From Nitrospirota bacterium (lineage in GTDB: Bacteria > Nitrospirota > Thermodesulfovibrionia > SZUA-242), in contig QJVM01000245.1 of NCBI GenBank assembly GCA_003235715.1, forward strand, positions 1-38,914: a DNA stretch of 38,914 bases. The letters run 5' to 3'. Below, piece by piece: positions 1 to 38,914 of this stretch. Position 1 is the first letter of the stretch, and each line of letters opens with the position of its first letter. The notes under the pieces were generated by a model. It searched no databases. It worked only from the letters and a program-made list of their open reading frames with translations, and was not told the DNA's origin. The position numbers and the translations under genes are program-made.

Positions 1-2
1 GC

Positions 3-608
3 TACCTGAGGCACTACCAGCGGGTTCTGGCTGAGCGGGATGCACCGGATACGCCCGATGTTCGCTACGCGCTCCAATTCATCCGGGAACGGGAGTCGGG
101 GGCGGACATTCTTGAGAGGGGCAGGGCCGAAGGGCAACTTCTTCTCCGGCCTATCCACGGGGACCCCAAATGCAACAACATTCTGATTGACCTCAAGGAC
201 GGGAAGGCGGTAAGTCTTATCGACCTGGATACCGTTAAACCTGGGCTGATTCATTACGATATTGGTGACTGCCTCCGCTCGGGTTGCAATCCCTCTGGTG
301 AGGAATCGTTGTCGGGGGTCCGGCCCCGCTTTGATGTGGACATGGCCGGGGCCATGCTTCAGGGCTATCTTTCAGTGGCCCGCCCGTTTCTGACCCAGAC
401 GGATTATGGTTATATCTATGACTCGGTCCGCCTGATCGCCTTCGAGCTTGGCCTCAGGTTCTTCACGGATTACCTGGAGGGTAACGTTTATTTCAGAACG
501 AGGCACCCTGAGCAGAATCTGAGGCGCGCTTTGATACAGTTTCGACTTGTCGAGAGTATCGAAAAACAAGAGCGGGACTTTCGGGCCGTTATCCGGGCGC
601 TTACATGA
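3..608 (+). CDS. Phosphotransferase (aminoglycoside phosphotransferase/choline kinase-like), 5' truncated by window edge
   Basis: Frame is open from base 3; translated motifs LLRPIHGDPKCNNILID and VSLIDLDTVKPGLIHYDIGDCLRSG match the APH catalytic loop and DFG-like region; stop at 608. Confidence 0.85.
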   Translation, partial: YLRHYQRVLAERDAPDTPDVRYALQFIRERESGADILERGRAEGQLLLRPIHGDPKCNNILIDLKDGKAVSLIDLDTVKPGLIHYDIGDCLRSGCNPSGEESLSGVRPRFDVDMAGAMLQGYLSVARPFLTQTDYGYIYDSVRLIAFELGLRFFTDYLEGNVYFRTRHPEQNLRRALIQFRLVESIEKQERDFRAVIRALT

Positions 609-1144
609 ACTCCGTTATCCGCCCACTCGTCCCGTTCCCCTCCTCTGGCCAGGGAATGGACCTTTGCATCACGGCAACCCTGCTTCGACAGGATACCAGG
701 CTGGGCCTCGCTTACCGGATGGAGGGAGACCTGAGTTCCATCATCATCCCTGAACTCGCCAAAAGACCTCGCCGTCTAGATAATCTCTGGAGGGAAACCT
801 GTCTGGAACTCTATCTGGCGGAACCTGAGGAAGCACCCTATTGGGAATTCAACCTTTCCCCGTCCGGGCACTGGAACGTCTACCGGTTTTCATCGTACCG
901 GGACGATAGGCGCGAAGAAGCTTCCATACAGGAATTTCAATGTTCCTCGAGTCAGTCCGACCGTGTGCTGACGTTTGAGACGGAAATGGACCTGGGCTGG
1001 ATCCACCTTGCGACGCGAGCCTTGACCGTGGGCCTCAGCGCGGTTGTCCGCTCTGTATGCGGAACCAACAGCTACTGGGCCCTGACGCATCCGGGCCGGG
1101 AACCGGATTTTCATCGGAGAGATGGCTTTATCCTGAGGATATAG
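605..1144 (+). CDS. DOMON-like domain-containing protein
   Basis: 179 aa ORF overlapping the upstream stop (ATGA); RRLDNLWRETCLELYL...YWEFNLSPSGHWNVYRFSSYR is typical of DOMON-like proteins. Confidence 0.75.
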   Translation: MNSVIRPLVPFPSSGQGMDLCITATLLRQDTRLGLAYRMEGDLSSIIIPELAKRPRRLDNLWRETCLELYLAEPEEAPYWEFNLSPSGHWNVYRFSSYRDDRREEASIQEFQCSSSQSDRVLTFETEMDLGWIHLATRALTVGLSAVVRSVCGTNSYWALTHPGREPDFHRRDGFILRI

Positions 1145-1218
1145 ACGACCCGGACCTGCCGTCGGCCCGGTAGCCTTCGGGAACGTACGTAGAGGTTGGC
1201 CCTGAATCACGGTCGAGC

Positions 1219-1632
1219 TTGGCAGGGAGGCCGGAGAGGAACCGTGCCGGGAGGTGCACCATCGTTTCGTCACGATTGATAGGATACTTCGAGGCCCTTT
1301 GCGGTGTTGTCCTGACAGCGATCTGCGGGTTCCTGATGGTTGGGGCGCTTGTCCCGTCGGAAGGGCATGGGGACCTGGCCCTGTTTGGTTTTGTTGGCGG
1401 GATTCTCATGCTGCCCATCGGGCTGGCCCTTATCCTGGCCGGATGGACCCTCTGGAGGCACGGGTGGGACCGCCTTCGGATCCAGTTGCTTCCGGGCGCA
1501 TCCGGGATTCTGGCGGTCGTTGCCTACTGGTGGGTAGACCACGGTTCCGGCCTGGGGCTAACAGGGACCGTCGTGGCCCTGGCGGGGTTTGCCTTCTGCG
1601 GTCTCCTGGCGGTTCTGGCCCTTAAACGTTGA
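1219..1632 (+). CDS. Small integral membrane protein, hypothetical
   Basis: 137 aa ORF with several hydrophobic segments; start uncertain (internal start possible). Confidence 0.5.
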   Translation: MAGRPERNRAGRCTIVSSRLIGYFEALCGVVLTAICGFLMVGALVPSEGHGDLALFGFVGGILMLPIGLALILAGWTLWRHGWDRLRIQLLPGASGILAVVAYWWVDHGSGLGLTGTVVALAGFAFCGLLAVLALKR

Positions 1633-1740
1633 CCCGGGGAGAGTATTGGGCCCGCCTCCTTTTCCGCATTCATGCGGCTGGTATCGTTCACCCGGAACCG
1701 TTTCCTCCAACCGGACCCCGGGGTGTCCTGATATTATGAG

Positions 1741-2169
1741 ATGGCCATGAAGGACATCTATCGATATACGCTTACCGTGCCGGGAGAGGCCATTGATGCC
1801 AATGGGCATGCGAGTAATATCTGGTTCGTTCAATGGATGCAGGATGCCGCCGTGGCGCATTCGAAGGAAGTGGGCTGCACCCGGTCCACGGAGGCGAGGG
1901 GCGCCACGTGGGTGGTACGGACCCACGGCATCGAATATTTTCACCCCGCATTTCTGAACGATGCGATCACGGTCCTGACCTGGGTTTCCAACTGCCGAAA
2001 GGTGCGGTCCCTCAGGAAGTACCGCTTCCTTCGGGATTCCGACGGGACCGTTCTGGCCGAAGGAAGGACGGACTGGGTATACGTGGACGCCGGGACGGGC
2101 CGGCCGCGAATGATCCCGGACGATCTCATCCATCTCTTCACCCTTGTACCCGAAGACCGTGAGCCATGA
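1741..2169 (+). CDS. Acyl-CoA thioesterase, 4HBT/YbgC-like hot-dog fold
   Basis: 142 aa; IDANGHASNIWFVQWMQDAAVAHSKEVG resembles the thioesterase D-x-x-GH-x-N motif region. Confidence 0.85.
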   Translation: MAMKDIYRYTLTVPGEAIDANGHASNIWFVQWMQDAAVAHSKEVGCTRSTEARGATWVVRTHGIEYFHPAFLNDAITVLTWVSNCRKVRSLRKYRFLRDSDGTVLAEGRTDWVYVDAGTGRPRMIPDDLIHLFTLVPEDREP

Positions 2170-2675
2170 GTCGCCAGCGGACCCCTCAAAAGCCCGGCTC
2201 CAAGTACATTACCCCCGAGGGGCGCAAGCGTCTTCACGAAGAGTTTGACCATCTCTGGCGGTCGAAGCGCCCTGAGGTGGTGGCCGCCCTGGCGGCGGCC
2301 GCGGCAGAAGGGGACCGCTCGGAGAATGCTGAATATATCTACCGGAAGAAACAGCTTCGGGAGATTGATGCGCGCATCCGTCACCTGACCAACCGCCTGG
2401 AGAACGTAACCGTTGTGGATACCGTTCCAACCGATCCCTCCCGAATCTATTTTGGCGCCTGGGTCAGGCTCGAGGATGAAGAGGGGACGGAGTATACCTA
2501 CCGCATTGTGGGGCCGGACGAGTTTGATTCGGCCTCGGGGCTGATCAGTGTGGACTCCCCCATGGCCCGGGCCCTCCTGGGCAGGACCGAGGGGGATGAA
2601 GTCCTCGTCCAGAGACCCAAAGGCGAAGCGGCCTTCACGATCCTTGACGTCCAGTACCGTCCCTGTTCCCCTTGA
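2166..2675 (+). CDS. greB: Transcription elongation factor GreB
   Basis: 169 aa; KYITPEGRKRLHEEFDHLW..RPEVV..AAAEGDRSENAEYIYRKKQLREIDARIRHL is a GreA/GreB coiled-coil signature, closest to GreB. Confidence 0.93.
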   Translation: MSRQRTPQKPGSKYITPEGRKRLHEEFDHLWRSKRPEVVAALAAAAAEGDRSENAEYIYRKKQLREIDARIRHLTNRLENVTVVDTVPTDPSRIYFGAWVRLEDEEGTEYTYRIVGPDEFDSASGLISVDSPMARALLGRTEGDEVLVQRPKGEAAFTILDVQYRPCSP

Positions 2676-2823
2676 ACGTGAAGGCGCACACGCCCCGCCT
2701 GCTGGTTACCGTCCGTCATGCCTGCATGGCACCATGGTTCTCAAGGGAAAACCGCGATATGATTCTTCCTGAGGAGAAATTCCCGCTGGCCCCTGGGTTG
2801 CGGTTAGAGACAAGAAGGGTGCG

Positions 2824-3720
2824 ATGACGAAGAAGAAGGCGGACAAAGCCGTTTCCCTTGTTCTGGGAAGTGGGGGAGCGAGGGGGCTTGCCCATATCGG
2901 GGTCATCCGATGGATGACGGAGAACGGTTACGAGATCCGCTCGATTTCCGGCTCATCCATAGGCGCCCTGGTAGGAGGAATCTATGCGGCAGGAAAACTG
3001 GATACCTATGCAGACTGGGTGGGCGCCCTCAGAAAGAGGGACGTACTCAGACTGCTTGATTTCGCGTACAGCAGTTCCGGAATCTTCAGCGGCGACCGGA
3101 TTATTCACGTTCTGAAGGACATGCTTGGGGATATCCAGATAGAGGACCTTCCTTTGTCCTTTACGGCGGTGGCTACAGACCTAGACGGAGGCCGGGAGGT
3201 CTGGCTGAACAAGGGATCGCTGTTTTCAGCCATTCATGCGTCGATTGCGATTCCATCGATATTTACGCCTGTGAGATACGAAGGTCGGCTTCTCGTGGAC
3301 GGGGGCGTTCTGAATCCTGTTCCCATTGCGCCCACCCTGAACGACATGACGAATCTGACTGTTGCTGTGAGCCTGAGCGGCAAAGAAGAAACTCTTACAG
3401 AAGAAGCCGGGAGAGCCGTCTCCGGGGGTAGAGGCGGAAAAGGATACCGGGTTGCGATCAGGGGGTTCATCGAGAGCATTCAGGAAAGGCTTGGCCCGGA
3501 CGAGGAAACGGAGGATATCAATATCTTTGACGTCATCACGCGTTCCATCGAGTCCATGGGCAACACCATTGCCCGATTCAAGCTGGCGGCCTATACGCCG
3601 GATGTCCTGATTGAAATTCCGGCAAACGCCTGCGGTCTGTTCGAATTCTATCGGGCCAACGAAATGATAGCCTTCGGCCATAAACGGGCGGCGAAAGAAC
3701 TCGGCAAACGCAGAACCTGA
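2824..3720 (+). CDS. Patatin-like phospholipase family protein
   Basis: 298 aa; GSGGARGLAHIGVIR oxyanion motif, GSSIGALVGG nucleophile elbow, DGG catalytic Asp motif. Confidence 0.93.
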   Translation: MTKKKADKAVSLVLGSGGARGLAHIGVIRWMTENGYEIRSISGSSIGALVGGIYAAGKLDTYADWVGALRKRDVLRLLDFAYSSSGIFSGDRIIHVLKDMLGDIQIEDLPLSFTAVATDLDGGREVWLNKGSLFSAIHASIAIPSIFTPVRYEGRLLVDGGVLNPVPIAPTLNDMTNLTVAVSLSGKEETLTEEAGRAVSGGRGGKGYRVAIRGFIESIQERLGPDEETEDINIFDVITRSIESMGNTIARFKLAAYTPDVLIEIPANACGLFEFYRANEMIAFGHKRAAKELGKRRT

Positions 3721-3753
3721 AGCCGACGCCCCGCCGTAGCCGGAGGCAGATGC

Positions 3754-4039
3754 GGGCAGGACCCGCGCCGGACGTCAATGTTCGAGGCGTTGTGCGAAGG
3801 CCATCCATGACCAGTTCTGTCACGCGGGACCCCCGCAGTTCAACATGAAATAGGGTGAGAATTCCCTCCCAAATGCTGACCAGGACCCGGGCTCCGGTCT
3901 TGCGGCAAAATCGAGGCAGGCTTTCACCGCCTGGTTCTGGGAGACGCCGTACTCGGCCAAGGTCTTTTCTATCGTTTCCTGCGGGACCGATACTTTCATG
4001 ACACGCCGTCCCTGACGGCCGGGGCAGGACCCGCGCCGG
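3754..4039. repeat. 18-bp direct repeat GGGCAGGACCCGCGCCGG at 3754-3771 and 4022-4039
   Basis: Identical 18-mers read directly from the sequence, flanking about 250 bp that contains a small minus-strand ORF. Confidence 0.85.
3820..3999 (-). CDS. Small ORF (59 aa), possible antitoxin-like/DUF433-like fragment
   Basis: Manual translation: MKVSVPQETIEKTLAEYGVSQNQAVKACLDFAARPEPGSWSAFGREFSPYFMLNCGGPA; the N-terminal half has a helix-turn-helix flavour resembling DUF433-type proteins. Below the ORF-track length cutoff. Confidence 0.3.
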   Translation of the reverse strand: MKVSVPQETIEKTLAEYGVSQNQAVKACLDFAARPEPGSWSAFGREFSPYFMLNCGGPA

Positions 4040-4164
4040 CAGGCCTTCTGAAATGATGAACGAGCCCTTTCGGCCGAATGTCAACGCGGGGGGAGCCGCG
4101 GCGATCTGCAGGATTTCCGGCTTTGCCGGTATGGGGTTAGGATGGACATTAAGGAGTCCCTGGC

Positions 4165-5259
4165 ATGCTTTGCCATGCGAAATTGAGGGTTACACAACTC
4201 GTGGCCGGGCTGTTTCTGTGGGGCGTACTCTGCTCGAGCCCGTCAGAGGGAGGAGACCTTGTGACGACCGTGCCTTCGCACCACACCGCTTCAGGCTATC
4301 GGAACAGTTCCACCAACGATACGAAGGGGCTCGGGAGCCTTCTCAAATGGCGGTGGGAGGCGCTCTGGAAAAATATCCCTTCGGCGGACGCGTATCAGTT
4401 TCCGATGGCAGAAAACGACTCCGAGTTTCTTCGCAGCAACCGGGAGAAGACGACTCTCACGTGGATCGGCCATGCGACCCTTCTTCTCCAGATCAGGGGC
4501 AGGAATATTCTTACGGACCCTCATTTTTCAGAAAGGGCTTCACCCGTCCAGTGGGCCGGACCCAAGCGGGCCGCGCCCCCGGGCCTTGCGCTGGAAGACC
4601 TTCCACCGATCGATGCGGTTCTTCTGTCTCATGACCATTACGACTCGCTTGACGACGAAACCATACGCAGGCTGGCCGAACGACCCACGGCGGAAACGAC
4701 GGTTTATTATGTGCCGCTGGGTTTCAGGCACTGGTTCGAGGAGCGCGGGATTACCCGGGTCGTGGAACTGGACTGGTGGGAATCGTCGTCCACCGACGGC
4801 AAGCTGAAGGTTACGGCGGTTCCGATGCAGCATTGGAGCAAACGCACGCCGTTCAGCCGGAATGGCACGTTATGGGCGGGTTGGGTCGTGGAAGTGGAAG
4901 GTTTCCGGTTCCTCTTTGTCGGGGACTCAGGCTATGGGCCGCACTTCAGGGAGATCGGCGAGCGTCTGGGCCCCTTTGACCTGTCCGCCATCCCCATCGG
5001 GGCTTATGAACCCCGATGGTTCATGAAGAATCATCACATGAATCCGGAAGAATCCGTCATGGTTCATCAGGACGTCCGTTCCCGAAAATCCGTGGCCATG
5101 CACTGGGGTACGTTTGTTCTCACGGATGAACCCCTGGATGAACCTCCTCGACGCTTACGGACGGCTATGAACGAAAAGAACGTGCCTGCCGGGGATTTTC
5201 TCGTGCTGAGGCACGGAGAAACCATCGTGCTTGAACAGGAAGCCGAGACCGCGCCCTAG
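4165..5259 (+). CDS. MBL-fold metallohydrolase, NAPE-PLD/UlaG-like
   Basis: 364 aa; TLTWIGHATLLLQIRGRNILTDPHFSERASPVQWAGPKR...LLSHDHYDSLD...FVGDSGYG...MHWGTF. Confidence 0.9.
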   Translation: MLCHAKLRVTQLVAGLFLWGVLCSSPSEGGDLVTTVPSHHTASGYRNSSTNDTKGLGSLLKWRWEALWKNIPSADAYQFPMAENDSEFLRSNREKTTLTWIGHATLLLQIRGRNILTDPHFSERASPVQWAGPKRAAPPGLALEDLPPIDAVLLSHDHYDSLDDETIRRLAERPTAETTVYYVPLGFRHWFEERGITRVVELDWWESSSTDGKLKVTAVPMQHWSKRTPFSRNGTLWAGWVVEVEGFRFLFVGDSGYGPHFREIGERLGPFDLSAIPIGAYEPRWFMKNHHMNPEESVMVHQDVRSRKSVAMHWGTFVLTDEPLDEPPRRLRTAMNEKNVPAGDFLVLRHGETIVLEQEAETAP

Positions 5260-7019
5260 CCGGTGGAAGCGCTCGAAGAGGTACAGCCGAAATTCCAGGC
5301 GGCCTCCGGAAGCACGGGCAGCACCGAACGGCGGAGCCGTGCAAGGTTTCCCATTTCAAGAGCCAGGGCCGCGGCATTCTTTTCGAAAAAGGACTTGGGC
5401 TCCAGGGTCCATCCTTTGGCGAGCCTCTTCTGCTCGTTCTTCATCGTCTGGTAGATGATCGGCCCCGAGATGGTGGCAAAGGCCCGTGTTCGCCACCCGA
5501 ATTCGTTCGTCACCTCGCGCAGAAGCTGCCGTACCTCCCTTTCCAACCCTTTGTTGTCCCGGTACCATTTGCGCATGGCCCAGAGCGCACCGGCGTAGGA
5601 CGTCCTGAGCGGTCGGACGTCGTTGGCGTAACGCGTGCGGACCCTGCTGTCCGGGTGGTTTCTGTAGCGCATCCATCCTTTGAACATCGTTCGCATGAGC
5701 CTCAGGAGGCTGGGTCCGTTCCGTTCAAAGTCCTTCTGGAAGGCCTGAAGGATCAGGTGCTCTTCCTGTCCCTTGGGAATCGCCCTGTGACGGAAGTTAA
5801 AACGAAACTGGCCATGGGCGTCTGCCGGGGAGAACTCGGCCGGCGCCAGAAGGGAGCCGTCCTTCCTGTGTTTCTCATACAGGGGGGTTCCCGGCAGGGG
5901 GGTGTAAAGCATGAACTGGTGAAAATCAGTGCAATGGCTCACCGAAAATTCCACGGCCTGCTCGATGGTTTCCGCGGTATGGCTCTCGAGTCCGATGATG
6001 GAGGAACCCAGCACCCGGATGCCGTGGGACTGGAACTCTGTGACCAGTTCACGGGTATCCACACCCGAAAGTTTCCGGTAGTCGCTGTCTTGGCCTTCCA
6101 ATCCCATCCAGACCCAGATGATGCCCAGCCCGACCAATTGCTCGATGGTATAGGAGCGAAGAACCCGTGCCGAACTAAATACGTTCAGGGCCCAACTCTT
6201 TTTGTGCGCCTGCATCAGTTCCAGCAGGCGGAGGGCCCGGGTGCGGTGCAGGAGGAAGTTCTCGTCCATGATGAAAAAGGTCCGGGCCTTGAGGTTCTCC
6301 TCCATCTGAAGCATGATCGCAAACAGTTCATCACCGGTTTCGTAGAAGTTAATGAAGTTTCCCTTTCCGCCAAAGAGGGCTGAAGTGGAACAGAAGTTAC
6401 AGCCCATGGGGCAGCCTACTGAGGGAATCACAATCGCCGCGGTATCCCCGGGGTTGTCCGAAAGATCCTGTCCCAGGATTCGGGTGCTGTGGGCCGAGTA
6501 GACCATCGGGTGCTTAACCGGTGTGGTCTCATCCTGACCCAGGAATTTGCGGAACCAACGGATCCCGTCGCCCCGCACGATATAATCGGCGTCAATCGTC
6601 TTTTCGATGCCTCCCAGGTTGGTGACATGGCCGCCCACCACAATCGTGGCGCCTGGCTGATACTCCCGGATGAGCCTGCACATCTCCTTCACCTTTCCGA
6701 CATTGGGAATGATGCTGCTGATGCCGATGATGTCGTACTGGTTTTTGCGAACCTCATCGATAAAGCGGTCCCGGTCCGGGAAATCCAGGAGGGTACAGGG
6801 GGCCTCCAGATTGGCCTGTATCATCATCAGTCCGAAGGACCGGTGAAACATCCGGAGCGAAAAAGGGCCCTGAACACGTGTAACCTGGTTGTGATACAGT
6901 TCCATTGGGTTGATCTTCCGGCTGCCGTAATCGTCGTCTTGCGCGTACGGACCAAAGACGCTGCTCAAGAGAACCCGCGCCCGGGTTCCGGAGGGGTGGA
7001 CTGGATGTGCAGAAATCAA
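5256..7019 (-). CDS. B12-binding domain-containing radical SAM protein
   Basis: 587 aa; N-terminal Rossmann-like region (IIGISSIIPNVGKVKEM..IVVGGHVTN) and radical SAM motif GCPMGCNFCST (Cx3Cx2C). Confidence 0.92.
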   Translation of the reverse strand: MISAHPVHPSGTRARVLLSSVFGPYAQDDDYGSRKINPMELYHNQVTRVQGPFSLRMFHRSFGLMMIQANLEAPCTLLDFPDRDRFIDEVRKNQYDIIGISSIIPNVGKVKEMCRLIREYQPGATIVVGGHVTNLGGIEKTIDADYIVRGDGIRWFRKFLGQDETTPVKHPMVYSAHSTRILGQDLSDNPGDTAAIVIPSVGCPMGCNFCSTSALFGGKGNFINFYETGDELFAIMLQMEENLKARTFFIMDENFLLHRTRALRLLELMQAHKKSWALNVFSSARVLRSYTIEQLVGLGIIWVWMGLEGQDSDYRKLSGVDTRELVTEFQSHGIRVLGSSIIGLESHTAETIEQAVEFSVSHCTDFHQFMLYTPLPGTPLYEKHRKDGSLLAPAEFSPADAHGQFRFNFRHRAIPKGQEEHLILQAFQKDFERNGPSLLRLMRTMFKGWMRYRNHPDSRVRTRYANDVRPLRTSYAGALWAMRKWYRDNKGLEREVRQLLREVTNEFGWRTRAFATISGPIIYQTMKNEQKRLAKGWTLEPKSFFEKNAAALALEMGNLARLRRSVLPVLPEAAWNFGCTSSSASTG

Positions 7020-7145
7020 ATGTGTTTCTCCTTTGTCAGCCCGCGGAAGGAAAGACTGTCGGGGGCGTTGAGTATCCGGCCTGTTCGGTCCGGCCTTTAC
7101 GTGATCTTATCGGATGGCGCATGAGGAAAAACACCTTATTTCAAG

Positions 7146-7167
7146 GTTTTACAAAAGTTTTACAAAG
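7146..7167 (+). promoter_or_regulatory. 11-bp tandem direct repeat, candidate OmpR/PhoB-family binding site
   Basis: GTTTTACAAAA immediately followed by GTTTTACAAAG (10/11 identical), about 60 bp upstream of the histidine kinase start. Confidence 0.55.
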
Positions 7168-7229
7168 CAAGCCATCCTGCACGCCGGAATCACGGACCCC
7201 ATTCGCCTGATCCGGACACGGTTCACGAC

Positions 7230-8204
7230 ATGAAGAACACACGCTGGTATTTCCATCCGGTCTTCATCTTTGTTCTTTCGATTCTTGCCCTGAGCGCTTC
7301 ACTGACGCTGTACATCTACTGGTACGTGGAGGTCCGGGCGAGACTCGAAAGCCTGATCCGGAACTATCAGCTCGATTCAAGCCAGTTTTTCGAAGTGCAG
7401 ACCTGGATCGTCATTCTGGTTCTGTCGGTTCTTGTCGCGCTCATCCTCCTAGGGATCCTCATTATCTTTATCTACAGCGTGAGAACGGTCCGTCTGTACA
7501 GGCTGCAGCATAACTTCATCAACAACTTTACCCATGAACTCAAAACCCCGGTCACCTCACTCAGGCTGTACCTGGAGACGTTTGCCAAACACGAACTGCC
7601 ACGTGATCAGCAGATCAAATACCTCCAGTACATGCTGAGCGACGTGGAACGTCTGAACGGCCAGATCAGCCGCATCCTCAACCTGGCCCGTATCGAGGGA
7701 AAGATCTACGAGGGCGATTTCGTGGCCACGGACCTCGTCGAGGTGGTCGAGGGGGTCTGCCGGGAGAACCGCCATATTTTCAGCGGTTGCGATATTCGCC
7801 TTCACAATCCGTCCCGACAGACTTTTCCTTGTCGGGTGGACCTCCCGCTGCTCGAAATGCTGCTCATGAATCTCATCACGAACGCTATCAAGTACAACAC
7901 GTCAGAGCGCCCGGAAATGGATATCACCTTTGCGGCGGCACAGGGGTACGCCATCCTGAAATTCCAGGACAACGGAATCGGTATTGCCAAGAGCGAAACG
8001 AAGAGGATATTCAGAAAATTCTACCAAGTGGATCGTCCTGAAATAGCGCCAACCCCGGGAACAGGTCTTGGCCTCTACCTGGCGGAACATATTGTGCGTA
8101 TTCACAAGGGGAAGATCCGGGCCGAAAGTGAAGGCCCGGGCCACGGGACCCGGTTCATCGTGACCCTGCCCCTTGAAGGCGAACAGGAACCGGGCACGGC
8201 CTGA
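7230..8204 (+). CDS. Sensor histidine kinase, two transmembrane segments
   Basis: 324 aa; H-box NNFTHELKTPVTSLRLYLET, N-box MNLITNAIKYN, G-boxes DNGIGIA and GTGLGLYL; N-terminal TM segments. Confidence 0.95.
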   Translation: MKNTRWYFHPVFIFVLSILALSASLTLYIYWYVEVRARLESLIRNYQLDSSQFFEVQTWIVILVLSVLVALILLGILIIFIYSVRTVRLYRLQHNFINNFTHELKTPVTSLRLYLETFAKHELPRDQQIKYLQYMLSDVERLNGQISRILNLARIEGKIYEGDFVATDLVEVVEGVCRENRHIFSGCDIRLHNPSRQTFPCRVDLPLLEMLLMNLITNAIKYNTSERPEMDITFAAAQGYAILKFQDNGIGIAKSETKRIFRKFYQVDRPEIAPTPGTGLGLYLAEHIVRIHKGKIRAESEGPGHGTRFIVTLPLEGEQEPGTA

Positions 8205-8236
8205 AGAATCCTTCAAGGCCGCGCACGCCAAAGGCT

Positions 8237-8965
8237 ATGACCGATAACCCTTTCGCCAAACGGATACTCGTCGTGGAAGATGACCGCCATATCGCGGAAG
8301 CCCTGAAGCTTAACCTTGAACTCCAGGGATATGAGGTGAACGTTGCCGAGACGGGAATTTCCGGCCTGAGGAAATGGAAGGATGTTGCCCCGGACCTAGT
8401 CGTTCTGGACATCATGCTTCCCGGCATTGACGGGCTCAGCATCCTCCGCAATATACGGCTTGAAGACGAGCGGGTTCCCATCCTGATTCTCTCGGCCCGG
8501 AGTGCCTCCGAGGACAGGGTTAAAGGACTGATGTATGGCGTTGACGATTACCTGACCAAGCCTTTTGAGCTGGATGAGTTTCTGCTTCGGGTCAAACGCC
8601 TGCTAAAGCGGGCCACATGGGCCAAAGGCCGGGAGCACGGCGAACCTGATACGTCAATGACCCGAGAATACCGCTTTGGAGAAAACCGGATCAACTTTGA
8701 GACCCAGACAGCATACTGCGGGGGCAAGACGATTCGCCTAACGGAACAGGAAACGAAACTGCTCAGGCTTTTTGTTGCCAACAAGGGCCGGCCGTTGTCG
8801 CGAAAAGAGCTTCTCGAAATCGGCTGGGGCTATTCGGGAAACACCTCGACCCGGACGCTAGATAACTTTATCGTGCGTCTGAGGAAGTATTTTGAAGAGG
8901 ACCCCCAGAACCCCGTTTTCTTCCGCAGTCGTCGATCCGTCGGGTACATTTTCGATCACGACTGA
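8237..8965 (+). CDS. Response regulator, OmpR/PhoB family with winged-helix DNA-binding domain
   Basis: 242 aa; receiver domain RILVVEDDRHIAEAL...DLVVLDIMLPG...LTKPFELDEFLLRV plus C-terminal wHTH (LTEQETKLLRLFV...TRTLDNFIVRLRKYFE). Confidence 0.95.
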   Translation: MTDNPFAKRILVVEDDRHIAEALKLNLELQGYEVNVAETGISGLRKWKDVAPDLVVLDIMLPGIDGLSILRNIRLEDERVPILILSARSASEDRVKGLMYGVDDYLTKPFELDEFLLRVKRLLKRATWAKGREHGEPDTSMTREYRFGENRINFETQTAYCGGKTIRLTEQETKLLRLFVANKGRPLSRKELLEIGWGYSGNTSTRTLDNFIVRLRKYFEEDPQNPVFFRSRRSVGYIFDHD

Positions 8966-9066
8966 CCTATGTACCTTCCCGAAAGTATTTGTATTGCCCC
9001 TCGGTAATCCACTACCATCCGGCATACGGTGGCGCGACCGCCCCGTGAGGAACGGAGGCTGTATCC

Positions 9067-9714
9067 ATGGATACCGATGACCGATTGGCTGTCTTGATTC
9101 AGAAGATCAAACTTCTTGAAGCCCAGATCCTCGAGGAATTAGGCAGGAAGCAGAAAGAGTTTTTATACCACATCGCCGAAAAGCGCGTGCGTTTCCAGGA
9201 GACCGCGATCGCGGCCCACAAGAAGTTTCTCACACATATCCCCCGTTATATCCTGGAGGCGTCGCCGCTCAACATCCTCACCGCTCCGATCATCTGGAGC
9301 ATTGTCTTTCCGGCCCTGCTGATGGATCTCGTTCTGTCACTTTACCAGGCCGTCTGTTTTCCGGTTTACGGGATCCCGAAGGTGCGCAGAGGCGATTACA
9401 TGGTGATGGACCGACAGTATCTCAAGTACCTGAATCTGATCGAGAAGGCCAACTGCTACTACTGCGGCTACTTCAGCGGACTTCTGCTTTACATGGAGGA
9501 GGTCGCGGCCCGGACCGAGCAGTACTGGTGCCCCATCAAGCACGCACGGAAGGTCAAGGACACGCATAGCCGTTACCGAAAATTCTTTGACTACGGCGAT
9601 GCCGAGGCTTACCGAACCCGGTTGGAGGACGTCCGGAGAGACTTTGAGGACCTGAAGCCCAAACCGGCCGCAGAAACAAAGACTCAAAACCGGCCGAGGA
9701 AGGATCCGCGTTGA
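9067..9714 (+). CDS. Conserved hypothetical membrane-associated protein with Cys-rich motif
   Basis: 215 aa; hydrophobic segment TAPIIWSIVFPALLMDLVLSLYQAVCF followed by NCYYCGYFSG...YWCPIKHA. Confidence 0.7.
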   Translation: MDTDDRLAVLIQKIKLLEAQILEELGRKQKEFLYHIAEKRVRFQETAIAAHKKFLTHIPRYILEASPLNILTAPIIWSIVFPALLMDLVLSLYQAVCFPVYGIPKVRRGDYMVMDRQYLKYLNLIEKANCYYCGYFSGLLLYMEEVAARTEQYWCPIKHARKVKDTHSRYRKFFDYGDAEAYRTRLEDVRRDFEDLKPKPAAETKTQNRPRKDPR

Positions 9715-9961
9715 ACGAAACGGTGTCTCGTACTGATGACCGTGCCCGGTGCGCATGGTTCTTTACGAACCCCCAGAGCAACCTTCAGGACCATGAAGCG
9801 ACTGTCGGAAAAGTTCTTTGCTGTTCATAACCGTACACCCCCTGATCGGTATTGAACTCAACTCATTGACCCATAGTCTGCGTGATATTGAATTTGTATC
9901 CTGATGGTGATTAATGTTTTCAGGTTAAATTGGTTAAGACCGGAATTGGCCGGTTTGGATT

Positions 9962-10810
9962 ATGAGACTAACCAGACAGAAGCGACACGTTTGCATTGGT
10001 GACGTCCATGGGGAACGGGACGGCTTGGTCCGTATCCTGAAGCGCGCGCGTCTTGTAAACAAGGACCTGGCATGGAAGGGTGGGGACACGATTCTTGTGC
10101 AGACCGGGGACGTCATCGACCGGGGCCCGGACTCAGAAGGATGTGTTGAACTTCTCAGGAATCTTCAGCTGGGTGCTCAGGCGGCAGGCGGTCAGGTCAT
10201 CAGGCTCGTCGGAAATCACGAATTGATGATCCTTGAAGGAAATTTTGCCTACGTGGATTTTGAAAACCGGGAGAAGGTCGGTCAGGAACTTCGTGACGAT
10301 GTGCTGACCGGGCGTCTCCAGGGAGCCTTCACCGATGGCATCAGGCTGTTCACCCATGCGGGGCTGCGACCCAAAGTCCTCGGCATCCTGCTGAAAGAGA
10401 TGGAGGCCTCGGCCTCATCGACCCGAAATGTTCCGCTGCACCACATCACGGCCCGGATGAATCAGATCCTCCGGGAAGGGGTACAGAGCGGTGATTATTC
10501 GCACCCCATCTTCTGGGTGGACCCGGAGCGGGGCGGTACCGACCCGGCGGGAGGCATTTTCTGGGGAGACTATGACGAACTCTGCGATTCCCCGGAGGCC
10601 TGGAGAATTCCCCAGATTTTCGGACATACCCCTGCCGGGGAGCCGGAGATGATGCATTGCTGGAACGGGGCTCTCGTGGACATCGACCTCGGGATCAGCG
10701 GCGTGTACGGCGGCCACCTCGGCTATCTCGAGGTCAGGGGGGGGAGCCTCCGGGCCATTACCCTGGACAATGGGAAATGGGCCGCAACGAAAATTCCGCA
10801 AGGGACCTGA
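9962..10810 (+). CDS. Metallophosphoesterase (calcineurin-like, Ser/Thr phosphatase-like)
   Basis: 282 aa; motifs IGDVHGE, GDVIDRGPDS, VGNHELM, FTHAGLRP, FGHTPAGEPE. Confidence 0.93.
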   Translation: MRLTRQKRHVCIGDVHGERDGLVRILKRARLVNKDLAWKGGDTILVQTGDVIDRGPDSEGCVELLRNLQLGAQAAGGQVIRLVGNHELMILEGNFAYVDFENREKVGQELRDDVLTGRLQGAFTDGIRLFTHAGLRPKVLGILLKEMEASASSTRNVPLHHITARMNQILREGVQSGDYSHPIFWVDPERGGTDPAGGIFWGDYDELCDSPEAWRIPQIFGHTPAGEPEMMHCWNGALVDIDLGISGVYGGHLGYLEVRGGSLRAITLDNGKWAATKIPQGT

Positions 10811-10882
10811 CCCCGTGTCCCGTTCCTTCTTCTGGTTGGCTTATTCCATCGGCGTCGTGGATGTGATTCGGTGAGGACCGGC

Positions 10883-12265
10883 TCAGAGCCTTCGGGCGAG
10901 GGTGGCCGCGACCGTCTCCGGCGTGATCCGCCCGGTCTTTCGCAGCTGGTCGAGCGAACTCGCCATGGAATGCATTCCGTGTGTGGCACCGGTCTGTATC
11001 GCCGATTCGATCTGTTCCAGCGCGCCCGACCGGATCATGTTCGCGATGGCGTCAGTACAGACCAGGATCTCCGTTGCCGGAATGACCCCCGGTTTGTCTT
11101 CCCGCGCCAGCAAACGTAGAGAAATGATTCCCTTCAGGCAGTTCGCCAGCTGAAGCTGGATCTCCTGCTGTCTGTCCCGGGTGAAAAAATGAAAGGTCCG
11201 GAGGATGGACTGCACGCAATTGGCGGCTGGAAAGGTGGCCAGCACAAGGTGTCCGGTCTCCGCCGCGTTCAAGGCGGATTCCATGGTTTCCTGATCCCTC
11301 ACTTCACCGATGACGATGACGTCCGGGTCCTGGCGCATGGCTTCCCGAAGAGCGGCCGGATACGACCGCGTATCGACGCCTATTTCCCGTTGCTTGATGA
11401 TGCTCTTCTTGTAGGTATAGACGTATTCGATGGGACTCTCGAGGGTTACGATCACCGCGGCCCGTGTGGAATTGATATGGTCCACAATAGCGGCCACGGT
11501 CGTCGATTTCCCGGCCCCGGTTGGACCGGTGACCAGGACGAGACCCGTCCTCAATTCGGCAAACCGTTTCAGCACGATGGGTAGGTTGAGTTCCTGGAAG
11601 GTGTGCGCTGCCGGCTCGATTCTTCTGAAGGCGGCTTCCACATTTCCGCGCTGCATGTGAACGTTCACCCGGTACCGCAGGGTGGAGTCGATGGAGAGAG
11701 AAAAGTCCAGTTCAAGATCCCGGTCGAAGACGCGACGGTGTTCATCGTCCATGATGGTAAAGATCATGTCTCTCAGGTCCGGCCCCGAGAGTCTTTCCTC
11801 GCGAAGCGGTCTCAGTTCGCCGGCGATGCGGGCGATGGGCGGGTGGTCTGCCGAGAGGTGCAGATCCGATGCGCCGGTCTGGGCCGCCTGCCGGAGCAGA
11901 CCGATCGTATCCGAATGCTGGAGCGCGATCATGATCCGCGATCGAATCTCTTCGTCGAGATTCAGGAACTTCGCCCCGATCCGAAACGTGTTTTCGCCCC
12001 ATACTTCCGTTCCCGTCACCACTCCGCTGACCTGACAGGGATTACGGTTTCCGGGCTGTTCGTCGAGAAAAATTCTGATATTGGACCCCACGTCCAACTT
12101 TGATTTGGCGAGAAACGAAAGGCCGGACACGCTCATATCCTGAGTCCTGCCCTGAAGCAGGTCATCCCCTCCATCCTGGGGCCGATAATGGATAGGAAAC
12201 TTCAGCGCGATGCGCGGCGAACTTCTGCGGTTATGGGCGCCTTGACTGGAAACAGCGGTCTGCAT
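10883..12265 (-). CDS. PilZ domain - PilT-like twitching ATPase fusion
   Basis: PilZ signature RRSSPR...DMSVSGLSF, then PilT-like Walker A GPTGAGKST, VIVIGEVRDQETMESALNAAETGHLVLAT, AIANMIRSG. ORF is open to 12394; start chosen at MQTAVSS. Confidence 0.88.
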   Translation of the reverse strand: MQTAVSSQGAHNRRSSPRIALKFPIHYRPQDGGDDLLQGRTQDMSVSGLSFLAKSKLDVGSNIRIFLDEQPGNRNPCQVSGVVTGTEVWGENTFRIGAKFLNLDEEIRSRIMIALQHSDTIGLLRQAAQTGASDLHLSADHPPIARIAGELRPLREERLSGPDLRDMIFTIMDDEHRRVFDRDLELDFSLSIDSTLRYRVNVHMQRGNVEAAFRRIEPAAHTFQELNLPIVLKRFAELRTGLVLVTGPTGAGKSTTVAAIVDHINSTRAAVIVTLESPIEYVYTYKKSIIKQREIGVDTRSYPAALREAMRQDPDVIVIGEVRDQETMESALNAAETGHLVLATFPAANCVQSILRTFHFFTRDRQQEIQLQLANCLKGIISLRLLAREDKPGVIPATEILVCTDAIANMIRSGALEQIESAIQTGATHGMHSMASSLDQLRKTGRITPETVAATLARRL

Positions 12266-12390
12266 TCCTGGTTCTCCAGAAAAAGAACTTTCCCTATTAT
12301 AGAGGGTGTTCCCGATAATGCCGACACCAAAAAACCAGTACGGCGTTATTCCTGTAACAAAATCTTCCACAACCCCGAAGCAGGGCTTGT

Positions 12391-12897
12391 TCAAAGGTTC
12401 AGTCGGCGGGCGGTCCAGAACTTGTCATGCCAGTATTCGTTGGACAGATCTGAGAGGATAACTCCCTGGCTTGTCGAGGCATGAAGGAACAACCCCTCGT
12501 TCACATAGATGCCTACATGGCGCTTCTTCAGTCCGGTCTTGAAGAAGACCAGATCCAGAGGTTCCAGATGATTACGGGTAACCTTGCGTCCCACCCCGAG
12601 CAGTGCCTCTGTTGTGCGGGGCAGGTCGAGGTCGAATTGGTTCCGGAATGTCAGGTGAACAAAGCCGGAGCAATCAATGCCGTCACGGCCCAACCCTCCT
12701 TCCTGGTAGCGGACCCCTTTCCAATTTTCGTAATGACGGTAAAGCGTTTGTACCACGTAACCTTTCTCATCGGAAGAGGTATGCCGGGAAGCGGCGTCTG
12801 ATTCAGAGCTTACGCTTGCGCAACCGGCGGGACACAACAGGGCCGCAAGGATCAGAAGATGCAGGTGGAGCCGGGGCATGGATATCCTTGGAGTCAT
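12391..12897 (-). CDS. NlpC/P60 family (C40) endopeptidase, probable lipoprotein
   Basis: 168 aa; lipobox-like LLCPAGCAS; GIDCSGFVHLTF, KRHVGIYVNEGLFLHAST catalytic Cys/His motifs. Confidence 0.92.
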   Translation of the reverse strand: MTPRISMPRLHLHLLILAALLCPAGCASVSSESDAASRHTSSDEKGYVVQTLYRHYENWKGVRYQEGGLGRDGIDCSGFVHLTFRNQFDLDLPRTTEALLGVGRKVTRNHLEPLDLVFFKTGLKKRHVGIYVNEGLFLHASTSQGVILSDLSNEYWHDKFWTARRLNL

Positions 12898-13070
12898 TGG
12901 GCTGTCGGTTTCTTATCGGCGGGTCCTTGGAAAAAGCCAGTTTGCGGCTCCTCCGCATTCCCGTATACTCAACATGTGTACACAGAAGCTCCCACGCGAC
13001 CGGGGGCGCGGGTGCGTGTCTTCCTAGGGGCACAGTTTTCGCACCGGAGAGGGGCCCGACGGAACCAGCC

Positions 13071-14018
13071 ATGCCTTCGGAGGTGATCATCTCGGCCATT
13101 GCCAAACTGTTTCTCGTCGGTGCAACCGGCTTTGCGGCCATGCGTCTCCACGTACTCGATGAGAGGGTTATTCGAGGGCTGTCCCGTTACGTCACCTATC
13201 TATCCCTTCCCTGTCTCATTGTGGAGACCCTGGGGCGTGTGCTCCAGCCGCAATACGCGGGTTGGCTGGTGCTCTGCCTGGCTGGTGGTGTTGCCATTAT
13301 GGGCGCCGGGCTCTTGATTGCCTATCTTGTCGATATTCTGTTTCTTCGGTCGGCCGAACCGCATCCACGAGGTCTGTTTGTCTCGCTCTCTTCGGTTCAT
13401 AACTCCGGTTACCTGCCCATTCCGCTCGTAACAGCGATTCTCCCCGAAGCCCAGCAGGACGAGGCCCTGCTTTTTACCTTCATGCACATCTTCATCATGG
13501 GGCTGCTTTTCTGGTCCCTGGGGGTTCGGCTCATCTCGGGCGCGGCGGCGGATTCGCGGGAGAATCTCCGCCGGATTATGAATCCGCCCATGGGGGCTCT
13601 TCTCTTCAGTTTTATTTTCTTTATTCCCGGGACTCGTGAAGTTTTCTCGGATCTGAAGATATTTCAGACCGCGCTGCACCTTCTTGGGGAAAGCACGATA
13701 CCCATCGTGCTCATTATTCTGGGTGGTTCTCTCGCGATTAGACGGGACCGTACGGAACCTCGGTGGGGAATCGTATTCCTCAGTGCCGGTTTGCGCCTCC
13801 TGGTGGTGCCCGGGATCGTCCTGGCTTTCCTGAAGAACGTTCCACTCGAACAAATATTTGCCTTCACCCTCATGCTTCAGGCCTGCATGCCGGCGGCCAC
13901 CAACCATATTGTTGTGGTTCAGGAGTATGGTGGGGACGCGGCCCTGACCTCCCGCGCACTCCTCGTTCAGTATCTTGCCGCGGTCGTTACGGTCCCGATC
14001 TTTCTCCACGGCCTCTGA
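13071..14018 (+). CDS. AEC family transporter (auxin efflux carrier-like permease)
   Basis: Start MPSEVIISAIAKLFLVGATGF within ORF 12603..14018; about ten hydrophobic segments, MQACMPAATNHIVVVQEYGGD near the C terminus. Confidence 0.85.
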   Translation: MPSEVIISAIAKLFLVGATGFAAMRLHVLDERVIRGLSRYVTYLSLPCLIVETLGRVLQPQYAGWLVLCLAGGVAIMGAGLLIAYLVDILFLRSAEPHPRGLFVSLSSVHNSGYLPIPLVTAILPEAQQDEALLFTFMHIFIMGLLFWSLGVRLISGAAADSRENLRRIMNPPMGALLFSFIFFIPGTREVFSDLKIFQTALHLLGESTIPIVLIILGGSLAIRRDRTEPRWGIVFLSAGLRLLVVPGIVLAFLKNVPLEQIFAFTLMLQACMPAATNHIVVVQEYGGDAALTSRALLVQYLAAVVTVPIFLHGL

Positions 14019-14123
14019 GGCCAATATGCCTTGCGGCAAACAGAATCCGGAGTTGGGTGCGGCAGGGGGGCATCTCCCACGTCGTCATCTCATGATCCCG
14101 GTCGTTTCGAGCACGCCCTCTTC

Positions 14124-16055
14124 TCAAAGCTTGCCCGGTTTGGGTCTGGCCTGGAATGAGGACGGACCCGAGGCTTGTTGTAACCGTTTCAGCCGGTCTT
14201 TCTTCTGCCGGTGAGACGCTGCACTGTTGGAGCGCCTCGCCAGAAACACCGTCATCTGACACGCTGTACAGTCGAATTGCAGACGGAAGTGGTTTCCCTC
14301 ATGGTCTTCCAGGGTAAGGGGCTCGGGCGGGACAGGGGGCCTGCCGACTTGCGGGCAGAAACCCAGTTCAAATTTCAGGCAGTAACGGGAACACATGACG
14401 GCACGGCCATGCAGGTCAAGTCCGGATTCTGCGGCTGGTTCGATCTGCTTCACTCCATGACGCCGATAGAAGGTTTCGGCCCGGGTGTTCAACACGTTCC
14501 CCCGGTACGAGAGTTCTGTTTCAGGAAAGGGCGTGTGGTCCAGACCCCTCTCTGTCGCCAGGCGGGGACGATGACGTTCCCTCTCCCTGGACAGGGCTTC
14601 CAGCGCACGACGCCGGAGAGCATTCCAGGCCGCCCTGGGCAGGAACGGGACCGCCTCGAGGTCGCAGTGCACGTCCGTGCACAAGAACTCGCGATCTCCG
14701 CTCTTTGAGAGCTGTTTGCGAATCGTGGCGAGTCCCTGCTCCGGCTTACGGGACATCGGGATGAGACCTTCCTGTGCGGCTTCGGCCTGGAGACCTTCCT
14801 CGTCCTTCACGCAGAGGCGCAGACCCGTGGCGTCCTGCCTGACCGTGAACGCGATCGCGATGGTTCGCCGGGGACGATTCTTCCGGATATCCAGGAGGAA
14901 GCCATGGTCATGATTCCGGTGAACGGTGATTCCCGATTCCAGACCGTCCGCTGACTGGAGTTCCACGGTCCGTCCCTTAACCCTGTTGACCGTGCTTCCG
15001 CGCAACTTCTGATTCCGGTCAAAGAAGCAAAGACCGTCACCCGGGCCGATGTCCGATCCCCGGTCCAGGAGGACCTCGTTGCCCTGGACCGAGACCGCTC
15101 GCCCTACCGGCGGGCCGACCATCTTCGGGGTTTCCGGAGAACTCATGGGCGTGCGTTCGCCGCGCAGAAAGTAATCCGTATATCCCCGGTTGAACGTCTT
15201 GTCGGGGTCCGCGGTGAACCCGCCCCGCGAAGTGCCGGAAGAGCTTTTCCGTGCTCCGGTTCGGCCGAGCACCTCATCGAGTCTGTTTCGGTAATAGGCC
15301 GTTACATTGGAAACATACGTTTCATCCTTGAGGCGCCCTTCAATCTTGAACGAGGTAATACCCGCCTGGGCCAACTCATGGAGGTGTTCCGCCCGGTTCA
15401 GGTCGCGCAGAGAGAGGAGATGTCGGTCGTGCACGAGCACACGGCCGCTCCGGTCACGGAGGGTGTAGGCCTTGCGGCAAGGTTGTGCGCACTGGCCACG
15501 GTTTCCACTCCGGCCTCCCAGGGCATAGCTCATGAAACATTGGCCGCTGTAGGAGACGCAGAGCGCACCGTGCACAAAGACCTCCAATTCAATGCGCGGG
15601 GCTGCCTGCCGAATGGCGCGGATTTGATCAAAGCTCAGCTCCCGTGCGAGCACGGCTCGATGAAACCCAACGCGCTCCAGGAAGGCTACCCGCTCCGGAG
15701 TGTGATTGTGCATTTGTGTGCTGGCCGTGAGCGGAATGGGTGGCAGATCACATTCCAGCAGCCCCACATCCTGGATAATCACGGCATCGACGCCGATAGC
15801 GTATAACTGATGAATGAGGCGGACGGCGGCAGGAATTTCCTCGTCGCGAAGCAGGGTGTTGACGGTCGCGTATACCTTGACCCAGTACCGGTGCGCATAA
15901 GTCACGAGACGGGCGAAATCGTCCAGACTGTTTCCCGCCGCCTCGCGGGCCCCAAAAGCAGGTGGCCCCATGTATACGGCATCCGCACCGCTGTTGATCG
16001 CGGCGATTCCGCAATGGAGGTTGCGAGCAGGGGCGAGAAGTTCGAGGGATTTCAT
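14124..16055 (-). CDS. Peptidase U32 family protein (collagenase-like; DUF3656-type C terminus)
   Basis: 643 aa; LELLAPARNLHCGIAAINSGADAVYMG, LEVFVHGALCVSYSGQCFMSYALGGRSGNRGQCAQPCRKAY, ITSFKIEGRLKDETYVSNVTAYYR. Confidence 0.93.
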   Translation of the reverse strand: MKSLELLAPARNLHCGIAAINSGADAVYMGPPAFGAREAAGNSLDDFARLVTYAHRYWVKVYATVNTLLRDEEIPAAVRLIHQLYAIGVDAVIIQDVGLLECDLPPIPLTASTQMHNHTPERVAFLERVGFHRAVLARELSFDQIRAIRQAAPRIELEVFVHGALCVSYSGQCFMSYALGGRSGNRGQCAQPCRKAYTLRDRSGRVLVHDRHLLSLRDLNRAEHLHELAQAGITSFKIEGRLKDETYVSNVTAYYRNRLDEVLGRTGARKSSSGTSRGGFTADPDKTFNRGYTDYFLRGERTPMSSPETPKMVGPPVGRAVSVQGNEVLLDRGSDIGPGDGLCFFDRNQKLRGSTVNRVKGRTVELQSADGLESGITVHRNHDHGFLLDIRKNRPRRTIAIAFTVRQDATGLRLCVKDEEGLQAEAAQEGLIPMSRKPEQGLATIRKQLSKSGDREFLCTDVHCDLEAVPFLPRAAWNALRRRALEALSRERERHRPRLATERGLDHTPFPETELSYRGNVLNTRAETFYRRHGVKQIEPAAESGLDLHGRAVMCSRYCLKFELGFCPQVGRPPVPPEPLTLEDHEGNHFRLQFDCTACQMTVFLARRSNSAASHRQKKDRLKRLQQASGPSSFQARPKPGKL

Positions 16056-16121
16056 ATTGCCGTTAGCCCGGGAAGGCCGGCCCGGATGAAGCGCACTGGA
16101 GACAACGGTCGGGCCATGCCT

Positions 16122-16544
16122 TCAGACGGCAGGCCAGTTGAGGAGCCCCCGTACGATAAGGTCCGGCAGGATACGGTTGACCAGAATCGGTGTCAGCTCA
16201 GCCCGGTCAGAGTCCGGTCCGAACCAGACGAGTTCCCTGATTTCCGACGAGGCCACCGGTTCCCCGGCCAGGTCTCCCCTGTAGAGTTGAATCTCCAGGC
16301 TTTTGAACACTTCTGGATCATCTGTGGCTGCACGGTCCGTATACGTGCCGACGTATTCGACACGGGAAAGGGACACGTCGCCCAGTTCCTCCCGGATCTC
16401 GCGGGCCAGGCAATCCATCGGAGACTCGCCCGGCTCAATGCACCCTCCGGGAAGAATGAGCCTGGACGTGGTGTGTTTCTTGCGGCAAAAGAGGATACGG
16501 TTACCCGAGAGGACGAGGAGTCCCACCTTGTTGTAGTCTGCCAC
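16122..16544 (-). CDS. NUDIX hydrolase
   Basis: 140 aa; Nudix box GGCIEPGESPMDCLAREIREELG. Confidence 0.93.
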   Translation of the reverse strand: MADYNKVGLLVLSGNRILFCRKKHTTSRLILPGGCIEPGESPMDCLAREIREELGDVSLSRVEYVGTYTDRAATDDPEVFKSLEIQLYRGDLAGEPVASSEIRELVWFGPDSDRAELTPILVNRILPDLIVRGLLNWPAV

Positions 16545-16599
16545 GATTCAGTCCTCGCTCAGGAATTATGCGCTTCTGTTCCGCCCGCCACGGCCACGG

Positions 16600-17472
16600 T
16601 CAGACCAGGATAAGACTCCCGATGACTTCCCGGGCCCATTGCTCAAAGGTTTTCAGCCCTCGGAACATTTTTCGCGCTTCGCCAATATCCACCTTCAACC
16701 CGTTCCTGTTGAACCATTCGTACATCAAGGCCAAGTCTTCGCTGTATCTTCGGACTTCGCCGATCGGGACGTCTTCGTATATTACCCGTTTACAGAGCAA
16801 CCGCGAGAGAACTTCAGCGATTTGAGGTCCGGTAAGTTCGTCGCCAGCCAGTTCCAGGACGCGCCCCAGATAGGCTTCCCTGTTTCCGAAGGCCAGGCTC
16901 GCCACCGCCCCAATGTCGTCCACGGACACCATCGGCAAGCGGGTCTCAGGTTTCAGGGGCAGGGTCAGAAGGCCTTCCCGGATGCCCCTTCTCCATTCCG
17001 GCACAGTCGTGAGGTTCTCCATGAAGAATGCGGGCCGGATCACTGTGGCGGGAATCCCAATGGACCGGATATGTTCCTCGATCTTCCATTTGCTTTCGAA
17101 GTGCGGGATGCCGGTGTTTAGATCGGCATTGGCGACGCTCGAATATACGAAATGCTGAACGCCCTGGTCCCTCGCCATATTTGCCAGGCGGATCCCTTGA
17201 CGTGTCTCGGCCTGGACCCCCTGTTCCGTGAACGTCTGCACTCCGTAAACCCCATAGACCCCTTCCAGGGCCACCCGGACGGAGGTTTCTTCGTTCAGGT
17301 CTCCCTGAACGACCTCGACACCGTGTATCCTCAAGTCTCGGGCTCCGCTTCCGTCCGGATTACGGGTGAAGGCTCGGACGGCCCAGCCTGCCGTCATCAG
17401 GTGGCGTGCGACGGCTCCGCCCTGCTTGCCGGTGGCTCCGGTCACCAGTATGATCCTTTCTCGGGTGTTCAT
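16600..17472 (-). CDS. NmrA/HSCARG-like NAD(P)-binding protein
   Basis: Start MNTRERIILVTGATGKQGGAVARHLMTAG; GATGxxG NAD(P)-binding motif, NmrA-like overall. Confidence 0.9.
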   Translation of the reverse strand: MNTRERIILVTGATGKQGGAVARHLMTAGWAVRAFTRNPDGSGARDLRIHGVEVVQGDLNEETSVRVALEGVYGVYGVQTFTEQGVQAETRQGIRLANMARDQGVQHFVYSSVANADLNTGIPHFESKWKIEEHIRSIGIPATVIRPAFFMENLTTVPEWRRGIREGLLTLPLKPETRLPMVSVDDIGAVASLAFGNREAYLGRVLELAGDELTGPQIAEVLSRLLCKRVIYEDVPIGEVRRYSEDLALMYEWFNRNGLKVDIGEARKMFRGLKTFEQWAREVIGSLILV

Positions 17473-17655
17473 CTCTGATACCTCCTTTACGAAGGTTCGG
17501 CTGAAGGGGCACGCGTTCCCCTTGACCCCGGCCTGAGCGTTCTTCTCTAATTTCATCCTCCGCCCGGAGTGGAGAAGCTGTCAAACGGCCAGCGGGTGTA
17601 TCCTGAAATTACGAGGCCGGACGAGCCGCCATAACGTAGCTGGGGTGAAGAAACG

Positions 17656-18279
17656 ATGCACCATGAACCTTCCCGGACGGAACAACACGACTGGGAGACC
17701 TGGTATGAGGACGAAGCGGTTGAGTCGATGCCGTGGTTTCTCCGTGAACTGGATCAGGATTTTGACCAGAGTCTCAAGGAACTGCAGATTAACGGTCAGA
17801 GACGCGCCCTGGATCTCGGTTCGGGGCCCGGGACCCAGGCGATTCAACTGGCGGACCGGGGTTTCCGGGTGACCGGAGTGGATATCTCTCCAACGGCCGT
17901 CCGTAAGGCTTCAGAAAGGGCCAGGCGTGAAGGAAAAAAGGTCGAGTTTCTTCAGGACGATATTCTTCATACCCGATTGAACGGAAGACGATTCGAGGTC
18001 GTGGTCGACCGGGGGTGCTTTCATACGCTTCCCTTGGAGAGTCGACCGGTTTATGTGAAGACCGTATCCGCGCTGCTTGAGGACCAGGGAGTCCTCCTTC
18101 TCAAGTGTTTCAGTCACCTTCAGCCCGGAACGGACGGACCCTACCGATTGACGCCGGATGAGGTTCGGGAGCAGTTCGGGAAGGACTTTGAGATCCTGTC
18201 CCTTCGGGATTCCATATTTCTCGGTAATCACAAACCCCCTCCGAAGGCCCTGTATGCGATTCTAAGGAAGCGGCAATGA
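17656..18279 (+). CDS. Class I SAM-dependent methyltransferase
   Basis: 207 aa; ALDLGSGPGTQAIQLADRGFRVTGVDISPTAVRKA motif I. Confidence 0.92.
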   Translation: MHHEPSRTEQHDWETWYEDEAVESMPWFLRELDQDFDQSLKELQINGQRRALDLGSGPGTQAIQLADRGFRVTGVDISPTAVRKASERARREGKKVEFLQDDILHTRLNGRRFEVVVDRGCFHTLPLESRPVYVKTVSALLEDQGVLLLKCFSHLQPGTDGPYRLTPDEVREQFGKDFEILSLRDSIFLGNHKPPPKALYAILRKRQ

Positions 18280-18322
18280 TAGTCCGTCCTCCAATTGCCT
18301 TGCACGAACTGGCAAGAAAACA

Positions 18323-18886
18323 ATGAGCAGCCCCCTCACGGTTGTTCCCGCGGCCTATCCGTTCAGGCCTCTGCTCACCCTTATCCGGGACGAGGAAGGG
18401 CGGGTGCTCAAGCGAACCGTGACCCTGGAACTGGCCCAGGAAGCCCGCGAAACCTTCAACAGACTTCTTGACCCTTTCGCGCTCTCATGGGATGTGCTTG
18501 GGCCGCAGCTCAATGAGACATTTCCGGACCTGGGGGTCTGGCCCTGGGCGGTCGTGGCATTCCGGAAGGAGTTCCGGCTGATGGGACACGCCTGTTCCCT
18601 CCGAAAGAGTCCCCTGGACTATTCGCTCTCGTCCTATTCCCTTTGCGCCGATCCAAAACCCCAGGGTTCGGGAATCCCGCGGGTTTCGCTGGCATTGATT
18701 CAGAGGAAAGAGGTCCTCGAGGACCTTGGCCAGCGTTCCCTCCTGTTCAAGGGGGCTTGGGACCTCGTGCGGGACGCCGGGAACCAAACACGCTGGCTCG
18801 TGCTGCCCCCCGATCCCCCGGAGCCCTGGCTGGAGAGCCTGTCCAAAGAGGACGACCGGCTCTACAGGACCATGCTGAAAGGTTGA
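18323..18886 (+). CDS. Hypothetical protein
   Basis: 187 aa ORF following the methyltransferase gene on the same strand; no recognised domain. Confidence 0.6.
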   Translation: MSSPLTVVPAAYPFRPLLTLIRDEEGRVLKRTVTLELAQEARETFNRLLDPFALSWDVLGPQLNETFPDLGVWPWAVVAFRKEFRLMGHACSLRKSPLDYSLSSYSLCADPKPQGSGIPRVSLALIQRKEVLEDLGQRSLLFKGAWDLVRDAGNQTRWLVLPPDPPEPWLESLSKEDDRLYRTMLKG

Positions 18887-19038
18887 CGGCGGCTTACGGA
18901 ATCGGGGGGCATACCGAGCGGTTCAGCACCGCCTGTTCCCGCCTTTAGAGGTCCGGATGCCTGTTTTACTGGCGAAGGTCTTGCGGAAACGCGGGTGGTG
19001 ACCATGCCCGAGCAAGGGTTAAGGATAACCGGGCGTTC

Positions 19039-20343
19039 CTAAGTGCTCGTGCTTCGGAGAAGGGCATTGAAGCGGAGATAGAACCCGAAGCGATAAGGGG
19101 TTCTCAGGTTCGTTGCAGGATCAAAAAGTCGTCGGGTGATAGAGCTGACCGAGTAGAACTTTTTGTTTGCCTCGGTGGCGAGATGTCCAAGCTCCTCAGG
19201 TGACATGTGCCGGGGGACAAAGGCCGCCGTGTTGTATCCGAAATCGGGGTGAAGCCACCAGCGGCCATCGTACAGGAGCCGTCCCTCACTGGCGAGACCC
19301 TCGTAGAGCCGCGTTCCGGGATAGGGCATGAGCAGATGGAAGAAGGCCAGGGTGAAACGGCTCTGGATGGCGAACTCCACCGTCTCCCGGATGCTCTCCG
19401 GGGTGTCATGGTCATTCCCTATGATGAAAGAGGCCCAGGTCTGGAGCCCGTGGCGTCGGAGCCTTTCCAGCACCCTCTGGTAGCGGTCAAACCCCCGGAC
19501 GTGCCGTGACTTGTTGAGCCAGCGCAGGGAATCCGCCACGATCGATTCAAAGCCAATCAATTGCCCCACGCATCCGCTCTCGGCCATGAGTTCCAGGAGT
19601 TCTTTGTCCTCCACCATGTCGATCCCGGTCTGGGCCGCCCACCGGAGCTTCAGGGGGCGGATGGCCCGGCAGAGTTCCTTGGCTCGGGCCCGGTCCAGGG
19701 TCAGGTTGTCGTCCACGAAGAGCACCGTCCGGCGCGGGAGACCCTCGAGTTCCCGTACCACGTCCGCCACGGGTCTGTGGACGAGCCTTCGATCGAAGAA
19801 ACGGGAGACCGAGCAGAAATGACAGTCGAAGAGGCAACCCCTCGAGAACTGAACCAACGAGATGGGAAGATAGTTTTTGCCCTCGAAGAGGTTCCGCCTG
19901 GGAATCAATCCACCCTGTTGGGGGATATGCGGCGATCCCTTATAGACGGCCTGTAGGGTACCGCGTGAAAGGTCCTCTATAACCTGCGGCCAGACCTCTT
20001 CGGCATCCCCGACGAGCACGGCATCGGCATGAACTCCAGCTTCATCCGGAAGGAGGCTGGCGTGAATACCGCCAAGCACAACCTTTGCGCCCTGCGCCCG
20101 AAAACCGTCTGCCAGCTGGTACGCTCGACTCGCGGACCAGGTGTCGGTGGTGATGGCCACCAGGTCGAAGCCATTCCCCGGAGATACCGGTTTGAGGCGG
20201 TCATCCGCCAACACCACCTCGTGTTCCTCGGGAATAAGCGATGCCAGCACCGCCAGCGACAGGGGTTCCATGGGACCGTCGTTCAACCTGTAACGGCCCA
20301 GGATGCGCTGACTGATGGAAGGCTTGACGAGGAGAATTTTCAT
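19039..20343 (-). CDS. B12-binding domain-type radical SAM protein (operon gene 8)
   Basis: Start MKILLVKPSISQRI; Rossmann-like N terminus, radical SAM motif FSRGCLFDCHFCSV. Confidence 0.92.
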   Translation of the reverse strand: MKILLVKPSISQRILGRYRLNDGPMEPLSLAVLASLIPEEHEVVLADDRLKPVSPGNGFDLVAITTDTWSASRAYQLADGFRAQGAKVVLGGIHASLLPDEAGVHADAVLVGDAEEVWPQVIEDLSRGTLQAVYKGSPHIPQQGGLIPRRNLFEGKNYLPISLVQFSRGCLFDCHFCSVSRFFDRRLVHRPVADVVRELEGLPRRTVLFVDDNLTLDRARAKELCRAIRPLKLRWAAQTGIDMVEDKELLELMAESGCVGQLIGFESIVADSLRWLNKSRHVRGFDRYQRVLERLRRHGLQTWASFIIGNDHDTPESIRETVEFAIQSRFTLAFFHLLMPYPGTRLYEGLASEGRLLYDGRWWLHPDFGYNTAAFVPRHMSPEELGHLATEANKKFYSVSSITRRLFDPATNLRTPYRFGFYLRFNALLRSTST

Positions 20344-20350
20344 AAGGGCC

Positions 20351-21676
20351 TCAAAAAATATTGGGGGGGATTTTACGCCGGATATAGCTGCGGTAGTGCA
20401 GGCTGACGAAGAAAGCAAAAAGGTAAACGATCGGATGCCGCCGGGCATTCGGGTGCAACAGGGTGCGCCGCAGGATCGACCTCCAGCTGTAGGTCCTCCG
20501 ATAGACCTTCCAATAGCCCTCGGTCAGTTCCTCGGGAGACAGACGCAGGGGACGGTGCACGGCCCGAGCCCCCGTATACTGCGTGAAATCTTCCGTGAGA
20601 AGCCGCCCCTCTGATTTCACCTGATGGAAGAACCTTGTCCCGGGCATGGGTGTGAGGATATAGAATCGGGGCAGCGGAAGCCGGACCCTGTTGATAAAGT
20701 CCACGGTATCCCTGAGGGTCTCCCCGGTGTCGCCGTCGGTACCGAGGATCATTTCGGAGCTGACGGCAATGCCCGCATCCGAGATGGTGCGGATAGCGCC
20801 TTCGTGCCGGTCAACCCGGAGCCATTTCTTGTCGAGCCGGTCAAGACCCTCCTGGGACAGGCTTTCGATGCCGAAACTCATCATCCGCGCGCCGGACTCC
20901 ACGCAGAGACGGAGAAGCTCGGGGTGCCGGGCCAGTTCGAGAGAACACTGGGTGGCCCACTCCATTCGAAGCGGTCGGATGGACCGGCAGAGGTCGGCCA
21001 GATGGTCCGGCCTGGACACGATGTTGTCATCGATCAGGTAGAAACGACGGAAGCCGAGATCGCGGACCGCGCGGATATCCCTCACGACCTCGTCCACGGG
21101 TCGGGTGAGGTAACGGCCCCTGTACAGGCACGCAATGGAGCAGAAACTGCAGGTGTGCGGACAGCCGCGGCCGGCCTGGACCGGAAGCATTCCGCCGATG
21201 GGCTTTTGCGCGAGCAGCTCGTAGCGGGGGACCGGAAGGCCCGCGAGGGTGGTCAGCGGCCGGCTGTAGACGGACTTGAGCTTTCCCGTCGAGGAAAAAT
21301 CATGAAGCAGTTCCGGGAGCGACGCTTCCGCATCGCCGAAGACCACGCTGTCCACATGCTTCAACACTTCACGGGACATGAGCGAGGCCATGTAGCCTCC
21401 CATCACGACCTTCTTGCCGCGGTTCCGGAATTCGCGGGCCAGGTCGAGCCCTCGAAAGGTGGCATGGCCCATGCTGCCGATGCCGACCAGGTCGGCATCG
21501 GTGTCGGGATCAACCTCGTCCACAACTTCGAGCCGGATGTCCACCTCCCATCCTTCCGGAAGCAGCGCGGCCAGAAGCGGAAACGCCAGTCCCGGGAGGT
21601 ACAGGCGGGACTGTTTGCACAGGCTCCCGTCCGGAGCGTACTGCGTGGGCTGAACAAGAAGAAGCTTGGGCATCAC
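20351..21676 (-). CDS. B12-binding domain-type radical SAM protein (operon gene 7)
   Basis: 441 aa; KLLLVQPTQYAPDG, radical SAM motif GRGCPHTCSFCSIACLYRGRY; 4-bp overlap with upstream gene. Confidence 0.93.
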   Translation of the reverse strand: MMPKLLLVQPTQYAPDGSLCKQSRLYLPGLAFPLLAALLPEGWEVDIRLEVVDEVDPDTDADLVGIGSMGHATFRGLDLAREFRNRGKKVVMGGYMASLMSREVLKHVDSVVFGDAEASLPELLHDFSSTGKLKSVYSRPLTTLAGLPVPRYELLAQKPIGGMLPVQAGRGCPHTCSFCSIACLYRGRYLTRPVDEVVRDIRAVRDLGFRRFYLIDDNIVSRPDHLADLCRSIRPLRMEWATQCSLELARHPELLRLCVESGARMMSFGIESLSQEGLDRLDKKWLRVDRHEGAIRTISDAGIAVSSEMILGTDGDTGETLRDTVDFINRVRLPLPRFYILTPMPGTRFFHQVKSEGRLLTEDFTQYTGARAVHRPLRLSPEELTEGYWKVYRRTYSWRSILRRTLLHPNARRHPIVYLFAFFVSLHYRSYIRRKIPPNIF

Positions 21677-23061
21677 GAACCCGGAGAGCGCTTTTCACCA
21701 GAGGCGGCTTCGCGCATCTTTTCCATGTACTGCCGACGGACTCTCGACGCGCCAACCGCCATCCGCCAGAGCTGGACAGGACGATACTGCCGTAGATAGG
21801 AGAGCAGGACCCGAGGCTGGAAGAGAACTCGATCGTAGAGGGCGATGAGGTGCCGATAAAACTCCGACAGGCTCATCCGGGAGGGACGGAGGGCCACGTG
21901 GGCCAGGTCCCACTCCGTGAAATTCTCGCGGCCCAGGATCAGGGACTCGCCCGGGTCCGGCCAATCCGTGCCCGGAAGCGGAGTCAGCGGCTGCAGGTTT
22001 ACATAATGAATTCCAAGCCGGGTCAGAATGCGCCCGCATTCCCGGAACCGGTGATGATCCCAGTCGGGCGGGACAATCAGGGTCGCATAGCAGTCAATCC
22101 CCAGCCGGTTCAGCGTTTCCATGGCCCTGTGATTCACCTCCACCCCGGACCCCTTGTGGTAGGAACGGAGTTCGGGCTCGAAGAATGATTCAAACCCCAC
22201 GATAACGGTGCGGAGACCGAGGTTCCGGAATTGTTCCATCAGCCGGGGATTTGCGGCAATGAAGTCGGCCCGTCCGTAAATCAGGTACTGCTTGCGGAGG
22301 CCCCGGACCTCGACCCCTTGCAGGAATGCCTCGAGCCGGTTCCGGCTCGCAAGAAAATCGTCATCCACGATGTATACGTTCTCTTCCCGGAGTTCGGCAA
22401 GTTCGTCAAAAACCTCTTCAAGGGGGCGAACCTGGTAAGAGCCCCCTGTGATGGCCCGACAGAAGCAGAAGCGGCAGGTGTGCGGGCATCCAAAGGCGGT
22501 CTTGATCAGGGCCACCGGTTGATGAAAGATGTAATGGTAGCGATGGCGGTGCCGCTCGGTCTGGCTCCGATCAGGCTGCGGCATCCAGGAGTCGAGAGCG
22601 AGAAGGCGGGCGGCCTCCAGGCGCTCACCCCGCGTGAGAACACCCGCCGGAAGAGGATGCGACGTGCGCAGATGTTCCAGGAGTCCGGGAAAGGTCCGTG
22701 TGGCGTTTCGGATCACGCGGAAGTCCACGGAAGGGTCGTCAAGGTCGTCCGGGCAAACCTCGCAGTGCACCCCGCCGACCACGGTGACCGTCCGGGGAAG
22801 GAGCCCCTTGGCTTCACGGCAGTGCTCCAGCATGACAGGCACGTGCGTTATGTATCCGGTCAGCCCGAGGACGTCCGGCCGTACCCGCATCAGATGTTGC
22901 CGGAAGCTGCCCTTTTCCATCACCAGGTCCACCAACACCACCTCGTCGGGCGGATGAACGAGTGCGCACAGAACCTCCAGTTCGAGCGGCTCCACCAGCA
23001 TGAGGTGCTGAAGCCCGATGGTCTCGGGAGACGAGCGCGGCCGGACCAGCATGATCCTCAT
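21673..23061 (-). CDS. B12-binding domain-type radical SAM protein (operon gene 6)
   Basis: 462 aa; MRIMLVRPRSSPET, VTVVGGVHCEVCPDD, radical SAM motif AFGCPHTCRFCFCRAITGG. Confidence 0.93.
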   Translation of the reverse strand: MRIMLVRPRSSPETIGLQHLMLVEPLELEVLCALVHPPDEVVLVDLVMEKGSFRQHLMRVRPDVLGLTGYITHVPVMLEHCREAKGLLPRTVTVVGGVHCEVCPDDLDDPSVDFRVIRNATRTFPGLLEHLRTSHPLPAGVLTRGERLEAARLLALDSWMPQPDRSQTERHRHRYHYIFHQPVALIKTAFGCPHTCRFCFCRAITGGSYQVRPLEEVFDELAELREENVYIVDDDFLASRNRLEAFLQGVEVRGLRKQYLIYGRADFIAANPRLMEQFRNLGLRTVIVGFESFFEPELRSYHKGSGVEVNHRAMETLNRLGIDCYATLIVPPDWDHHRFRECGRILTRLGIHYVNLQPLTPLPGTDWPDPGESLILGRENFTEWDLAHVALRPSRMSLSEFYRHLIALYDRVLFQPRVLLSYLRQYRPVQLWRMAVGASRVRRQYMEKMREAASGEKRSPGS

Positions 23062-24089
23062 CCCGGCTCCTCCCGAAAAACCCTGGCTCTGGGGAAACGG
23101 TCTCGGTAGGAGAGCCAGGGGGCCAACCGTCTCAGGAGCGGATTCAGAAGCCCGGAGGTGTGCCTGCCGAACATGGCCAGTTCAACAGGCTCCGAGCCCA
23201 TGCGGGCCTTCGGGATACCGGCCGTCTGGCCCAGCTCGATCCGCTCGGCGCCGGCCTCGATGCCCATCCGGACAACGGTGGCGAGCTTGGCAAGGTAAAG
23301 GGCGCACGAGTCGGAGTCCTGGGACTGGCCTCCAAGGAAGAAGGAGAACGTTCCTCTGTCGAGAACCGTGATCACCCAGCCCATGAGCCGTCCGGCACGG
23401 GAGAAGGTGGTAAGACGGAAGGGCTCTTGAAGGTTTCGAAAGAAATCGTCCCGGAGTTTCTCGAGTCTGGCGTTGGAACGGGCGTGTACGGACTCATAAA
23501 GCCGGTGCATGGGTTCCGTGTAGGCCGAACACGGCCGCGTGGCCACGTCCAGACCCTCCATCCAACGTTCGGTGCGGGTAAGGCGTCGCCGATAGGCCGA
23601 CCGCAGCGAGGCGGCGTAATCTTCCCAGCGCGTCCACCGGTTGTTGAGAACGTATGTGGGCCATGTCCGCCCCCTGGCGAAGCCCCCTGCTGCAGCATGC
23701 GGGGGAAGGTTCAGGGCCAGGATCAATCCGCGTTCATTCCATCCGATGTGGTCGAGGAGAGCCTCCCGGGCATCCGCTTCACCCATCAGGCCCGCCGACG
23801 ATACGGAACACGGCACACCCACCACCTGCATGCGCACAGGACTGGGGATTCCCATAAAGGAGAAGAGATCGATCGAAAGGGAATAGACCACGGCCCCTGC
23901 GGCCAGGTCTCCTCTGCGGTAGAGCAGATAATAATGCTGCCGGCAGGGATTGTGGTGCTCGCAGTGGGCAAGGAAGGGACGTCTCTGGAAGATCGAGAGG
24001 CAAAGAGCATCCCAGGCATCGGGGAGGTCCTCTGCCGAGTCCAGTCGGAACAGTTCAGGGCTCATGGAGGAGGCCTTCAAAGATGCCAT
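23058..24089 (-). CDS. GNAT/FemAB-like acyl- or aminoacyl-transferase (operon gene 5)
   Basis: 343 aa; SLRSAYRRRLTRTERWM and central MGWVITVLDRGTFSFFLGGQSQDSDSCALYLAKLATVVRMGIEAGAERIELGQ resemble FemAB/BioF2-type acetyltransferase domains. Confidence 0.7.
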   Translation of the reverse strand: MASLKASSMSPELFRLDSAEDLPDAWDALCLSIFQRRPFLAHCEHHNPCRQHYYLLYRRGDLAAGAVVYSLSIDLFSFMGIPSPVRMQVVGVPCSVSSAGLMGEADAREALLDHIGWNERGLILALNLPPHAAAGGFARGRTWPTYVLNNRWTRWEDYAASLRSAYRRRLTRTERWMEGLDVATRPCSAYTEPMHRLYESVHARSNARLEKLRDDFFRNLQEPFRLTTFSRAGRLMGWVITVLDRGTFSFFLGGQSQDSDSCALYLAKLATVVRMGIEAGAERIELGQTAGIPKARMGSEPVELAMFGRHTSGLLNPLLRRLAPWLSYRDRFPRARVFREEPG

Positions 24090-25158
24090 AGTGTCGGTGA
24101 GCGGGCGGAGCGGCGCCTGAGACGCGCTCCAGGAGCCGGCGCACCATGTTCCGGCTCGGGGTGTTCTGTTCGAAAATAAAGCCCCCCTCGCAGGTGGCCA
24201 GGCCCTCCTCCCGGATGGGCGGGATGGCCTTGAGAATCATGGCGGCCACGGTGGCGGTGTTCCGGTAACCGGGCATCAGGGCGACCTCGGTAAATCTCAT
24301 GGTTCGGACGGGATGGGTCAGACGGTACCTGAAAACGTCCAGGATGCCGAGGTCCCTTCCAGGCCCGACCAGTTCGTTGAAATCCGGGTACCAGAGGAAG
24401 AAGCCTACCGGTTCTCCATTTCGTTCGGCGAAGATCAGGTTCTCATTTCGGAGCAGATGGCGAAACGGATGGAAGAGTTCTCCGTTCTCGCCGGGCAAGC
24501 GGTTGCTCCAGTAAGGCGTGTCGGCGTAGCTGAAGGACGTGTTGTCAATTCGGGTATAAAGCGCCACCTCCCGGTCGAGTTGACGTCTGTCCATGAACCG
24601 GACCGAGATGCCGCGACCATTGACCTTGAGGCCCGGCCCCTCAGCCCACCGGAAGAAGGGCTCCAGAGAAAACCGGTACGAGACGGTGACGCGACACGAG
24701 AATTCCCGGAAGTAGTCGGCATACCAGGGGGGAGAATAGGGAAGTCCGAAGACGGGCGGTTCATCGAAACGGTCCAGAAGAATCCCGGCCCCGTAATTCA
24801 GATGACCATTGAGGCCCACAACCAGGGTATGGGCTTCGGGCTTCCAGGCCCTGGCCTCACGCAGAAGGAAGGAGGCCAGCCCCCCAAGGCCCGGGAGGGC
24901 TTCGAAGAAGGCCACCTGCACATGACTGGGTAACTGGCGGTCGTGGATGAAGGCAAATCGGGCCACCGTCTGCCCCTCGACCTTCAACAGACAGGGCCGC
25001 ACTTCCGCATGTTCAAGGAACAGACTCGGTCCGTCCACGAGGAGGTCTGAAAGGGATTTCTCGGTCATCCGGTGAAACGGGTTGTCGCGATAGACCTGCT
25101 CCGGGAAACGGTGCCATTCCCTTCGCTCCCTTCTCTGGACGGCATCCCGGACCATCAT
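24055..25158 (-). CDS. GNAT-like N-acyltransferase (operon gene 4)
   Basis: 367 aa; LIFAERNGEPVGFFLWYPDFNELV...FTEVALMPGYRNTATVAAMILKAIPPIREEGLATCEGGFIFEQNTPSRNMVRRLL resembles GNAT motifs. Confidence 0.65.
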   Translation of the reverse strand: MMVRDAVQRRERREWHRFPEQVYRDNPFHRMTEKSLSDLLVDGPSLFLEHAEVRPCLLKVEGQTVARFAFIHDRQLPSHVQVAFFEALPGLGGLASFLLREARAWKPEAHTLVVGLNGHLNYGAGILLDRFDEPPVFGLPYSPPWYADYFREFSCRVTVSYRFSLEPFFRWAEGPGLKVNGRGISVRFMDRRQLDREVALYTRIDNTSFSYADTPYWSNRLPGENGELFHPFRHLLRNENLIFAERNGEPVGFFLWYPDFNELVGPGRDLGILDVFRYRLTHPVRTMRFTEVALMPGYRNTATVAAMILKAIPPIREEGLATCEGGFIFEQNTPSRNMVRRLLERVSGAAPPAHRHYGIFEGLLHEP

Positions 25159-26291
25159 GAAAAAACCTCGGCCGCCGGCGGAAAACCCAGGAAGCGGGTA
25201 TAGAGGGCGGCACAGTAGGCGCCGGCATTTCCAAACACCACAAGGTCTCCCGGTTCGACGCCAGGCACCCTGCAGTTCCAGGAGAGAAAGTCGCGGGAGT
25301 ACGTTGAGCAGCCGAACACGCAGGAGGGGACCTCCGCCCCGGAAACCACCCGGCCGCTGCGAAGAATCCAGACGGGATGAAACGCAGAGTCGGGATAAAG
25401 AAGGGGTCTTGGAAACTGGGCGCTCGAAGCGTTCACTCCGATGCCCTGCTGTGCGCCGACGGGCTTGATGTCGACAGCCCGGCAGACGAAGAGACCGGCC
25501 CGGCCCCCGATGAGGCGGCCGGGCTCGATGACCATCCGCAAATGTCGGCCCGCGGCGCTGCAGGCCCCTTCCATCACGTGCACCAACATCCTCCCGTAGC
25601 TCCCCAGATCAAACGGCTGTCCTCCGGAATCCTCGAGGCCGAAACCCCCACCAAAATCAAGATAGGTCAGACCTGGAAAGAAATGGGCAAAGGCGGTCAA
25701 TGTACGGTAACAGCGTTCAAAGTAGTCCAGATCGCAGATGTCCGTCCCTGCGTAAAGATGCAGGCCCTCGATGTCGGGGGCTCCGGCGAGCCGGCGAATT
25801 TCGTTTGGCTGCAGGCCAAGCCGGCTTTCCGGGCCGATGAAGTAGCCGCCTCGTGTCCTGCGTGCATGGACCATCGTGCCCAGATTGCAGCGGATTCCGA
25901 AGGGCGAGGCCGGATAACGTTGTCGCCAGGCGTCCACCTGCCCGAGGGAGTCGAGGATGACCCGGATACCGCTCCGGTGCGCCTGCTCCATCGTGGATTC
26001 ATCCATGGCCGAAGCCGCGTACACGACCTCGCCGGGGCCACAACCGGCTGCGAATGCGGCGTCCAGGTGAGCCATGGAATTGACGAACAGGCAAAGCCCT
26101 TCCTCGCGGATGATCGAGAGAAATCTTGGGTGCGGATTGGCCATGGTGGCGAAGTGGATATTGGTGTCTGGCCAGGGCAGGTTCCGGAACGAACGGCAGG
26201 TGGTCCGGATGAGGTCGGTGTCATAGACATAGAACGGGGTGGAGACCTCCTCCGAGGTCTCAAGCACCAGGGCTAACTGGCGGGGCGTCAT
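25155..26291 (-). CDS. Type III-fold PLP decarboxylase homologue (DapDC/Orn decarboxylase-like) with Met in place of the Schiff-base Lys (operon gene 3)
   Basis: Start MTPRQLALVLETSEEVSTPFYVYDTDLI; conserved GLHLYAGTDI, LDFGGGFG, EPGR; expected [YF]A[VL]KAN reads FATMAN. Confidence 0.85.
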   Translation of the reverse strand: MTPRQLALVLETSEEVSTPFYVYDTDLIRTTCRSFRNLPWPDTNIHFATMANPHPRFLSIIREEGLCLFVNSMAHLDAAFAAGCGPGEVVYAASAMDESTMEQAHRSGIRVILDSLGQVDAWRQRYPASPFGIRCNLGTMVHARRTRGGYFIGPESRLGLQPNEIRRLAGAPDIEGLHLYAGTDICDLDYFERCYRTLTAFAHFFPGLTYLDFGGGFGLEDSGGQPFDLGSYGRMLVHVMEGACSAAGRHLRMVIEPGRLIGGRAGLFVCRAVDIKPVGAQQGIGVNASSAQFPRPLLYPDSAFHPVWILRSGRVVSGAEVPSCVFGCSTYSRDFLSWNCRVPGVEPGDLVVFGNAGAYCAALYTRFLGFPPAAEVFS

Positions 26292-27073
26292 CGGTGGGAG
26301 CGGCCCGAGAGGCCCCGCAGCTTGAAGTGCAGCAGACCCAGAAGAAGAGCAAAAAGACCCAGAGCCCAGGCGGCGCACCCGCGAAGAGCCAGCCAGTTGA
26401 CCCGGTCGTCGAACGCCGCGCTGAAGACCAGCTGGGTGGGATAATACGCGGGAAGCCACCGGATGAGGTCCATCCGTTCAGCGGCCGTGTAATAGACAGG
26501 ATTCTGGAGCCACGCGGCATCGATGTCTGCCAGCAGGGCGGAGGCAAGTACGGCGACCAGGAAATCCCGGGTCACACTCCCGGCGATGGCCCCGGCCGTT
26601 CCGTAGATGATGGAAATGAGAAGGTATCCGGATAACGCAATCATGGCCTGCTTGAGCGACACCCACTGGGCCACGAGAAGCGTGGTGCTGACCGCCAGCG
26701 CTGCGGCGAGAAGCACGAAGAATCCGAAACGCCCAAGCAGGAGGGTCACAGGCCGGAGTCCCATGAACACTCCGTGCCGCCAGTAGTCGAAGTCCTGCTG
26801 GAAGAGAGTAAGGGCGAAGTAGGCACTCAGGAAACCGGCCACCGAGGCGGAGACGAAAACGATGGAAACGTCGACCTGGGGAGGGGTGAGCCGGACCACG
26901 TCGTTCTGAAAGTAGACCTCGATGGGAACGGGCAACGCTCCTGCGGTGAGCCGCACAATGCCCAGAAAGATGCCTGGAATGAGAAAGAGGAGGGCCAGTC
27001 CGACCCGGTTTCGGAGCAGTTCCCGGAGGGACAGACGCAGTATCCGGGCGGCGATGGAGAGGTCAGCCCTCAT
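26288..27073 (-). CDS. ABC-2 type transporter permease (operon gene 2)
   Basis: Start MRADLSIAARILRLSLRELLRNRVGLALLFLIPG; about six hydrophobic segments; adjacent to ABC ATPase. Confidence 0.85.
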   Translation of the reverse strand: MRADLSIAARILRLSLRELLRNRVGLALLFLIPGIFLGIVRLTAGALPVPIEVYFQNDVVRLTPPQVDVSIVFVSASVAGFLSAYFALTLFQQDFDYWRHGVFMGLRPVTLLLGRFGFFVLLAAALAVSTTLLVAQWVSLKQAMIALSGYLLISIIYGTAGAIAGSVTRDFLVAVLASALLADIDAAWLQNPVYYTAAERMDLIRWLPAYYPTQLVFSAAFDDRVNWLALRGCAAWALGLFALLLGLLHFKLRGLSGRSHR

Positions 27074-27680
27074 GCACGCGGCCTTCCCTGAGCGTGAGGA
27101 TGCGACCAAAGCGGTCCCGTTCGTAGGCGATGTGGGTGATCATGAGGATGGCGGCCCCGGAGGCCCTCAGTTCCCCGATCAAGGACCAGTACATTTCGTA
27201 CATGGCCCAGTCAAAACCATCGCACGGCTCGTCACACAGGAGCAGTTCCGGTCGGTGTAATACCGAAGTCACAAACTTGACCTTCTGATAGGTTCCGGCG
27301 CTCAGGTTTCCGATCAGGGTGAGGAGATGAGCCCCCAACTGGAACCGCTCGATGAGGGACGTGCACCAGGCGGCCGAAACGTCCCAGGTCCGTTGGAGAA
27401 TCGCGGCGGCGAGATCGAAGTGTTCAGAGACGGTCAGGCGGCGATCCAGATAGTTGTCCTGAGGGCAGTAGCCGAGGTGTTGGTTCAGACGGACTTGGCC
27501 GGTGTCCGGACGGCTGAAACCAAGGAGGCACCTGAGGAGTGTGGTCTTGCCCGACCCGTTCGCCCCCACAAGGGCCACAACTTCTCCGGATTCCACGACG
27601 AAGCCACAGTCTTCAAGAACCACTTTACGTCCGTATGATTTCCGAACGCTCTGGCAATCGAGGTAAACCGGGTGGCTCAT
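27063..27680 (-). CDS. ABC transporter ATP-binding protein (operon gene 1)
   Basis: 205 aa; Walker A GANGSGKTT, signature-like NLSAGTYQKVKF, Walker B ELLLCDEPCDGFD, H-loop ITHIAYE. Confidence 0.95.
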   Translation of the reverse strand: MSHPVYLDCQSVRKSYGRKVVLEDCGFVVESGEVVALVGANGSGKTTLLRCLLGFSRPDTGQVRLNQHLGYCPQDNYLDRRLTVSEHFDLAAAILQRTWDVSAAWCTSLIERFQLGAHLLTLIGNLSAGTYQKVKFVTSVLHRPELLLCDEPCDGFDWAMYEMYWSLIGELRASGAAILMITHIAYERDRFGRILTLREGRVHEG

Positions 27681-27904
27681 GTTCAGGCGATGCGAAGTAC
27701 TCCGAAAGAGCTTACCGTATTCATCCGGCTCAGAGGAACAGAGCTTGCCGGCTCGATACTTAGTATACTCCTGCTTCCTTCAGACAACCCGCGTATCGTG
27801 ACCCAAAAGTGATTTCTCCCTGAAATCAGCCGGATTCGGCCCCGTCCCCCTTTCCGAGGTTCTTCGCTGAATTTGCAGACCGGCACCCAAAGGAGGAAAG
27901 ACCG

Positions 27905-28196
27905 ATGAGACCGAATTCATTTATACCCGCCGCCTTCATCCTGAGGCTGATGTTGTCCATAGGAACAGCTCTGGCCGGAAGCACGATGGAAGAGGAATCA
28001 ACTCGACTCCGAAATGAACACCGGCATGATGAAAGAAATCAGGGGGATGCATAGGAAGGAGGACATGACGGATAATGCGAATACGATGAAGGAGGAAAGT
28101 ATGAGGCACGATTCCCGGGCGACCGGCACGGACCGTAAGGGACAGAAGCCCATGCCGGAAGAAAAGGCGCAGGCTACGAGGGAAGGAATGAAGTGA
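27905..28196 (+). pseudogene. Possible frameshifted small secreted Met-rich protein gene
   Basis: Good RBS (AGGAGGAAAGACCG) before ATG at 27905; signal-peptide-like MRPNSFIPAAFILRLMLSIGTALAG, stop at 28054; Met/charged-rich continuation (MNTGMMKEIRGMHRKEDMTDNANTMKEES...) lies in another frame, 28014..28196. Confidence 0.4.
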
Positions 28197-28235
28197 TTCT
28201 TCCCGGCTCCCTGGAGCAGACCCCTGCGCCAATTT

Positions 28236-28259
28236 CCATGAGAGGTTTCTCTTTCATGG
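28236..28259. terminator. Candidate terminator hairpin between convergent genes
   Basis: CCATGAgaggtttctctTTCATGG imperfect inverted repeat followed by GTTTT, in the gap between 28196(+) and 28284(-). Confidence 0.35.
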
Positions 28260-28283
28260 CGTTTTCCTGGCCCTCTGACCTGG

Positions 28284-28838
28284 CTAGAAAAGAAACGGGA
28301 TAAATCTCTTTGTCCGTTTCATGTAGTCCAGATAGACGTTTCCGAAGTACCGGAGGTTCTCCTTCTCCTCGGCCAGGGATGTGGCCACCAGAAACAGGCA
28401 GGCGGCGGAGGCCAGTCCGGCCGCCGGCCAGGACGGGCGTTTGAGATACGCTCCCCACGCAAGAAACATCAGTGAGCTGTACAGGGGATGCCGGATGTAA
28501 TGGAACGCCCCTGCCGTAACCAGCCGTGTTGTCTTTTCCAGCCGGATCAGGGCGACTTCGTTTCGAGAGGCGTCAGGTTTCCCGAGAATCCGCAGAAGCG
28601 TGATGCCATGAATAACGAGGAAAAGTGAAATGAACAAGAGATGCCATGAGATGATCTGCAGGAGAGAGCCGGGATTAAGGAACCAGTATTCCATGTTATA
28701 CAGGATCAGCACCAGGATGAGTTCCCACGCAAAGAAACGGTAGAACCCGTGCAGCGTCGGGTTACGCAGGGACTCGCGTGATACCAGGAGCATGAATCCG
28801 GATACCACTACAAAGAGAATCAACTTTTCTGCTGGCAT
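28284..28838 (-). CDS. Isoprenylcysteine carboxyl methyltransferase/PEMT-like membrane methyltransferase
   Basis: 184 aa; multiple TM segments and FHYIRHPLYSSLMFLAWG...LAEEKENLRYFGNVYLDYMKRTKRFIP motif. Confidence 0.85.
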   Translation of the reverse strand: MPAEKLILFVVVSGFMLLVSRESLRNPTLHGFYRFFAWELILVLILYNMEYWFLNPGSLLQIISWHLLFISLFLVIHGITLLRILGKPDASRNEVALIRLEKTTRLVTAGAFHYIRHPLYSSLMFLAWGAYLKRPSWPAAGLASAACLFLVATSLAEEKENLRYFGNVYLDYMKRTKRFIPFLF

Positions 28839-28934
28839 GATGTGTTCCGTTTAAAAGGATGTTACCCGGGATGTCCCTTCCGGTGCTCTCCCCGGCCTTG
28901 CGTTTGTCCGTACAGGGTCGGGACGGTGGCGCGG

Positions 28935-30554
28935 TCAGTCGCCCGTAAGGTCCCGAAAAAAATCATTCCCCTTGTCATCTACCAGAATGAAGGCCGGAAA
29001 ATCCTGCACTTCTATCTTCCACACCGCCTCCATGCCCAGTTCCGGGTAGTCGATGCACTCCACGCTTCGGATGTTTTCCTCAGCCAGCAGGGCCGCCGGC
29101 CCGCCGATGGAACCCAGGTAAAACCCTCCATGCCTGTGGCAGGCCTCGGTGACTTGGCGGCTCCGGTTCCCCTTGGCGATCATGACCAGACTTCCGCCAT
29201 GGGACTGAAGAAGGTCCACGTAAGAGTCCATCCGCCCTGCGGTGGTCGGGCCGAAGGACCCGGAGGGTTTACCGGCCGGCTTCTTGGCCGGGCCTGCGTA
29301 ATAGACCGGATGGTTCATCAGGTAGTCCGGCAGGGGCTTTCCCGCGTCGAGCTGTTCCTTGAAGCGGGCGTGGGCGATGTCCCGGGCCACGATGATGGTC
29401 CCGGTGAGGGAGAGTCGGGTGGCCACAGGATGGCGGCTGAGTTCAGCCCGAATGACCTCCATGGGCTGGTTCAGGTTGATGGAGACCGCGCCCGAATCCT
29501 GCCTTTTGCGAAGTTCGTCCGGGATGAGGCGGCCGGGATTCCGATCCAGTGCTTCGATCCATATCCCGTTTCGGTCGATCCGTGCTTTCACATTGCGGTC
29601 GGCGGAGCAGGATACGCCCATCGCGATGGGACAGGACGCGCCGTGCCGGGGCAGCCGGATCACACGGACATCGTGGATGAAGTACTTTCCGCCGAACTGG
29701 GCCCCGATGCCGCTTTCTCTTGCGGCCCTGGAAAGTTTCTCCTCCAGGGCAGGATCGCGGAAGGCCTGCCCGCTATCGTTGCCTCGGGTGGGCAGGCTGT
29801 CGAGGTAACCGGTCGAGGCCAGCTTGACCGTCTTCAGACAGGCCTCGGCGCTGGTGCCGCCGATAACAAAGGCGAGGTGATACGGCGGGCAGGCTGCGGT
29901 CCCGAGCGTTTTCATCTTGCTCACCAGGAAGGCCTCAAGGCTTTCGGGGTTGAGCCGTGCCCGCGTTTCCTGGTAGAGAAAGGTTTTATTGGCGCTCCCG
30001 CCTCCCTTGGCCACGAACAGGAAGTGGTAAACGTTTCCGCTGACCGCATGGATATCGATTTGCGCGGGCAGATTGGAGCCGGAATTGCCTTCGCGGTACA
30101 TGTCGAAAGGAACGGTCTGGGAATACCGGAGATTTTCCCCGGTATAGGTTTCGAAGATGCCGCGGGAGAGTTCCAGGGCATCGTTGCAGCCGGTGAACAC
30201 GTCCTCGCCTTTCTTGGCAAAGACGATGGCCGTGCCCGTATCCTGGCAGAGGGGCAGTTCAAACCGGGCCGCCACCTCGGCGTTCCGGAGCATGGCCAGG
30301 GCCACGCTCCGATCGTTGGACGAGGCTTCGGGATCGGAAAGGATCCGGGCCACCTGTTCGTTGTGCGCCGGCCGAAGCAGAAAAGAGACCTCGCGCATGG
30401 CCTCCCGGGCCAGATACGTGAGACCCTCGGGTGCAACATTCAGAACCTCCCGAGGACCGCACCGGGATAGGCTTACGTGATTCTTTGTGAGCAGGCGGTA
30501 CGGGGTTTCATCCTTCTGGAGCGGAAAGGGTTCCTGGTAGTGAAACTCTGTCAC
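28935..30554 (-). CDS. Fumarate hydratase, class I (Fe-S)
   Basis: 539 aa; [80 protein letters not shown]. Confidence 0.95.
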
Positions 30555-30573
30555 GATTCAGCCGACCGCAGGC

Positions 30574-31782
30574 TCAGACGGTATCCAGAGCCTGCTTCAG
30601 GTCTGTGATGAGGTCCTCCACATCTTCCAGGCCAAGAGCCAGGCGAACCAGGTTGTCCACCATGCCGATGTCCTTGCGGTATTGCTCCGGGTAGTCGAAG
30701 AAGGACATGGTCGACATCTGGGTGACCAGGCTTTCGCTGCCCCCGAGGCTCGGTGTGATGAGAAAGAGCTCCAGCGCATCGATGAAACGGCGGGTTTGTG
30801 CGTTATCGCCCCGAACCAGAAAACTGACCATGCTGCCGAATCCTTTCATCTGTTCCGTGGCAATTCGATGATCCGGGTGAGACGGAAGCCCCGGGTACCA
30901 GACCTTCTCAACCTTCGGATGGGCCTCGAGCATGCGGGCCACCTCAAAGCCGGCCCGGTTGTGGTGGTCCATGCGCATGGCAAAGGTTTTCAGGCCCCGT
31001 TCCAGCAGAAAACACGTGAGGGGACCGGGCGTGGAGCCGATCATCCGTTGCATGCGGTACGTCGGGGTCAATAGGTCATGTTTGCCTAGGGCTACGCCGG
31101 CCATGAGGTCATTGTGACCGCCAAGGTACTTGGTCGCCGAATGAATGACGATATCCACCCCCATATCCAGCGGCCTGATGTTGTAGGGGGTCGCCAGCGT
31201 GGCATCGATGACGGTCAGCACCTTGTGCGCTTTCGCGACCTTGACGATGGCCGGCAGGTCCAGGACCCGGAGGTACGGGTTCGTGGGCGACTCCGTGAAG
31301 ATGATGTTGGTGTTCGGTTGGATTCCCTTCTCGATGGCCTCGGCTGTGGGGTCGACCAGGGACACCTCCATTCCGAACTTGGTGAGAAAATCCTTGGCAA
31401 AGTCCCGGGTCTGCCGATAACAGTCGTTCGTAAAGATGATATGCCCGCCCTGCTTCATGTAGGTCATGAGCACAAGGATCACCGCCGCCATCCCCGAGGA
31501 GAAGAGCACAGCCCGTTCCGCATTCTCGATGGCGGCCAGCTTTCGCTCGCACTCCTGCTGCGTGGGGTTGCCGTAACGGGTATATTCATGTTCCCGGATC
31601 ACCCGGCCCTCGCCCTTGGCCCGCATGAACTCCTCCACTTCCTGGGCCGTATCAAAGTAGAAATTCGAGGTGTGGACGATAGGCGTGGAGACCGCATAGT
31701 ACGGTTTCGGGAGGCGCCCCCGGCCATGGACGGCCAGCGTCGCGGGTTTCCACTGGTTCGGATTGGAAGGCTTCTTAGGCAT
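30574..31782 (-). CDS. Trans-sulfuration PLP enzyme (cystathionine gamma-synthase/beta-lyase family)
   Basis: 402 aa; [60 protein letters not shown]. Confidence 0.93.
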
Positions 31783-33124
31783 TCAGCGTGGTTCTCCTTT
31801 TCTTCAGCGCCGTTTCAAGGGCTTCTTTGACCGCATCGACCCGGGGGGGGAGTTCGATGGGCTTGTTGGCAAAACGTGAAGGGAAGTCGAGGGTTTCCTC
31901 GTGATACTTCACCTTGAAATCAGTGAATTTCAGGCCATGCGCCGTGGAGATCACCACCACGTGCTCCGACTTGTCGATCTGGCCGCTCTTCAGAAGTTTG
32001 ATCAGCGCGGCGAGGGCCACACCGGTGTGCGGGCAGTTGAACATCCCGGTTGTGTCCCCGAGAGCTGCGGCATCGGCGAGTTCCTCCTCGGTCGCATCCA
32101 GCACGATGCCTTTGAACAGCTTCAGGGTCCGGATGGCTTTTTCAATGCTCACCGGGTTTCCGATCTGGATGGCATTGGCCAGGGTCTTCCTGGCCACCAT
32201 GGGCTCGAAGGACTCAAAGTTTTTCAGATACGATCGGTAGAGTGGATTGGCATTCTGCGCCTGCGCGACCACGATGCGGGGAAGCCGGCTGATCAAGCCG
32301 AGGTCGTGCATCATGAGGAGCCCGTTTCCGAGGGCGGTCACGTTACCGAGGTTCCCGCCGGGAATGATGAAGACGTCCGGACAGTCCCAGTCAAACTGCT
32401 GGATAACTTCGATTCCCACGGTCTTCTGCCCCTCGATCCGGATGGAGTTCATGGAGTTGGCGAGATAGATGGTTTCATCCTCGGTGATCTCTCTCACGAC
32501 TTTCATGCATCCGTCGAAGTCCGTATCGAGGGAGAGCACCAGGGCGCCGTTGGCAATGGGCTGAACGAGCTGGGCTACCGAGATCTTTCCCTTGGGCAGA
32601 AGCACAATGGACTGAATTCCGGCCGCCGCGCAGTAAACGGCCAGCGCTGCGGACGTATCGCCGGTGGAGGCACAGGCCACGGCCTTGATGGGAGCCCCCT
32701 CACTGATCATCTGCTTGACGTTGGAGACGAGGACCGTCATCCCGAGGTCCTTGAAGGAACCGCTGTGGGAGTTACCGCAAAGCTTGACCCAGAGATTGCT
32801 CAGGCCGAGCATCTTTCCGAACCGCTCGGCCCAGAAGAGATTCGAGCCTCCTTCGTAGAGCGACACGATGTTGTCATCCGAAAGCTGCGGCAGGATCCAC
32901 TCTTTCTTTCCCCATACGCCGGACCCGTAAGGCCACTGGGTCGACTTGTAGCGCTCCTCGAAAAGTTTCATCCAGGCCTTGGAATCGCGGCCGCGAAGGG
33001 CTTCAATATCGTGCTGAACCTCCAGCAGGGAACCGCACGTCCTGCATTTATAAACGATGGAGTTGGTTGGATACTTCTGCCGGCACTCCTCGTTAATGCA
33101 TTGAAACCAGGCGCTGTATTGCAT
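31775..33124 (-). CDS. thrC: Threonine synthase
   Basis: 449 aa; N-terminal CxxC zinc-ribbon-like region, [58 protein letters not shown]. Confidence 0.93.
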
Positions 33125-33212
33125 AACATCCTTCCTCGATTATCGACCCGAAGGGGTCAGGTTTCAGACGCTGGACTGCAGGAAAAAGCTTACCAGAAGC
33201 CGGTGCCGTTCT

Positions 33213-33827
33213 TCATGACCGGCCGAAATAGAGATTCTCGAGGCGGAGGAACTCGGCGACCTCGTCGGGGGTCAGGCCGGCCGGAAAGTCCTCCGTCGGA
33301 ATTGCGTCCGTCAGGGGGGTGGGCAATACGACCCCAGGGCTTTCCGGAACTGCGGAGGAATGAGACGATTGCCTCAGGACATGAATAACCGGGTTCGGGC
33401 GGCCCGCGATACGAACCAAGGCAAAGGGTACAAGCTCGACCTGGAACAGGCCGGAGAACGGAACGAGAAGGGCCCGGGCCGTTTCCGGAAAAGACGGCGC
33501 AAAGAGATAAAGCGTGAACGTTGCCGAGGTCCGAAACACGCGCGTACTGACCCCGATCATGTCCCGGGTCCAGCAACCAAAGGCCAGGGCATCCACAAGG
33601 AACCGGTGCACCCGGCCATCCGTGCAGAACCGGGCGATGTGAAGACGGGTCCGCGCCGGGTTGGCCAGAATCAGGTCCGACGAACCAAAGGTCGGTGAAT
33701 CGATGTTGAGCAGATCCTGAACGGGATGCTCGGGCTCGCAGGTTGCCAGATAGTTTCGGGCGGCCTGTACGAGATCAGTCCTGGCTGCGGCCGGAAAAGG
33801 GTCCGGCCCCCCATCCTGCCCGGTCAT
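33213..33827 (-). CDS. Uncharacterised protein in ParA-CBM48 locus
   Basis: 204 aa ORF ending 5' directly against the 34712..33828 gene; no domain recognised. Confidence 0.65.
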   Translation of the reverse strand: MTGQDGGPDPFPAAARTDLVQAARNYLATCEPEHPVQDLLNIDSPTFGSSDLILANPARTRLHIARFCTDGRVHRFLVDALAFGCWTRDMIGVSTRVFRTSATFTLYLFAPSFPETARALLVPFSGLFQVELVPFALVRIAGRPNPVIHVLRQSSHSSAVPESPGVVLPTPLTDAIPTEDFPAGLTPDEVAEFLRLENLYFGRS

Positions 33828-34712
33828 CTATCGGAGCGCACCGGATCGGGTGACCAGCGTATCGGCCAGTCTGACAATATGCGTGGCCAGGGACGGGTCC
33901 GGGGGCGTCGTCGCCGCGGCAAAGGACGGATCCAGGGAGGCTGTCAGATGGAACCGATCGGGGAGGCTTCCGACAAAGATCAGTTCACGGCACAGGAATT
34001 TCTGAACCATGTTCGAGACCACACGGAAAGCCGGCTCTGCGGTGTTTGTGCTTCGGTCGTCCGCAATGAGAAGCCCCAACCTCTCAGAGGAACTCGAACC
34101 AGAGATGGCTTTGAGGGATTGATACGCCGTCATCAGGTCAACGCGTTCCGGGGTGGTGAGGACCACGTAGAACGGGTTGAGAAGCCAAACAAAACTTTCA
34201 ATCCCTGAGACATCCGGGGTGGAATTGACCACGATCACGTCAGCGTCGCGATAGAGCGCGGTGAACATGCTGAGCGAATCGCCAAGGCCGCCTTCGCTGT
34301 CCCAGAACCCCAAGGTCAGGTTGTGGAGGGAACCTTGGGTGGGCCTTCCGGCCGCGGCCGGGCCCAGAAGGTCCATAAGGTTGGGAGAATTCCGGCTCGT
34401 TTCCACCAAAGCCACCCGAAATCCCCGACGTGCCAGTTCCAGCCCGAGATGTGCGGTAATGACGGTCCTTTCCGGACGGAGGGTGTCTGACGAACAGACG
34501 AAGAAGGAATTCCGGGTCAGGCTCGTGGAGGGCGGTTCCTCAATCAGTTCGGGTCTTGCGAAGCGGGGCACGGCCCGCGGCGGGATATCTGTCGTCCCGC
34601 AGGCTCCTTTCGGAAGGGAGGCTTCGACCGATTTGTTGTCCAGGGTCCCCGAGAGGAAAAGATGCGAGATCTCCTCGATGCTGCGCAACGACTCCTTCTG
34701 CCTTTGCTCCAT
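33828..34712 (-). CDS. MinD/FlhG-like SIMIBI protein with degenerate P-loop (probable pseudo-ATPase)
   Basis: 294 aa; TVITAHLGLELARRGFRVALVETSRNSPNLMDLL, VIVVNSTPD, YVVLTTPERVDLMTAYQSLKAI follow the MinD/FlhG layout, but the KGGxGKT motif is absent. Confidence 0.75.
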   Translation of the reverse strand: MEQRQKESLRSIEEISHLFLSGTLDNKSVEASLPKGACGTTDIPPRAVPRFARPELIEEPPSTSLTRNSFFVCSSDTLRPERTVITAHLGLELARRGFRVALVETSRNSPNLMDLLGPAAAGRPTQGSLHNLTLGFWDSEGGLGDSLSMFTALYRDADVIVVNSTPDVSGIESFVWLLNPFYVVLTTPERVDLMTAYQSLKAISGSSSSERLGLLIADDRSTNTAEPAFRVVSNMVQKFLCRELIFVGSLPDRFHLTASLDPSFAAATTPPDPSLATHIVRLADTLVTRSGALR

Positions 34713-34728
34713 GGCCTCTCCTCCTCAG

Positions 34729-35814
34729 CTAGACGCTCATAATGGAGTTGTAGCCGCCATAGACATCCTCGGACACCCGGCTGTTGACGGGGTCGGGAAT
34801 CCAGCGGCCGTCCACGACATACTTGTATTGATAGGTACCGGGCGGGAGCGTCATGACTTTCTTCCAGACGGTCCGGTCTCCGGAACGGGCGGGGACCAGA
34901 TCCTCGGGCTTCCAGTTGTTGAAATCCCCGGCCACCTTTACAGGCATGCCCTCCGGCGCCTCGAACGCAAAGACAACCTGCCTGGCGCCCTCTGGATGCC
35001 GGGAGGCTCCCTGGGAAACCTTCTGTTCCGTTTGTTCCGGTTTCCGGACGTGGGGGGTGTGGGTTTCCATGCGCAGGAGTTCGAGGGCCAAAGCCTGATA
35101 TTCAGTGTAGGCATGGTCCTGGGGACTGAAGCGGGTGACCGGCTGGCCGTGGGCTGCCGCTTCTCGGAGGCGGGTGCTCGAGGTAATGACCGAGGTCGCG
35201 CAGGAGCCCGGATACTTTTCACGGAGGGTTCTGAGCACCCACTGTCCGAAGCGCGTCCGTGGGGCGATATTGACCGGAAGAATTCTGACCTGGATAGCGT
35301 GCCCCACATGATTACGGATAAACGCCATGCTGTCGATGAGGCGATCCAGTCCATGCAGGGAATTGGCGCTGCTGTCCACCGGTACGAGCGCTTCATCGCA
35401 GGCCATCAGGGCATTGAACGTGAGCAGTCCCACGCTGGGTGGGCAGTCCACGAGAATGTAGTCGTAAAGAAATTCCACGTGGGAAAGCGCTTCCTTGAGA
35501 CGGTACTCCCGGTCCGGTACGCCCGACATGAGCTGTTCAAAAGCGCTCAGAACTACGTTGCTGAAGACCGCATCGAGGTTTTCGTGAACTGGTGTTACGG
35601 CTTCGGCCATGGGAAGGGCCGCTGTAAGGACCTCGTGCGTGCTCTTGACGACAGATTCCGGAGGGGTTCCCAGGTTCAGGGCGCAATGACCCTGGGGATC
35701 CATATCCACAAGGAGGACCTTCCGACCCATATCGGCCAGGAAACTGGCCAGGTTCACAGCGGTTGTGGTCTTGCCGCAACCGCCCTTCTGATTCACAAGC
35801 GCGATCTTCCTCAT
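34729..35814 (-). CDS. ParA family ATPase with C-terminal CBM48/AMPK-type glycogen-binding domain
   Basis: 361 aa; MRKIALVNQKGGCGKTTTAVNLASFLADMGRKVLLVDMDPQG, LVDCPPSVG; C terminus VKVAGDFNNWKPEDLVP...TVWKKVMTLPPGTYQYKYVVDGRWIPDPVNSRVSEDVYGGYNSIMSV. Confidence 0.93.
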   Translation of the reverse strand: MRKIALVNQKGGCGKTTTAVNLASFLADMGRKVLLVDMDPQGHCALNLGTPPESVVKSTHEVLTAALPMAEAVTPVHENLDAVFSNVVLSAFEQLMSGVPDREYRLKEALSHVEFLYDYILVDCPPSVGLLTFNALMACDEALVPVDSSANSLHGLDRLIDSMAFIRNHVGHAIQVRILPVNIAPRTRFGQWVLRTLREKYPGSCATSVITSSTRLREAAAHGQPVTRFSPQDHAYTEYQALALELLRMETHTPHVRKPEQTEQKVSQGASRHPEGARQVVFAFEAPEGMPVKVAGDFNNWKPEDLVPARSGDRTVWKKVMTLPPGTYQYKYVVDGRWIPDPVNSRVSEDVYGGYNSIMSV

Positions 35815-36272
35815 GGCATTACCTCCCTGCTTTTCTTGGATTGGAATTCTTGCGGCGGGTTATACGCGGCCGGATAGCCGGCCGGCGGTGACGTGAAGAA
35901 CGACGGAGGGGAGGGAAGAGAGGGAATATTGCAGTTAACCTGAAAGGCTGGCTCCGGTCTAACCCCCTTTTTCACGCGGTTCCTGGCAGAGCGTGCGGTC
36001 CGGTCTGCGGCCGGAAGGGGTTTCGATAGGTCGGGCCGGAGGAAACAATACCCGTCGGGCAGAACGAAGACTGCCGGGAACGGGCAAGGTTTAGAATCCT
36101 GCAATGTGGGTCCATCAAAAAATGGCCTGCTGGCTCCTCCTGGGGCTAGCGTCTGCCTGACAAGATTCAGTGGGGCTGGGGGATCGTCGCCTCCTTCTTC
36201 CCTGTAAAAGTATGTACCGTCCGGTCTTAAGGAACCGCTCGGAAGTCATGCTCCAACTGTATAATTTTTCTC

Positions 36273-36301
36273 ATTTAAACAGAATGTATACAATATGTCA
36301 A
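36273..36301 (-). promoter_or_regulatory. Candidate sigma70-like promoter upstream of the ParA-CBM48 locus
   Basis: Minus strand TTGACA (36301-36296), 17-nt spacer, TTAAAT (36278-36273), in an AT-rich patch. Confidence 0.4.
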
Positions 36302-36573
36302 CATTTTTTCCACGCCGGGTGACACTGTGCTTGGGCATCGGGAATCCCGGCGGTCCCGGTCGGATGCGCCGGCTTTCCGGGCAGGTGGGAAAGGGCTATG
36401 GAGACCGGTGTCCGCATTGACATGGCTCCACAAACCTCAGCGCTCCCGGAAGCCGTATGGCTCCAATCGGGGTCGCGTCTTCGCCGGGCCTTTTGTTTGA
36501 GCCGTGTTCCGGTTCCGGGTATGCTATCTTCGTTGTTGCAGCCAGAAGAGGAACCTATCCGACGGGAGGTCTC

Positions 36574-37155
36574 ATGAAAATTGTTGCATTCAATGGCAGT
36601 GCCCGAAAGGGCGGAAACACGTCAAAACTTCTCGAACTGGTCTTGAACGAGGCTGCTGCCGAGGGTGTCGAAACAGAACTGATCGAGCTTGCCGGCAAGA
36701 AGATCCCGGGCTGTATCGCGTGCTACAAGTGCTTCGAGAACAAGGATCAGCGCTGTGCCGTGGAAGGAGACTTTCTGAATGAAGCGGTGGCAAAAATGCT
36801 GGAGGCGGATGGCATCCTCCTGGGCTCTCCCACATACTTTGCCGACGTTACCGCCACGATGAAAGCCCTTATCGAACGGTGCGGCATGGTTTCTCGGGCC
36901 AACGGAGACCTGTTCAAACGCAAGGCCGGAGCCTCCGTCGTGGCCGTTCGCCGGGCCGGTGGGGCCCACGTGTTCAGCTCGCTCAATTATTTCTTCCTGA
37001 TAGGCCAGATGTTCGTGGTGGGTTCTTCGTACTGGAATATTGGCATCGGTCGCGCTCCGGGTGAGGTTATGAACGATGAAGAGGGGCTGAGAACGATGCG
37101 CGACCTTGGGAGAAACATGGCCTGGCTGCTCCGGAGGATTACCCCCCCGGGGTGA
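36574..37155 (+). CDS. Flavodoxin family/NADPH-dependent FMN reductase
   Basis: Start MKIVAFNGSARKGGNTSKLL after GGGAGG RBS; CIACYKCFENKDQRC, GSPTYFADVTATMKALIER. Confidence 0.93.
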   Translation: MKIVAFNGSARKGGNTSKLLELVLNEAAAEGVETELIELAGKKIPGCIACYKCFENKDQRCAVEGDFLNEAVAKMLEADGILLGSPTYFADVTATMKALIERCGMVSRANGDLFKRKAGASVVAVRRAGGAHVFSSLNYFFLIGQMFVVGSSYWNIGIGRAPGEVMNDEEGLRTMRDLGRNMAWLLRRITPPG

Positions 37156-37196
37156 GTCGTCCCGCGCCGCGGTTTCTTGTTTCGCGGGACCGGAGG

Positions 37197-37394
37197 TCAG
37201 TGAGCCAGGATTTCGTAGGTTCCTTCGTGACAGCAGTCTTCGCAGCAGTATTGTTCGCGGTGGCTTGGGCTGGTATGGATCACCTTGAAGCTTCTCCGGC
37301 ACCGGCCGCACCGGACCGTGACAATGAGACCCATGTGGATGCTGGGCCGTCCGAGAAGATCGTAGACTCCTTCAATGCTGGTTACGTGCGTCAT
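37197..37394 (-). CDS. Small zinc-ribbon-like protein
   Basis: MTHVTSIEGVYDLLGRPSIHMGLIVTVRCGRCRRSFKVIHTSPSHREQYCCEDCCHEGTYEILAH; AGGGGG RBS upstream; CxxC...CxxC. Confidence 0.6.
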   Translation of the reverse strand: MTHVTSIEGVYDLLGRPSIHMGLIVTVRCGRCRRSFKVIHTSPSHREQYCCEDCCHEGTYEILAH

Positions 37395-37576
37395 ATTCAC
37401 CCCCTGAAAGACGCTGCACCCTGCAGGCGCAAGGAATTGGAACTTCAATGATTCGGTGTGTCTCGGGATGAGATGATAGGAAGCGTCCCCTCATCCCCTC
37501 CGCATGGGATAGAAGCAGAATTTGTGCCAGTGAAAAAATACCATTTTAACGGTAGGTTTGGTGTTAGGAGCGTAAG

Positions 37577-37622
37577 AAATATGACATCTCGGAGGTATCT
37601 ATACCCTGTGCGCGTCATATTT
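37577..37622. promoter_or_regulatory. Concentric double inverted repeat (candidate operator or structured element)
   Basis: AAATATGAC (37577-37585) / GTCATATTT (37614-37622) enclosing GGTAT-CT-ATACC (37594-37605), both with the same centre. Confidence 0.6.
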
Positions 37623-37668
37623 TTGTCGGACCAGCCCTTTCATTTCCTTGGTTGAGGGCTAATTCTTC

Positions 37669-38001
37669 TTGAAACGAATCGGCATCATCAACTGCTTCGA
37701 GGTATCGAAGAAATGCACGGCATCAGGATGCTTCAAGGCGTTCCATGCCCGTACCGGAGCCTTCGATCGTTACCAGGGAGAAGAGGCGGAGATCATCAGC
37801 TTTGTTCACTGTAACGGTTGCGGTCCTGACGCCCTGGAAAACGTTATGGAGAAGGCCCGGCGGATGAAGGAGAAGGGGGTGGATGTCATACATCTTTCCA
37901 CGTGTACGCGTTCCCGCTGCCCCATGTACGCCGCTTTCATGGAGGCGCTCGGCTACCAGACCGAGGTCGAAGGCTTTACTCATGCGAAGAAGAAACCATG
38001 A
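37669..38001 (+). CDS. CGGC domain-containing protein
   Basis: 110 aa, TTG start; IGIINCFEVSKKCTASGCFKAF...FVHCNGCGPD...VIHLSTCTRSRCPM. Confidence 0.85.
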   Translation: MKRIGIINCFEVSKKCTASGCFKAFHARTGAFDRYQGEEAEIISFVHCNGCGPDALENVMEKARRMKEKGVDVIHLSTCTRSRCPMYAAFMEALGYQTEVEGFTHAKKKP

Positions 38002-38507
38002 CAGGGGAACCAGGGCGCATGGATGAACAGAGCCGGCTTGTTCCCATATTGAGAGAAGGGGTGAACATTGTTCGGATGCTTTTCTTCAAAAAGCTCCGGG
38101 ACGATTTTGAAGGACGTTATGGCCATAGGGCCCCGGACTATGCTCCGAAACTGGCCGGTGCGGTATTGAACGAGTTTTTCGGAACCGTTAACCCGGAGGA
38201 GGGGTTCCTCCGTTTTGCCCGCGAGAACCAGGCGGTCATCCGGGACGAACTCGCACACCTGGCCGTCCGTCACGAGAACCTGCGTATTCCTCTCACCGAT
38301 GCGCTCAGGGTCCAGTTCCTGTGCGACAGCCATGAGGGCGTTGAGGGTGACGAGGCGGTTTTGACCCGGGCACGAGATCTGGGTGTCCTGATCACCGAGC
38401 GGGATGTTCCCCTGCCCAGGACCTTCCTCACGTTGGTTCGGCGGCTGGGATCCGCCGCCGGGGTTCTCGTTCCTCCCACGATTCGTGAGGAGACCGGAGA
38501 GGCCTGA
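37998..38507 (+). CDS. Conserved hypothetical protein
   Basis: ATGA overlap with CGGC gene; MTGEPGRMDEQSRLVPILREGVNIVRMLFFKKLRDDFEGRYG..; no domain recognised. Confidence 0.7.
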   Translation: MTGEPGRMDEQSRLVPILREGVNIVRMLFFKKLRDDFEGRYGHRAPDYAPKLAGAVLNEFFGTVNPEEGFLRFARENQAVIRDELAHLAVRHENLRIPLTDALRVQFLCDSHEGVEGDEAVLTRARDLGVLITERDVPLPRTFLTLVRRLGSAAGVLVPPTIREETGEA

Positions 38508-38519
38508 TTCCCTTTCTCC

Positions 38520-38914
38520 ATGGGCAAGGAAAAGATACCCGTTACGCCGGCGGTACGGATGCTCCGCCAGAACAAGGTCGACTATTCAGACCATCCTTAC
38601 CACTATGAGGAAAAGGGCGGAACTGCGGTTTGTGCCCGGGAACTCGGGGTGGATGAACATGCGGTCATCAAGACCCTCGTCATGGAAGATGAGAGCGGGC
38701 GGCCCCTCCTTATTCTCATGCATGGCGACTGCCAGGTCTCCACGAAAGGCCTGGCCCGTCATCTCGGCGTTAAGACCATCACCCCCTGCGCACCCGAGGT
38801 GGCCCACCGGCACACGGGGTACATGGTCGGCGGGACCTCGCCCTTCGGAACCCGGATCAAGATGCCGGTTTATATGGAACGCTCGATCGTGGAGGTTCCC
38901 CGGGTGTACATCAA
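38520..38914 (+). CDS. ybaK: YbaK/EbsC-type aminoacyl-tRNA deacylase, 3' truncated by window edge
   Basis: Manual translation MGKEKIPVTPAVRMLRQNKVDYSDHPYHYEEKGGTAVCARELGVDEHAVIKTLVME...YMVGGTSPFGTRIKMPVYMERSIVE; GGxSPFG motif. Confidence 0.93.
   Translation, partial: MGKEKIPVTPAVRMLRQNKVDYSDHPYHYEEKGGTAVCARELGVDEHAVIKTLVMEDESGRPLLILMHGDCQVSTKGLARHLGVKTITPCAPEVAHRHTGYMVGGTSPFGTRIKMPVYMERSIVEVPRVYI

Follow-up and report, generated by a model that had tools for sequence, protein, structure and literature searches.

The window analysed here is a 38,914-nt stretch of a Nitrospirota genome and displays eight tightly packed open reading frames on the minus strand, running from position 27680 to 19039. 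The locus raises the question of what such a set of genes might produce, and whether all eight belong to one unit. In reading order the genes are termed ABC8, PERM7, PLP6, GNAT5, GNAT4, rSAM3, rSAM2 and rSAM1. The initial annotation had described a packed eight-gene operon, and a re-reading of the open reading frame coordinates and junctions confirms this.

Four junctions (PERM7/PLP6, PLP6/GNAT5, GNAT4/rSAM3 and rSAM3/rSAM2) show an overlap of 4 bp each. ABC8 and PERM7 overlap by 11 bp if PERM7 starts at the ATG at 27073, or by 47 bp with a TTG at 27109. GNAT5 and GNAT4 overlap by 11 bp (35 bp with a longer GNAT4 start at 24089), and rSAM2 is separated from rSAM1 by a gap of 7 bp when the rSAM1 start is the ATG at 20343. 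Long plus-strand open reading frames inside the operon, e.g. 20624–21799, are GC-rich shadow open reading frames. A consensus scan gave no sigma-70-like promoter.

Flanking genes on the opposite strand had been reported for both sides. This is correct downstream (18323–18886 and 17656–18279) but not upstream, where a gap of about 600 bp is followed by two further minus-strand genes, 28284–28838 (weak PEMT/ICMT matches) and a fumarase-like gene at 28935–30554. In the two relatives compared nothing matches the fumarase-like gene, and thus an empty site is not definable at this flank.

Five of the eight genes form a conserved core, with the order PLP6, GNAT5, GNAT4, rSAM3, rSAM2. The complete core is found with order and strand unchanged in 11 loci besides the window and in at least five phyla (Bacteroidota, Bacillota, Spirochaetota, Krumholzibacteriota and Myxococcota). 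The core proteins are 34%–63% identical across these loci, and the gene overlaps are mostly 4–8 bp. Ruminiclostridium hungatei DSM 14427, an anaerobe in culture, also carries the core, which makes the question of its product directly testable. The remaining genes, rSAM1 and the ABC pair, are variable accessories. Orthologs of rSAM1 are present in only three of the 11 complete loci, and no orthologous ABC pair is present elsewhere; the eight genes therefore do not constitute a single conserved unit. The suggestion of a compact biosynthetic locus outside the recognized classes holds for the core, which is co-conserved and for which no orthology to a characterized pathway was found.

The occurrence of the core genes is sporadic. 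A scan of genome contigs with the PLP6 sequence alone gave no match, and the search needed an alignment that includes rhizobial relatives. A sample of 395 other genomes from the phylum of the window contains no PLP6 ortholog at E < 1e-25. With GNAT5 as an anchor in the same phylum only homologs of 25%–30% identity were obtained, and none of the other seven operon proteins lies beside them in the short stretches examined. In a sample of 395 genomes from the phylum of another locus, L058, the sole full-length GNAT4 match (E-value = 1e-155) is the L058 cassette genome; the next-best matches are partial domains with E-values of 1e-24 or weaker. Judged by these matches, GNAT4 orthologs are restricted to the cassette. 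Among papers available without subscription, nothing relevant was found on the gene combination or on a Lys-less LysA-like family.

The answer proposed here is that the locus belongs to a biosynthetic cassette that has not been described before and has spread horizontally. Its product would be an exported, perhaps lipid-like amino compound that has been N-acylated or aminoacylated and modified by radical chemistry, and PLP6 would hold a B6 cofactor without a Lys Schiff base. Taken as a whole, this proposal has roughly an even chance of being right. The five-gene core, with its Lys-less PLP6, two B12 radical enzymes and two proteins of acyltransferase fold, probably makes an undescribed small molecule by likewise undescribed chemistry. 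If the proposal is correct, this is a widespread class of cassette that would probably be missed by rules keyed to NRPS, PKS, RiPP or terpene signatures, and it comprises a clade of B6-fold proteins that retains the pocket yet lacks the mechanism-defining residue.

PLP6 (25155–26291, minus strand) is a 378 amino acid protein with the Pfam domains Orn_Arg_deC_N (PF02784) and Orn_DAP_Arg_deC (PF00278). It shares with LysA, ODC and BtrK, which are fold-type-III PLP decarboxylases, the fold and a full-length alignment. Its score with the curated LysA model TIGR01048 is 157 bits, below the cut-off of 297.9, and the genome of the window carries a separate lysA elsewhere; PLP6 is accordingly not the enzyme of the lysine pathway. 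In the exosortase-A/PEP-CTERM set a fold-type-III PLP decarboxylase homolog (TIGR03099) is paired with a FemAB-like protein, which may resemble the pairing in the cassette. PLP6 gives 92 bits with the TIGR03099 model, far below the cut-off of 478, and no exosortase gene was recognized among the neighbors examined.

An alignment with E. coli LysA (1knw) shows where PLP6 departs from the decarboxylases. Met50, in the motif FATMAN(P), aligns with the Schiff-base Lys K54, Thr330 with the catalytic Cys342, and Tyr180 with the ring-stacking His191; these exchanges recur among the relatives. The relatives of PLP6 display GxSTYSRD or GxTTYSRD instead of GPxCESGD, i.e. Thr where Cys is expected. The Schiff-base Lys is missing from every relative read at this position, with Met throughout except for Val in locus L041; Met is present also in L056, L061, L065 and L076, whose sequences fall outside the FATMAN search pattern. 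The residues that match Glu268 (the pyridine-nitrogen Glu), Arg271 and Tyr378 of LysA are retained, together with the Gly-rich phosphate loop. In 26 aligned sequences E256, R259, Y359 and G215–216 are invariant and G214 is nearly so. The Lys-less proteins form one clade (SH-aLRT 99) that is separate from the decarboxylases and associated with radical SAM genes; on rhizobial plasmids and in Terriglobia its members directly adjoin such genes. The label of PLP-decarboxylase homolog given earlier is thus right as to fold and domains, but with the defining Lys and Cys both absent PLP6 is, by its sequence, not a decarboxylase. Binding of the cofactor is suggested by the retained pocket residues.

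PLP6 may be non-catalytic. It could be a true pseudoenzyme, a scaffold or regulator comparable to antizyme inhibitor in relation to ODC, or to PLPBP among fold-type-III proteins, with the chemistry left to the radical SAM and GNAT-fold enzymes only. Loss of both catalytic residues throughout the clade is consistent with this; however, a scaffold need not keep the B6-pocket residues, which are invariant or nearly so, and PLP6 is translationally coupled to enzymes of different clusters. This explanation is considered possible but doubtful.

A precedent for Lys-less chemistry is provided by the PMP-dependent 3-dehydratases ColD, E1 and SpnQ, a B6-enzyme family in which Lys is replaced by His and PMP chemistry is retained (PMC8987622). 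The relationship is one of analogy only: these enzymes are of fold type I and use the His as a base, whereas PLP6 is of fold type III with Met at this position. Because Met stands where the ColD-type enzymes keep a catalytic His, a non-catalytic PLP6 has to be considered. In the proposed cassette pathway PLP6 would hold PMP or a preformed PLP-amine adduct, and would either catalyze Lys-independent chemistry in the manner of the ColD/E1 dehydratases or present the amine substrate to its partners. A more specific suggestion is that the Lys-less proteins constitute a novel group of B6 enzymes of fold type III that function with no Schiff-base Lys, have PMP or a PLP-substrate adduct as cargo, and act jointly with cobalamin radical SAM enzymes in radical C-methylation or rearrangement of a B6-activated amine. 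This is tentative, and rather unlikely in so definite a form.

When solved structures were searched by sequence profile, no useful match emerged for the two GNAT-fold proteins, and predicted folds were therefore used. GNAT5 (24055–25158, minus strand, 367 aa) matches no Pfam family, but its orthologs are 38%–49% identical in a 14-member alignment, which indicates a real gene. Its AF2 model (pLDDT 87) has the tandem GNATs 5kga and 2wpw as best Foldseek matches (E-value = 1e-12). GNAT4 (23058–24065, minus strand, 335 aa from the ATG at 24065) belongs to Acetyltransf_6 (PF13480). Its AF2 model (pLDDT 88) shows the double-GNAT fold of FemX; the best Foldseek matches are FemX (7z6a, E-value = 1e-11) and the aminoacyl-tRNA-dependent Sbb17/Sba18, at an identity of only 12%–17%. 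K286 is invariant in a 13-member alignment and lies in a C-terminal motif possibly equivalent to that of FemX, which makes it a candidate counterpart of the FemX active-site Lys K305. Other aminoacyl-tRNA-dependent peptide synthases are VlmA, DhpH and PacB (PMC12945691). The structural neighbors of both proteins are amide-forming enzymes. Of the two acyltransferases named initially, GNAT4 is FemX-like in its predicted fold and may use aminoacyl-tRNA. In the cassette the pair would acylate or aminoacylate the amino compound once or twice, with GNAT4 perhaps drawing on aminoacyl-tRNA as does FemX.

FemA and MprF/aPGS are also among the Foldseek neighbors of GNAT4, and this leads to a second alternative, in which GNAT4 is an aminoacyl-tRNA transferase of the FemX/MprF type acting on a lipid or cell-wall precursor, with remodeling of this lipid by the radical SAM enzymes. 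In L048 and L049 the core is preceded by HpnN-like RND proteins, and in L058 a fatty acid hydroxylase lies upstream of it; both would fit an envelope modification. The occurrence of the cassette is however very sporadic for a wall function, and no lipid-backbone gene conserved with the core was found among the loci compared. Such a role is unlikely.

The three B12-type radical SAM proteins named initially all display a B12-binding domain followed by a Radical_SAM domain in a Pfam search, with the CxxxCxxC motif. This domain order and motif are those of HpnR, BchE, HpnJ and ApyD, but every score is far below the equivalog cut-offs. rSAM3 (21673–23061, minus strand, 462 aa; PF02310 and PF04055) matches the HpnR model over its full length and best of all models, with 182 bits against a cut-off of 650; its CxxxCxxC is invariant in 12 sequences. 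rSAM2 (20351–21676, minus strand, 441 aa) is the most conserved core protein (55%–63% identity across phyla), with Cys 20, 172, 176, 179, 183 and 244 invariant in 12 sequences. The motif of rSAM1 (19039–20343, minus strand) reads CLFDCHFC. In the cassette rSAM3 would C-methylate, and rSAM2, together with rSAM1 in the window, would carry out further radical methylation, oxidation or cyclization on unactivated carbon.

rSAM1 and rSAM2 score weakly with the RiPP enzyme ApyD, and the B12 radical SAM protein beside a rhizobial PLP6 relative reaches 298 bits with the same model. These proteins might accordingly modify a ribosomal peptide encoded nearby. But no small open reading frame within 1.5 kb of the core is common to distant loci, in agreement with the earlier failure to recognize a RiPP precursor; no further open reading frame family of at least 40 aa occurs in more than four loci, and no precursor-recognition domain was seen. 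Lacking a shared precursor peptide, RiPP maturation is quite improbable. A hopanoid modification locus with rSAM3 as the HpnR C-3 methylase, to which the HpnR match and the HpnN-like transporters might point, is rejected as largely refuted, since the rSAM3 score is so far under the cut-off and a squalene-hopene cyclase domain has no match in the genome of the window (95.8% complete) or in nine of the 13 other cassette genomes.

The product of the proposed cassette, possibly lipid-like, would leave the cell by whichever exporter adjoins the core. ABC8 (27063–27680, minus strand) is an ABC transporter ATPase with an ABC_tran domain and is by sequence of the DrrA/NodI-like export class. PERM7 (26288–27073, minus strand) is an ABC-2-like membrane protein with about six transmembrane-like stretches and no Pfam match; it is not similar to the ABC-2 permease next to L050. 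Elsewhere the core is adjoined by an ABC pair (L050) or by an RND/MMPL protein (L048 and L049). The components of the ABC exporter assigned at the outset are thus present, and it is the adjoining transporters of different families that suggest export of the product. As the exporter is not conserved, gene overlap is what ties it to the pathway in the genome of the window.

The plasmid relatives of PLP6 are automatically annotated as "diaminopimelate decarboxylase", "alanine racemase" or "decarboxylase". Such labels would mislead metabolic models.

The eight minus-strand open reading frames of the initial annotation are present between positions 27680 and 19039, and with the likeliest starts their junctions are 4–11 bp overlaps and a single 7-bp gap. 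Pfam matches agree with its three B12-binding radical SAM proteins (rSAM1, 19039–20343; rSAM2, 20351–21676; rSAM3, 21673–23061), Acetyltransf_6 protein (GNAT4, 23058–24065), LysA/ODC-type protein (PLP6, 25155–26291) and ABC ATPase (27063–27680); no Pfam family was found for GNAT5 (24055–25158) or the permease (26288–27073). The upstream neighbour had been placed on the opposite strand, but 28284–28838 and 28935–30554 are likewise minus, the former separated from the operon by ~600 bp. In its 3.24 Mb assembly (271 contigs), the window corresponds to contig 18.

Two short overlapping open reading frames in different frames are found at 27725–28240 (plus strand), one of 49 aa (signal-peptide-like) and one of 60 aa (Met-rich, hydrophilic). 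They are possibly a single small exported protein split by a frameshift, or a chance occurrence. A fourth B12-binding-domain protein is present outside the operon at 5256–7019 (minus strand; domain match 6564–6842), and the whole genome has 22 such domain matches.

A plasmid search yielded PLP6 relatives in Mesorhizobium and Sinorhizobium (32–40% identity). With an alignment that included these, 15 loci (L numbers here mark these and the other loci compared), all located via PLP6, were found in species genomes (42–53% identity), among them Bacteroidota, Bacillota, Spirochaetota, Krumholzibacteriota and Myxococcota. Of these 15, 11 carry the full order PLP6-GNAT5-GNAT4-rSAM3-rSAM2 on a single strand, with frequent 4-bp and 8-bp overlaps. 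The core is interrupted by an additional radical SAM and a methyltransferase in L056 and truncated by contig ends in L044, L052 and L057; L054 shows PLP6-GNAT5 followed by a radical SAM of non-B12 type.

The other genes vary. Orthologues of rSAM1 are present in L048, L049 and L053, while L050, L056 and L058 bear additional methyltransferases and HpnR-like radical SAM proteins. Transporter type is not constant: an ABC pair adjoins L050, and HpnN-like RND proteins lie directly upstream of the core in L048 and L049. Thus, of the eight genes proposed as one operon unit, only five make up the co-conserved unit, with the remaining three as accessories. As every locus had been located via PLP6, GNAT4 was tried as a second, independent anchor. 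Across 395 genomes from the phylum to which L058 belongs, a full-length orthologue occurs only in the L058 cassette genome (E = 1e-155), all other matches being partial domain matches (E = 1e-24 or weaker); GNAT4 is exclusive to the cassette in this sample.

AlphaFold models group GNAT5 (pLDDT 87) with tandem GNAT acetyltransferases and GNAT4 (pLDDT 88) with FemX and aminoacyl-tRNA-dependent peptide synthases, as predicted folds. K286 of GNAT4 is invariant, and by sequence its motif may be equivalent to that of the functional Lys described for FemX and DhpH-C (PMC12945691).

The functions of K54, C342, H191, E268, R271, Y378 and the glycine loop are established for the LysA family. Counted off the alignment with E. 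coli LysA (1knw), PLP6 has Met, Thr and Tyr in place of K54, C342 and H191, and retains the equivalents of E268, R271, Y378 and the glycine loop. The Lys is replaced in all relatives read at the K54 position, by Met everywhere but in the cyanobacterial L041 (Val). Met is also present in L056, L061, L065 and L076, which do not fit the search pattern [IL][HL]FATMAN, and is thus not a search artefact. When LysA proteins were included in a tree (quick method, no bootstrap), a branch with SH-aLRT 99 separated the Lys-less proteins from the rest. An ordinary lysA is found elsewhere in the host genome.

Beyond the cassette's established gene content, order, residues and predicted folds, a pathway may be proposed in which one or both GNAT-fold proteins would form an amide, rSAM3 would carry out C-methylation, rSAM2 would perform additional radical chemistry, and PLP6 would bind B6 independently of Lys. 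ColD/E1/SpnQ offer a precedent for Lys-less PMP chemistry (Lys to His; PMC8987622), but these are fold-type-I enzymes. The main alternative is that PLP6 is a pseudoenzyme. RiPP chemistry would call for a precursor, but no small open reading frame common to distant loci was found within 1.5 kb of the core. Hopanoid chemistry is unlikely, since a search for a squalene-hopene cyclase domain gave no match in the window genome or in 9 of 13 other cassette genomes. Each cassette protein falls in a known superfamily; no description of the gene combination or of the Lys-less clade was found in the searchable literature.

No close PLP6 orthologue was found among 395 other sampled genomes of the window's phylum, and the operon GC (0.62–0.63) is slightly above that of most flanks (0.55–0.60). 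Both fit with acquisition of the operon from another source.

In rhizobial plasmids and Terriglobia the Lys-less gene directly follows SPASM-type and B12-type radical SAM genes, the remaining genes of these clusters being different. In Sinorhizobium meliloti GR4 pRmeGR4a (L039, 8165–13928) a QueA-like gene (Queuosine_synth) directly precedes the SPASM radical SAM, B12 radical SAM and Lys-less genes, and S. medicae (L040) has the identical arrangement. In Bradyrhizobium sp. 21 (L060, 8518–14220) the Lys-less protein is found with MFS transporter, methyltransferase, spermidine-synthase-like and ATP-grasp proteins, and no radical SAM adjoining the gene was recognised. In Planctomycetales bacterium ZRK34 (L076, 9926–15466) the genes after that for a distant Lys-less fold-III protein (IMANDNP) encode a metallophosphatase-domain protein and a protein that resembles class II aminoacyl-tRNA synthetases and has a tRNA_SAD domain. 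Given these last two neighbourhoods, radical SAM enzymes are a recurrent partner of the family, not a universal one. The Lys-less gene match in Mesorhizobium huakuii 7653R pMHb (L043, 1399–2934) is in three separate pieces, which suggests a broken copy; those in L038 and L042 are continuous.
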